64,000 nucleotides of DNA from Bacilli bacterium (GTDB lineage: Bacteria > Bacillota_I > Bacilli_A > Izemoplasmatales > Hujiaoplasmataceae), in contig JAGYOE010000004.1 of the NCBI GenBank assembly GCA_018399755.1, positions 1-64,000 of the forward strand, in the 5' to 3' direction. The notes under the pieces are model-generated. The model was not told where the DNA came from and made no database searches. It worked only from the letters and a program-made list of their open reading frames with translations. The position numbers were made by a program, and so were the translations under genes. Positions 1 to 64,000 of the stretch are shown piece after piece. Each line of letters starts with the position of its first letter. The first letter of the stretch is position 1.

Positions 1-442
1 TACCAAATACAAGAATTTCTTTATATACATCTGATTCATTAAATATAATATCAGAATTCTTCTGGCTAGCATTTTCGTAAGCAACTATCACAGATGCATC
101 AACACTCTTTAACTTTTGCAAATAACTTATTTCTCTTAATTCTTGATCAGTATAGTGAGCATAATAATCAGGTAAAATAATAACTTTATTATAAGGAGAA
201 AAATCACTTATAATAAACTGAAAAATTGTTGGTCGTTTAAAAGAAATTACATAGGTTGATGATATTGAACCTTCAATCTCGTCAACTTCATAATCAACTT
301 CAATTAAAGACTCAACTTCTGTAATTCCTCCAGGAGCTGATATCTGAAAATCTATTCGATAAACCAATAGAAACATTAATATTATATAGGGAATAAATAG
401 TAATTTAATTTTAGGCCATAAAAAATCAGTTAGTTCTTTCAT
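1..442 (-). CDS. YlbL/SepM-like PDZ-domain membrane protease, N-terminal part (runs off window start)
   Basis: Own translation from ATG at 440-442: [55 protein letters not shown]...; one TM then 'APGGITEV..' as in the YlbL family. Absent from the ORF track because it is truncated. Confidence 0.6.
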
Positions 443-926
443 TTTTAATCCTTACTTTATAATTTTCCAATTTTCTTGTTTTAACCCCAGCATGTTTAAA
501 GAGTTTTTTTGAAGCTTGAGTCTGAGGTAAAGACGGATATTTATCTTCTAGATAAATTACTTCTTTAATACCTGATTGAATTATTAGTTTCGCACATTCA
601 TTACAAGGAAATAAAGTAACAAAAATACGAGAATTCAATAAATCAGCACTACTATTTAAAATCGCATTAGCTTCTGCATGAACAACATAGGCATATTTTG
701 TATCTAAATAATCTCCTTCTCTTTTCCATGGCAAAACATCATCAGAACAGCCAATCGGAAAACCATTATAACCAATTCCAACAATCCTGTTTCTTTGATT
801 AACGATACAAGCACCTACTTGAGAAGTGTCATCTTTTGATCTCATAGCAGATAAAGCTGCGACTCCCATAAAATATTCATCCCAACTAATATAATCACTT
901 CGTTTCATATAATCACTCCAAATCAA
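426..926 (-). CDS. comEB: dCMP deaminase (ComEB family)
   Basis: HAEANAIL and [14 protein letters not shown] zinc-deaminase motifs. Confidence 0.85.
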
Positions 927-959
927 ATTTTATAACTAATATAAATTACAAAACTCATT

Positions 960-1451
960 TTATTCTTCTATATCCTTAACACTGTTTAAATTGATATGAC
1001 AATAACCTCTAGGATTTTTATCAAGATAATTTTGATGATAATTTTCTGCTGGATAAAAATCTTCGGCCATTTTTATTTCTGTATAAATTTTCTTAGGATA
1101 ATTTTTTCGTATTGAATCTATATAATCTTTAACAAAATCCAAATCATTGCTTGAATAACAATAAATACCAGTTCTATATAATTTACCCAAATCATTACCT
1201 TGGCGGTTAATAAGCGTAGGATCAATAATATTAAAGAAATGATCTAATAATTTCTTTAAATCAATAACTAATTCATCATATTCAATTACAACTGCTTCAG
1301 CATGTCCACTACCGTTTATAACATCTTGATAACTAGGATTATCGATATCACCATCAATATAACCTACAATTGTATTTTTAACACCTTTTACTAAATCAAA
1401 ATAAGCTTGTACTCCCCAAAAACATCCGCCTGCAAATATAATCTTTTTCAT
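960..1451 (-). CDS. msrA: Peptide-methionine (S)-S-oxide reductase
   Basis: N-terminal GGCFWGVQAYF active-site motif and whole-protein similarity to MsrA. Confidence 0.92.
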   Translation of the reverse strand: MKKIIFAGGCFWGVQAYFDLVKGVKNTIVGYIDGDIDNPSYQDVINGSGHAEAVVIEYDELVIDLKKLLDHFFNIIDPTLINRQGNDLGKLYRTGIYCYSSNDLDFVKDYIDSIRKNYPKKIYTEIKMAEDFYPAENYHQNYLDKNPRGYCHINLNSVKDIEE

Positions 1452-1457
1452 ATTTTT

Positions 1458-2144
1458 TTATTCACTTTCTAAAAATTTATTAATTACATATGAAGTCATA
1501 AACAATCCAGCTGTACTAGGACAAAAAGCTGTTGACCCAAGTATTTTTGGATCAATCACAGTAGCTGGAGTTTCAATCGAATAAACAACAGGAACTTCGA
1601 GAGATAAATTATTTTCTCTAAATTTTTTACGAATAACTTTTGCTAAAGGACAAATACTTGTGTCTTTTAACTTAGTTATTTTAATTTTTTCAGGATGAAA
1701 TTTATTAGCAAAACCCATTGATAAAATAATCGGTATATCAAGCTTCAAACATTCTTTAGCAATATCGATTTTAGCAAAAACATCATCGATACAATCTAAA
1801 ACAAAATCAAAATCACTAGTAATAATATCATTAATATTATCACTATCAACTCTAAAGTTTAAAGCATTTATCTTTAACTTTGAATTAATCTTTAATGCTC
1901 TATCTTTAAAGGCTTCAATCTTAGGTGTATCAATATTAGTTTCTAAGGCAATTAATTGGCGATTAATATTTGTAATATCAATTCTATCATAATCTACAAC
2001 TACTAAATTTTCAATACCGCTTCTAACTAGTGCTTCTGATGCAAAAGAACCAACACCGCCTAAACCAAAGACTAAAACTTTTTTTGATTTTAGCATTTTA
2101 AGTTTTTCTTTACCGATTAAATTTTCTAAACGATTAAACTTCAT
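1458..2144 (-). CDS. tcdA: ThiF/E1-like tRNA threonylcarbamoyladenosine dehydratase
   Basis: VLVFGLGGVGSFASEALVRSGI Rossmann motif, DINRQ-type motif 'DITNINRQL', 'VLDCIDDVFAK'. Confidence 0.85.
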   Translation of the reverse strand: MKFNRLENLIGKEKLKMLKSKKVLVFGLGGVGSFASEALVRSGIENLVVVDYDRIDITNINRQLIALETNIDTPKIEAFKDRALKINSKLKINALNFRVDSDNINDIITSDFDFVLDCIDDVFAKIDIAKECLKLDIPIILSMGFANKFHPEKIKITKLKDTSICPLAKVIRKKFRENNLSLEVPVVYSIETPATVIDPKILGSTAFCPSTAGLFMTSYVINKFLESE

Positions 2145-2184
2145 TATACCACCTATATAAATAAAAGCCGCTTATATGCAGCCA

Positions 2185-2625
2185 TTATTTTCGTCTCATA
2201 TAATCAAACTTGAAATATTTCTTTCCTAAAACGCTTAACAAATATAAGGTAATTGCGGTTATTATAACTAAAATGTTGGCAATATATGCGCGATTACCAT
2301 CAAGATAATCAAAAATAACTACAGAACCTAAAATTGCAAAACCACTAATAAATAACAGATAAAGAAATTCATAACGATAATGCGCTTTAATTTTACGTTT
2401 AAGTTTATCTTTTTTTAATATTAAAATAATTGTCCCTAAAATAGTAAAGAAAAAATTAACCCCTAATAAAATCAACATAAATAACCTTATATCAACAACT
2501 TTATCAATATCAAATAAATATAAAAAAACTAGTAATATTGGCAAAAAGCATATCATTGTCCAATAAAATAAAATTGAACTTATCTCATAATTAGAATATA
2601 TTTTTTCTTTTTGTTTCTTTATCAT
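2185..2625 (-). CDS. Hypothetical multi-pass membrane protein
   Basis: 146 aa with about four hydrophobic helices; no recognised family. Confidence 0.6.
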   Translation of the reverse strand: MIKKQKEKIYSNYEISSILFYWTMICFLPILLVFLYLFDIDKVVDIRLFMLILLGVNFFFTILGTIILILKKDKLKRKIKAHYRYEFLYLLFISGFAILGSVVIFDYLDGNRAYIANILVIITAITLYLLSVLGKKYFKFDYMRRK

Positions 2626-3752
2626 GATCCCTTAGCCTCTGAAACACTTTTTTGTAACTTCTCTTTTCTTAGGTCTCTATAGAAATGATAAAAGACTCTA
2701 ATAGAAGCGGCAATAGGTGATGCGAAAATAACCCCTATGGCACCAAATAGTGAACCAAAGAAAAGAATTGAAATAATAATTAAAATCGGGTGAATTGATA
2801 ATTGATGTGACATAATTAGTGGTTGAAAAATATTACCTTCAATAAACTGAAGCACAAAGTTAACCATGAGAACCATAAGAGGTCCAGGCCCACTTGTAGC
2901 AATAACCGAATAAATTATCGGTGGTAAAGCAGCTATAATTAGCCCAAAATAAGGAATAATATTTGTAATTCCAGCTAATAAGCCAAATGCAAAATAATAT
3001 TTTAAACCTATTAACTTATATACAATTGTAGCTATAGCTCCTAAAGCAACCATTAACATTAATTGACCGCGAAGATAAGCACCAACAGTATCATTTAATC
3101 TTGAAGATAATTTAGAAACGTTTTTTTCATGTTTTTTAGGTATTATCCCACGTATATAATCACCGATTAGTTCATAATCATATAAGTAATATAATAGTAA
3201 AATTGGCAATAAAGCAATACTCGTAATTAAAGGAATAACCCAACTAGAAATACTTGTTATTAAATTTGGAACAAATGTTTGTAAAGTTTCATTTAAAATA
3301 TCTGTTTCGACAATATAATCTCTAATCTGATCATAAATATTAGTTCCAAAAATAAAATCATCACGTAAATCAGTCGTAATATAATCAATAATACCTGGAA
3401 AATCATTTTCAAAGAAACTCTGAATTTCACTAATAATTAGAGGTGTAATAAAATAAAACGCCGCGAAAATTAAACCAACTGCAATAATAAAAACCAAACC
3501 TAAAGAAAAACCTCTAGGACCAATCCCTTTCTTTTCTAAATAACGAATTAACGGAAAGAGTATTAATGCAAAAATATAGGCTAAGCCAATAGGAATGATT
3601 ACAGCTCTTATAGCCGCTAATATCCAATTCCAAAAATCACTAAATTGAATTGATATCAGTAAAATCCCTAAAGCTAGCAATATAATAACAAGGTATTTTA
3701 TTATTCGATTAAGTTTTTCATCGCTAATCTTATACTTATTCATATCACACAT
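2622..3752 (-). CDS. AI-2E family transporter
   Basis: Multi-TM; 'GLLAGITNIIPYFGLIIAALPPII' and C-terminal 'PILIIISILFFGSLFGAIGVIFASPIAA'. Confidence 0.85.
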   Translation of the reverse strand: MCDMNKYKISDEKLNRIIKYLVIILLALGILLISIQFSDFWNWILAAIRAVIIPIGLAYIFALILFPLIRYLEKKGIGPRGFSLGLVFIIAVGLIFAAFYFITPLIISEIQSFFENDFPGIIDYITTDLRDDFIFGTNIYDQIRDYIVETDILNETLQTFVPNLITSISSWVIPLITSIALLPILLLYYLYDYELIGDYIRGIIPKKHEKNVSKLSSRLNDTVGAYLRGQLMLMVALGAIATIVYKLIGLKYYFAFGLLAGITNIIPYFGLIIAALPPIIYSVIATSGPGPLMVLMVNFVLQFIEGNIFQPLIMSHQLSIHPILIIISILFFGSLFGAIGVIFASPIAASIRVFYHFYRDLRKEKLQKSVSEAKGS

Positions 3753-3806
3753 CCTAAATTTAATTATATCATAATTTAGACAATATTAAATAGCTTTAAA
3801 TAAAAT

Positions 3807-5114
3807 TTAACAACCATTACATCCTTCACAAGCCTTTGATATATTACTATTTTGGAATTTTGATAATAGATATTGATATAAATCATCAAGATTTACAGTT
3901 TCTTGTTCACCAGTTTTAGCGTTTTTAACATTTATTTTGTGTTCTGAAGCTTCTTTTTCTCCATAAATTAAATAATACCTAGCATTTACTCTATCAGCTT
4001 GTTTAAACTGAGCTTTTAAACTGCGATTTAAAAAATCATAGTCTATGATTAATCCGCCTAATCGCAAATCATTAATTATTTTTAAGGCATCATTTTCAAA
4101 AACATTATCTAAATTAATAAAATATGCATGTATTTCGCTTTCCTCTGCAAAGAATGCTGAGTTCTCCAAGGCTAATATAATTCTTTCTGCTCCAAAGGCA
4201 AAACCAACAGCTGGAGTATCAGGTCCATCTAAATCTGAAATTAAATCATTATATCTTCCTCCACCAACTAGAGTTGATTGAGAACCTAATTTATCAGATT
4301 CAGAAATTATCTCGAAGACAGTATGTGTATAATAATCTAAGCCTCTAACTAGATTTTTATCTATCTCAAAATTCAAACCTAATGACTCTAAACCTAAAAC
4401 AACATGATCAAAATGATATTTAGCACTATCTGAAAGATAATCTAATGGTTTAGGTGCAGCTAAAACAACTGGATTATCTTGATCGACTTTACAATCCAAC
4501 ACTCTTAAAGGATTCTCTTTATGACGTCTTTGACAGTCTTTACAAAGTTTATTGATATTTGGTTCTAAATACTCACTTAAAACTTCTAAGTACTGTTTTT
4601 TTGAGGCCTTATCGCCTAAACTATTAACTTTAATAACAATATCTTTTATGTTTAAAGCTTGTAAATAAGTTATAGCAAAGTTAATTATTTCAACATCTAC
4701 TAAAGGTGAACTAGAACCTATAATTTCAGCACCAAACTGATGGAACTGTCTTTGCCTTCCTTTTTGTGGTCTTTCATATCTAAACATCGGGCCATAGTAA
4801 TAAAGTTTCTGAGGTTGTGATGCATCAGCATACAATTTATTTTCTATTACTGCTCGAACAATTGGCGCTGTGCCTTCTGGTCTTAAAGTGTTTGAGCGGT
4901 TACCTCTATCTTTAAAATCATAGGTTTCTTTTTTAACTATATCACTTGATTGACCTACAGAACGATGAAATAATTCAGAAGCTTCAAAAATAGGAGTTCT
5001 AATTTCTTTGAAATTAAAAATCCTTGCGACATTTTTCATTACATCTTCAATTTTTTGCCATTTCTCGCTTTCTTCAGGTAAAATATCATAAGTGCCTTTT
5101 ATTTTTTTAATCAT
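3807..5114 (-). CDS. hisS: Histidyl-tRNA synthetase
   Basis: GTYDILPEES, FRYERPQKGRQRQFHQFG, GLDYYTHTVFE motifs; unusual C-terminal CEGCNGC. Confidence 0.95.
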   Translation of the reverse strand: MIKKIKGTYDILPEESEKWQKIEDVMKNVARIFNFKEIRTPIFEASELFHRSVGQSSDIVKKETYDFKDRGNRSNTLRPEGTAPIVRAVIENKLYADASQPQKLYYYGPMFRYERPQKGRQRQFHQFGAEIIGSSSPLVDVEIINFAITYLQALNIKDIVIKVNSLGDKASKKQYLEVLSEYLEPNINKLCKDCQRRHKENPLRVLDCKVDQDNPVVLAAPKPLDYLSDSAKYHFDHVVLGLESLGLNFEIDKNLVRGLDYYTHTVFEIISESDKLGSQSTLVGGGRYNDLISDLDGPDTPAVGFAFGAERIILALENSAFFAEESEIHAYFINLDNVFENDALKIINDLRLGGLIIDYDFLNRSLKAQFKQADRVNARYYLIYGEKEASEHKINVKNAKTGEQETVNLDDLYQYLLSKFQNSNISKACEGCNGC

Positions 5115-5128
5115 CGCTATCCCTTTCT

Positions 5129-5156
5129 AAAAAAAATCGCCCTAAAAAGGACGATA
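5129..5156 (-). terminator. Intrinsic terminator downstream of acpP
   Basis: Minus strand ATCGTCC-tttt-AGGGCGAT followed by T-run. Confidence 0.7.
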
Positions 5157-5165
5157 TTAAATTTT

Positions 5166-5438
5166 TTATTCAAAATAATCGTCACTAACACTATCAGCTA
5201 CGAAATCAACTAAATCTTCAACGTTTTTCATATCAGTCGCCGCCTCATCAGTAATAGTGATTAAAAACTCACTTTCAATTTGATTAAAAAGTTCTAATGC
5301 ATCTAATGAATCAGCTCCAAAATCCTCGGCTAACCCTGCATCTAATTTGACAACTTCTGGTTTAACACCTAATTCTTGTACAATCATTTCTTTAATTTTA
5401 TTGAAAACTTCTTCTCTTTTATCCATAATGTCCTCCAT
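5166..5438 (-). CDS. acpP: Acyl carrier protein
   Basis: AEDFGADSLDALELFNQIE phosphopantetheine attachment motif (DSL). Confidence 0.92.
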   Translation of the reverse strand: MEDIMDKREEVFNKIKEMIVQELGVKPEVVKLDAGLAEDFGADSLDALELFNQIESEFLITITDEAATDMKNVEDLVDFVADSVSDDYFE

Positions 5439-5492
5439 TTTTTATTATATAATCATTATATTATTTTTTAGATAACTAGTCAAATATAGTTA

Positions 5493-5936
5493 TCAATCAC
5501 TATCAATTATTATTGTTACAGGTCCGTCATTTACTGATGAAATTTTCATATTTTCTCCAAACAAACCATCATAAACTTCTAAATTATAAGTATTGCGTAA
5601 AATATCGTTAAATTTATTATACATTTCCTGAGCTAATTCATAATTCATAGCTTGTGAAAAACCTGGGCGGTTTTGTTTTTTAATATCACCATACAAGGTA
5701 AATTGAGATATTGATAAAATTTCTCCCCTTACTTTTTTAATATCAAGATTCATTAACCCAGCATCATCAGAAAAAATTCTTAGTTTAGCTACTTTTCTAG
5801 CACAATATTCCAAATCTTTTAATTTATCATCGGTTTTCAAACCAACTAATAATAAATAACCATTATTAATTTGATTAACAATTTTTTTATTAACTATTAC
5901 ACTAGCCTCTAAAACTCTTTGAACTATAACCTTCAC
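5493..5936 (-). CDS. dtd: D-aminoacyl-tRNA deacylase
   Basis: MKVIVQRV start, SQFTLYGD, NDGPVTI motifs. Confidence 0.93.
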   Translation of the reverse strand: MKVIVQRVLEASVIVNKKIVNQINNGYLLLVGLKTDDKLKDLEYCARKVAKLRIFSDDAGLMNLDIKKVRGEILSISQFTLYGDIKKQNRPGFSQAMNYELAQEMYNKFNDILRNTYNLEVYDGLFGENMKISSVNDGPVTIIIDSD

Positions 5937-8113
5937 GTTCCTAACCTCTCAATTGAATATACCCCTTTAACTTTTTGTAAGTTCGCTATAAGATTTTCTA
6001 ATTCATTAACACTTGCAATTTCAATTTTTGTTATAATAGTACCTTCTTTAACATTATTTGTTTGCGCAGAAACTTGTATAATTTTTGCTTTCGATGAAGT
6101 CGAAGTATTAATAATTTCTGCTAAAATATTATCTCTATTTTGTACATATATTTTTAACGAAGTAACATATTTTTTAGTCAAATCGTCTCCCCAATAAACA
6201 TCAATAAGCCTGTTTTTATCATATGTTTCAACATTATTACAAGTTTTTCTATGAACCATAATTCCATATGACTTTGATACATAACCAATAATATCATCAC
6301 CATATATAGGTTTACAACAATTTGCTAGTTTAATTGATGGTTTATCTAATCCTTCAACAATAACATTAACATCTGAATGTAAAAATCTTTTTTTAGATTC
6401 ATCCTCTTTATTGTATTTCTCAATTAAATCCTCTTCAGTAGTTTCTGGTTTTCCAGCTAAAACATTTACAGCATTTATCGCTGATAAAACTCCTTTACCT
6501 ATTTCATAATATAAATCTTCTTCAGACTCAATATGACGATTCTTGAAATTTTCATTAACAATTTTATTATTTATCTCAATTTCAATATGTCTGCTTTTTA
6601 CTTCTTTATTAAATTCATTTTTACCTTTTTCAATTAAAAAATCCCGTTTTTGACGATTTAAAAAGTTTTTAATTTTACTCCTGGCATTTGAAGTTTTAGC
6701 AATATTAAGCCAATTCTCATTAGGACCAACAGCGTTTTTAGAGGTTTTAATTTCTACCAAATCTCCAGTTTTCAATTTATAATCTAATGGTCTAATTTTA
6801 CCATTAACAATCGCTCCAACAGTTTTTTCGCCAACTTTAGTATGAATCCTAAAAGCAAAATCAAGTGGTGTAGCTCCAGCTGCTAAATCAATAATATCTC
6901 CTTTAGGGGTAAATACATAAACATTTGCATTTAAAATATCTCCTGTAAAAATATCAAGGATTTCTTCTTCTGAATCTGATTCTTCAGTATACTTAATTAA
7001 CTCTGAATACCATCTCAACTTAGAAGACATAATATTTTCAATGTCTTTTCGATTAGTTTTACTATTTCCATTTTCTTTATATGCCCAATGTGCCGCAACG
7101 CCTTTTTCAGCAATTTCATCCATTTCTTTTGTTCTTATTTGAATTTCATATATCTTTCCATTACTAACCACTGTAGTATGTAATGATTGATACATATTAG
7201 GTTTTGGCATAGCAATATAATCTTTAAACCTTCCAGGTACAGGTATAAATTTTGAATGAACTATCCCAATTGCTCTGTAACAATCACTGACACTATTAAC
7301 AATTACTCTTAAAGCTAGTAAATCATGTATTTCATCAAAATCAATTCTTTTGTTATTCATTTTATTATAAACAGAATGAATATTTTTTATTCGTCCTTTA
7401 ATCTCAAATTCAAAATTTTCTTGTCTAAGAAGTTTTTTCAACTCTTCTTCCATTCTTAATACATCGGCTTCTCTACTACCTTTTTTATCCCTTAACTTTT
7501 TGGCAATATCCTGATATTCATAAGGATATAAATACTTAAAAGCAATGTCTTCAAGTTCTGCTTTTAAACGATACATACCTAATCTATGGGCAATTGGAAC
7601 AAAAATATCTAACGTTTCTCGTGAAATCCTTGATTGCTTTTCATCGCTTAAAAAAGCAAGGGTACGCATATTATTAAGTCTATCAGCCAATTTAACTAAT
7701 ATCACACGAATATCTTTAGCCATAGCCAAAACCATTTTTTGATGATTTTTAGCTTGTTGTTGAACTTTAGAGTTTTGATATTGTAATTGTTTTAATTTTG
7801 TTAAGCCTTCAACTATATCTGCAATTTCCTCACCAAACTCTGACTTGATTTCTTCGTAAGTCGTATCTGTATCTTCAAGAATATCATGTAATAGCCCCGC
7901 AACAATTGTATTAGGATCAACTTCATATTCAGCCAATGTAATAGCTACATCTCTTGGATGAATAATATATGGTTCTTTTGATTTTCGCAACTGTCCTTCA
8001 TGTTTACTCTTCGCATAATCAAAAGCGCGTCTGATTAATTGCAGATGCTTAGGTTTAGATAAATATTTAGTTAGTTCTGTTTCAAGCTTTTTGTAATAGT
8101 CAATTTCAGACAA
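5933..8113 (-). CDS. rel: RelA/SpoT family (p)ppGpp synthetase/hydrolase
   Basis: HD domain 'AGLLHDILEDTDTTYEEI', synthetase 'GRFKDYIAMPKPNMYQSLHTTV', TGS and ACT domains. Confidence 0.95.
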   Translation of the reverse strand: MSEIDYYKKLETELTKYLSKPKHLQLIRRAFDYAKSKHEGQLRKSKEPYIIHPRDVAITLAEYEVDPNTIVAGLLHDILEDTDTTYEEIKSEFGEEIADIVEGLTKLKQLQYQNSKVQQQAKNHQKMVLAMAKDIRVILVKLADRLNNMRTLAFLSDEKQSRISRETLDIFVPIAHRLGMYRLKAELEDIAFKYLYPYEYQDIAKKLRDKKGSREADVLRMEEELKKLLRQENFEFEIKGRIKNIHSVYNKMNNKRIDFDEIHDLLALRVIVNSVSDCYRAIGIVHSKFIPVPGRFKDYIAMPKPNMYQSLHTTVVSNGKIYEIQIRTKEMDEIAEKGVAAHWAYKENGNSKTNRKDIENIMSSKLRWYSELIKYTEESDSEEEILDIFTGDILNANVYVFTPKGDIIDLAAGATPLDFAFRIHTKVGEKTVGAIVNGKIRPLDYKLKTGDLVEIKTSKNAVGPNENWLNIAKTSNARSKIKNFLNRQKRDFLIEKGKNEFNKEVKSRHIEIEINNKIVNENFKNRHIESEEDLYYEIGKGVLSAINAVNVLAGKPETTEEDLIEKYNKEDESKKRFLHSDVNVIVEGLDKPSIKLANCCKPIYGDDIIGYVSKSYGIMVHRKTCNNVETYDKNRLIDVYWGDDLTKKYVTSLKIYVQNRDNILAEIINTSTSSKAKIIQVSAQTNNVKEGTIITKIEIASVNELENLIANLQKVKGVYSIERLGT

Positions 8114-8124
8114 ATATATTCCTC

Positions 8125-8637
8125 CTAATATTTAAGCAATACTTTTATCGGATAGTTAGTTAATTTATCTCGGGCTTTTAAATCAATTAGTTCAATTATA
8201 AAGCCTAAGCCAACTACATTTCCACCTGCTTCTTCAACTAATTTAATAGTAGCTTCAAGTGTGCCTCCAGTAGCTAATAAGTCATCCATAATTAAGACTT
8301 TATCACCTTTTTTAATTGCATCTTTATGCATTTCTAAAGAATTAGTTCCATATTCCAACTCATAATCATAGTTTAAAGTTTCTCTAGGTAATTTTCCCGG
8401 CTTTCTTATTGGAATAAAAGGTAAACTCAATGCATATGAAACCGGTGCCCCAACAATAAATCCTCTCGCATCAGGACCAACAATTATATCTGCTTGTTTT
8501 TCTTTAGCAAATTCCACAAATTCATCAATAGCTGCTTTAAAAGCTTTTCCATTACCAATTAAAGGTGTAATATCCTTAAATTGAATTCCCTCAACAGGAA
8601 AATCTGGTACATTTTTAATATATTTATTATAATCCAT
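8125..8637 (-). CDS. apt: Adenine phosphoribosyltransferase
   Basis: [18 protein letters not shown] motif [14 protein letters not shown]. Confidence 0.95.
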
Positions 8638-10720
8638 GATACCCCTCCATATATTCTTTTATTTTTTCTTTATGAGATTGATACAACCAATCAATAGTTT
8701 TTTTCTTATCTAAAAATGATTGATATGTAACTGATTCTTTTAAATCTGTTTTCTTACCTGATTTAATATAATAACTATTATCATTTTTACCAATAAAATC
8801 TAAATCAGAAAAAATATTAATTATCTTTTCAGCGAAAATTTCATCAATATTAAATAATTTTATGATATCAAAGATATCAAAATCTTGTATTTTTTTAAGC
8901 TTTAGATAGATTTTACCCAATTCATTACGATCAATTATAAGATTATAATTAAAATCATATTCTTTAGGACATAGTACAAATGAATTATATTTTTCAAAGA
9001 TTTCTTTGATAGTTTTACTTGTATTAGTTAATATCAATTCATCATTTAAACAAATAAAATTTTCAAAAAGGTTGGCTTTAATATAGTTTTTATTAACTGT
9101 ATTTCTATAATCAATAACTTGTAAATTGTCGCACAATAAATCATTAATCATAATTTGAATATTTTCGTGGTTGCGATAATGATTAATTGTTAACCCCCCA
9201 CAAATATCAATTATATCATTTACTTCAAGATTATAATAGTATTCTAGGCTATTAAATTTAATTGCTTCAAATATTTGATTATTGTTTTCAAGCAATAATT
9301 TTACATGATTTTTGCCGATAATTTGTTTGCGTACTACACGTAAATTTTTAAATAAAAATAAAGCTGTGTGAAATGATTTATTTTGCAACCTATAGATTGT
9401 ATCTTTACTAATATCAGTTATATCTACTTCCATATCTATATCTAATACAGGTTCAGATTCTTCAAAAATAAAACTATTAATCTTCTTTTTAAAAGCCGAG
9501 AGATTTTCAAGTTTTAACTGCATACCAGCAGCTTGAGAATGTCCTCCATAACGTTCTAAATACTCATTAGACTTATCTAATAAGTTTAAAATAGATACAT
9601 TGCCAAATGATCTAGCTGATCCTTTAGCAATATCATCTTCTATAGTTAAAACTATCGTTGGTTTTTGATATTTTTCCGATATTCTTTGTGCACAAATACC
9701 AATTACACCTTCATGAAATTCTTCTGAAGCTAAAACTAAAACTTGGTCTGAATGATCGATTAACTTTTCTGCTTTAATAAATGAATCTTTAGTATGTTTT
9801 TTTCTTAATTTATGATTGTCTTCAATTTCGATTATTAAATCATTTGCGTAAGTAATATCTTCAGTAATCAATAACTCGATAGCTAATTCTGCTTGATTAA
9901 GCCTACCACTACTATTAATTTTTGGAGCTATTTGAAATGATATTGCCGTAGCGTTTATAATATCTAGATCACTATATTGAAGAATCTTTTGTAATCCAAG
10001 ATTTTCGGTTTTTTTTAACTGCTTAAGCCCTAAATTTACAATTGCTTGATTTTCATTAATCAAAGGCATTAAATCAGCTATAGTCCCAATCATAACTAAA
10101 TCTGATAAGTCTTTAGGATATGCTTTTTTTGTTGCCCAAACTAACTTAAAAGCAACCATACATCCAGCAATATCTTTAAACGGATAATCTGAACTAACCT
10201 TTGTATGGATTATAGCATAAGCTTTAGGTAATTTGTCTCCAATTTCATGATGATCAGTTAAGATTGTATCAATCCCAGCATTATTCAATTTAGCAATTTC
10301 ATTTACAGAATTTATTCCATTATCAACTGTTATCATTAAAGAAAAATCTTCATTAATTATATCGGTTACTATTTCTTCGTTTAAACCATAACCATCTTTA
10401 AAACGATTAGGAATTTTATAACTAATATTGGCTCCAAGAGATTTTAAACCTCGATATATTATTGCGACCGAAGTAATACCATCACAATCATAATCACCAA
10501 AAATTAAGATTTTTTCCTTGTTTGCGATTGCTAAATGAATTCTTTCAGTGGCTTTTTCCATATCATTAAGCAAAAAAGGGTCTATAAGATGTTCTTTTCC
10601 CATGGAAAAAAACGCTTTATAATCTAATATATCGCGGTTTTTAGTTATCAAGTCAAAAACGTCTTCATCTTTAACTATTCCTTTTACTTGTTTGTGCCAA
10701 ATGTATTTACTATTTATCAA
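8627..10720 (-). CDS. recJ: Single-stranded-DNA exonuclease RecJ
   Basis: DHH motifs '[17 protein letters not shown]', '[10 protein letters not shown]', 'GGHSQAAGM'. Confidence 0.93.
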
Positions 10721-10735
10721 AACAAATCTCCATTT

Positions 10736-11566
10736 CTAAAACTTTAAAGATATATCTAATGATTTATAAGAATGAGTTAGCGCACCTACACTAATAAAAT
10801 CTACGCCAGTTTGACAAACGGATTTAATTCTATTTACCGTCATATTTCCACTGGCTTCTAATAACTTTATATTTTTATTTAGTTCAACAGCTTTAACCAT
10901 AGTTTCATTATCCATATTATCTAGCATAATGATATCACAATCGCTTTTTAAAGCTGTTTTTAAATCAGCTAATGTTTCTACTTCAACTTCAATTTGAACC
11001 GCTTTTCCAACATTTTTTCTAACAATATCTACAGCTTGAATAATAGAATCAGCAGCTTTTAAATGGTTATCTTTTAACATTACCATTTCTGATAGATTCA
11101 TTCTATGGTTTGTTCCGCCGCCATCCCTAACTGCTTTTTTTTCTAAAAACCTTAATAAGGGCGTAGTTTTTCTAGTATCTAATATTTTAGTTTTATAGCC
11201 TTTTGTTTCATCAACAAAAGCCTTTGTCAATGTTGCTATACCAGACATGCGTTGTAAAAAATTTAATGCTACTCTCTCTGCTTTTAATATTGATTTTGTT
11301 AACCCACTTACTTCAGCTATTAAATCACCTTTATTTACTATTTCACTATCATCTTTATAAATAGTGAAATCAATATTACTATCAATTTCTAAAAAAGTAA
11401 GTTTAGCAATATTAATCCCAGAAATTACTCCCGCTTCTTTAGCAATAAACTTAGCAATAGTTTTTTCTTTAGAAAACAAATATTCACTAGAAATATCCTT
11501 TTTAGGAATGTCTTCTTTTAAAGCTTCTTTTATGATTTTAGATATTTTTTTATCCATTTTTATCAC
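10736..11566 (-). CDS. nadC: Nicotinate-nucleotide pyrophosphorylase
   Basis: 'ILDTRKTTPLLRFLEKKAVRDGGGTNHRMNLSEMVMLKDNHL' signature. Confidence 0.95.
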   Translation of the reverse strand: MIKMDKKISKIIKEALKEDIPKKDISSEYLFSKEKTIAKFIAKEAGVISGINIAKLTFLEIDSNIDFTIYKDDSEIVNKGDLIAEVSGLTKSILKAERVALNFLQRMSGIATLTKAFVDETKGYKTKILDTRKTTPLLRFLEKKAVRDGGGTNHRMNLSEMVMLKDNHLKAADSIIQAVDIVRKNVGKAVQIEVEVETLADLKTALKSDCDIIMLDNMDNETMVKAVELNKNIKLLEASGNMTVNRIKSVCQTGVDFISVGALTHSYKSLDISLKF

Positions 11567-12632
11567 CTAAATTTAACTTCATTTGCCCTTGATAGTCTTC
11601 TTCTTCAACTATTTTTACCCACTTAGCACTTCTGCCCTTGCCTAAAGCTCTAATTTTATTATCTTCTTGCATTCTTTTTAAAGTGCGATTTATTGTAGAG
11701 TCACTAATTAAAGGATGTTGTTTTCTAATATCATTTTTTGAAAAAGTTTTGGGCATTTTAAGGATAGTATTTTCGATATAATCTGATTTAGAAATGCTTA
11801 AATTCTCATCATAACGATAATCTCTCGCTAAAGAAGCTAAATCATCATACATTTGTTTATATATTTTAACAAAAAATTTAGTTAATGGCATTACTTCAGC
11901 TAGTCCTTCTTCCCATTGATAACTAGATTGATGTAGTAATTTTAAATATTCATCCTTTTCAAAAACTAGTTTTCCATAGAAACTAACAAAATAACTTGCC
12001 TTTAAATCATTTTCAATCATTAGGATATAAAAAATTAGTGTTCCTACTAATTCATTATAATCAAAATCAAAAACTTTCATATTAATGAAATCAATTAAAA
12101 AGTTAACATATAGAAATACTGGTTCATATTTATTTTTCTTAATAACACTATTAACTTCTTCTAGAAATTTTTCAAAAACTTCACGCATAGATTTTACATC
12201 AGTATTAAAAAGCGATTTCTTTTTTGTTATTCTCCGATATTTTGGAATTGGAAAAACGTCTTTAAATAATAAATTAATCAGTTCTCTAATTTCAACTAAT
12301 TGAAGATTAAAACGATCATAACTTTGATAATGAATTTGTCTAAAAATTTCTAAAATATTCTTATATAATTGTTCTGATTTATTATTTGGAGTTGATGATT
12401 TTAAAGCTAAACTATCAAAACGACTACGTTTAATTGGTTTAAAATCATTAAGAAACAATTGATAAAAATAACGCGCATTATCTTCTGCAGTTTTTCGTTT
12501 ATAAAACTCCAAACTCTTAGAAAAAAAACCATAATAAAAATCATTTTTGCCAATTTCTTTATACAATTTATTCATTTTATAAAAAACATCATGTGGAATT
12601 GCGGTTTTTTCAATTGTCTTAATACAATTCAT
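11550..12632 (-). CDS. Fic-fold-like protein without the Fic catalytic motif, C-terminal winged helix
   Basis: Fic-like C-terminal helix region ('ASYFVSFYGKLVFEKDEYLKLLHQSS..W') and wHTH 'FSKNDIRKQHPLISDSTINRTLKRMQEDNKIRALGKGRSAKW'; no HPFxxGNGR. Confidence 0.55.
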   Translation of the reverse strand: MNCIKTIEKTAIPHDVFYKMNKLYKEIGKNDFYYGFFSKSLEFYKRKTAEDNARYFYQLFLNDFKPIKRSRFDSLALKSSTPNNKSEQLYKNILEIFRQIHYQSYDRFNLQLVEIRELINLLFKDVFPIPKYRRITKKKSLFNTDVKSMREVFEKFLEEVNSVIKKNKYEPVFLYVNFLIDFINMKVFDFDYNELVGTLIFYILMIENDLKASYFVSFYGKLVFEKDEYLKLLHQSSYQWEEGLAEVMPLTKFFVKIYKQMYDDLASLARDYRYDENLSISKSDYIENTILKMPKTFSKNDIRKQHPLISDSTINRTLKRMQEDNKIRALGKGRSAKWVKIVEEEDYQGQMKLNLGDKNG

Positions 12633-12643
12633 TGTAACACCTA

Positions 12644-13915
12644 CTATTCATCTAAAAGAATTGATTTAATTAAACTAATAAATTCATTATCGATATCAGA
12701 AAAATTATCACTGTAAAACTGATCTGTTAATAAATCAGCATATATAACACTATCACCTTGAATGTCAAATCCTAAATCATCTTCACTTAGATAATAAAAA
12801 CTATTTAAAATTTCTGATTCAAATAACTTGCCAGATATTGTTGAAATATTATTAGCTTCAAAATTTGCAATAATATTTGTATTTATTGTTAAATTATTAT
12901 CTATATCAGCTACCCAATTTTCGCCGACTAAAAGGCCTATATAACTAGCTAAAACACCATCAAAACGATCTTCAGCAACCTTTTCTATATCAGTAGTTAC
13001 AAAGTTAGTTTTTAATATAACATTTTGATTATAACCAATTAATCCTCCAAGTGATAAATCTTCCTTATTATTAATTACAAATTCAGCCTTAACAATATTT
13101 TGATATACAAGATTTTTATTAACTGATAAAGATGCTTCAATAGTTTTAACATCATATAAAAAGTTATGGCCAATAAGTCCACCGATAAAACTTGAAGAAT
13201 CAGCTTTATTTACAGTAACAGCTAAGTCATTTATAATATTATTGTTTAATTTAACATTATAGGCTTTACCAACTAAACCTCCAATATAGATAATATCTTC
13301 TGCAGAAACTATAATAGTCCCTGAAGCATTATTATCACTTAAAATGTTTGGTTTAAACTCTTTAGCAATTACTAAGTCATCTAACTTAGTTTGTGCATTA
13401 CCTACTAATAAACCTAGATAAAGATTAGAATTACTAGAATCTATATCTATATTACCAGAAACAAAAACATTGGTAATTTTCCCAGAACTAAAACCAGCAA
13501 GACCACCTACATTTGCTAAGAAATCAGTTGTGAAGTTAATATCAAAATTAACGATGTTTAAGTTCTCAACATTTCCCTCTAAATTTCCAAAAAGCCCATT
13601 ATAACCATCGTAATTTTGGGTTATTTTTAAATTTGATATTGTATAGTCATTACCTCGAAAATTACCTCTAAAAGGTCTCTGATATGTTCCTATAGGTGTC
13701 CATTCTTCAAAATTTAAATCAATATCATTTTCTAATTCATAAGATTTATTAATATCCATTGATTTTAAATCCTCTACTGTAGAAATGCCAATATAATTAC
13801 TAACATCAACATTAACAGTAGTTTCTTCTTCTTCACCTAAAAAATTACAACCGGTTAATAATATAATACTTAAAAATAAAATTAGTAAACTTAGTTTTTT
13901 CATAAACTTCCTCAT
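12644..13915 (-). CDS. GLUG-motif repeat lipoprotein
   Basis: Lipobox LTGC; repeated 'NYDGYNGLFGNLEG', 'NVGGLAGFSSG', 'YIGGLVGKAYN', 'FIGGLIGHNFL', 'LGGLIGYNQN'. Confidence 0.7.
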   Translation of the reverse strand: MRKFMKKLSLLILFLSIILLTGCNFLGEEEETTVNVDVSNYIGISTVEDLKSMDINKSYELENDIDLNFEEWTPIGTYQRPFRGNFRGNDYTISNLKITQNYDGYNGLFGNLEGNVENLNIVNFDINFTTDFLANVGGLAGFSSGKITNVFVSGNIDIDSSNSNLYLGLLVGNAQTKLDDLVIAKEFKPNILSDNNASGTIIVSAEDIIYIGGLVGKAYNVKLNNNIINDLAVTVNKADSSSFIGGLIGHNFLYDVKTIEASLSVNKNLVYQNIVKAEFVINNKEDLSLGGLIGYNQNVILKTNFVTTDIEKVAEDRFDGVLASYIGLLVGENWVADIDNNLTINTNIIANFEANNISTISGKLFESEILNSFYYLSEDDLGFDIQGDSVIYADLLTDQFYSDNFSDIDNEFISLIKSILLDE

Positions 13916-16563
13916 TAAAATAACCTTTGTTGAATAATGTCATCTTCATCTTCATCTTCATCTTCATCTTCGTCTTCTTCATCATTTTGGTCTTCTACTG
14001 CATCTGAATCAAAATCATCTGAACTAGAGATAATTTTCTCTAATTCATTAATAACATCATCATTATTATTATCTATTTCATCTTCGTCTTCATCAACTAA
14101 ATTACTTAAGATATTTATCGTTTCTTTATAATTAACTTTATCAATCATCACTAATTCAGGTTTATCGCCTTTATTGAAATAAGGTATACCATTTTCATAA
14201 CGATCTGGCTTAATTTCATTTCCAGGTATTAAAATAGTTTTTTCTTTAGCGATTAAACGTATATTAATATAGTCTTTTAATCTAAAAATATTTTCTGCAT
14301 TCATAGAAACAACCTTATAAGGATTAGATTTAATTTTTTTAAAATAACGTTTTCCTTTAGCTGGTCGATGCGAACAATCTATATTAATGCTGAATTCTCT
14401 TTTTAAGCCACCTCGGTTAGTTAGTATTAATAATTCATCTTTATTGATATTAGTAGTATATTTTGCGCCTATTAGTTTATCTTTTCGTAAATTAATACCC
14501 TTTACTCCCTTAGCCATTAAAGACTGAATCGGAATTTCATCTAAATCATATTTAACTACAAAGCCATTTTCACTGACCATTGTTACTGAAGAATCATATG
14601 GCTCTTCTATGTCAACTGAAACAAACTGATTAATCTTTGATGTAGACAATACATTAAAGGTTTTATTAATCCTTGTCTTATTAAATTCTTCTAAACAAAC
14701 CCTTTTAATTTGTCCTTCTTCATTAGCAACTAAAATATTACGTTTATCATCAAATTCATCAATCACAATATAATCAATAACTTTTTCTTTTTGATTTAAA
14801 GTAGCATAATTACCAATATAATCCCCCAAATCCTTCCATTTAGCATCTAAAATCTTGTGAACAGGTAAGTTAATAAAATTACCAAAATTAGTAAACAATA
14901 ATAAAGTATCTCTAGTATTTACATCTGAACTTTTTAGAACTTGATCATTGTCCTTTAAACCAGTAGAACCTTGAGTCGCTTGAAAAGACTTCATAGAAGA
15001 ACGTTTTATATAACCGTCTTTTGAAATCACTAGCATAACGTTTTCATTTTGAATTAATTCCTGTTCATCAATTTCAATTTTTTTAATTTCATCTTTAATA
15101 ATGGTTTTTCGAGAAGAAGGATATTTTTTAATCATTTCCTGAATTTCATCGGTAATAACTTTTTCTAGTTCATTTTCATTATTTAAAATTTTAGTTAGAC
15201 TTTTAATAGCCTTTGTTAAACGCAAAGATTCTTCTTTCATATCATTTACATCTGTAGAAGATAAACGATATAATCTTAAAGAAACGATTGCATCAGCTTG
15301 TTCTTGAGTAAATTTGAATTTTTCAACTAATTTATCTTGAGCATCTTTTTTACCGCTAGAAGCACGAATAATCTTAATTACTTCATCTAAAACTGAAACC
15401 ATTTTTAAAAAACCTAAAACAATATGTTTTCTTTTTTCATATCGTTGTAGTTCAAAATTAGATCTATTTCTAATAACTTCTTTTTGATGCAGAATATATT
15501 CCGATAATATCTCATCTAAAGATAGTAATCTTGGACTTCTTTGACTTATAGCTACCATATTGTAATTATAATTTTTAGCTAAATCAGTATTTTTAAATAA
15601 ATAAGCAAGGATTACATCTGAAGCTATTTCTTTTTTTATTTTAATTTCAATTCTAATTCCTTCACGATCAGAAATATCATTTATTTCTGAAATACCATCT
15701 ATTTTTTTCTTTAAACTAATATCATTTATTTTTCTAACCAATTCAGCCTTATTTACATCATAAGGTAATTCAGTAATAATTAAGGAAGTGTCTTTAACTT
15801 CAACTTTTGCTTTTACAACTATTTTACCTTTTCCGGTTTTAAAAGCTTGTTCAATTTGATTAACCCCTTCAACAATTCCACCGGTTGGAAAATCTGGGCC
15901 TTTAATAAATTTTAATAAATCAGTTAAACTAGCATCTTTGTTTTCTAATTTATATACTACTGCTTTTAATACTTCACAAAGATTGTGTGGTGGTATGCTA
16001 GTTGCATATCCAGTTGCCATACCACTTCCACCATTTACTAATAAATTAGGAAATTTAGCTGGTAAGACTACTGGTTCTAGTTCATAATCATCAAAGTTAG
16101 GAATAAAATTTACTGTTTTTTTATCAATATCTTTTAATAAAGCTTCAGAAAAAGGTGTTAATCTCGCCTCTGTATAACGCATAGCTGCGGCAGGGTCATT
16201 ATCAATCGAACCATTATTACCGTGCATATCTATTAAAAGATTTCTCATCTTCCAACTTTGTGACATTCTAACCATAGCTTCATAAACACTAGAATCACCA
16301 TGAGGATGATATTTACCAATTACTTCGCCAACAATTCTAGCTGATTTTTTAAACGGTTTATCTGAACCCATACCTAGTTCATTCATCGCAAATAATATTC
16401 TTCTTTGTACAGGTTTTAAACCATCTCTTACATCAGGTAGAGCTCTATCTTGAATAATATATTTTGAATACCTACCGAATCTTTCTCCGACTATTTCTTC
16501 AAGGTTCATTGGGATAATATTTTCAACATATTCATCGAGTTTTTTCTTAAGTGATTTTGCCAT
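13915..16563 (-). CDS. parC: DNA topoisomerase IV subunit A
   Basis: '[19 protein letters not shown]', '[20 protein letters not shown]', '[11 protein letters not shown]'; follows parE; long acidic C-terminus ending IIQQRLF. Confidence 0.9.
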
Positions 16564-18503
16564 TAATTATCCTCCTCAATAATAAAGTCATCTTCATTAG
16601 CAAAAGAAACATAATTATCAATCCATTCTTTTCTTGGCTCTACTTTATCGCCCATAAGAACAGATATTCTTTGATCTGCTTCAGCTAAACTATCAATTGT
16701 TACTTGTATTAAAGATCTAGTTTTTGGATCCATAGTTGTTTCCCATAATTGAGTTGAATTCATCTCACCAAGACCTTTATATCTTTGAATCGAATATTTT
16801 TTATATTTTTTTGCTATTCTTTCACGATCTTCTTCAGTCCATGCGTATTCATATTTTTTTCCAGAATTAGCGCTTATTTTATATAATGGTGGTAAAGCTA
16901 TATATAGTCTTCCTTCTTCAATTAATTCAGGCATATATCTAAAGAAAAAAGTAATTAAAAGCACTTGAATATGAGCACCATCAGTATCAGCATCAGTCAT
17001 AATTATTACTTTATTATAATTAGATTTTTTTACTTTAAAATCACTACCAATTCCTGCGCCAATAGTAGAAATTATTGTAGAAATTTCTTCATTTTTAAAA
17101 ACATCTTCCATTTTTTGTTTCTCTGCATTTATAACCTTACCTCTTAAAGGCAATATCGCTTGAAACTTTCTATCTCTACCTTGTTTAGCTGAACCACCTG
17201 CTGAATCACCCTCAACTAAAAAAAGTTCTTTAATTGAAGAATCTTTTGAACTTGCAGGTGCTAATTTACCAGAAAGTATAGTTTCTTTTTTCTTGATTTT
17301 CTTAACTAATCTTGCATCTTCTCTAGCTTTTCTAGCAGCTTCCCAAGCATTTCTTGCCTTAACAGCCTTAGAAACAAGTAATTGAGATACTTGTGGATTT
17401 TCAGTTAAATATGCATTTAGCTTTTCTAAAGCTAGGGCTTCAACTGCTGGTCTTGCTTCAGCTGTACCTAGTTTATTCTTAGTTTGTCCTTCAAATTGCA
17501 ATAAATTTTCTGGTATTCTAATTGAAATAATAGCAGTCAAACCTTCTCTTACATGAGTTCCTTCTAATGAAGAATCTCTTTCCTTAATTATGTTCATTTT
17601 TCGGCCATATTCATTAAAACTTTTTGTAAAAGCTGATTTAAATCCCGTTTCGTGAGTTCCTCCATCTTTTGTTCTAACATTATTTACAAAAGAAATAATA
17701 TTTTCAGAATAAGCTTTAGTATATTGAAATGCTACTTCAACTTCAATATCATTTGTTTTTCCTTGAAAATATACAGGTTTGTTTAATACCGCTTTCCCTT
17801 TATTAACATAAGCAGCATATTCATGAATTCCTTTATTAAATTGGAAAGTTTGTTTGTCTTTTGTTCTATGATCAATTACTTCCATTTTTAAACCTTTTAT
17901 TAAAAAAGCATTTTCTCTTACTCTTTCTTCAACCATTTTATAATTAAATAGCGTTGTTGAAAAAATCTTTTGATCTGGTTTAAACCATACTTCAGTTCCA
18001 CTTTTCTTTGTAGTCCCTACTTCTGTTAATGTTTTAACTGGTCTTCCACCATTTTCAAAACGCATCTCATAAATTTTATTATCGCGATATACTTTTACTT
18101 CTAAAAATTCTGATAACGCATTTACAACTGAAGCTCCTACTCCATGTAACCCACCAGAAACTTTATAAGCACCATCAGCTGAAAACTTACCTCCTGCGTG
18201 TAGTTTAGTGAAAATTAGTTCTACACCAGTCAACCCTGAATCATGCATATCAACAGGCATACCTCTACCATCATCACTTACTATAATAGAATTATCTTCA
18301 TTTATTTCTACTTTTATATAACTACCAAAACCTGCAAGAGCTTCATCTATTGAATTATCAATAATCTCCCAAACCAAATGATGTAAACCTCTAGTATCCG
18401 TAGAGCCTATATACATTGCAGGCCTTTTTCTAACAGCTTCTAATCCTTCGAGAATTTGTAATGATTTTGCATCATATTTTATTGTTTTTGCGCTCATATC
18501 CAT
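16563..18503 (-). CDS. parE: DNA topoisomerase IV subunit B
   Basis: GHKL ATPase '[35 protein letters not shown]', Toprim '[32 protein letters not shown]'. Confidence 0.92.
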
Positions 18504-18607
18504 TACTCCTTTTTGTCTTACCCTTTATTATATCAAATTTTACTAATTATTTCTTTATTTTTATGCAAATTTTTGGTATAATTTAAATCAGTTTAGCGAG
18601 GTAAATT

Positions 18608-19240
18608 ATGGAATATCTTTTCATTGTATTAGCATATATTATTGGGGCAATCCCTTTCTCATATTTATTTGGAAAAAAATTTAAAAATACCGATTTAAGA
18701 AAACATGGCAGCGGCAATCTAGGAACAACAAACGCCTTTCGGGTTTTAGGAAAAACCATTGGAGTTTTAGTTCTATTTTTAGATATAATTAAAAGCGGTT
18801 TGCTGGTTTTAATTATTAGACATAATCCTACTATATTTGGAATTGAAATGCTACACCCTCTATATTATGGATTGGCATCGGTTGTAGGACATATATTCCC
18901 AGTTTGGATGAGGTTTAAAGGCGGAAAAGGAGTTGCTTCTAGTTTTGGGCTCTTAGTTGTTTATGCCCCTTATGTAGGATTGGGCCTATTACCATTTTTT
19001 ATTCTTACAGCTCATTTCACAAAATATATTTCAATCGCTTCAACTGCAACGGCTTTAATGACTTTAATTGTTGTTACAATTCTTAATTTAACAATCGGTC
19101 CACCTTATTATGACTTGCCTTTAGTTACAGTTACAACCATAGTAACTTTATTAATATTTTACCGACATAAAGAAAATTTTATTAAAATTATTAATGGTAA
19201 TGAAAATAAATCATATCTCTTTAAAAAGAAAAACAAATAA
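18608..19240 (+). CDS. plsY: Glycerol-3-phosphate acyltransferase
   Basis: GAIPFSYLFGK, GSGNLGTTNAFR, HIFPVWMRFKGGKGVA motifs. Confidence 0.95.
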   Translation: MEYLFIVLAYIIGAIPFSYLFGKKFKNTDLRKHGSGNLGTTNAFRVLGKTIGVLVLFLDIIKSGLLVLIIRHNPTIFGIEMLHPLYYGLASVVGHIFPVWMRFKGGKGVASSFGLLVVYAPYVGLGLLPFFILTAHFTKYISIASTATALMTLIVVTILNLTIGPPYYDLPLVTVTTIVTLLIFYRHKENFIKIINGNENKSYLFKKKNK

Positions 19241-19250
19241 ATAAAAAAAC

Positions 19251-19279
19251 ATGATCTCCGATATTAAATGGAGATCATT
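19251..19279. terminator. Terminator between convergent plsY and yneF
   Basis: ATGATCTCC-gatattaaat-GGAGATCAT then T-run. Confidence 0.75.
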
Positions 19280-19282
19280 TTT

Positions 19283-19507
19283 TTATTGATTTTGTTTCAT
19301 TGATGCCATAACCTGTCTTACTTGTTTTTCAGAAGGCTTTCTGCCCATCTGTGACATCATTGCACGAATCATTTTTTCATTAATAGGTGGATTTTTATCT
19401 AAATAGCTTTTAAAGTATTTTCTTGATAAAAAGAAACCTACTATTAATCCAACAATTAAAGCAACTACTATTAAAACAATAGCTAACCATAGTTCCATAA
19501 TTTTCAC
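19283..19507 (-). CDS. yneF: YneF family (UPF0154) protein
   Basis: N-terminal TM then '[43 protein letters not shown]'. Confidence 0.88.
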
Positions 19508-19654
19508 TCCTTTAAACTCATACTAATTGTATCAAATTAGACATTATTATTCAAGTTTATTATTCGAGATTATTTTTTATTTTCTTATTTACAAAAAGCC
19601 TAAAGATTGTTAAAATATACATGTCAAAGTTTCTTATAGGGAGGATATAAAAAT

Positions 19655-19822
19655 ATGCCAAGATTTATTTTAGACACATGTATAGCATGTGGCACATGTA
19701 AAGAGAACTGCCCAGTTGATTGCATTGAAGAAGGCGAACCATATGTAATCGATGAAGATGCTTGTATTGATTGTGGAGTTTGTGAAACTAACTGCCCAGT
19801 TGATTGCATCATCACAAAATAA
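19655..19822 (+). CDS. 2[4Fe-4S] ferredoxin, 55 aa
   Basis: Own translation: MPRFILDTCIACGTCKENCPVDCIEEGEPYVIDEDACIDCGVCETNCPVDCIITK; RBS GGGAGG at 19639-19644. Missing from the ORF track (too short). Confidence 0.95.
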   Translation: MPRFILDTCIACGTCKENCPVDCIEEGEPYVIDEDACIDCGVCETNCPVDCIITK

Positions 19823-19831
19823 TTTATTTAA

Positions 19832-19860
19832 AAATAGCGGAAAATTCCGCTATTTTTTTT
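19832..19860 (+). terminator. Terminator downstream of ferredoxin
   Basis: AATAGCGGAA-aa-TTCCGCTATTTTTTTT. Confidence 0.8.
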
Positions 19861-20347
19861 ATCTATTAAAGAAAGAAGAAAGATTTCTTAATGATTCGAT
19901 TAAAACTTTATCTTCACCAACATTCAATTCTTTAAAAATTGAGTCAATCATTTGTTCGTGAAATAAATCATGCTTTTTTAAAACTTCATAACTTAAATCA
20001 GTTAATTTTATAATAACTTTCCGACGATCTTCACTGTCTCTATCTCTTACAACGTATTTTTTTTGATATAAAGTATTAATAGCTGTAGTTAAAGAGCCAA
20101 CTGTGATATGAAGTTTATTTGCAATATTAGACATACTAGATTCTTCTACTTTTTCAATAGCTTCTAGTACATGAATTTCATTCATAGAAAGTTTAACGTT
20201 TTGTTTCTTCATATATTCAGCTTCAATAATTAAAATACGATTAAATATATCAACAAGCAATTCATTAACAATTTTTTTCGCTTCGGCATTCTTATCTTTC
20301 AATATAACCCACTCCCATTGTTCCTGGCCCTGCATGAGTTCCAACAA
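19859..20347 (-). CDS. fabT: MarR family regulator, FabT-like (true start probably TTG near 20302)
   Basis: 'IFNRILIIEAEYM..LSMNEIHVLEAIEKV..MSNIANKLHITVGSLTTAINTLYQKKYVVRDRDSEDRRKVIIKLT'; downstream of degV; FabT-type operator upstream of the operon. Confidence 0.65.
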   Translation of the reverse strand: MLELMQGQEQWEWVILKDKNAEAKKIVNELLVDIFNRILIIEAEYMKKQNVKLSMNEIHVLEAIEKVEESSMSNIANKLHITVGSLTTAINTLYQKKYVVRDRDSEDRRKVIIKLTDLSYEVLKKHDLFHEQMIDSIFKELNVGEDKVLIESLRNLSSFFNR

Positions 20348-21134
20348 CTGGTGTTAAAGGCACTAACAAAATGTCTTTAACGCCTTTTTCTTGTAAAATT
20401 TTACTAAAATCTTTCATTTCATTTTTGTTATTAGTATAAACAACAAAAGTCAATACATCTTTATCTTTTATTTCTTCGATAAATTTATCAATCAATAATT
20501 TTCTTGCTTTTTTGGTTGTTCTTATTTTGGCAACTGTTTTAACTTTTCCCTCGTCATTTACTTCTAATAAAGGTTTAAGTTTTAATAACGAGCCGATAGC
20601 TCCAGCAACATTTGATAAACGACCATTTTTAACTAAATATTTTAATGTATCAACAGTAATATATATATGATTATGATCTCTAATATAATCTAATTTAGAA
20701 ATAATTTCTTCAATATCTTTGCCTTCATTTGCCATTCTTTGTGCAGTTAAAGCCATATAGGCTTGAATATAACTAACAGATTTAGAATCATAAACCCTAA
20801 CATCTATATCAATCATTTTAGCTGCTAAAACAGCATTTTGATAGGTACCGCTTAGTTCTTTAGAAATAGTAATAATTAATAATTGTTCATATCCACTAGC
20901 TTTCATCTCTTCATACATTTCTAAAATATTTCCTGTAGAAGTTTGAGCCGTAGATATATCTAAATCAGGGTTTTCTTTTAGTCTACCATAGAATTCATCA
21001 CTACTAATTTCGACAAAATCTTCATATTCTTTTTGTTCTATAAGTAAATGTGATCTAAAAATTCTAATTTCTTTATCTCTTTCTAAATAATCAATTCCTG
21101 AATTCCCATCAACTGCAATGCCAATTTTCTTCAT
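20292..21134 (-). CDS. DegV family protein / fatty-acid-binding FakB-like
   Basis: 'STAQTSTGNILEMYEEM', 'LSGTYQNAVLAA', 'GTHAGPGTMGVGYI'. Confidence 0.9.
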   Translation of the reverse strand: MKKIGIAVDGNSGIDYLERDKEIRIFRSHLLIEQKEYEDFVEISSDEFYGRLKENPDLDISTAQTSTGNILEMYEEMKASGYEQLLIITISKELSGTYQNAVLAAKMIDIDVRVYDSKSVSYIQAYMALTAQRMANEGKDIEEIISKLDYIRDHNHIYITVDTLKYLVKNGRLSNVAGAIGSLLKLKPLLEVNDEGKVKTVAKIRTTKKARKLLIDKFIEEIKDKDVLTFVVYTNNKNEMKDFSKILQEKGVKDILLVPLTPVVGTHAGPGTMGVGYIER

Positions 21135-21149
21135 TTAAATTACCTTCCT

Positions 21150-21181
21150 TTGAGTTTCAAATATTTTGAATTTCAAAATAT
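21150..21181 (-). promoter_or_regulatory. Putative FabT/MarR operator upstream of degV-fabT
   Basis: TTTGAgttTCAAA (21150-21162) adjoining perfect palindrome ATATTTTGA-ATT-TCAAAATAT (21161-21181). Confidence 0.65.
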
Positions 21182-21274
21182 ATATTAACACATGTAAAGG
21201 ATAATCGCAAGTAAAAGAAATATAATATAAAAGTTTATACAAAGAAATAAATAATCTTTACATAAACTAGTTAA

Positions 21275-22039
21275 TTAATATGATATAAAAGGATTAGTAT
21301 TAATCTTGGATTCAATAAATTCAATGTCTGAAAACTCTTTAGTTAACTCTTCTTTTATTGTCGGAACAAAGATTTTTTCTGCATGATGTCCAATATCAAT
21401 AATTGTCAAACCTAAAGCAATTGCATCTAAGGCTGTATGATAAGTAACATCTCCAGTTAAATAAACATCACAACCAACTTTTTTGGCTTCATACATATGT
21501 TTTGACCCAGAACCTCCAGAAATACCAATTGTTTTAATTATTTTATCTGTATTGCCAATAACTTTTAGTGTCTCTATGTTTAATCTCTGTTTAATATAAT
21601 CGGTAAAATCCACAAACTCCATTGTTTTAATCTCACCATAACGACCAATTTCATCTTCTAAATCAAGTAGTTTAGGATTTTTAATATCTAAAGCATTTGC
21701 CAGTGTATCATTCATGCCGCCTTTAGCGACATCATAATTAGTATGAGCTGAATATACTGTAATATTATTTTTAATTAAATTTTTAATAATCCATCCCTTA
21801 GGTGAATCAAAGATAATTTTATCCATGGGTTTAAACATAAGCGGATGATGAGTTAAAATCATATCAACTTTTAGTTTTATCGCTTCTTTTACAACTTCTT
21901 TAGTTAAATCAAGACTAATTAAAACTTTTTTTGCTTGTTGATTTAAACTTCCAACTTGGATACCAACATTATCCCATTCATACGCTAATTCTAATGGATA
22001 TTTCCTTTCAAAAAATTTTATTATATCAACTAAGTTCAA
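21275..22039 (-). CDS. Nif3-like dinuclear metal center protein (DUF34/YqfO)
   Basis: 'AYEWDNVGIQVG', 'ILTHHPLMFKP', 'YSAHTNYDVAKGGMNDTLA'. Confidence 0.9.
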   Translation of the reverse strand: MNLVDIIKFFERKYPLELAYEWDNVGIQVGSLNQQAKKVLISLDLTKEVVKEAIKLKVDMILTHHPLMFKPMDKIIFDSPKGWIIKNLIKNNITVYSAHTNYDVAKGGMNDTLANALDIKNPKLLDLEDEIGRYGEIKTMEFVDFTDYIKQRLNIETLKVIGNTDKIIKTIGISGGSGSKHMYEAKKVGCDVYLTGDVTYHTALDAIALGLTIIDIGHHAEKIFVPTIKEELTKEFSDIEFIESKINTNPFISY

Positions 22040-22692
22040 GACAAAACCTCCTCTAATACATTGATTCGCTTAATAATTTTATTTTTTGTTTCAGATATTT
22101 TTGCTTTTTCTTTAGCAATTTTCAATTGCTTAATCATTTTTTCAAGTCTTTCTTTAAATATCTGGTTTTTCTCTTTAATAATTTGTGGGCCAAATTCTCT
22201 TTCTATATCGGTTAGTTCCATTCTTCCCTTTTCTGAAACAATAATTTGATAATATTTATTGTTTTCTTCAATAAAATCTTCAGAAATAATCTTCCAACGA
22301 TTATCTTCAAGAAATTTTCTTAACTCATAATTTTGTGAATTAGCTGATAAAACCAAACGCTTAACATTAATTAAGTCAGCATTTGCTAAAATATCAACAA
22401 TTGTTTTACCGCCCAATCCCAAAACACTTACTACATCAACATCTTTTTCGACATATAAGTAACTTAGTCCATCCGCTAATACAGCATTAACCTTGCCGAT
22501 TAAGCCTTTTTTCGCAATGTTTTGTTTAGCTTGTAAAAGCGGTTTATTTTTATTATCAGAAGCAATCGCTCTTTTAACATAATTTTTTTCAACCACATAA
22601 ATAGGCAATAATCCATGATCAGTGCCACAATCTGCTAGATAGTTAAACCCCTTAAGATATTCACTTGCAATTCTTAAGCGTTTTGAAATCAT
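22036..22692 (-). CDS. trmK: tRNA (adenine22-N1)-methyltransferase
   Basis: '[17 protein letters not shown]', '[16 protein letters not shown]', '[15 protein letters not shown]'; adjacent to nif3. Confidence 0.9.
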
Positions 22693-23942
22693 TTATAATG
22701 ACCATCCTTGAAATCTTTAAGTTTTTTAGACCGATTAGGCGTTCTTAATTTTTTAATCGCTTTGGATTCAATTTGTCTAATACGTTCTCTCGTTACATTA
22801 AATTCTTTTCCTACTTCTTCTAAAGTTCTTGGTTTTCCATCTAACAAACCAAATCTCATTCTTAGTACCTTTTCTTCCCTATCAGTAAGAGTAGCAAGGG
22901 CAGAATTTAATTCGCGTTTAAGCATTTCCTTTGTAGTGAACTCATAAGGATTTAAAATATCATTATCAGGAATAAAGTCTCCTAGACTTGAATCTTCTTC
23001 TTCACCAACGGGTGATTCTAAAGAAATTGGTTCTTGAGCAGTTTTTTGGATAGCTTGAACTCTATCAGCTGTAATACCCATTTCTTGAGCAACTTCTTCA
23101 GGAGTTGGTTCTCTTTTAAGTTTTTGAGTTAAAGTTCTTTGAGTTCTAACCATTTTATTAATTGTTTCAACCATATGCACAGGAATTCTAATAGTCCTTG
23201 CTTGATCTGCGATTGCTCTAGTAATCGCTTGACGAATCCACCAAGTAGCATAGGTAGAAAATTTAAAACCTTTGGTATAATCAAATTTACCTACAGCTTT
23301 AATTAACCCCATATTACCTTCTTGGATTAAATCTAAAAATTGTAGTCCTCTAGAGACATAGCGTTTAGCAATATTAACAACTAACCGTAAATTAGCCTCT
23401 ACAAGTTTTTTTCTTGCAAAATCACCTTTACGAAATATTTCTTCAAATTCAAACATTTCTTCTTTACTAATTGGAATTCCTTCTTTACGACGATAATCAT
23501 AAATTTCTTTTACTTTTTTATCTCGATCGACTAAGGTTGCGAGTTCATATTCTTCTTCACTAGTTAGGAGGTCAACTCTACCAATTTCTTTTAAATACAT
23601 TCTAACTGGATCATCAACTTTAATTGATACCGATGAATCAAAGACTTTTTCTTTCATTAATCGGTCATTTGTTTCTTTAGAAAAATCTCTTATCTCTTGG
23701 ATATCAGCTTCTTTTATACTATCATCTGATAAATCTTGTAAACTAACTTTATCTTTTTCATCTTCATTTTTAACAAAATCAAAGAATTCATCTGGCAACA
23801 TCCCTTGTGTTGCGAGTGAACTGACAATTTCTTCAAAGTCTTTACTTTCTTTATCAACAAGGTTAAAAATCTCTTTGACTGTTAATTTACCGTTTTGTTT
23901 AAAAATTTTAATTAATTCGCTAAATATCTCTTTTTTTGTCAT
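22689..23942 (-). CDS. rpoD: RNA polymerase sigma factor RpoD (start trimmed to MTKKEIF)
   Basis: '[58 protein letters not shown]', region 4 HTH. Confidence 0.95.
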
Positions 23943-25725
23943 TTCTTCTCCTCCTAATTTCTTCATACGTTTTGCGTTTATTGCGCAATTCAACGTCTTT
24001 TGCTCGAAAACCATCAAGATTATTTTCTGCAATTAAACTGCATAGTTCTTCTCGCATTGCAACAATATCTTGTCTTAAAGTTTCTAATATAAGTGTGTCA
24101 ATTAAATCTCTTAATTCTTGTTCAGAGTAATTATAGTTTTCTCTAAGAATAATTTTTTCTAATTCTTCGTGAATGTTTTCGCTTAAATTGGTTTTAAGAT
24201 TATAAAGGGCAACTTCACTAGTTGTTTTGCTTAATTCTCTTAAAGTCGCAAATATTTGATATCTAAAACCTTTCGTAAATCGAAAATTAAAAAGTTCATC
24301 ATCAATTATCTCGCGATAATCTTCTGATTTTAAATAATAACTAATTATTTTTTCTTCCGCTTTGATTATATTTTTTGTTACAGTAGATTTTGGCTTGACA
24401 ATCGTCCTTTTTGTTTTATCTATTTGCGTAAATTTTCTTTGATTAAATAAAAACTTATTATAATCTTGATTTATTACTTCAATATCCATATTGATTTGTT
24501 CCGAAAATTTTTGTAAATAAATTGTTGTTATAGTTTTGCTTGCAGAAGCAGCTAAAAACTTAAATAAACTATTTTTAGCTTTTTCAATTTCAGAACTTGT
24601 CTTTAAGCCTTTTTCGATAATCATCTCATAAACAAAGTCATATTTATCAATTAAATTTTGATTAATGTGGTTTCTAAAAAGCGCTTGAGAATGCTCCTTT
24701 ATATATTCGTCTGGATCTAAATTGTCTGGTAATAATGCAATTTGAACTTCTAAATTAAGTTTTTCTAATGTACTAAGCGCCTTATAAGTTGCTTCTTTAC
24801 CAGCCTTATCACCATCATAACAAATAATAACTTGATCAGTATATTTCTTTATTTTTCTTGCTTGTTCATAAGTAAGTTCAGTACCCATAGTACATACTGA
24901 CTCTTCAATTCCGGCTAAGGAAGCTTGAATAACATCAAAAAAACCTTCCATTAATACTATCCGATTTTTTTGATTTATATGTGGTAGTGCTTTATTAAGA
25001 TTATAAAGAACTTCTCCCTTATTAAATATCTTTGTAGTTTTGGAGTTTACATACTTAGCTTTGTTATCACCATTTAAAATTCTTCCGCTAAAACCTAATA
25101 CTTTTCCATACTCATCATGAATAGGAAACATTATTCTATCTCGAAAAACATCGTAGTAGTCTCCATCATTACTCTTATTAATCAGTCCTGCTTCAACTAG
25201 TTCATATTCTTGATAATTTTCAAGTAAATGTTTCATTAATTGATTATTTTTTCCTGGCGCATAACCTATATCAAATTCATTCAAACTATGTTTATCTAAG
25301 TTGCGCTTTTCTAAATAATCCAAAGCGATTTTACCACTATCTAAATTCAATAAATTTAGATTGTAAAAATCTTTTGCTGTTTTATTTATCTTATATAATT
25401 TTTCGAAACTTTCATTTTTTTGAATGTTTGTATACTCTAAATCAATATTATATTTATCAGCCAAAAATTTAAGTGCTTCCACAAAATTTAAATGTTTATA
25501 TTCCTGGATAAATTTTATCGCTCCACCTTTTTTGTGACAACCAAAACAATTAAAAATTTGTTTTTCTTTATCCACAAAAAAAGAGGGTGTTTTTTCACTA
25601 TGAAACGGACATAAACCTTTCATACTTTTGCCAGCTGGTTGTAATGAAACAAATTCACTTACAACATCTACTATATCAGCTGCTTGGTTAATTTCATCAA
25701 TCTTATTTTGACTGATTCTAGCCAT
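23920..25725 (-). CDS. dnaG: DNA primase
   Basis: Zinc finger '[29 protein letters not shown]'; Toprim '[12 protein letters not shown]', '[12 protein letters not shown]'. Confidence 0.95.
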
Positions 25726-25743
25726 AGTTCACCCTTCTTTACT

Positions 25744-27126
25744 TTATAATAGTTTTTTAAGATAATCGGTAAGTTCTGATATTTTAACTCTTATTTGATC
25801 CATTGAATCTCTATCTCTTACAGTAACAGTTTCATCTTCTTGGGTTTGGTTATCAATGGTAATACAATATGGAGTTCCAATTGCATCAGCTCGGCGATAA
25901 CGTCTACCAATGTTTCCATTTTCATCATAAAAGGCAGTAAAATTCTTCAATAATAAATCATATACTTCTTCAGCCAATTCATTATGATATTTTTTTACTA
26001 GTGGTAAGACATTTACTTGATAAGGTGCGAGATTTTTATTAATCCTTAATAAGGTTCTTGTTTTATTATCGCCTAATTCTTCTTCTTCCAAATTGTTTAG
26101 TAAAATTGCAAGAAATAATCTTTCAATGCCTAAACTAGGTTCAATAACATAAGGTAAATATGTATCATTTGTTTGTGGGTCTAAATATTCTAGATTCTCA
26201 CCTGATAATTCTTGGTGAGATTTTAAATCATAATCTGTACGCGAAGAAATACCCCATAATTCATCATAACCCCAAGGATAAGCGAACAAAATATCTGTAG
26301 TAGCATTTGAATAAAACGCTAGTTTTTCTTTAGAATGATTATAAAACTTAATAGAATCTTCTTTTAAACCACAATCCAATAAGAATTGATAAGAAAATTC
26401 TTTCCAAAATTTAAACCAATCTATTTCAGTTCCCGGTTTACAGAAAAATTCTAATTCCATTTGTTCGAATTCTCTAGTTCTAAAAACATAATTTCCTGGA
26501 GTTATTTCGTTACGAAATGATTTTCCGATTTGTCCAATCCCAAACGGAATTTTTCTCCTTGATGTTCTTAAAATATTTTTAAAATTCAGAAAAATACCTT
26601 GAGCTGTCTCAGGTCTTAAATAAACATCATTATTATCAGATGTAACCCCTTGTTGGGTTTTAAACATTAAATTAAACTCTCTAATATCTGTAAAGTTACT
26701 TGCGCCACAATTAGGACATTTAATTTTATGTTCTCCAATATAATCAAACATTTTTTTATAATCCCAACCATCAGCATCCACACTAGAATTAGTAGATCGC
26801 TTAATTAGTTCATCTGCTCGATATCTTGTTTTACATTCCTTACAATCCATTAAAGGGTCTTTAAAACTAGATAAATGTCCAGTCGCTTCCCATGTTTTTG
26901 GATTTAATAAAATTGAGGAATCAATTCCTACATTTAACTTATTTTGGCTAACAAATTTCTTCCACCAAAATGATTTTATATTGTTTTTTAAATTTACACC
27001 TAAAGGCCCATAATCCCAAGTATTAGCTAAACCGCCATATATTTCTGAACCTTGATAGATAAATCCATATCTTTTTGCATATGTATTTAGTTGATCTAAA
27101 TTATATTTCAAGTTTTTGTCCTCCAA
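25744..27126 (-). CDS. glyS: Glycyl-tRNA synthetase (dimeric type)
   Basis: 'YGPLGVNLKNNIK', 'RPETAQGIFLNFKN', 'PFGIGQIGKSFRNEITP', 'EPSLGIERLFLAIL'. Confidence 0.95.
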   Translation of the reverse strand: MEDKNLKYNLDQLNTYAKRYGFIYQGSEIYGGLANTWDYGPLGVNLKNNIKSFWWKKFVSQNKLNVGIDSSILLNPKTWEATGHLSSFKDPLMDCKECKTRYRADELIKRSTNSSVDADGWDYKKMFDYIGEHKIKCPNCGASNFTDIREFNLMFKTQQGVTSDNNDVYLRPETAQGIFLNFKNILRTSRRKIPFGIGQIGKSFRNEITPGNYVFRTREFEQMELEFFCKPGTEIDWFKFWKEFSYQFLLDCGLKEDSIKFYNHSKEKLAFYSNATTDILFAYPWGYDELWGISSRTDYDLKSHQELSGENLEYLDPQTNDTYLPYVIEPSLGIERLFLAILLNNLEEEELGDNKTRTLLRINKNLAPYQVNVLPLVKKYHNELAEEVYDLLLKNFTAFYDENGNIGRRYRRADAIGTPYCITIDNQTQEDETVTVRDRDSMDQIRVKISELTDYLKKLL

Positions 27127-27237
27127 TTTTTCGCATAATTTCTCATTTTAATTATAAAATAATTAAAAATAATTGTCAAATAGCTTGATATTTATTTCTT
27201 GTCTATAAATAGCTTATAAATAAGCTTAAAAATAGCC

Positions 27238-27954
27238 TTAATAACCTAATAGTTCACGCAATAGTTTTCTTGAACGACTTTGATAATTTAAGTGAAACTC
27301 ATAATATTCGTCCAGTAATTTTCTTAAGCTTATTAAGGATAGTTTATCATATTCTATTTTATTATCCTTATCAATATTGTAATAATACAAAAGTCTTAAT
27401 AGATTTATTGTTTCATTTGAATATTTTATTGTCTTTATATGTTCTTTACAACATAACCCACCATCTTTAACAGAAAAATTTAAACCTTTTTTTTCTTGGC
27501 AAACAACACATTTATCTAGAACTGGTTGAACGCCTAATAAATACAATAATTTAAGTTCAACCATATTAATATAAGGAATATAATCTTCAGTATTTTTAAT
27601 TTTATTAAAAATTTTAATTAAAAAAAGAAAAAGTTTTTCATGGTCATGTTCGTGACTAGAAAAATAATAAATTGTTTCAAGCAAATGAAGGGTATAGGTA
27701 TATTTTTCAATATCAGTTGTTAATTCCATATATCTATTTATTACTTCACCATCTCTTAGGGTTTTTAAATCTTTACCACTTACTGAAAGTTTCACATGAG
27801 AAAAAACCCTAACTAAATTTAAGTAAGGGCTTTTAAGTTTGTTGCTACCATGAGCCAAAACAGAAATAAGGCCATTTTTTGTATATAAATATAAAATTTT
27901 TGAACTCTCTTTATAATTTATTTGTTTTAAAATAAGCCCTTCAATTGTTTCCAA
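27238..27954 (-). CDS. recO: DNA repair protein RecO
   Basis: N-terminal OB 'EGLILKQINYKESSKILYLYTKNGLISVLAHG'; CxxC...C region; position beside era. Confidence 0.88.
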   Translation of the reverse strand: METIEGLILKQINYKESSKILYLYTKNGLISVLAHGSNKLKSPYLNLVRVFSHVKLSVSGKDLKTLRDGEVINRYMELTTDIEKYTYTLHLLETIYYFSSHEHDHEKLFLFLIKIFNKIKNTEDYIPYINMVELKLLYLLGVQPVLDKCVVCQEKKGLNFSVKDGGLCCKEHIKTIKYSNETINLLRLLYYYNIDKDNKIEYDKLSLISLRKLLDEYYEFHLNYQSRSRKLLRELLGY

Positions 27955-27963
27955 TATATCACC

Positions 27964-28854
27964 TTAATTATTATCCTTAAAGCCAAAATTCTTTAAAAAA
28001 TAATCGCGATTGCGCCAGTCTTCTTCTACTTTACAATATAACTCAAGATAAACCTTTTTCTTTAATAAATCTTGAATATCTTTTCTAGCAGCTGTACCAA
28101 TGCGTTTTAACATTGAACCATTTTTACCAATAACAATTCCTTTTTGTGATTTTCTTTCAACAACAACCGTTGCCATTATTTTAGAAATTTTTTCTTCAGG
28201 TTTATAACTTTCCAAATATACCATAACTGAATGAGGCACTTCTTGATGAGTGAATTCTAACACCTTTTCTCTAATGAATTCTTGAATTAAAAAAGTTTCT
28301 GGTCTATCTGATATTTCTCCATCCGGATAATATTTAGGCCCAGGACTTAATTCCTTCTTAATATCTAATAACAACAAATCAACATTGTCACCTTTTAAAG
28401 CAGAAATACCAAATACAGCTTTAAAATCATAACTATTTTTATATATTTCAACTGCTTTTTCTAGTCTTTCGAAATCAGTAATCGTATCAAGTTTATTAAT
28501 AATTAAAAAAACAGGTGTTTTAATCGTTTTTAATTCTTGGAGAATCTTAATATTACTTTCTAAAACATCATCATAAGCATTAATTAAAAACAAAACTAAA
28601 TCTACTGATTTAACTGTAGCTAATGCTGCTGAGGAAATATATTTACTTAATTTAGTCTTTCCATCATGAATGCCTGGTGTATCCATAAAAACTATTTGTG
28701 ATTCATCATCATTATAAATACCTGAAAATACATTTCTAGTAGTTTGTGGTTTTCTAGAAGTAATAGCTATTTTTTGGTTTAATATTTGATTTAAAAGTGT
28801 AGATTTACCAACATTTGGTTCGCCAATAATCGTTACAAAGCCAGATTTAAACAT
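27964..28854 (-). CDS. era: GTPase Era
   Basis: 'GEPNVGKSTLLNQIL', 'DTPGIHDGKTKLSKYI', C-terminal KH domain. Confidence 0.95.
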   Translation of the reverse strand: MFKSGFVTIIGEPNVGKSTLLNQILNQKIAITSRKPQTTRNVFSGIYNDDESQIVFMDTPGIHDGKTKLSKYISSAALATVKSVDLVLFLINAYDDVLESNIKILQELKTIKTPVFLIINKLDTITDFERLEKAVEIYKNSYDFKAVFGISALKGDNVDLLLLDIKKELSPGPKYYPDGEISDRPETFLIQEFIREKVLEFTHQEVPHSVMVYLESYKPEEKISKIMATVVVERKSQKGIVIGKNGSMLKRIGTAARKDIQDLLKKKVYLELYCKVEEDWRNRDYFLKNFGFKDNN

Positions 28855-29246
28855 TAAAGATCCTCTTTAGAAAAACCTGCAGGTAATAATTCCTTGTTCT
28901 TCATTACTTTAAATTCATCTTTACTATTAGCCATTATAACTTTAGTGTCAGCTTCTAACAATTCATTCATAACTTGTCTACAAGCTCCACAAGGCGAAAC
29001 AAAATAATCTTTATCAGTATAAACCAATAATGATTCAATTTCTTGTTTTGTAATTCCTTTTGAATAAGCACTGAAAAGCGCAGATCTTTCAGCACACATA
29101 GATAAACCATAAGATGCGTTTTCAATATTTACACCTGTAATAGTTTCTCCATTTTTAAGCTTTAAAACAGCAGCTACTCTAAAATTAGAATAAGGTACAT
29201 AAGCATTTTCTATAATCGTTTTTGCTTCTTTTAATAATTTTTCCAT
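28854..29246 (-). CDS. cdd: Cytidine deaminase
   Basis: 'CAERSALFSA', 'SPCGACRQVMNE'. Confidence 0.95.
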   Translation of the reverse strand: MEKLLKEAKTIIENAYVPYSNFRVAAVLKLKNGETITGVNIENASYGLSMCAERSALFSAYSKGITKQEIESLLVYTDKDYFVSPCGACRQVMNELLEADTKVIMANSKDEFKVMKNKELLPAGFSKEDL

Positions 29247-29263
29247 TTCTCAACTTCTCCTTA

Positions 29264-29707
29264 TCAACGTTTATATTTAGTCTTTTCTATAATTTCTTTT
29301 TGTAAAGCAAACATCGCTTCTTCATCTGATTTTGTATGATGATCATAACCTAGGCAATGTAAAAAACCATGTAAAGTCAAAAAAGCTAATTCTCGATTAA
29401 AACTGTGTTCATATGATTTAGCTTGACTTTTAACTTTATCAAACGATATAAAAACATCACCTAATTCTTCTTCCATATCATTGTTTTCAAAACTTAAAAC
29501 ATCAGTTGGATGATTAATAGCTCTAAACCTAGAGTTTAATTCTTTAATATAATCATTATCTACAAGAATTACATTTATTATATAGTTTTTATTTATTTTT
29601 AAATGATTATAGGCGATTTCAATTATATCGTTTATAACGACTTTATAATTTGAATCATCATCGTATTGATTAATGAAATTAATTTCAATCATTTTTAAAC
29701 CTTTCAA
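29264..29707 (-). CDS. ybeY: Endoribonuclease YbeY
   Basis: 'HPTDVLSFENND', 'LTLHGFLHCLGYDH'. Confidence 0.93.
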   Translation of the reverse strand: MKGLKMIEINFINQYDDDSNYKVVINDIIEIAYNHLKINKNYIINVILVDNDYIKELNSRFRAINHPTDVLSFENNDMEEELGDVFISFDKVKSQAKSYEHSFNRELAFLTLHGFLHCLGYDHHTKSDEEAMFALQKEIIEKTKYKR

Positions 29708-30638
29708 TAATTGTTTGTACTAAAGGGTGTCTAACAACATCTGTTTTATCAAAATTTATTATTTCAACTGATTTTATGTTTTTTAATATTTCCTTTGCTC
29801 TTATTAAACCAGATTTTTGATTGAATGGTAAATCACTTTGCGTTATATCCCCAGTAACAATCATTTTAGAATTAAACCCTAACCGGGTTAAAAATAACTT
29901 CATTTGATTCACTGTAGTATTTTGCGCCTCATCTAAAATAACAAAAGCATTATCTAGTGTTCTGCCTCGCATATATGCTAATGGAGCAATTTCAATTGTT
30001 TGTTTTTCTAATAAATCAGCGCTTTCTTTTGCACCTAAAACATCATATAAAGCATCGTATAAAGGTCGCAAATAAGGATCTACTTTTTCTTTAAGATCTC
30101 CCGGAAGAAATCCAAGCTTTTCTCCGGCTTCAACTGCAGGTCTTGTTAAAATTATTTTTTTAATTTTATTTGCTTTAAGATATTTTATCGCTAGTAAAAC
30201 TGCTAAGTAAGTCTTCCCAGTTCCAGCTGGTCCTATTCCAAAAATAATTGTATTATTATTAATCGCTTCTAAATATTGTTTTTGATTTATTGTTTTAGGA
30301 TATATTGGTTTCCCAGTAAAAGTTTTTATCACTTCTTTACGTGAAAGAAATAAACTTATAATTTCTTCTTTAGAAGATTTTTCAAGTAAATGAAAAACAT
30401 AGATAATATCTCTCTCATTAAAAACAATATTATTTTTAATCAATTCTAATAATATCTCTACTATCTGTTTAAATTTTTCAACTTTATTGGAATCATCACT
30501 TTTAATTACCAATTCTTGATTATTAGTGTAAATTTCAACATCTAATAAATCCGCAAGTAATTTAATGTTTTTATCATGAACTCCCAATAAATCAATTAAA
30601 TTATCAACCTTTAAGTTTAATTCAATGTTTTTTGTCAC
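29685..30638 (-). CDS. phoH: PhoH family ATPase
   Basis: 'GPAGTGKTYLAV', 'FVILDEAQNTT', 'GDITQSDLP'. Confidence 0.93.
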   Translation of the reverse strand: MTKNIELNLKVDNLIDLLGVHDKNIKLLADLLDVEIYTNNQELVIKSDDSNKVEKFKQIVEILLELIKNNIVFNERDIIYVFHLLEKSSKEEIISLFLSRKEVIKTFTGKPIYPKTINQKQYLEAINNNTIIFGIGPAGTGKTYLAVLLAIKYLKANKIKKIILTRPAVEAGEKLGFLPGDLKEKVDPYLRPLYDALYDVLGAKESADLLEKQTIEIAPLAYMRGRTLDNAFVILDEAQNTTVNQMKLFLTRLGFNSKMIVTGDITQSDLPFNQKSGLIRAKEILKNIKSVEIINFDKTDVVRHPLVQTIIERFKND

Positions 30639-30687
30639 TAAAGTTACTCTCCTTAAATATTATTATATCATTAAATATATTTTCTTA

Positions 30688-30724
30688 GAAAAAATTAATG
30701 ACAATTCAAATGAATTGTCATTAT
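30688..30724 (-). terminator. Terminator downstream of rpsU
   Basis: Minus strand TGACAATTCA-TTTGAATTGTCA followed by TTAATTTTTT. Confidence 0.7.
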
Positions 30725-30731
30725 TTTTTAA

Positions 30732-30902
30732 TTAGCTACGTCCTTTATTTTTACGTTTTTTTTCTTTTCTTTGTACACTAGGTTTTTCGTAATATTCTTT
30801 CTTACGGGCTTGAGCAAGATTTCCCGCACGAGAAACGTCACGCTTAAAACGACGAAGTGCGTCTTCGATAGATTCGTTTTCTCTCACAATTGTTTTTGCC
30901 AT
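30732..30902 (-). CDS. rpsU: 30S ribosomal protein S21
   Basis: Own translation: [56 protein letters not shown]. Missing from the ORF track. Confidence 0.95.
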
Positions 30903-31048
30903 TGCTTTCACCCCTTTTCTTTACCGTTAACATTATACTAAATTTATCTATAAATGTAAACTTTTTTATCCAGATTATTTCAAATTAATATAGATTGTGT
31001 TAGAATAAAGTTAATTTAGTATAAATAAGTATAAGGAGCACTGAAATT

Positions 31049-31630
31049 ATGGGTTTAGGACCAGTATTTCTTTTATCAGATTTAACAATTCTTATAATAA
31101 CACTAGTAATTGCTTTGTTAATTATTTTCTTTTCGCTTTACTTTTATAGTCGCAATTTGAACGACAGAAAATATAAAAGACAGTTAAAAAAAATAAATAA
31201 AATTAAAGAGAAACGCTATAATGCAAATATTATTATCGATAAGATCTATAACAAATATACTATCGATGAAACAAACACCTATAAATCTTTAAAACGACGT
31301 GGTAAAAGAATTGTAAAAAAATATTATCACTTTTATGCAAAAGAACTTAGTAAACTTGTTGATTTAAAAAGTAAAATCTCACCAAATAAAAACCAAAATA
31401 AATTAGTTATCATTCTTAAAAATAAATCAAACTCAATTCTTGGTAAGTGGTATAGTGCAAAATCGATAAAAAAATTAATTAAATTAATAAATAAACATCA
31501 GCTGCTATTTGACTCGCTAGCTTATTTATATGAATTGCCGCCTTATATTGATGAAAACAAATCTTATCATCTAGAAAATCATGATAATCAAAATTTCCTT
31601 AGTTATAAAATTGTCGATGAAATAAAATAA
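31049..31630 (+). CDS. Hypothetical single-TM, lysine-rich protein
   Basis: 193 aa; one N-terminal TM then long basic region; RBS aaggag upstream. Confidence 0.6.
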   Translation: MGLGPVFLLSDLTILIITLVIALLIIFFSLYFYSRNLNDRKYKRQLKKINKIKEKRYNANIIIDKIYNKYTIDETNTYKSLKRRGKRIVKKYYHFYAKELSKLVDLKSKISPNKNQNKLVIILKNKSNSILGKWYSAKSIKKLIKLINKHQLLFDSLAYLYELPPYIDENKSYHLENHDNQNFLSYKIVDEIK

Positions 31631-31657
31631 CGTACTCTTAAATTTAGAGTACGTTTT
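31631..31657. terminator. Terminator between convergent orphan gene and mtaB
   Basis: CGTACTCTaaa..tttAGAGTACG plus T-run. Confidence 0.75.
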
Positions 31658-32945
31658 TATATTTTGCAATGACATTAGGAAAATCATCTTTAAGTAAATA
31701 TACTAACACTTCTTTTCCAATTAAATCATCGCTTGCTTTTACTAAAACAGGCAAATAATCTCGTGAGTGTCCAAATAAATACTCACCTTTCCTTTGTTCA
31801 ATTATAGCCCTTTTACTCTTGCCTAATTGAGTTTTAATATAGGCTTTTTTAAGTTGATTGCTTAATTCAAGTAATTTTTTTACTCGCACTTTTTTAATAG
31901 TACCATTTACTTGATCTTTCATTTTATCTGCGGGAGTTCCTTTTCTTTTTGAATAAGGAAAGACATGTAATTCTTGAAAATTAATTTCTTTAATAAAATC
32001 GTAGGTTTCACAAAACTCTTCTTCAGTTTCTCCAGGAAATCCAACAATAACATCTGTAGTTATTGCAATATCTTGATTAAATACTTTTCTTATTTTTTTA
32101 ATTATTTTTTTAAATTCAGACTTTGTATATCTACGATTCATTAACTTCAACATTCTTTTAGATCCACTTTGTAGAGGAATATGAAAGTGATTTACAATTT
32201 TTTTAGAATTCTTTACAACTTTTAGAACTTCTTTATCAATTTCAGTGATTTCTATTGAAGATATTCGAATTCTTTTTATACCTTGAATTTTATCAATATC
32301 GCTTAATAGTTTAGCAAAGTTATAATCTACAAAATCCTCTCCATAACCACCAGTATGGATGCCAGTTAAAACAATTTCTATATGTCCTTTCTCAACTAAA
32401 GCTTTTGTTTCATCTAAGACAATATCTTTGGCTTTTGAACGTATTCTTCCCCTTGTATATGGAATAATACAATATGTACAAAAATTATTACAACCATCTT
32501 GTATTTTTAAAAAAGCGCGTTTATGATTTTTAAAATCATGAATTGCTAAATTTTCAAATTTTTCATCTGTAGATAAATCTACAACTTTATTTATTGGCAA
32601 ACCATTATCTAAATATTCTCTTAAATATTCGATTATTTTATGACGGTTTTTTGTACCCAAAACAATTTTTACACCAGTAATATCTAATATCTGTTGTGCT
32701 TTTAATTGTGACAGACATCCCATTACTATTATTATTGCTTTAGGATTAATTTTTATTGGTCTTCTAATTATTTGTTTTGACTTTCTTTCGCCTGAGTTGG
32801 TAACCATACATGAATTAACTATGTAAACATCGCTATATTCACTATAATCAACAATTTCATATCCTGCATTGGTAAATTGTTCTCTTATAGCTTCAGTTTC
32901 ATAAGCATTGACTTTGCAACCTAAGGTGTAAAATGCAACTTTCAT
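31644..32945 (-). CDS. mtaB: tRNA t6A methylthiotransferase
   Basis: Radical-SAM 'CNNFCTYCIIPYTRGRIRS', N-terminal 'TLGCKVNAYETE'. Confidence 0.93.
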   Translation of the reverse strand: MKVAFYTLGCKVNAYETEAIREQFTNAGYEIVDYSEYSDVYIVNSCMVTNSGERKSKQIIRRPIKINPKAIIIVMGCLSQLKAQQILDITGVKIVLGTKNRHKIIEYLREYLDNGLPINKVVDLSTDEKFENLAIHDFKNHKRAFLKIQDGCNNFCTYCIIPYTRGRIRSKAKDIVLDETKALVEKGHIEIVLTGIHTGGYGEDFVDYNFAKLLSDIDKIQGIKRIRISSIEITEIDKEVLKVVKNSKKIVNHFHIPLQSGSKRMLKLMNRRYTKSEFKKIIKKIRKVFNQDIAITTDVIVGFPGETEEEFCETYDFIKEINFQELHVFPYSKRKGTPADKMKDQVNGTIKKVRVKKLLELSNQLKKAYIKTQLGKSKRAIIEQRKGEYLFGHSRDYLPVLVKASDDLIGKEVLVYLLKDDFPNVIAKYKNVL

Positions 32946-33682
32946 CTATTATCTCCCATCATAAATCTATAAACACTCGCAACATAAATAGCTGCTGTTT
33001 CTGCTCTTAAGATAGTATTACCTAAAGAGGTAGCTTTAAATCCTTTTTTAAATAAAAAATTAGCTTCTTTATCAGAAAATCCACCTTCTGGCCCAATTAG
33101 AAAAAGTGTATTTTTTGAAAAATTAAGCTTCTTAAAATAAGATAATAAATCCATATTTTGTTCTTTGACATAAGCAAATAACAAATTATCATATTGATTT
33201 AAATCAATATTATCAATCGCTTGTATATCGAAAATTTTAGGCATTATATTTCTTTGAGTTTGTTCAGAACTTTCTTTACAAATTGCCTTATAGCGACTTA
33301 TTTTCTTATGCGAATCTTTTATCTTAATAATTGAAAAATCTGTTAATAATGGATATATTCCTTTTATCCCTAATTCAGTCATCTTTTTAAGAGCTAATTC
33401 AAATTTATCTTTCTTAATTAAACTCAAGCCAATATCTAAGTTCAAAGGTTTAAACTTTGGATTTAATTGTTTAATTATTTCTAACTTGACAAAATCATTA
33501 CTAATTTTAATAATTTTTGCTTGATAAACTAAGCCGTTATAAGTATTTATAATAACTTCTTGATTGTCTTTATAACGCATAACATTTTTTATATGATGTA
33601 AATCATTATCCTTAATTAAAACATAAGGATAATCTATTGATTCATCTCTTACATAATATCTTTGCATGTATATCACCTTCAT
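32942..33682 (-). CDS. rsmE: 16S rRNA (uracil1498-N3)-methyltransferase
   Basis: 'ERQTQRN..'-type 'KESSEQTQRNIMPKI', 'LFLIGPEGGFSDKEANFL', 'LGNTILRAETAAIY'. Confidence 0.93.
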   Translation of the reverse strand: MKVIYMQRYYVRDESIDYPYVLIKDNDLHHIKNVMRYKDNQEVIINTYNGLVYQAKIIKISNDFVKLEIIKQLNPKFKPLNLDIGLSLIKKDKFELALKKMTELGIKGIYPLLTDFSIIKIKDSHKKISRYKAICKESSEQTQRNIMPKIFDIQAIDNIDLNQYDNLLFAYVKEQNMDLLSYFKKLNFSKNTLFLIGPEGGFSDKEANFLFKKGFKATSLGNTILRAETAAIYVASVYRFMMGDNR

Positions 33683-33738
33683 TTATTTAATTCACAATAA
33701 TTATGATATCATAATTTATCAATTAAATACAAATAAAA

Positions 33739-33762
33739 GACTAAAAACCAAAAGTTTTTAGC
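33739..33762 (-). terminator. Terminator downstream of jetC
   Basis: CTAAAAAC-tttt-GTTTTTAG then T-rich on minus strand. Confidence 0.65.
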
Positions 33763-33770
33763 CCTTATTA

Positions 33771-36700
33771 TTAGTTGTTTTTTGTTAATTGCATCGTCCT
33801 TGCTTTTTTACCTTCTCTTAAAGTAACTATTGTTGTATCGGTATATTTTTGTAATACTTCCATTTTTTGCGGTGGAGTAGATAACATTATCTGCACAGGT
33901 AAATATTGAATAAAATTCATCATTGCTTTAATTCTAGATGTATCCATTTTATCAAATACCTCATCAAATAATATCAATCCAATTGATTGTTGATTAACTT
34001 TTCTTGATGCTTGGTCAAATACTCTAACAAATGAAGCTAATGTAGCCACATAAAACGGTACTTGTGTTTCTCCTCCAGATTTTTCCTTAAATACTTTTGA
34101 ATAATTTATCTTATCTCCAGAAGTATTTGTAATTAATATATCATAATCCATATATGTTCTATAATCAGTAAATTTATTAATACTACCTTTAGAGTTTAAA
34201 TCTTCAGATGCAAGATTTATAAATAACTCTTCAAGTTGCCTTTGATATTTCATTTCAAAATCATAATTGAAAATTTCTTCGCCTGATTTAACTGCTTCTT
34301 CACTTAATACCATATCATAATACTCGCCATATTCTTTGCTTTTAGGAAAGATAAATTCATAGGTATCTTCCCCAAAACGAATGCCTTTTAATGTTTCATT
34401 AATTTTTTTAATTTCATCTTGAGCTGAGATGATATAATTTCTTAATTTTGCCATAAAATCTTCTTTAAACAGTTTTTCGGCAACTTCTCTTGCTTCTCTA
34501 ACTTTAGACTCATATTTTACCAATTCAGATTTAATTAATTTATTTCTTTCATCTAGGTATTCATCCATATATTCTAAACCGAATTGGTAACTTAAATTAT
34601 AGTTTTGCGTGTATTGGATTTGTTTTGTTCTTAATGAATCTTCAAGATTTTCAATGTTATTTAATTCTCTGGTAATTTTTTCACGATAGTTTTCAACAAT
34701 ATTTCCAATACCATTACTTGCAACCTCATCCGCAAATAATTTTTCAGCCTTTTCTTTTAAAACTGGATTTTCTTCTGATTGAGTAGATATTTTCGTTTGC
34801 AAATTACTTAGTTCTGTTTCAAGTTCTAACAATTTATCATGAATATTACCTTCTCTATTTTCAAGTGATCCGCTTTTTTCATAAGCTTTTTGACGGCTAA
34901 TATTATAATCTTTAATTTCTTCTTTTATATTTTCGTATTCAATTCTTAACTCTTTTAAACTTTCTTGCGGTAAATTATGCTTTTTGTCTGCTAAATTTTT
35001 GCGTTTTTCCTTTAGACTATCAATTGAATAATAATTTTTTAACATATTTATATAGTTATCAAGATTAAGTTTTTTAATCAAAGATACCTCTTCAGTAATA
35101 TTGTTAATTTTTTTATTAATTCGTTGATGTTCAATACTAAGCTCTTTTGCCTTTTTACGCCAACTATCTAATTGAGCAGTTTTAGCATTTTTCCCGATAA
35201 AAGGTTTATCTTTTAATTTCCAAAGAGATCTAACAGTATATGAACGATAAACCATACCGTTTAAAGTAATCGCTTGGGAATATTTTTCCAACTCATTAAC
35301 TTCATCAACCATGATCAAATTTCCACATATCATATTAATAAAGTTCTTTGCGTCTTTATTGTCAGAAGTTATGATAGAAGCTAATGATTTATCTCTATAA
35401 GTATCAAACTTCTGAATTTTTTTAGTATTAACTAAACCAATACCATATATATTTAAGCTATCTTTAATTTGATTGTATACACTTAAAGCTAAATCAAAAT
35501 ATCTTGGTTCTACAATTAAATTAAAACGTTGTCTTCCTAAATAGTCTTCAATAGTATCTTGCCATTTTGAATCAGTTATTTCTAATAATTCACATAAAAT
35601 ATGAACATTAATATCTACATTATATTGATGTTTTACTCCTTCAACAATCTTATTTTGTAATCTTAAAATCATTGGGTCATATTTTAATTTATTGTTTTCT
35701 AACCCTTTTAATGTTTGATATACATCGTTAATTTCTTCAACTAATTCTTGTTTTAAATGTTGATATTTTCCATATTTTGAACGATTATCATTAACTATAT
35801 CATTTAGGTCTTTTTCAATTTGTAATAGTTTTAGTTTTGTTGGCTCATAGTTTTCATCATCAATATGTGCCAAATCTATTTTTGCTAGTTGTTTATATGG
35901 TTTTTGGTTATATTCAGAATTTAAATCTTCAATAACCTCTTTCATTGTTTTTGCTTTTCCTTTTGCATAGTTTCTTATTTCTTCTTGTTCATTAATTTTT
36001 TTAGTTAGTTCATTAATTTCTTTATCATAGATTTCAGACGCTTTAAAACTATCATTATTCGATAACATTGAATATACTTCTTTAGCTCTTTCATCTAGTA
36101 TATCTAATTGATCGTTTATTTCTTCAATTAATTTTTTGTTTTGTTCACGATCAAGAATAACTTTTTCTAACTTCTTATTCTCTTTATTAATTTTATCTTG
36201 GATGTTTTCAACTTCTAGTAATTTAAGAAAATACTCATAAAATTCTTTCTGAGAGATATTTTCTTGTATTTCTTCATAAGTTTTTGCGATATTATTTAAA
36301 TCGTTTACTTTTTCTTTGATTATTTTTAAAGTTGCTTCTAAATCTTTATATGCTCTAATTGATTCTTTAATTGATTCAACGTCTAATATTCTTTCTTCTA
36401 ATAAATATTTATAGATAAATTCTTTTACATCTGATATTGGCTTAAACGCTAATGCTTTTGGTAATAAAGAAAAGTAGTTTTCATTAATTGAACCAAAGCA
36501 CTTTCTAAAGGCTAATTTAGCTTCTCTTCTTGTTAAATGAATTTTATCAGCTTGTTTTGTTTTTTTAAAGTTAATGGTTGTTAAAATCACGCCTTCTTCA
36601 TCAATAAATAAAGATTCTTTTATCTGGTCATTATATTCATAGAAAATAACTTTAGGAGGAATTATTTCGCCAATAATATCAATAACTGAGCCAACAGTAA

Positions 36701-37010
36701 AATATTTTTCATTTACTTCATCATAAAACTCTAAAGCAATGTGGCCAGTAGTATCTCCATCTCTTAAATATTCTTGATTATCGATACCAAGTTTACATTT
36801 AACATACCCACGTAAATCCCGTTTGCTTTTATCATTAGCAGCTAAATTAAATATTTGATCACCAGCAGTTAAAATAAATGCGATTGCATCAACAATAGTT
36901 GATTTGCCCGTAGCATTTTGGCCGGTTATTAAAGTATTGTTTTTAATCTCAATTGTCTCATTAGCAAAATAATGCCAATTAATAAGCCTTATTTTAGTTA
37001 ACTTCTTCAT
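33771..37010 (-). CDS. jetC: Wadjet/MksB-like SMC ATPase (JetC); start trimmed to MKKLTKIRLINWHYF
   Basis: Walker A 'ITGQNATGKSTIVDAIAFIL'; long coiled coils; 'LCELLEITDSKWQDTIEDYLGRQRFNLIVEPRYF'; signature 'SGGETQVPFYVATLASF'; Walker B 'IGLILFDEVFDKMD'. Confidence 0.85.
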   Translation of the reverse strand: MKKLTKIRLINWHYFANETIEIKNNTLITGQNATGKSTIVDAIAFILTAGDQIFNLAANDKSKRDLRGYVKCKLGIDNQEYLRDGDTTGHIALEFYDEVNEKYFTVGSVIDIIGEIIPPKVIFYEYNDQIKESLFIDEEGVILTTINFKKTKQADKIHLTRREAKLAFRKCFGSINENYFSLLPKALAFKPISDVKEFIYKYLLEERILDVESIKESIRAYKDLEATLKIIKEKVNDLNNIAKTYEEIQENISQKEFYEYFLKLLEVENIQDKINKENKKLEKVILDREQNKKLIEEINDQLDILDERAKEVYSMLSNNDSFKASEIYDKEINELTKKINEQEEIRNYAKGKAKTMKEVIEDLNSEYNQKPYKQLAKIDLAHIDDENYEPTKLKLLQIEKDLNDIVNDNRSKYGKYQHLKQELVEEINDVYQTLKGLENNKLKYDPMILRLQNKIVEGVKHQYNVDINVHILCELLEITDSKWQDTIEDYLGRQRFNLIVEPRYFDLALSVYNQIKDSLNIYGIGLVNTKKIQKFDTYRDKSLASIITSDNKDAKNFINMICGNLIMVDEVNELEKYSQAITLNGMVYRSYTVRSLWKLKDKPFIGKNAKTAQLDSWRKKAKELSIEHQRINKKINNITEEVSLIKKLNLDNYINMLKNYYSIDSLKEKRKNLADKKHNLPQESLKELRIEYENIKEEIKDYNISRQKAYEKSGSLENREGNIHDKLLELETELSNLQTKISTQSEENPVLKEKAEKLFADEVASNGIGNIVENYREKITRELNNIENLEDSLRTKQIQYTQNYNLSYQFGLEYMDEYLDERNKLIKSELVKYESKVREAREVAEKLFKEDFMAKLRNYIISAQDEIKKINETLKGIRFGEDTYEFIFPKSKEYGEYYDMVLSEEAVKSGEEIFNYDFEMKYQRQLEELFINLASEDLNSKGSINKFTDYRTYMDYDILITNTSGDKINYSKVFKEKSGGETQVPFYVATLASFVRVFDQASRKVNQQSIGLILFDEVFDKMDTSRIKAMMNFIQYLPVQIMLSTPPQKMEVLQKYTDTTIVTLREGKKARTMQLTKNN

Positions 37011-37599
37011 TATTTTCACTTCCAGTTTTAGTTTCAATATTTGTGATAAAATTATAAACATCATTAATGGTTTGGGTATTTATTGCTAAGAGTATTGTCG
37101 GATATATTACTATTGGTGTGGTTGATTTAGTTATATCACCGAGAGTTTCAATTAGATTATATCTTTTAAATAAACGTAAATTTTTAACTAAATCAGTTTT
37201 ATTAATCTTCTTTTTAAGTTCTAAAGAATCATAGTAATCATGAATTTCATCAACTTTTATAACAACATTATCATTTACAGAGGTTTTAACTAAATGTTCA
37301 TGAAATAATATTCTTAAAATTAAAAGAATTATTGTTTCTTCTTTTTTAAGTCTAAGCAAATTATTGTTTTCACGATGAAGCAATTGAATAGCACCTAATT
37401 CACGATTTAAAACTAATTCAAAGTCCATCACATTAAAATATTCATCAAAATATTCCTTATAACTTATAACAAAATAATACATTTCTTTATTATCGTTTTT
37501 ATCTCGGGCTAAAAAGCTATTAGCTAACAAACGCAAACACACCTTAGCAAACATCTTTTGTTGTCCAATATTTAATTCATCAAAGCCTTCTAAAATCAT
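36994..37599 (-). CDS. jetB: Wadjet/MksE-like KITE subunit (JetB, DUF4194-like)
   Basis: 201 aa between kleisin and SMC genes; 'LLANSFLARDKNDNKEMYYFVISYKEYFDEYFNVMDFELVLNRELGAIQL'. Confidence 0.75.
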   Translation of the reverse strand: MILEGFDELNIGQQKMFAKVCLRLLANSFLARDKNDNKEMYYFVISYKEYFDEYFNVMDFELVLNRELGAIQLLHRENNNLLRLKKEETIILLILRILFHEHLVKTSVNDNVVIKVDEIHDYYDSLELKKKINKTDLVKNLRLFKRYNLIETLGDITKSTTPIVIYPTILLAINTQTINDVYNFITNIETKTGSENNEEVN

Positions 37600-38997
37600 T
37601 TAGTTTTCCCCCTTTAATATTTCAAAGTCATCAATTGTAAATCTTGGATTCTTAATCTTTTTACCTAAAGGATTAATATAGTAATTCATTTCGTCCCCAG
37701 CATAAACAAGAATGTATAATAATCTTAATATTGCTTCATCACTCATATTGTCATTAATTATCTCACTCGCCCTAATCAAATGATTATCTTTAAAATACTC
37801 ATTTAAGTATTTTTCGATAACATCTTCGGTGTATTTCAAACTCTCAAACTCATCGTAGGGCATAGATCAAATTGATTATCATTTTCTTCAAGGAAACTGA
37901 TTTTCAATATGCTTGTACATACCTCTTGGGTAGTATGTAATATGATTCTTTTAGGAAATTTGTTGGTGAGTCGTTAATGTAAATAAAGGCTTAATTATAC
38001 CCATAGCTTTATTAGTTTTATTGTCCTTGATATTTTCTGCGGTAAACCGCAAAATTTTTGTTAACTTTGTAATTACATTTTCATCATTAGATAATAAAAA
38101 CTTTATTTTAGCAATTGTTGTATTAACATATACCTTATTCTTTTCATCGATTTCATCAATAATATATGAAATCGAATTATAAATATCAATAATATCATCG
38201 ATTTTTTTGTTGACTTTCATCATTGCTAAATCATAATTATTATGATTCTTAATCAAATGGTCTTTTGCCAAAATTTCCATTACCATTTTATCTTCTTGCA
38301 TAGCTTCTAATTTCTTAACAATATCAGCTCGATATTTATTAATATTATCACTAGTCTTTAATCTGCGATATGCTTTATCAACTAATTCTACCTTATAATT
38401 AACCAACAGATTAATTAAGTCTTTAATTTCAGAATTATCAACAATAGATTTTATATAAAACTTAAGTCTTGAATCAAGTTTTCTTATTTCTCTAATAAAG
38501 GCAATAGTGTTTTTATAAACTTGATCTAATACCATTGCATATTCACCATAGTCATTATTCAACAATGAATAAACCGTGTATATATAGCCTCTAAACTCAT
38601 GACCTTCTTGATCTTCATCATAATATGAGTCACTTGCAATATCTTTTAAAGCTTCAATTATAGTTATAGCGTAATCTCTAAAATTTAATATTTCTTCATA
38701 GTTGTTATTAACATCAATATCAATCCATTCTGTCTTTTCAAGTCTTCTTAAGATTTGATTTGCTCGATCACGGTTTGTTAATTCAGTTTCTAAATCTTCA
38801 GCTTCTAACTCTTCATCTAGAGGATTAATATCTAAATAATCTATAAGCACTTGTCTTGCAAGATTTTTATCCATCCCTAAGATTGAACCTTGTTCATACA
38901 CTCTAAACAATTCTAATAAACAGTTTATATATATTGATTTATTCTTACTAGATAATAGATTGAAAAAATTATTTGGTATTATATCAAATACTCTCAT
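37600..38997 (-). pseudogene. jetA: Wadjet/MksF-like kleisin (JetA, DUF5716-like), disrupted at 3' part
   Basis: 348-aa ORF (37951-38997) and 87-aa ORF (37600-37863) lie in the same frame separated by in-frame TAA (37951-37953) and further stops; the intervening 87 nt keeps coding-like sequence in shifted frames. 5' position in a jetABC-like operon. Confidence 0.6.
38916..38928. promoter_or_regulatory. Intragenic copy of the padR-promoter palindrome
   Basis: ATAAACAGTTTAT, equal to the reverse complement of 39384-39396. Confidence 0.35.
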
Positions 38998-39009
38998 GTA
39001 ATCACTTCC

Positions 39010-39360
39010 TTATTCATAGCGTTCATAATTGAATTCTCCACTGACTAAACTAGATAATTTATTTTCTAAATTTATCCAGTCTTTTCTAAATTGTTCGAGG
39101 TGCTTTTTACCACTTTTATTAAGGCGATAATAACGACGACTCATCCCTTTTTTGTTTTTTTGCTTATAAGTAGATATTTTACCATCTTTTAACAATCTTT
39201 TTAAGGCAATATATAAGGTAGCTTCGTTTAAGTTAATGTTTTTTTTGCTTACTGATTCAATAATTTTTGCAATTTCATAACCATAACTATCATATTTTTC
39301 TAAAATTGAAAGAATAATATAGTCTGTAAAACCACGGACATGATCACTAGAATTAGACAT
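39010..39360 (-). CDS. PadR family transcriptional regulator (ATG start at 39360; the ORF track's GTG start is at 39369)
   Basis: 'DYIILSILEKYDSYGYEIAKIIE..NEATLYIALKRLLKDGKIS..KGMSRRYYRLNKSGKKHLEQF' PadR wHTH. Confidence 0.9.
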   Translation of the reverse strand: MSNSSDHVRGFTDYIILSILEKYDSYGYEIAKIIESVSKKNINLNEATLYIALKRLLKDGKISTYKQKNKKGMSRRYYRLNKSGKKHLEQFRKDWINLENKLSSLVSGEFNYERYE

Positions 39361-39383
39361 TATTATCACCTCGCTTTCTATAT

Positions 39384-39426
39384 ATAAACTGTTTATGTAT
39401 AAATCATTTATACTTAAACTGTTTAT
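39384..39426. promoter_or_regulatory. Triple 15-bp-phased palindromic operator upstream of padR-jetABC
   Basis: ATAAAC-T-GTTTAT (centre 39390), GTATAAAT-C-ATTTATAC (centre 39405), TAAAC-T-GTTTA (centre 39420). Confidence 0.7.
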
Positions 39427-39471
39427 AGTATAATATATTTTTAATTGTTTGTAAATATAATTTCAAAAAAA

Positions 39472-39502
39472 ACCAAAAAAAATACCAGAAAATCTGGTAT
39501 TA
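39472..39502 (-). terminator. Terminator downstream of dnaJ
   Basis: ATACCAGA-aaa-TCTGGTAT with T-run on minus strand. Confidence 0.75.
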
Positions 39503-40627
39503 TTTTGTGAAGTTTGTCTTAAATTTATGCCAAAACCCTTTATTATCATCGGGATCATCTTCGATTTTAGCTAATTCTTCAAATAAACGTTTTTGTTCTG
39601 ATGATAATTTTTTAGGTGTCACTACAGTTACAATAACATGTTGATCGCCTTTTTGTTTAGTTCTAACATTTATCATTCCTTTACTTTTTAATCTGAATTT
39701 AGATTCTGATTGTGTTCCCGCAGGCACCTTTAACATCACATCTCCATAAACTGTAGGGACTTTAATTTCATCACCTAATGCAGCTTGAGAAAAAGTTATC
39801 GGTTGGGTTACGATTAAATCATCACCTTGTCTAATATATTTATCTGATGGATTAACCTTGATTAAAATATATAAATCACCATTAGGTCCACCATTTTGAC
39901 CTTTATTACCGTATCCGGCTAATCGAATGTGTTGATTATTATCAATTCCTGCTGGTACTTTTACTTCTACGGTTTTAGTAACTCTTTCTACACCTTCACC
40001 ATTACAATTTGGACATTTATTTTTAATTTCTTTACCTGTTCCACCACAGGTTGGACAAGTTGCTTGAGTTCTTGTTCTACCAAAAATAGTTTGTTCTTCC
40101 ATAATAACAGTACCATTACCATTACATCTAGTACAGGTTTTGATATCACTTTTTGATTTCGCTCCTGTCCCATGGCAAACATGACATTCATCATATACAG
40201 GTATTTTGATTTTTTCTTTTTTTCCAAAAACCGCTTCTTCAAATTTAATATTCATTACTTTGCGAATATCAGAGCCTTTTCTTGGGGCATTTCTTCTTGC
40301 ACTTCTAGAACGAGATTGTCCGCCTCCAAAAAAGCTAGAAAATATATCACTAAAGTCAAAATCACCAAATCCACTTGAACTAAAGCCCCCTTGGCCAAAA
40401 CCTCCGCCTGGAGCTTGGTGGCCAAATTGATCATACTGAGCTTTTTTCTGTGAATCTGATAAGACATCATATGCTTCTTGAACTTCTTTAAAGCGTTTTT
40501 CTGCGTCTTTTTCAGTAGAAACATCAGGGTGATATTTTTTTGCTAGTTTACGATAGGCCTTTTTTATTTCTTCGCTAGAAGCTGACTTATCTAATCCGAG
40601 TATCTCATAATAATCTCTCTTGCTCAT
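39500..40627 (-). CDS. dnaJ: Chaperone DnaJ
   Basis: J domain '[27 protein letters not shown]', four CxxCxGxG repeats. Confidence 0.97.
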
Positions 40628-40657
40628 AATATCACCCTTTCTTTAATTTGTTTTTGT

Positions 40658-43154
<2,497 letters not shown>

Positions 43155-43158
43155 AACA

Positions 43159-44169
43159 TTACTCCTCTTCATATAATTTTTGTATGTGTTTAGCAATATA
43201 TTTAATTAAGGGAATCGCTTTACGATAATCCATCCGTTTAGGTCCAACTAATGATACAGTTCCTTTTTCGCCATCTTGAGTATCATAAGTCGAAGAAATA
43301 ACTGTAATATCTTTCATAGTAGTAACTTGATTTTCCGTGCCTATTTTAACTGAAATACCTTCTTCTTCGGAATCAATTATCTTAAAAATTTCCTTATTTT
43401 CAATTGTTGAAATAAACTCTCTTAATTTATCAATATCATTAAACTCAGGTTGATATAACATATTAGCTTGACCAGTTAAATAATATCTTGATTGAGCAAA
43501 TTTTGAAAATGCTTCAATAAATGAATCAACAATAGTTTCGCGATATTTTAATAATTCTTTAATTTGATTATGTTCAATTTCATAATGTAATTTTTCTGAA
43601 ACCTTTGAAATTGGTGTATCTCTTAATAATTCATTTAATAAATCAATTACTTTTGTTAATTCATCAACATCCATATCTTGATCAATGTTTATTTCTCTTG
43701 ATTCAACATAACCATAATTTGTAATAACTAAAATCAATCCATGGGTTGAACTTAACTGCACTAATTGAACTTTTTTTACTTTAGAATTATAAGCATTAGG
43801 ACCTAAAGAAATAGCTGTACAATTAGTAGCTTCAGAAAGTAAATTTATAGCTTCCTTAATAATAATATCTCTTTCCGCTTCCTTATTTGAAAAAATCTTT
43901 TCAAACTCAAAAAATCCATCTGTATCTTCCTCTATAGTTTTAGCTACGGTTTCAATATAATATCTATAGCCTTTCTCAGAAGGAATTCTACCTGATGAAG
44001 TATGCGTTTTTTCTATATAACCTAAATCTTCTAAAACACTCATTTCATTTCTAATAGTAGCTGATGAAACTTTTAGTTGTTTAGCCAGAGATTTAGAACC
44101 TATTGGTTCAGCTGTCTTAACGTATTCATCAACTATTAGTTTTAATATTTTTACTTGTCTTTCAGTCAT
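43159..44169 (-). CDS. hrcA: Heat-inducible transcription repressor HrcA
   Basis: 'MTERQVKILKLIVDEYVKTAEPIGSKSL', 'VSSATIRNEMSVLEDLGYI'. Confidence 0.95.
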   Translation of the reverse strand: MTERQVKILKLIVDEYVKTAEPIGSKSLAKQLKVSSATIRNEMSVLEDLGYIEKTHTSSGRIPSEKGYRYYIETVAKTIEEDTDGFFEFEKIFSNKEAERDIIIKEAINLLSEATNCTAISLGPNAYNSKVKKVQLVQLSSTHGLILVITNYGYVESREINIDQDMDVDELTKVIDLLNELLRDTPISKVSEKLHYEIEHNQIKELLKYRETIVDSFIEAFSKFAQSRYYLTGQANMLYQPEFNDIDKLREFISTIENKEIFKIIDSEEEGISVKIGTENQVTTMKDITVISSTYDTQDGEKGTVSLVGPKRMDYRKAIPLIKYIAKHIQKLYEEE

Positions 44170-44181
44170 ATAAAAACCCCT

Positions 44182-44208
44182 TTAGCACTCCTTATTTTTG
44201 AATGCTAA
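44182..44208. promoter_or_regulatory. CIRCE element 1
   Basis: TTAGCACTC-N9-GAATGCTAA. Confidence 0.9.
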
Positions 44209-44228
44209 TGATATTATACTAAAGACCA

Positions 44229-44255
44229 TTAGCAATGTCAAGTTTTGAGTGCTAA
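44229..44255. promoter_or_regulatory. CIRCE element 2
   Basis: TTAGCAATG-N9-GAGTGCTAA. Confidence 0.85.
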
Positions 44256-44408
44256 AAATTTTAATATTCAAGCTATTAATAATAAGGATATTTATCATAA
44301 AAATATAACAAAATAATATTTTTATTACCTTAATACTTCTTTTATATACATTGCAAAGTTTATCTTTAAAATGTATAATTAAAGAGTAAAGTTTATTAAA
44401 AGAGGGGA

Positions 44409-45536
44409 ATGTTTATGAATAAATTTAAAACTGCTGTTGTAGGTGCAGGGTTTATTGGAGTAGCTCATATTGAAGCTTTAAGAAGGTTGGGCAATGTTGA
44501 TGTTGTCGCTTTATGTGATAAATATAACTCAGAAAAGAAAGCTAAAGAATTATATATTGAACATAGTTACAGCAATTACAAAAAAATGATAGATGAGATC
44601 GATTTAGATTTTATTCACATATGTACGCCAAATAATACACATTTTGATATTGCTAAATACGCTTTAGAAAATAACATAAACGTGATATTAGAAAAACCAA
44701 TGACATTTACAGTTAAAGAAGCTGAGATTTTAACATCTTTAGCAAAAGATAAACAATTAATTAATGTTATTAACTTCCATAATCGTTTATATCCAACTAA
44801 TATTCATATAAAAAATATGATTGAAGCTAATGAAATTGGTGATATTATATCAATTAATGGAGCTTATTTACAAGATTGGTTATTATTTGATACGGATTAC
44901 TCTTGGCGATTAAACTCCAATGAATCAGGTTTAACAAGAACTGTTGCTGATATAGGCTCGCATTGGATGGATTTAGTAGAATATTTAACTGGATTAAAAA
45001 TTAAAGCAGTATTTGCAGAATTTAAAACCCATTACAAAAAAAGAAAAAAAGCTTTAGGTGAAACTAAATCTTTTTCAACTCAAGCTAATACCGATTTTAA
45101 GGAAGTTGAAATAAATACAGAAGATATTGCTTTGATATTGTTTAGATTTGATAATGGAGCAATCGGTAATGTTACACTATCGCAAATGTCAGCCGGAAAC
45201 AAAAATAATTTAGTCGTTAATATTTCCGGTACTAAAGCATCTATAAATTGGTCATTAGCTGATTTAGAAAACATTAAAATTGGTTTTCGCGATAAACCAA
45301 ATGAAATAATTCCTAAAGATTTTTTAATTACAAATGATGCTATTACTGCTATTGACTTTCCAAGCGGACACACAGAAGGGTTTCCTGACGTTATTAAACA
45401 AGTCTTTAAAGAAGTCTATTCTAAAGCAAAAATCAAACATCACGCAACATTCAAGGACGGTTTAAGACAAATGATTATTTGCGAAAAAATTTATGAAAGT
45501 GCTAAAAAAAATAAATGGATTGAGATAAGTAATTAA
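44409..45536 (+). CDS. Gfo/Idh/MocA family oxidoreductase
   Basis: 'KTAVVGAGFIGVAHIEALRRL', 'ICTPNNTHFDIAKYAL', 'ILEKPMTFT'. Confidence 0.9.
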   Translation: MFMNKFKTAVVGAGFIGVAHIEALRRLGNVDVVALCDKYNSEKKAKELYIEHSYSNYKKMIDEIDLDFIHICTPNNTHFDIAKYALENNINVILEKPMTFTVKEAEILTSLAKDKQLINVINFHNRLYPTNIHIKNMIEANEIGDIISINGAYLQDWLLFDTDYSWRLNSNESGLTRTVADIGSHWMDLVEYLTGLKIKAVFAEFKTHYKKRKKALGETKSFSTQANTDFKEVEINTEDIALILFRFDNGAIGNVTLSQMSAGNKNNLVVNISGTKASINWSLADLENIKIGFRDKPNEIIPKDFLITNDAITAIDFPSGHTEGFPDVIKQVFKEVYSKAKIKHHATFKDGLRQMIICEKIYESAKKNKWIEISN

Positions 45537-45604
45537 TTATACTAATAAATACTATGTTTTTAATATGAGATAGATAATAAAAAAATAAATTATGAGGTGA
45601 AAAT

Positions 45605-46585
45605 ATGATTAAAATTGGAGTTATTGGCGCAGGATTTATTGCAAATAAGTTTTGTGAAGCTGTAAATAAAGGTGAAATGGATGGAAAACTATACGCGATT
45701 GGATCTCGCGGTCTTAAAAAAGCTAAAGAATTCAAACAAAGACATAGGTTTATAAAAGCATATGGGTCTTATCAAGATCTTTACAATGATAAAGATATTG
45801 ATTTGATATATCTAGCTACTCCACATGGTTTACATTATAACCATATGATGGAAATACTTGATTATAAGAAAAATATTATTTGTGAAAAACCTTTTACCCT
45901 AAACGCTAAACAAGCAAAAGAAGTCTTTAATAAGGCAAAAGATAAAAATGTTTTTATTATGGAAGCTATGTGGACGAGATTTCTTCCAACTATTCGTGAA
46001 GTTAAAAAACTTATCACCGAAGATATCATTGGTGATGTTGTAAAACTCGAAGCCGACTTTTGCTTTAAACCTAATAAAAATGATGATAATCGCTTATTTC
46101 AACCTAAACTAGGCGGTGGTGCTTTATTAGATGTAGGGATTTATCCAATTACATTTGCCAATTTGTTTATGGGAAGACCTAAAAACTTTGATAGCGAAGT
46201 GAAAATGTATAAAACCGGTGTTGATATTGCAGAAACTATCTATTATAACTATCCTGATGGCCAAGCAATATTAAAAGCTGCACTAAACTATGAATTACCA
46301 CTTGAAGCTAGAATATCTGGCACAAAAGGAAAAGTAATAATTGAAGGTCTTCATGAAACAGAATCTGCTGTAATATATGATGAAAAAAGACAAACTTATA
46401 AAACGTATACAAATACCACATGATGCAAATGGATTTGAGTACGAAATAAAAGAAGCTTAGATTGTATCAATGCGGGAAAACGAGAAAGTGATATTGTATC
46501 TCATGCAATAACCTTATCTGTTTTGAAACAAATGGATCAAATTAGAGATAGTTGGAACTTCTATTACCCACACAAGAAAAACTAA
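45605..46585 (+). pseudogene. Gfo/Idh/MocA oxidoreductase, frameshifted near 3' end
   Basis: Intact to 46423 ('KIGVIGAGFIANKF','ICEKPFTLN'); then HDANGFEYEIKEA and DCINAGKRESDIVSHAITLSVLKQMDQIRDSWNFYYPHKKN continue in other frames up to 46585. Confidence 0.75.
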
Positions 46586-46596
46586 TTTAATACATC

Positions 46597-46626
46597 AAAA
46601 ACCCCACCAAGATTTGTGGGGTTTTA
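46597..46626 (+). terminator. Terminator after Gfo/Idh gene
   Basis: AAAACCCCAC-caagattt-GTGGGGTTTT. Confidence 0.8.
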
Positions 46627-46660
46627 CTATAAATAAGTATTAAACTTTTATTTATATGGT

Positions 46661-47831
46661 GTGAAGTCGATATCTTCAAATGCAGAATCTTCTTCATCTT
46701 TATAGCCTGTAGCAAAATTAAATCATATAAGTATTTTGTTTGTCATCAATTGTTAAAGTATCAATTGGTGAATAAGCTGTGTCAGCACCATCAATTGATG
46801 GACCTTCTTGAAACACCATTATCCCAATCTTCACCATCAATAATGTTTTTAGCGATTTGTACTGAGTCAGCAACTAATTTAGGAAGTATCTTAAATACTG
46901 TCATAGTTTGTGTTCCTTGACCAGCTTCTTCATCACCCATTAATGAAGCTAAAGCAGTGTTTGATGCATCTTGACCAGTTGTATAATAGTTTTCATATGC
47001 ATTATTCTCTAATTTAGAGAATTTAAACGAATAGCAAAATGAAGTATCATCATTTGGAGCCAATACATAAACATCTTCACTTGAATAATCGCCTAATGTA
47101 GCAACTAAAGCTGAAGCTTTTGTTGCTGCAGTTTGAGCATTCCAGTCAGTATCAACTGGTAACATAGCTTGTTGTAAAGCATCTTTTGCATCATCATCGA
47201 AAGTATCTTCAGTATAGAAGTCTAAATCAGTGAAAGTATCATCAACATTAATGATATTGAACATATCAAATTCAGGTTGAATTTCTTCCATTGCTCCACC
47301 AAAGAAATAAGTAGCATTTGGCCAGTCAGCAACTCTACCAGCAAAAATAGCTAAATCACAAGGATTTGTTTCTGAACATCCGTTTGCTTCTGCCATTTCA
47401 ACTAAGTGACCACCTTGAGCTTTTCCAACTTCCCAACTATTAAAAGTTGTATAATAGTCAGCTTTTGTTTCATCATCTTTCATAGCCATACGGTCATGTG
47501 CAATAAGAGTTACTCCAGCTTCATTTGCAGCTTGAGCAGCACCTGCACCAGAACCTTCCGCAGTTATAATGATTACTTCTGCGCCTTTAGCGATTAAAGC
47601 ATCTACGTTAGTTTTTTCTTTTGCTTCATCACCTTCTGAGAATAGGATTTCATACTCATATCCATCTCCTAAAGCATCTAATTCATCTTCAAAGAATCTA
47701 CCATCTTGATTTGCCCATCTTTCTTCAGATGCATCTGGTAATACTACACCAATTTTAATTACTTGACTATCACAACCTGCAAGAGGTAATAATAAAACTA
47801 GTGCAAAAACTAATACAATTAATTTCTTCAT
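46661..47831 (-). pseudogene. xylF: Sugar ABC transporter substrate-binding lipoprotein (xylose/ChvE type), frameshifted near 3' end
   Basis: Lipobox 'LPLAGCDS', periplasmic-binding fold; ORF stops at 46791 but FQEGPSIDGADTAYSPIDTLTIDDKQNTYMI and NFATGYKDEEDSAFEDIDFTPYK continue in other frames. Confidence 0.7.
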
Positions 47832-47860
47832 TTCATTCTCCTTTATAAAATTTTTTTATT

Positions 47861-47894
47861 TTTAAGTGTGATTACTATAATCACAAAACTTAAA
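47861..47894. promoter_or_regulatory. Intercistronic stem-loop between permease and binding-protein genes
   Basis: TTTAAGT-GTGATTA-cta-TAATCAC-aaa-ACTTAAA; not followed by a T-run on the coding (minus) strand. Confidence 0.5.
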
Positions 47895-49320
47895 CCTTAA
47901 TCATGTCTTGATAATCTTCTTCATTAGAAGATCTAATCTTATTCTTAATTCTACTATATTGAGACTTAGCGTTAGTCAATTCATATTCATATTCAATAAG
48001 TGGTTCGTCAGTTTTTTTGGCAGACGCTAATTTTTGCTTAGCTTCTTTAAGATTCTGCTTCGCTTTGGTGTATTCTTCAGCATATTTTCTTTTTGCATAA
48101 TACATTCCCACTAAATCAACAGGTCGAATATTTCTCGTATAAATATCAAAAACAACAGCCATTAACAAAACACTACCTAATACGATTGGTTCAATATTTG
48201 AATCAAATCCAGCTAATGCCATACCATTTTTTAATGACATAATAACAACAGCACCTATAACAGAGTTAACTATTTTACCAATACCTCCACTTGCAGAAGC
48301 ACCGCCAATAAATGTAGCCGCAATTGCATATAACTCCCAAAATGGTCCGTGATTAGGTGAAGTATTTTGTACATAAGACGCATACATTACCCCAGATATT
48401 AAAGCTAAAATACCCATTGAGATAAAAACTATAATAATAATTGTAGTTACTTTTATTCCTGACAATTCAGCTGCTTCAGGATTACCACCAACAGCATAAA
48501 TCCTTCGACCAAGAGTAGTTTTCGTAGTAAAGAAGAAATATACTAGCATAACCACCAGTGTAATTAACAGTAAATAAGATACTCCTCTATAAGAAGCTAA
48601 ATTAAAAGCAATAAACAATAAGACAAATATAACAAATAAAGTTTTTGTGATATAAATTTGTTTAGATTCGTTTTCGATACCAAGTTTTCTATTCTTTCGT
48701 CTTTTTAATATTGAAGATACAACAATTAAAATAACAATCAAAATACCCATTATAAAAGTAATCATATCTAATCCGCCTATTTTAGCAGTACTTAGATATC
48801 CAACTCCAATTTTATTAAAAAATTCATTTGAAGTAGGTATTGTTCTATTATTTGTCATTAACATTAAGAAGCCTTTAAAAATAAACATACCAGCTAGTGT
48901 AATAACAAAGGATGGAACTTTAATTTTAGCTACAAAAAACCCTTTGAAAATACCAACAAAAACAGTAATTAACAATGCGCTAAATAAGGCTAATGGTATT
49001 GAACCGTGAAGATTTTCAACCGAAACTACAACATAAGCGCCTAAAAACGCTCCAAGATAACCAACAGATAAATCAATTTGTCTAGTTACAATAACCAAAG
49101 TCATACCAACTGCTAAAACCGCTACATAAGCAGTTTGATTTAGCAAATTAGTAAAATTAATTGGTCCTAAAAATAAACCATTGGTCATAATCGCAAAGAT
49201 TAAAAATACTATAGTTAAAGCAATATACATTCCGTAATCACGAATGTTAGTTCTAAACATTGAAATGATTACATAAAAATATCTTAAAACAGGATTAATT
49301 TTCTTAATTTCGTTTTTCAT
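47890..49320 (-). CDS. xylH: Sugar ABC transporter permease (XylH-like) with C-terminal extension
   Basis: 'LNQTAYVAVLAVGMTLVIVTRQIDLSVGYLGAF', 'GGNPEAAELSGI', 'FIGGASASGGIGKIVNSVIGAV'. Confidence 0.88.
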   Translation of the reverse strand: MKNEIKKINPVLRYFYVIISMFRTNIRDYGMYIALTIVFLIFAIMTNGLFLGPINFTNLLNQTAYVAVLAVGMTLVIVTRQIDLSVGYLGAFLGAYVVVSVENLHGSIPLALFSALLITVFVGIFKGFFVAKIKVPSFVITLAGMFIFKGFLMLMTNNRTIPTSNEFFNKIGVGYLSTAKIGGLDMITFIMGILIVILIVVSSILKRRKNRKLGIENESKQIYITKTLFVIFVLLFIAFNLASYRGVSYLLLITLVVMLVYFFFTTKTTLGRRIYAVGGNPEAAELSGIKVTTIIIIVFISMGILALISGVMYASYVQNTSPNHGPFWELYAIAATFIGGASASGGIGKIVNSVIGAVVIMSLKNGMALAGFDSNIEPIVLGSVLLMAVVFDIYTRNIRPVDLVGMYYAKRKYAEEYTKAKQNLKEAKQKLASAKKTDEPLIEYEYELTNAKSQYSRIKNKIRSSNEEDYQDMIKV

Positions 49321-49333
49321 TTAATCTGTCCCC

Positions 49334-50860
49334 CTAAACAACAGTAGCTTTATGCATAATCTTTTCAGCTGTTGCTTCTTCTTTATCAAATTCTGCAGTT
49401 TGAAGTCCTTCAGCAATAACATAGATTCGATCACACATTCCTAAAATTTCTGGTAATTCTGAAGAAATAATTAAGATGCTCATTCCTTTAGAAACTAAAT
49501 CATTAATTATTGTATAAATTTCATATTTAGCACCAACATCAATTCCTCTCGTAGGTTCATCTAAGATAAGAATTTTTGGTTCGGCAAATAACCATTTAGC
49601 AACTTGAACTTTTTGTTGATTACCACCGCTTAAATTTTTAAGTTGCTGATATATCGAAGGGGTTTTAATATCTAAATCTTTAACGTATTTTTTAGCAAAG
49701 AAAGATTGTTTAAAGAAGTTTAATATTCCATTTTTTGAAATCTTTTTTAATGACGATAAACAGATATTTTGGCCAATATTTTCTCCAAGAATTAAACCAT
49801 CTTTTTTTCTATCTTCAGACACATATGCTATGCCATGTTTTATTGCTGCTTGAGGATGACTAAATTCTACATGTTTTTCATTAACAATAATACCGCCCGA
49901 AATCTTATATTCATCAATATTACCAAAAACACTATGAGCAAATTCCGTTCTACCAGCTCCCATAAGCCCGGATAGACCTACAACTTCGCCTTCTTTAAGT
50001 TTAATATTTGCATCATTAACTATATATCTATTTAAATTTCTGTCATATGCATTAAAGTGAATAGTTTCAAAAACTACTTTGCCACCTTTAAATTTTGGCC
50101 GTTCAGGAAAAATATCATCAATTTGTCTACCAACCATATGGCGAATAATTTCGTGCTCGTTAATTTCGTCAGAATCCATTCTTGTAATAACTTTTCCATC
50201 TCTTAGAATAGTTAATGAATCAGCAACAGCTTCGACTTCCCTTAATTTATGAGAAATCATAATTGAGGTTATTCCCTTTTTCTTCAGTTCAACCAAAAGA
50301 TTAAGTAAATTTTCACTATCATTTTCATTTAATGCAGCAGTTGGTTCATCTAAAATTAATAACTTAACATCTTGACTAAGTGCCTTAGCAATTTCTATTA
50401 ATTGTTGTTTACCAACACCCAAAGAACGGACTAAACTATCAAGATTAACATCTAAACCAACAATATCAAGGTATTTTTTAGCAAGTTTTTTAGTTTCAAT
50501 CCAATCAATAACACCTTGCTTATTGGCAACTTCATGCCCAACATAAATGTTTTCATAAACTGTCAAATCAGGAAACAATGCTAATTCTTGATTTATGATA
50601 ACAATACCTTCTTTAACAGAATCTTTAATTCCACTAAAATGTTTTATTTCTCCGTTAAATACAATGTCACCTGAGTATGAGCCGGAAGAATATATACCAC
50701 TTAAGACTTTCATTAAAGTTGATTTTCCTGCACCATTTTCGCCAACTATAAAATGAATTTCGCCTCTATCAACATGAATATCAACTTCATCTAAGGCTCT
50801 AACACCAGGAAATGTTTTAGTAATAGATCTCATCACTAAAATCTTTTCATTTTCAGACAA
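49334..50860 (-). CDS. xylG: Sugar ABC transporter ATP-binding protein (XylG-like)
   Basis: Two ABC domains: 'VGENGAGKSTLMKVLSG', 'LSGGNQQKVQVAKWL', 'LILDEPTRGIDVG'. Confidence 0.92.
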   Translation of the reverse strand: MSENEKILVMRSITKTFPGVRALDEVDIHVDRGEIHFIVGENGAGKSTLMKVLSGIYSSGSYSGDIVFNGEIKHFSGIKDSVKEGIVIINQELALFPDLTVYENIYVGHEVANKQGVIDWIETKKLAKKYLDIVGLDVNLDSLVRSLGVGKQQLIEIAKALSQDVKLLILDEPTAALNENDSENLLNLLVELKKKGITSIMISHKLREVEAVADSLTILRDGKVITRMDSDEINEHEIIRHMVGRQIDDIFPERPKFKGGKVVFETIHFNAYDRNLNRYIVNDANIKLKEGEVVGLSGLMGAGRTEFAHSVFGNIDEYKISGGIIVNEKHVEFSHPQAAIKHGIAYVSEDRKKDGLILGENIGQNICLSSLKKISKNGILNFFKQSFFAKKYVKDLDIKTPSIYQQLKNLSGGNQQKVQVAKWLFAEPKILILDEPTRGIDVGAKYEIYTIINDLVSKGMSILIISSELPEILGMCDRIYVIAEGLQTAEFDKEEATAEKIMHKATVV

Positions 50861-50900
50861 TTACTTCACCCCTGTCCTAATATATATTAATGTAAAAACT

Positions 50901-52361
50901 CTATAATCTAAAAATTTCTTTTACTTTTGGGTATATTATACCAAATTTCGAGTATTTATGACTATATTTTTTTACATTTTTTAAATTTTGTTTAAAACTT
51001 GAATCTATTTTAACCAACTTTTGACAAGCAGTTTGTACATCTTCAAAGTGTCCAACACCTATCATAGCTAATATTGCTGCCCCAAAAGCTGGCCCTTCTT
51101 CTGCTTTCATTGTGTATACTTCTACATCTAGAATATCAGCTATCATCTGAGCCCATACTTTACTCTTAGCTCCGCCACCAGTTATTCTTACAGAAGCAAT
51201 ATCTACACCTAACTTCCTTATTAGTTCAAAAGAATCTTTTAATGCAAAAGTGATTCCTTCAATTACAGCTCTGTCTAAATGTTCTTTTCTATGTGAAAGA
51301 TTCATTCCTAGAAACACTCCTTGTGCATAAGGATCATTTATCGGAGCTCTTTCTCCACTCAAATATGGTAAAAAGAATAAATCAGTATTAATATCAATAT
51401 CTTTTATATTATCAAAAAAGTCATCATAGTTGTAATTATTAAAAATACTTTCAGACCACCATTTAAGTGCTCCACCAGCATTTAACATTACGCTCATTAA
51501 ATGATATTTACCATTAGTATGGCAATAAGATTGAAAATAGCTTATATCATCTACCTTGAAACTATCAGAAGCTACAAAAATAACTCCACTTGTTCCTAAA
51601 GATATCGAGCTTTGTCCAGTTTTTACTATACCAGTACCTAAAGCACCAACAGCCTGATCACCACCACCTATAATAACGCTTACATCTTGAGATATGTTTA
51701 ATTGATTTTTAATCTCATTTTTAACTAATCCTATTTTTTCATAACTTTCATATACTTTAGGTAGTTGTTTAGTAGTTATATCAAGAATATTAAGCATTTC
51801 TTGACTATATTTTTTGTTCTTTACATCAAAATAAAGCGTTCCAGAAACATCACTCACATCTGTAGCAAATACTCCAGATAATTTATAAGCAAGATAATCT
51901 TTTGGTAACATTATTTTACTAATTTTATTAAAAATTTCAGGCTCATTGTTTTTCACCCATAAAATTTTAGGTGCAGTCAGACCTGTTAAAGCAATATTAC
52001 CAGTATTTTCTAATAAAAAATCTTTACCAATATCTTTATTTAAGTAATCAACTTCTTTTGATGTCCTTTGATCATTCCAAAGAATTGCGTTTCGTAATAC
52101 ATTATCACTTTTATCAAGCATTACTAAACCATGCATTTGTCCTGAAAAACTTATCGAAAGAATATCTTCTTCATAACCTTTAATTAATTCTTTCAATCCC
52201 AATAAACTTTTTTCATACCATTCATTAGGGTCTTGTTCCGCCCAAGAACTTTTTGGAATTATTAATTCATAACTTTTAGTTACTGTGTTTATAATATCTC
52301 CAGTTTCACTTAATAAGATTAATTTTACTCCTGAAGTGCCTAAATCAACTCCAATAAACAT
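50901..52361 (-). CDS. xylB: Xylulokinase
   Basis: 'GVDLGTSGVKLILL', 'SFSGQMHGLVMLD', 'TGGGAKSKVWAQMIADIL'. Confidence 0.92.
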   Translation of the reverse strand: MFIGVDLGTSGVKLILLSETGDIINTVTKSYELIIPKSSWAEQDPNEWYEKSLLGLKELIKGYEEDILSISFSGQMHGLVMLDKSDNVLRNAILWNDQRTSKEVDYLNKDIGKDFLLENTGNIALTGLTAPKILWVKNNEPEIFNKISKIMLPKDYLAYKLSGVFATDVSDVSGTLYFDVKNKKYSQEMLNILDITTKQLPKVYESYEKIGLVKNEIKNQLNISQDVSVIIGGGDQAVGALGTGIVKTGQSSISLGTSGVIFVASDSFKVDDISYFQSYCHTNGKYHLMSVMLNAGGALKWWSESIFNNYNYDDFFDNIKDIDINTDLFFLPYLSGERAPINDPYAQGVFLGMNLSHRKEHLDRAVIEGITFALKDSFELIRKLGVDIASVRITGGGAKSKVWAQMIADILDVEVYTMKAEEGPAFGAAILAMIGVGHFEDVQTACQKLVKIDSSFKQNLKNVKKYSHKYSKFGIIYPKVKEIFRL

Positions 52362-52369
52362 AAGTTTTC

Positions 52370-53689
52370 CTATCCGATAATGTATTGATTAATAATAGAT
52401 TCTAGTAGTTCTTGTCTTCCTGATTCATTTACTTGAAGATCTTTTTTATCATTAATATATTCTGCTAATTCTTTAAAACCAACTTTTCCATTTACAATGT
52501 CTTTACCAATGCCTTCATTATAAGAAGCATATCTTTTAGACAAATTATCTTCTAACACTTGATCTTCCCATAGTTTAGCAGCAATTTTTAATCCAGCAGC
52601 ATAAGCATCCATTCCTGCAATATGAGCATAAATTAAATCTTCAACTGTAAAAGAACTTCTTCTTACTTTAGCATCAAAGTTTAAACCACCAGTATTAAAG
52701 CCTCCACCCCTAATAATCTCATACATAGTCAAAGCTGTATTATAGATATCAGTAGGAAATTGATCTGTGTCCCAACCCAATAACAAATCACCTTGATTAG
52801 CATCAACACTACCTAGAGCATCATTATCAACCGCTAATCTAATTTCATGATTCATTGTATGAGTTGCTAAAGTTGCATGATTAGTTTCAATATTTAATTT
52901 AAAAGTGCCCATTAAATCATATTTTCTTAAAAAAGCTAATACTGTAGCACTATCAAAATCATACTGATGTTTTGTAGGCTCTTTTGGCTTAGGTTCAATA
53001 TAAAATTGACCTGTAAAACCAATTTCTTTAGCATAATCAACAGCCATATGTAAAAATCTTGCAAAATTATCTTGTTCAAGTTTCATATCTGTATTTAATA
53101 AAGTCTCGTAACCTTCTCTTCCGCCCCAAAAAGTATAACCTGCACCATTAAGTCTCTTGGTAATTTCCATAGCTTTTTTTACCTGTGCTCCAGCAAAGGC
53201 AAAAATATCAGCATTTGGACTAGTAGAAGCCCCATTAACAAAACGTTTATTGCTAAATAAATTAGCTGTTCCCCATAAAAGTTTAATGCCAGTTCTTTTC
53301 ATTTCCGCTTCAATTACATCAACTATTTCATCTAAGTTTTTGTTAGTTTCAGCTAAGGTTTCTCCTTCTGGCGCTATATCTCTGTCATGAAAACAAAAAT
53401 ACTCTAAACCTAATTTTTCCATAAATTCAAATGCAACCTTAACCCTAGTTTTGGCTCGTTTCATAGGATTTTTATTTAGTTCATCCCAAGGTCTTTCCAT
53501 AGTAGCATCTCCAAATGGATCAGTTCCATCCGCAACTAATGTATGCCAATAAGCCATAGAAAACTTTAAGTGTTCTTTCATTTTCTTACCTAAAACTTTT
53601 TCTTCAGGATTGTAATATTTAAATGCAAAAGGGTTTTTACTTTTTGAACCTTCAAATTTAATTTTGGGTATTTCCTTTAAAAATTCCAT
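52370..53689 (-). CDS. xylA: Xylose isomerase
   Basis: '[12 protein letters not shown]', '[16 protein letters not shown]', '[18 protein letters not shown]', '[10 protein letters not shown]'. Confidence 0.96.
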
Positions 53690-53794
53690 CTTTTTCTCCT
53701 TTATATCTAAAAATATATATCTTATTTATTGTATTTGCTAATCTATTTTTTTTATGATATATTCAAATTATAAAATTAATAGGTTGGTGATGAT

Positions 53795-54946
53795 ATGAAA
53801 ACTCATAATTCTAAATCCATAAAAATTCAAAATAACAAATTAGTTGTAGAAAAAATTGTTGAATTACGAGAAACATCTCGTAGTGAATTAGCCAAAATTA
53901 CTACACTTAATAAAGCCACTATTTCTACAATAGTTAATGAGCTTATAGACAGAAAAATTGTAAATGAAACTAATAAAACTTATAAAACCTATGGTAGAAG
54001 CGCAAAAATTATCGAATTAAACAAAAATGTTGGTCGTATTATTAGTATTGAATTATTAACTAATTCTATTTATGGTGTAATTGCTAATCTATATGGTGAA
54101 ATACTATATGAAATTAATACAGAAGTTGAAAGCCCTGATTTTAGCATCTATTTAAAAAAGATAATTAAAACAATAGATAAATTAAAAACTAATACCTATG
54201 ATTCAACCTATGGAATTATAGGTATTGGCGTAGGAGTTTATGGGATTTTATCAAATGATAAAAAAATTAAATTTGCTACTTTTACCTCTTGGAAGGATAT
54301 TGAACTAAAAAAAATAATTGAAGACTACACCGGGATTAAAACCTATGTTGAAAACGAAGCAAATATATCAGCCTTAGGCGAAAAAATAGTTTACCATCAT
54401 TTCCCAAACTTAACTTCTCTAAATATTGGTATAGGTGTCGGTATGGGTATAGTTATTGACGATAAATTATATACCGGTGAGGATGGTTATGCTGGTGAAA
54501 TAGGTCATACTATCTTAATACCAAATGGTAAAAAATGCGTTTGCGGAAACTATGGATGTTTAGAAAGATACATTTCCGATACCGGTATAGAAGAAAAATA
54601 TTATGAATTAGCTAAAAAAAATATATCAATCAATAAATTTATAGAATTATATAAAAAAGACGATAAAACTGCAAAAATAATATATAATCAATTTGTCGAA
54701 TATTTAAGTATTACCGTTAATAATATCTGCCAAATTTTAAATCCTAGCGCAATAATTATAAACAGTAAAATTGCCGAAGAAATTTCTGAAACAATTTCTT
54801 TAATAAAAAACAAAATCAGATCAAAAATAGTAAATTTAGAAGTCTTAACAATTTCTTCATATAAACAAAAAACTAATGTTTTAGGGTTAACACATATTTT
54901 AATTCAAGATTTTCTTGAAATTGATAATTATAAAGTACCAGTATAA
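53795..54946 (+). CDS. xylR: ROK family transcriptional repressor, probable XylR
   Basis: N-terminal HTH 'TSRSELAKITTLNKATISTIVNELIDRKIV'; ROK 'GYAGEIGHTILIPNGKKCVCGNYGCLERYIS'; divergent from xylA. Confidence 0.88.
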   Translation: MKTHNSKSIKIQNNKLVVEKIVELRETSRSELAKITTLNKATISTIVNELIDRKIVNETNKTYKTYGRSAKIIELNKNVGRIISIELLTNSIYGVIANLYGEILYEINTEVESPDFSIYLKKIIKTIDKLKTNTYDSTYGIIGIGVGVYGILSNDKKIKFATFTSWKDIELKKIIEDYTGIKTYVENEANISALGEKIVYHHFPNLTSLNIGIGVGMGIVIDDKLYTGEDGYAGEIGHTILIPNGKKCVCGNYGCLERYISDTGIEEKYYELAKKNISINKFIELYKKDDKTAKIIYNQFVEYLSITVNNICQILNPSAIIINSKIAEEISETISLIKNKIRSKIVNLEVLTISSYKQKTNVLGLTHILIQDFLEIDNYKVPV

Positions 54947-54962
54947 TTTTTCTAACTCAAAT

Positions 54963-54983
54963 TTAGTTTATCATTTAAACTAA
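54963..54983. promoter_or_regulatory. Putative XylR operator (or weak terminator)
   Basis: TTAGTTTA-tcatt-TAAACTAA perfect inverted repeat between xylR and the aldo/keto reductase. Confidence 0.5.
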
Positions 54984-55126
54984 GTTTTGTAAATATGAAA
55001 TATAAAATTTTTAAAATTTATTTTTATCTCAGTAAATAAACGTTTTTTCTCAATTCATTCTCAGTTCAATTGTTTAGACATATCAAATATTTATGATAGA
55101 ATATATATGAAAAAGGAGATGATTTT

Positions 55127-56110
55127 ATGAATTATAGACGATTTGGAAAAACCAATTTAAAAATATCAGAAATTTCACTAGGAACTTGGCAACTCGGCGG
55201 AAAATGGGGAGACCCTTTTGATAAAGAAGTTGCATATAATACCTTACAATCAGCATATGAAAAAGGTATCAATTGTTTTGACACTGCAGATGTATATCAA
55301 GATCAAGAAAGCGAAAAAGCAATCGGAGAATTTTTAAAAACTAAAGATAATCCACCATTTGTTATAACTAAAACAGGAAGACAATTAGACCCTCACACAG
55401 CTAAAGGTTATAACGAAAAAAATATAAAAAAATTTATTAATGACTCTAGAAAAAGACTAGGAGTAGATGCTTTGGATATGGTTTTATTGCATTGCCCTCC
55501 AACTGATGTTTATTATCAACCTCAAGTATTTAAGTTTTTAGATAAATTTAAAGAAAAAGGCTTAATCAAAAGATACGGCGTTAGTGTAGAAAGAATTGAA
55601 GAAGGTCTTAAAGCTATGAATTATCCTGGCGTAGAAGCAATCGAAATTATTTTTAATATGTTTAGACTTAGACCTGCAGAACTCTTCTTTGAACAAGCTA
55701 AAAAACGTGATATCGCTGTTATTGTAAGGGTTCCTCTAGCTAGTGGATTGTTAACAGGTAAGTTTAATAAAAACACCAAATTTGGACCTAATGATCATAG
55801 AACTTTTAATCGTGAAGGTGAAGCTTTCGATAAAGGCGAAACTTTTAGTGGTGTTGATTATGAGCTTGGATTAAAAGCAGTTGAAGAGCTTAAAAAAGTA
55901 TTCAAAACTGATAATTTAGCCCCTTATGCTTTAAGATATATTTTAATGTATGATGCTGTCAGTACAGTAATTCCTGGTGCTAGCAAAGAAAGTCATATTA
56001 AAAATAATGTTTTAGCTGCTGAATTACCTGAATTATCTAGCAAACAAATGGCTGAAGTAAAAAGAATTTATGATACTTATATTAAGGATCCTGTTCATCA
56101 TTTATGGTAA
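55127..56110 (+). CDS. Aldo/keto reductase
   Basis: 'MNYRRFGKTNLKISEISLGTWQLGG', 'CFDTADVYQDQESEKAIGEFL', 'STVIPGASKESHI'. Confidence 0.92.
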   Translation: MNYRRFGKTNLKISEISLGTWQLGGKWGDPFDKEVAYNTLQSAYEKGINCFDTADVYQDQESEKAIGEFLKTKDNPPFVITKTGRQLDPHTAKGYNEKNIKKFINDSRKRLGVDALDMVLLHCPPTDVYYQPQVFKFLDKFKEKGLIKRYGVSVERIEEGLKAMNYPGVEAIEIIFNMFRLRPAELFFEQAKKRDIAVIVRVPLASGLLTGKFNKNTKFGPNDHRTFNREGEAFDKGETFSGVDYELGLKAVEELKKVFKTDNLAPYALRYILMYDAVSTVIPGASKESHIKNNVLAAELPELSSKQMAEVKRIYDTYIKDPVHHLW

Positions 56111-56140
56111 TATAATTAATCTTAAACTAAATTAACCTTT

Positions 56141-56176
56141 TAGGATTATTTGTCTTCTGATAGATAATCCTATTTT
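56141..56176 (+). terminator. Terminator after aldo/keto reductase
   Basis: TAGGATTAT...ATAATCCTA then TTTTATTTTT. Confidence 0.7.
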
Positions 56177-56268
56177 ATTTTTAATAATTACAAAATATTT
56201 AAAATTGTGATATCATTATTAATGGTATAATTATCTAGAAATATTTTATTAATCACGGAGGAAACAAA

Positions 56269-57000
56269 TTGAACTCAATTATTGCATTTTTAAAAGAACA
56301 AAAAATTAACATCTTATACTATATTATTGGTTTTTTAGTATTAGGTTTTGCGGTTAATATTATGAAAGCATCTACTATGGGTAATGGCGCATGGGATACA
56401 GTAACTATTAATGCTCGTGATTATTTAAACCAAATTATTGGTATACCTTGGGTTACAATGGGAATGGTTTCATTTACTGTTAGTTTTATAATAATGTCTA
56501 TTATTATCAGTTATAGAAGAAAAATTAGATATTTATTTATGTTATTGCCAATGGTACTTGTGGCTTTATCAATTGATTTTTGGAATTTTGTTGTTTTTTA
56601 TGACCGAGAAGCCTCAATGTTAGTTTATCAAATAATATTTTTTGTTATTGGGATGTTTTTATTACCTCTAGGCCTTACCTTAATTGTAAAATCATATTTT
56701 CCCGCTTTTGTTTTTGATGAATTAATGTTAATGTTTGTTAAGATTACAAAAGCAAAAAAAATCACCTATGTGAGATTAACTATAGAAATTATTGGAATTA
56801 CTGTAGGGGGAATTTTTGGATACTTAACTTATTATCATGTAGATGGTTCTTTTGGGGCAGTTGATATAGGTAGTTTCATCTTAGCAATTGTTTTAAGTCC
56901 GATAATGACTTTCTATTTCCATATTCTTAAAATAAAAAAAGAAAAGCCTGATAATATCGAAACAAACAATAAAATAAGCAAGGAGAAAACAAATGTATAA
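56269..57000 (+). CDS. YczE/YitT-type membrane protein (TTG start)
   Basis: Multi-TM, 'MKASTMGNGAWDTVTINARDYLN..IPWVTMGMVSFTV'; GGAGG RBS. Confidence 0.7.
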   Translation: MNSIIAFLKEQKINILYYIIGFLVLGFAVNIMKASTMGNGAWDTVTINARDYLNQIIGIPWVTMGMVSFTVSFIIMSIIISYRRKIRYLFMLLPMVLVALSIDFWNFVVFYDREASMLVYQIIFFVIGMFLLPLGLTLIVKSYFPAFVFDELMLMFVKITKAKKITYVRLTIEIIGITVGGIFGYLTYYHVDGSFGAVDIGSFILAIVLSPIMTFYFHILKIKKEKPDNIETNNKISKEKTNV

Positions 57001-58006
57001 AATCGATAAGTTTAATTCTTTCAATATTATCCATGTAGAAAAAAAGGGCATTAAGATAAGTTTATTAGATTATGGCGCAACAATTTATCAACTACAAACT
57101 CCTGATATTTCTAATAACTATGAAGATATTGTCTTAAGATATAACAATCTTCAAGACTATTATAATAATGATATTTATCTTAACGCTACCATCGGCCCTA
57201 TTGCTGGAAGAATAAAAAAAGGTGAAATATTTACAAACAACAAATCCTATATCTTAGATAAAAATTATCTAAGTAAACATACATTACATAGCGGAAATCT
57301 CGCTTTATCTTTTAAAAAATTTAATTATGAAATAAATGAAGACTCTACTACTACTAATATTATCTTCTCATACCAAGCTAATAACAAACTTAACATAAAT
57401 TATACAATAAGAGTAATATATATTATCTCTGATTATCAAGTTAAAATTAAATATGAACTTAATACCTTAAATGACTTTTACTTTAATATTACAAATCATG
57501 CTTATTTTAATCTATCAGGGAATCTAAAACGAGATATAAAAAATCATGTAGTTCAATTAAACACCAAAAAAAGACACCTTTTAGACAAAGATTTAATTAC
57601 AACTAACAAAATATCTGAAGACCCTCTATATGACTTCTCAAAAGCTAAACCTATTAAAGAAGCATTAAGCAAACTTGAAAACACTGATACTGGCGGTTTG
57701 GATGACATCTATTATTTTCCTAACCATAATCCAAACACCCCTATGGCAATAGTATATGAACCTATTAGTAAAAGACAAATGAAAGTTTATTCAAGTTATG
57801 ATCACTTAGTTTTTTACTCACATAATAATACAGATAATAAACCTTTGAAACATATTAATAAACATCCAAAACACTATGGCTTATGTTTTGAATGTGAAAA
57901 AAGTCCTTATGGTTATGATAATAATCACGCTTCAAATCCATATTTAAAAATAAAACAAACTTATCAAGAATATATTACTTATAAATTTGGTCTTTATAAC
58001 GAATAA
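56993..58006 (+). CDS. Aldose 1-epimerase (GalM-like)
   Basis: 'ATIGPIAGRIKKGEI', 'LHSGNLALSFKKF', 'NITNHAYFNLSG', 'GLCFECEKSPYG'. Confidence 0.87.
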   Translation: MYKIDKFNSFNIIHVEKKGIKISLLDYGATIYQLQTPDISNNYEDIVLRYNNLQDYYNNDIYLNATIGPIAGRIKKGEIFTNNKSYILDKNYLSKHTLHSGNLALSFKKFNYEINEDSTTTNIIFSYQANNKLNINYTIRVIYIISDYQVKIKYELNTLNDFYFNITNHAYFNLSGNLKRDIKNHVVQLNTKKRHLLDKDLITTNKISEDPLYDFSKAKPIKEALSKLENTDTGGLDDIYYFPNHNPNTPMAIVYEPISKRQMKVYSSYDHLVFYSHNNTDNKPLKHINKHPKHYGLCFECEKSPYGYDNNHASNPYLKIKQTYQEYITYKFGLYNE

Positions 58007-58130
58007 ACAGTTTATTTCTTTTAATTAGATAAGATAAAAGCTATAAAAATTGATTTAAAAACAATAAATGTGTATAATAAATGCAAATAATATCAAGTTA
58101 ATTCAATATATTTTACGAAAGGAAATCACT

Positions 58131-59252
58131 ATGAATAAAAAACAAAATCTCGTAAATAAATTAAAATCAAAAGATCCTACTAAATATAATTTAGTAATTG
58201 GATTTGATGGATTCGTTGATGAAATTATCCATGTTGTAGACAAAAGGCAAGACCCAAAAAATTTTACTAGAGTAAAGACTATAAAAGCTTTCTCTGATAA
58301 AATTGCCCGAGCTAGTGGATTATCATCTAATATTGAATTTGTTCCTATAAACACAAAAATTGGTGGAAATGGTCCAATAATGTGTAATGCTCTAGCAAAA
58401 CACAATCCCAAAATAACTTATATAGGAACATTAGGTTATCCAGAAATTCACAATGTTTTTAAACCTTTAGAAGAAAAAGCAACTATTTATACAATTGAAA
58501 AACACGGAAATACTGAAGCTGTTGAATTTAATGATGGTAAACTGATTTTAGGAAAAATGAATTCTTTAGTAAATGTTGATTACAAACATTTAACTAATAT
58601 TGTTAGTGAAGACAAGTTAAAAGAATTAATTGGAAATGCTGATTTATTCGCTACAGTCAATTGGTCAATGTTGCCTAATATGACCGATATATGGAAAAAC
58701 ATTGATAAAAAAATCCTCCCAAATTTAAATATTAAAGCCAAAAAACCTTTAATGTTTATTGATATAGCTGACCCAGAAAAAAGAGAACCCAAGGATATTA
58801 TTGAAGCACTTGATTTATTGAAAAATTTTAAATCATATTTCAATGTTATTCTAGGCTTAAATAAAAAAGAAGCTTATGATGTATCAGTTATATTAGGCTT
58901 ATTCAATAACAAGACAATAAAAAACAAAAACCTTCAAGAGGTTAATCAAGCATTATTCAATTATTTAAAAATTGATTATGTTGTTATCCACCCAGTTGAA
59001 TGTTCAAGCGTTACTTATAAAAATAATTATTATCAAGAAGATGGGCCATATATTAAAAATCCGAAACTAACAACTGGTGCTGGAGATAACTTTAATGCCG
59101 GTTTTATTCTTGGTTTATTACTTGATCTTTACCCTGATGAAGCATTATTAATGGGTATGGCAACAAGTGGTTTTTATGTTAGAAATGCTAAAAGTCCAAA
59201 TTTTAATCAGTTAATAAATTTTATCAATAAATGGAACGATAATAAATTATAA
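58131..59252 (+). CDS. PfkB family carbohydrate kinase
   Basis: 'GGNGPIMCNALAKHNPKITYIGTLG', 'TTGAGDNFNAGFILGLLLD'; start trimmed to MNKKQNLV with upstream RBS. Confidence 0.8.
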   Translation: MNKKQNLVNKLKSKDPTKYNLVIGFDGFVDEIIHVVDKRQDPKNFTRVKTIKAFSDKIARASGLSSNIEFVPINTKIGGNGPIMCNALAKHNPKITYIGTLGYPEIHNVFKPLEEKATIYTIEKHGNTEAVEFNDGKLILGKMNSLVNVDYKHLTNIVSEDKLKELIGNADLFATVNWSMLPNMTDIWKNIDKKILPNLNIKAKKPLMFIDIADPEKREPKDIIEALDLLKNFKSYFNVILGLNKKEAYDVSVILGLFNNKTIKNKNLQEVNQALFNYLKIDYVVIHPVECSSVTYKNNYYQEDGPYIKNPKLTTGAGDNFNAGFILGLLLDLYPDEALLMGMATSGFYVRNAKSPNFNQLINFINKWNDNKL

Positions 59253-59268
59253 ATTTCTTATCAATATA

Positions 59269-59303
59269 AAACCCTGGATTATATAGTTATCCAGGGTTTT
59301 TTA
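59269..59303 (+). terminator. Terminator after PfkB kinase
   Basis: AAACCCTGGAT-tatatagtt-ATCCAGGGTTTTTT. Confidence 0.85.
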
Positions 59304-59311
59304 AAAAAATT

Positions 59312-59580
59312 TTTAAAAAATTGCTCTTTTATTCTCATTGTAGTTTCTAAATCAAAGAAGTGTGCTTTATCCAAGTCTAATACTCATTATTACTTCTTTT
59401 CCTAAATATCCCTTTTCTTTAAGCAAGGCAAAGTGAAATTTATCAATTTTTACACTAATTCCCTCTGCAGAAAAAACACCTAATTTACTAACTACTCCTC
59501 TAAAAAAATTCATCGGAGGGGTTCCAATAAAATCACCAACAAATATATTATCAGGATTATCATAAATATCCTTGTATAAT
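59312..59580 (-). pseudogene. Decayed C-terminal fragment of UgpC/MsmX/MalK-type ABC ATPase
   Basis: Minus-strand reading YKDIYDNPDNIFVGDFIGTPPMNFFRGVVSKLGVFSAEGISVKIDKFHFALLKEKGYLGKEVIMSIRLG*, then in another frame DKAHFFDLETTMRIKEQFF. Confidence 0.75.
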
Positions 59581-59714
59581 AAAATTTAGTGAATTTTACT
59601 ATACAATCCCCTTTTTATAATATTTTTTCTCTAGTTAATACTCTTTACCACTTAGATATACTAATTTTATATTATTAGTAATAAAACAAACTATGAACTA
59701 ATCGTTAAATTTTT

Positions 59715-61730
59715 TTATAAATCTTTTATCAGATCTATAAATATTTTAGTGATGTCCGGATCAAATTGTGTGCCTGAACATCTCTCAAGTTCTTTTATTG
59801 CTTCTTCTTTCGATAAGGATGCTCTATAAGGTCTTGATAGCGTCATTGCATCATATGCATCAGCTATACAGATAATTCTTGAATTAAAAGGTATTTCTTC
59901 TTCTTTTAATCCTCTTGGATAACCTTTACCATCATAATGTTCATGATGGTGCAAGATATCTTTAGATATATCAATATACTGTGAAGAAGCTGATAATATT
60001 CTATAGCCAATTTCTGGATGTTTTTTTACTTTTTCATACTCGAATTCGGTTAACTTGCCTGGTTTATCAAGTATCTTATCATCAATAGCAATTTTACCAA
60101 TATCATGTAAAATACCCCCGACCTTTAAGAGATTAAGTTTATCACGAGATAATTTTAATGCTTCTCCTATCATAACACAATATTTTGATACTCTTTGTGA
60201 ATGCATTTCTTCACGCGGGTTTTTTTCATACAAGCTTTTCATAATTGTATTAATTGTTTCATTATCATCGGCAGATTTATCAAATAATTTATTTCTATAC
60301 ATTGTATCTTCAGCACGTTTAAAAGCTTTTTCAAAAGATAAATTTTCATGTACTGTTTCATATCCTATTGACAACGATAATTTAACTCCAGCAACTCTGG
60401 TTTCACTTATTTTTTTTTCTAAACTATTAATTAAATTAGCGGTCATTGCTTTAGAAGTGTTTTTTAATACCGCAACAAATTCATCGCCGCCAATACGAGA
60501 AACAAAGCCGTGTTTACTTAAAACTGACTCCAATATTGTGGCTGATTTTTTTAACATTTCATCGCCTTTTTCATGTCCAAAGGCATCATTAACAGTTTTT
60601 AAAGAATTTATATCAGCTAATAATAATGTTATAGGGTAATTTTCAATCGTGTCATGTTTTATTATCTCTTCATTATAGTAGCGGCGATTATATACTCCAG
60701 TTAAACTATCGTGATAATTTAAATATATTATGTTTTTTTCATATTGTTTTTTCTTAGTAACATCATAAGAAAATATTCCTACACCTATTACATCTTGATT
60801 ATCATTTTTAATTGGTGTAAACATACTTTCATAAAACTTACCTTTTGTAGTTTCAACTTCATCTACTGATGTATATTCTAAGCCCTGTAATGCACGATAT
60901 ATTTGTGATCTAAAACGAGAATACATTTTGGTGTTTTTAATATGTTCTAAAAAAGAATCACCAACTTCAATTTCTACACCATAAAATAATTTCATACAAT
61001 ATTTGTGGTAAGAATTAAATACTAAATATTTGAAATCCTTATCTAGGACAAATATCTCCATTACTTTGGGACTATCAATTGAAGCTTGTAATAATTTTTT
61101 TTGTTCTTCAATAACATTGGATAAATTAGCTGATTTTTTTTGACTATGTAATATCAATGCCAAAATATAAGTCAATAAATTTAAAGCCCCCAAATAATAA
61201 ATTGATATGAAAGGTAAATATGGTCTAAATAAAGAATAATCATAGATTAACAAAGTTATAAAAGGTAATACACCTGAAATAACAGAAAATATTAGATATT
61301 TTAAATTTATATTTAAATTTTTAAATTTATAACTATATTTTTTCCACAGCAAGCCATAACCACCAGAAATAATAAATAAAATTATCCCTATAATCATTCC
61401 TTCTTGGCCTAGATATATACGAAAAATGATTGAAACTATCAACATTACAACAGTAGGTATAAAACCAAGAAAAACTCCACTTAAACTAAATAAAACTGTT
61501 CTAGTATCAAAGAGATAACCTTCAATCAATTCGAAAGGTACGGTCATTATAATAATAGAAATTAAACTAAATAGAAGTCCTAGTCCTATTTTTCTAATAA
61601 TACCAGATTTAAAATAATTTCCTGCAAATGCTGAATAAAACGTAACAATCCATATCAAAATAAGACTATTTAATATAATAGTCTCAAAATCAATATCAGG
61701 CATGATTAATGTTGTATTAAAGAATAGCAT
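59715..61730 (-). CDS. Membrane sensor GGDEF/HD-GYP protein
   Basis: N-terminal multi-TM (5TM-like), PAS-like region, 'VSRIGGDEFVAVL', and HD-GYP 'GGILHDIGKIAI' / 'HHEHYDGKGYPRGLKEEEIP'. Confidence 0.92.
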   Translation of the reverse strand: MLFFNTTLIMPDIDFETIILNSLILIWIVTFYSAFAGNYFKSGIIRKIGLGLLFSLISIIIMTVPFELIEGYLFDTRTVLFSLSGVFLGFIPTVVMLIVSIIFRIYLGQEGMIIGIILFIISGGYGLLWKKYSYKFKNLNINLKYLIFSVISGVLPFITLLIYDYSLFRPYLPFISIYYLGALNLLTYILALILHSQKKSANLSNVIEEQKKLLQASIDSPKVMEIFVLDKDFKYLVFNSYHKYCMKLFYGVEIEVGDSFLEHIKNTKMYSRFRSQIYRALQGLEYTSVDEVETTKGKFYESMFTPIKNDNQDVIGVGIFSYDVTKKKQYEKNIIYLNYHDSLTGVYNRRYYNEEIIKHDTIENYPITLLLADINSLKTVNDAFGHEKGDEMLKKSATILESVLSKHGFVSRIGGDEFVAVLKNTSKAMTANLINSLEKKISETRVAGVKLSLSIGYETVHENLSFEKAFKRAEDTMYRNKLFDKSADDNETINTIMKSLYEKNPREEMHSQRVSKYCVMIGEALKLSRDKLNLLKVGGILHDIGKIAIDDKILDKPGKLTEFEYEKVKKHPEIGYRILSASSQYIDISKDILHHHEHYDGKGYPRGLKEEEIPFNSRIICIADAYDAMTLSRPYRASLSKEEAIKELERCSGTQFDPDITKIFIDLIKDL

Positions 61731-61819
61731 TTATTTGTCCTCCAACAATTATCTATAATCTGTATAATATATTATATAAGAAAAATAATAGATATTCAAT
61801 ATAAGAAAAAAAACAGACT

Positions 61820-62440
61820 TTATTGCAAAAACCTGTTTACTTTTTTTATTGTATTTAAATCTCCATGCCTTCCATGGCCTGGATAAAAGATAGTATTATT
61901 TGAAAAATGATTTTTTATTTTATTAATTGATCTTCTTATTGCATTAAAGTTTCCGCTAAATAAATCAGTTCTTCCAATACCATCATAAAATAAAGTATCC
62001 CCTGAAAAAACAAAATTATTATAGTGAAACATTGATGAACCAGGAGTATGTCCTGGTGTATGGATTACTGAAATAACAAGGTCAATTAATTCTAATTTAT
62101 CGTTATCTTTAATTTTTTTGATTTTATAAGATTTATCTAATTTATAATTTCTATTAAAAGATTGTGAAAAATTAAGTTTTCCATCAAATAAAAACTTATA
62201 ATCATCATTGTGAATATATATTAAAAAATCAAAATATTCTTTCAGAAAACTTATATCTCTAATATGATCATAATGACCGTGAGTTAATAAAACAGAATCA
62301 ATTGCAATTTCATTAATCTTACAATATGATTCTATATCTTTACCATTAAAACCTGGGTCAATAAGAATAGCTTTCTTTTTATTAATTAACAAATAAGAAT
62401 TTACATCCATTTGGTTTTCATTGAAAATTTTAAGCTTCAA
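61820..62440 (-). CDS. MBL-fold metallohydrolase (glyoxalase II-like)
   Basis: 'LLTHGHYDHIRDI', 'VIHTPGHTPGSSMFH', 'FSGDTLFYDGIGRTDL', 'FYPGHGRHGDL'. Confidence 0.9.
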   Translation of the reverse strand: MKLKIFNENQMDVNSYLLINKKKAILIDPGFNGKDIESYCKINEIAIDSVLLTHGHYDHIRDISFLKEYFDFLIYIHNDDYKFLFDGKLNFSQSFNRNYKLDKSYKIKKIKDNDKLELIDLVISVIHTPGHTPGSSMFHYNNFVFSGDTLFYDGIGRTDLFSGNFNAIRRSINKIKNHFSNNTIFYPGHGRHGDLNTIKKVNRFLQ

Positions 62441-62464
62441 AATATGCCTCCTAACAAATAAAGA

Positions 62465-62487
62465 AAAAGTATCCTAATTGGATACCT
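62465..62487 (-). terminator. Terminator downstream of rpmG
   Basis: GTATCC-aatta-GGATAC then TTTTTC on minus strand. Confidence 0.65.
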
Positions 62488-62494
62488 GAGAAAA

Positions 62495-62644
62495 TTATTT
62501 TCTTTCTTTATGAATTGTGTGTTTTTTACAAGTTGGACAGTATTTTTTTACTTCCATTTTATCAGGATGAGTAGTTTTATTTTTTCTATATCGGTAATTT
62601 TCCGATTTACATTCTTCACATCTTAAAGTAAATTGTTGTTCCAT
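62495..62644 (-). CDS. rpmG: 50S ribosomal protein L33
   Basis: Own translation: [49 protein letters not shown]. Missing from the ORF track. Confidence 0.93.
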
Positions 62645-62707
62645 ATTATCTTCCTCCAATCAACTATAACTATTGTATAATTATTCACGTAAAAAATCAA
62701 GTATTTT

Positions 62708-63433
62708 TCACTCCCTAGGGAAAGTATCTACAAAATAAATCATAACAGGTTCTCCCTTTACTTTTCCGCCTTTTCCCATAACTCGAACATCAATTGTTTG
62801 ATTTTTTTTCTTAATAAAAGTCACTTTGACTTGGTTTACAGCTTTTGATAAATCAGCAAAATCTTTTTGAATTGTTTTTTTATTATAATTCTTTAAGATT
62901 TCCCATGTATACATATCAAGTAACTCATTATCTTCATATCCTAACAATTTATTAAAAACCTTGTTCGCTCTAATAATTTTATGTTCTTGATTAACCACAA
63001 ACATTCCAATCAAAGATTCATCAATTAAAGATTGCATATCTAATTCTCTAACCAATAAATCATCAACTTGTCTTTCCATACTGGTTAATGAATTTATGAT
63101 AACATAACTATCAACGTTTTTAGTAGGCTCCTTACATTTAGAAAAATATAAATTAACTAATATTTTTTCATCTTTTACTTCTAAAGTTTTTGTAAATTCA
63201 ATTTTAGTCTTTTCATTAATATATTCTAAAAGTGTATTTTTTAAGTTTAATAATTCAAAAATATTGTCGTTAATATAAGAATCCTTATTTAGATTCAACA
63301 TTTTATTAAAAATATTGTTATAAAATTTAATCTTACCATCTTTATCAAAAAATACAAACGCAGTTCTTGCGTCAATAATTACATTTGTTAAATGTTGACA
63401 AATTTCGTTTTTAGAAATATTTTTATCAAACAT
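62708..63433 (-). CDS. PAS-domain protein without obvious output domain
   Basis: Two PAS-like units: 'TAFVFFDKDGKIKFYNNIFNKML' and 'IDESLIGMFVVNQEHKIIRANKVFNKLLGYEDNELL'. Confidence 0.7.
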   Translation of the reverse strand: MFDKNISKNEICQHLTNVIIDARTAFVFFDKDGKIKFYNNIFNKMLNLNKDSYINDNIFELLNLKNTLLEYINEKTKIEFTKTLEVKDEKILVNLYFSKCKEPTKNVDSYVIINSLTSMERQVDDLLVRELDMQSLIDESLIGMFVVNQEHKIIRANKVFNKLLGYEDNELLDMYTWEILKNYNKKTIQKDFADLSKAVNQVKVTFIKKKNQTIDVRVMGKGGKVKGEPVMIYFVDTFPRE

Positions 63434-63499
63434 AGTATCTCCCCAGGATTATATTTTAAGATATTTTACCATAATAGAGCCAAAAAGTAAATTTAAGGA

Positions 63500-63529
63500 A
63501 AACACCAAGCAAAGAATTGCCTGGTGTTT
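63500..63529 (-). terminator. Terminator downstream of serA-like gene
   Basis: AACACCA-ggc..gcttGGTGTT imperfect hairpin. Confidence 0.55.
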
Positions 63530-63535
63530 AAAACA

Positions 63536-64000
63536 TTAATTTGAAATTATTCTAACGCGATTAATACCTTCTATATTTTTGATTTTTTCATAAATATCCT
63601 TAGGCATATTTTTATTTAAATCGAAAACATAATAGCCATAATCACCTTTTACTTTTGAAGATTTCGTTATTATATAATCTCTTAATTTATCCATAATATT
63701 ATCAATTTCTCTAGCTATACTAGGGTCATTTTTTGTAAGTAATAATAATCTAGTTTTTTCTGTTAATCTGTCTAGTTTAATATTTGGATAATTAACTGAA
63801 TTTTCAATTTCACCTTTTTCAACATAGTTCATTAATTGATTAACAGACATAATTGCACAATTCTCTTCTGATTCAGCTGTTGAGGCTCCTAAATGTGGAA
63901 AATAGATTACATTATCAAGATTAGCTACATAGTGATTAGGAAAATCAGTAACATATTTTTTAATAATACCTTTTTCTATCGCAACTTTTAAATCTTCGTT
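63536..64000 (-). CDS. serA: D-3-phosphoglycerate dehydrogenase-like, C-terminal part with ACT-like domain (runs off window end)
   Basis: Extending the ORF to the window edge: NEDLKVAIEKGIIKKYVTDFPNHYVANLDNVIYFPHLGASTAESEENCAIMSVNQLMNYVEKG...; 'PHLGASTAESEENCA' is diagnostic. Confidence 0.85.
   Translation of the reverse strand, partial: NEDLKVAIEKGIIKKYVTDFPNHYVANLDNVIYFPHLGASTAESEENCAIMSVNQLMNYVEKGEIENSVNYPNIKLDRLTEKTRLLLLTKNDPSIAREIDNIMDKLRDYIITKSSKVKGDYGYYVFDLNKNMPKDIYEKIKNIEGINRVRIISN

What the first reader, a model, noticed from the sequence alone, without database searches (positions are those of the whole stretch)
33771..39369. PadR-controlled Wadjet/MksBEF-like condensin operon that appears to lack the JetD (MksG) nuclease
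Seen: four same-strand genes padR, jetA-like (disrupted), jetB-like, jetC-like (Walker A GQNATGKST, SGGETQVPFYVA, DEVFDKMD). No Toprim-like JetD ORF follows; a terminator and then rsmE come next. Known: canonical Wadjet (JetABCD) restricts circular plasmids through JetD cleavage. Inference: a jetD-less, PadR-linked form may act as an accessory condensin, use a trans-encoded nuclease, or be a decaying defense locus.
Basis: partly seen in the sequence, partly recalled or inferred. Interest (0 to 1): 0.8.

Follow-up and report, generated by a model that had tools for sequence, protein, structure and literature searches.

The report
Nuclease-free Wadjet core as sole condensin
A bacterial anti-plasmid machine that has lost its DNA-cutting part is kept, under its own repressor, in almost every member of a family of wall-less-type bacteria that have no ordinary chromosome-organising SMC complex, which suggests that a defence machine was re-used as the cell's chromosome organiser.

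Summary
The locus is real: on the minus strand, padR (39369-39010), jetA (38997-37600, frame broken), jetB (37599-36994) and jetC (37010-33771), with no jetD. Type I Wadjet profiles hit all three jet genes. JetA is found in 30 of 34 genomes of the window's family and 7 of 7 of a second family of the order (Izemoplasmatales by record titles). JetD occurs in 0 of 90 genomes of the order. Canonical Smc-ScpAB is absent too: ScpA 0/90, ScpB 0/90 over cut-off, Smc 1/90. jetABC sits between dnaJ and rsmE throughout the family, evolves as slowly as dnaJ, and has a conserved promoter followed by a 15-bp-period operator array. In 395 genomes of the class, jetD-less JetABC is the only SMC-type complex of several families, while most genomes with both JetABC and ScpA carry jetD. 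One origin of the jetD-less state is rejected (AU p=2e-5). Best reading: JetABC lost its nuclease and became the resident condensin, as proposed for MukBEF. The break in jetA is private to this assembly (artefact or recent decay). Function is inferred from genomes only; some sister families have no SMC complex at all, so essentiality is not shown.

The parts
39427..39455 (-). promoter of padR-jetABC (TTTACA, 17 nt, TATACT)
   Evidence: consensus scan; same position and near-identical hexamers upstream of padR in relatives
39378..39426 (-). operator array: three 15-bp-period copies of ATAAnCAnnTTATnTATAA, directly downstream of the -10; probable PadR sites
   Evidence: at least two sites scoring 11 or more of 15 in all 29 loci examined, mostly 15 bp apart; 45-bp inverted repeat at 39383-39427. 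PadR binding is inferred
39010..39360 (-). padR, PadR-family regulator (ATG at 39360 preceded by GAGGTGAT; the listed ORF begins at a GTG at 39369)
   Evidence: PF03551 65.9 bits; present before jetA in family f1 loci that cover the position, absent from jetABC loci of other families
37600..38997 (-). jetA (kleisin, DUF5716), reading frame broken around 37865-37955
   Evidence: PF18982 201.8 and 27.9 bits for the two pieces; 470-codon alignment to intact L031 jetA; indels shown
36994..37599 (-). jetB (KITE subunit, DUF4194)
   Evidence: PF13835 100.3 bits; PDLC00479 JetB1 1e-58
33771..37010 (-). jetC (SMC ATPase: Walker A GQNATGKS, signature SGGE, Walker B LILFDEVF)
   Evidence: PDLC00519 JetC1 994.6 bits; PDB JetC chains are the only solved relatives; motifs present in all 60 JetC compared
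33736..33766 (-). intrinsic terminator after jetC
39481..39501 (-). intrinsic terminator after dnaJ, separating the heat-shock genes from padR-jetABC

Best explanation
padR-jetABC encodes a nuclease-free, Wadjet type I-derived SMC complex that works as the cell's own condensin. JetC dimers bridged by the JetA kleisin and JetB KITE subunits load on the chromosome and extrude or hold DNA loops with ATP. There is no JetD, so meeting a small circle or stalling on DNA does not lead to cleavage. The complex takes the place of Smc-ScpAB, which the order has lost. PadR represses its own promoter through the 15-bp-period operator array and so holds condensin dosage steady or tunes it to a signal. SHOWN: gene content, synteny, absence of JetD/ScpA/ScpB/Smc matches, purifying selection, operator conservation, rejection of a single jetD-less clade. 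INFERRED: loop extrusion, chromosomal role, PadR binding and ligand, direction of change (loss of jetD).
For: JetA in 30/34 genomes of family f1 and 7/7 of f3; JetA or JetC in 32/34 of f1. JetD_C 0/90, ScpA 0/90, ScpB 0/90 over cut-off, Smc 1/90, with controls that work in the same searches. Fixed position dnaJ-padR-jetABC-rsmE-mtaB in f1 and dnaK-dnaJ-jetABC in f3 (L117-L119), so inherited vertically. dN/dS of jetC 0.04-0.08, like dnaJ/dnaK (0.04-0.09), lower than rsmE 0.21-0.24 and mtaB 0.10-0.18. Class-wide: JetA and ScpA strongly anti-correlated (13 both, 102 JetA only, 168 ScpA only, 112 neither); strong JetD in 9/13 JetA+ScpA+ genomes but 7/102 JetA+ScpA- genomes; in G153, G229, G375 and G421 that jetD lies next to a second jetA while the resident jetABC has none. 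In family f22 jetC is followed by the cell-division gene sepF in 6/6 jetD-less loci. Conserved promoter-operator.
Against: No functional data. Sister family f2 (49 genomes) and families f7, f18 and most of f16 lack both JetABC and Smc-ScpAB, so an SMC complex seems dispensable in this class and 'replacement' could be coincidence of loss. jetA is broken in the very genome of the window. The genomes are not phylogenetically independent, so the Fisher p-values overstate significance. f10 keeps jetD-less JetABC beside ScpA (L157-L159), so loss of JetD does not require loss of Smc. The JetB N-terminal tail reported to touch JetD is shorter in most but not all jetD-less families.
Confidence: 0.66

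Rival explanations
1. Still a defence system: JetABC catches plasmids or phage DNA and either silences them without cutting or uses an unrelated nuclease encoded elsewhere.
For: The subunits score as Wadjet type I. PadR control with an operator array could mean induction on demand.
Against: Near-universal, mostly single-copy, fixed-position, slow-evolving, never with JetD in 90 genomes, which is unlike the patchy distribution of defence genes. No nuclease gene is conserved beside it. True jetABCD occurs as a separate second copy in some related genomes.
Confidence: 0.17
2. An accessory, non-essential MksBEF-type condensin on its way out: Smc-ScpAB was lost for other reasons, this order copes without an SMC complex, and JetABC is a dispensable remnant that is decaying in the window's lineage.
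For: Family f2 and others have no SMC complex found at all. jetA is broken here.
Against: 30/34 and 7/7 retention, dN/dS at housekeeping level, no other broken jetA in the order.
Confidence: 0.14
3. The jetD gene is only missing from an incomplete assembly.
For: The window's genome is about 80% complete.
Against: 0/90 in the order, including single-contig genomes G006 and G007. The place after jetC is occupied by rsmE in the f1 loci that cover it (mtaB in L038), not by jetD.
Confidence: 0.02

Closest known systems
Wadjet type I (JetABCD / MksBEFG)
   Same: JetA1, JetB1, JetC1 profiles, gene order A-B-C, SMC ATPase motifs
   Different: no JetD/MksG nuclease in operon, genome or order; PadR and operator array instead; conserved chromosomal position
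MksBEF of Pseudomonas aeruginosa (chromosomal condensin; PMC7485682)
   Same: a three-subunit MukBEF-like complex studied as a chromosome organiser
   Different: [quoted passage not shown] here it is the only SMC-type complex found
MukBEF
   Same: proposed to have replaced Smc-ScpAB and to descend from a Wadjet-like system (PMC10586767)
   Different: different phylum and lineage; these proteins match JetABC profiles, and a replacement here would be an independent event
MksB of Borrelia burgdorferi (PMC10406323)
   Same: Mks-type protein acting on chromosome folding
   Different: Borrelia has Smc and lacks MksE and MksF; here the full A-B-C set is present and Smc is absent

Membership tests
Wadjet type I (JetABCD) | JetA kleisin (DUF5716) | tested here: met
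   PF18982 and PDLC00442; frame broken in the window only
Wadjet type I (JetABCD) | JetB KITE subunit (DUF4194) | tested here: met
   PF13835 100 bits, PDLC00479
Wadjet type I (JetABCD) | JetC SMC ATPase with Walker A, signature, Walker B | tested here: met
   PDLC00519 994.6 bits; motif check
Wadjet type I (JetABCD) | JetD Toprim nuclease | tested here: not met
   absent from operon, genome and all 90 genomes of the order
Wadjet type I (JetABCD) | restriction of small circular plasmids | not testable with these tools
   needs a transformation assay
MksBEF condensin | MukBEF-like B-E-F operon without nuclease | tested here: met
   gene maps; no JetD
MksBEF condensin | membership by MksE profile | tested here: inconclusive
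   PF21980 26.1 bits, just below its cut-off of 27; DUF4194 fits far better
MksBEF condensin | acts in chromosome organisation | not testable with these tools
   only indirect: present where Smc-ScpAB is absent; sepF linkage in f22
Smc-ScpAB | Smc equivalog plus ScpA and ScpB | tested here: not met
   TIGR02168 46.8 bits against cut-off 567; ScpA 0/90, ScpB 0/90 over cut-off
PadR autoregulated operon | PadR protein with conserved repeats at its own promoter | tested here: met
   repeat array in 29/29 loci
PadR autoregulated operon | PadR binds the repeats and represses | not testable with these tools
   needs EMSA or footprinting

The most novel reading that the evidence does not exclude
Wadjet defence cores were turned into resident chromosomal condensins several times independently in one bacterial class: at least two to four changes between the jetD-bearing and jetD-less state (one origin rejected), with Smc-ScpAB missing in every jetD-less family tested except f10. 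This is the defence-to-housekeeping route proposed for MukBEF, visible in many stages (Smc plus JetABCD, Smc plus JetABC, JetABC only, no SMC complex).
Probability: 0.5. Interest if true: 0.86.

Novelty: new variant of a known kind. Interest (0 to 1): 0.7.

Why it matters
Whether MukBEF descends from an anti-plasmid Wadjet system is an open proposal (PMC10586767). A clade in which nuclease-free JetABC is the only SMC complex would give a second case, with cultured relatives, in which to test what JetABC does to a chromosome once the nuclease is gone. It also warns that defence-finding tools will label these chromosomal genes as Wadjet, and it shows a bacterial class with Smc, JetABC or no SMC complex in closely related families.

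Tried and rejected
(1) The IFDR motif at the JetB N-terminus, reported to contact JetD (PMC10586767), was looked for as a marker: no literal motif in jetD-bearing homologues here. The tail is about 24 residues in f1, f3, f5, f22, f24, f25 and most f9 against 29-37 in most jetD-bearing loci, but f12 and f10 jetD-less loci also have 31-36: inconclusive. (2) 'All jetD-less JetC form one clade' was tested and rejected, lnL difference 173, p-AU 1.96e-5, after removing four long branches. (3) A conserved nuclease or other partner beside jetABC in other families: none seen; neighbours include sepF, peptidase C1, DEAD helicase, DUF3137, transporters. (4) General assembly error as cause of the broken jetA: not supported by the intact collinear neighbours, but a local artefact cannot be excluded. 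(6) A search for papers naming JetD-less Wadjet gave nothing; this covers open-licence papers only. (7) Structure prediction was not used because profile matches were decisive.

Full report
WHAT IS THERE. The window is a 64-kb piece of a 1.2-Mb, 76-contig draft genome, about 80% complete, from the order that relatives' record titles call Izemoplasmatales. On the minus strand lie padR, jetA, jetB and jetC, between the dnaK-dnaJ heat-shock genes and rsmE-mtaB. Pfam and PADLOC identify JetA (PF18982), JetB (DUF4194, JetB1) and JetC (JetC1, 994.6 bits). JetC is far from canonical Smc (46.8 bits against a cut-off of 567), and the only solved sequence relatives are JetC chains of Wadjet. An intrinsic terminator after dnaJ and another after jetC make padR-jetABC look like its own transcription unit.

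THE BROKEN jetA. Several small insertions and deletions within about 100 bp around 37865-37955 interrupt the reading frame. Both ends stay in register with the intact 468-residue protein of L031. All other jetA matches in the order are free of stops. Other genes shared with L031 in the surrounding 16 kb are unbroken. So either the assembly is wrong in one spot or this lineage has just begun to lose jetA. Nothing here decides between them.

NO JetD, AND NO Smc-ScpAB. JetD_C (PF09983) has no match in this genome or in any of 90 genomes of the order. The same search finds it in C. glutamicum and in 30 genomes of the class. Unexpectedly, the order also lacks canonical condensin: ScpA 0/90, ScpB 0/90 over cut-off, Smc 1/90, a single contig of G076. 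JetA is in 30/34 genomes of the window's family f1, 7/7 of f3 and 0/49 of f2. JetC raises f1 to 32/34, and the rest are drafts.

VERTICAL, CONSTRAINED, REGULATED. In f1 the order is dnaK-dnaJ-padR-jetA-jetB-jetC-rsmE-mtaB, sometimes with insertions upstream. In f3 jetABC also follows dnaJ, without padR. Against L031, L047 and L032, jetC has dN/dS of 0.04-0.08, as low as dnaJ and dnaK and lower than rsmE and mtaB (synonymous sites are near saturation, so the ratios are rough). Upstream of padR all 29 loci examined share TTTACA-N17-TATAAT-like hexamers followed by two or more copies of ATAAnCAnnTTATnTATAA, mostly every 15 bp, running toward the ribosome-binding site. The motif was read off these same loci, so the comparison with shuffles (112 sites against 16.8 expected) is a description, not an independent test. 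PadR binding is inferred.

THE CLASS-WIDE PATTERN. In 395 genomes of the class JetA occurs in 115, ScpA in 181 (180 over cut-off) and JetD_C in 30. JetA and ScpA coincide in 13 genomes (families f10, f15, f21); 102 have JetA only, 168 ScpA only, 112 neither. In JetA+ScpA+ genomes a strong JetD is present in 9/13, in JetA+ScpA- genomes in 7/102. In G153, G229, G375 and G421 that jetD lies beside a second jetA. G211 is an exception with one jetABCD and no ScpA. So jetD-less JetABC is the only SMC-type complex found in the JetA-bearing genomes of f1, f3, f5, f9, f12, f20, f22, f24 and f25. Of the 81 non-order genomes with neither gene, nearly all were searched twice more: none of 80 has a JetC, and three have a clear Smc. 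So families f7, f18, most of f16, parts of f9 and f12, and f2, appear to have no SMC complex. This is the main reason for caution about 'replacement'.

HISTORY. In a JetC tree of 60 sequences, f1, f3, f22 and L050 form one jetD-less group (SH-aLRT 100), f9, f20, f24 and f25 another, and f12, f5 and f10 lie elsewhere among jetD-bearing sequences. With four long branches removed the label still needs four changes, of which well-supported branches force two, and a single jetD-less clade is rejected (p-AU 1.96e-5). The root is not known, so losses of jetD are the likelier but unproven direction.

MECHANISM. The most likely role is a condensin. The SMC motor, kleisin and KITE are complete (in relatives), and the executing subunit for cleavage is missing (JetD alone cuts DNA, JetABC supplies the shape and size sensing; PMC10586767). 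In f22 jetC is followed by sepF in six of six jetD-less loci, which ties the complex to cell division there. [quoted passage not shown] The present order would be an independent example. I found no paper describing JetD-less Wadjet as sole condensin, but subscription papers and preprints were not searched.

MEMBERSHIP. It is not a Wadjet system in the strict sense, since the nuclease was tested for and is absent. It is a JetABC core of Wadjet type I that probably works like MksBEF/MukBEF. Novelty: new variant of a known kind.

Noticed in passing
L142, L143, L144, L146, L148, L150 (family f22), just after jetC: A sepF (Z-ring anchor) gene follows jetC in all six jetD-less f22 loci, overlapping it by 4 bp in L143 and lying close behind it in the others.
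   Followed up: partly
G034-G082 (family f2) and families f7, f18, f16 of the class: Many near-complete genomes have neither Smc-ScpAB nor JetABC; how they organise and segregate chromosomes is unexplained.
   Followed up: partly
G077:C26:24690-24938 (L163), G073:C41, G040:C50: Weak, sub-cut-off ScpB-like matches in about 150-aa ORFs of SMC-less f2 genomes; could be a relic KITE or an unrelated winged helix.
   Followed up: no
G076:C29:357-3935 (L059): One full-length canonical Smc in an f2 genome that has no ScpA or ScpB match; contaminating contig or recent transfer.
   Followed up: no
L157, L158, L159 (family f10): jetD-less JetABC beside an intact ScpA, in G129 together with a complete jetABCD in the same genome: a possible intermediate stage.
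   Followed up: partly
window 31049-31630 (+): 193-aa protein with no Pfam match, convergent with mtaB and conserved in place across the family (38-76% identity).
   Followed up: no
window 19241-19858: 618-bp stretch without an ORF of 100 aa or more and without an Rfam match.
   Followed up: no
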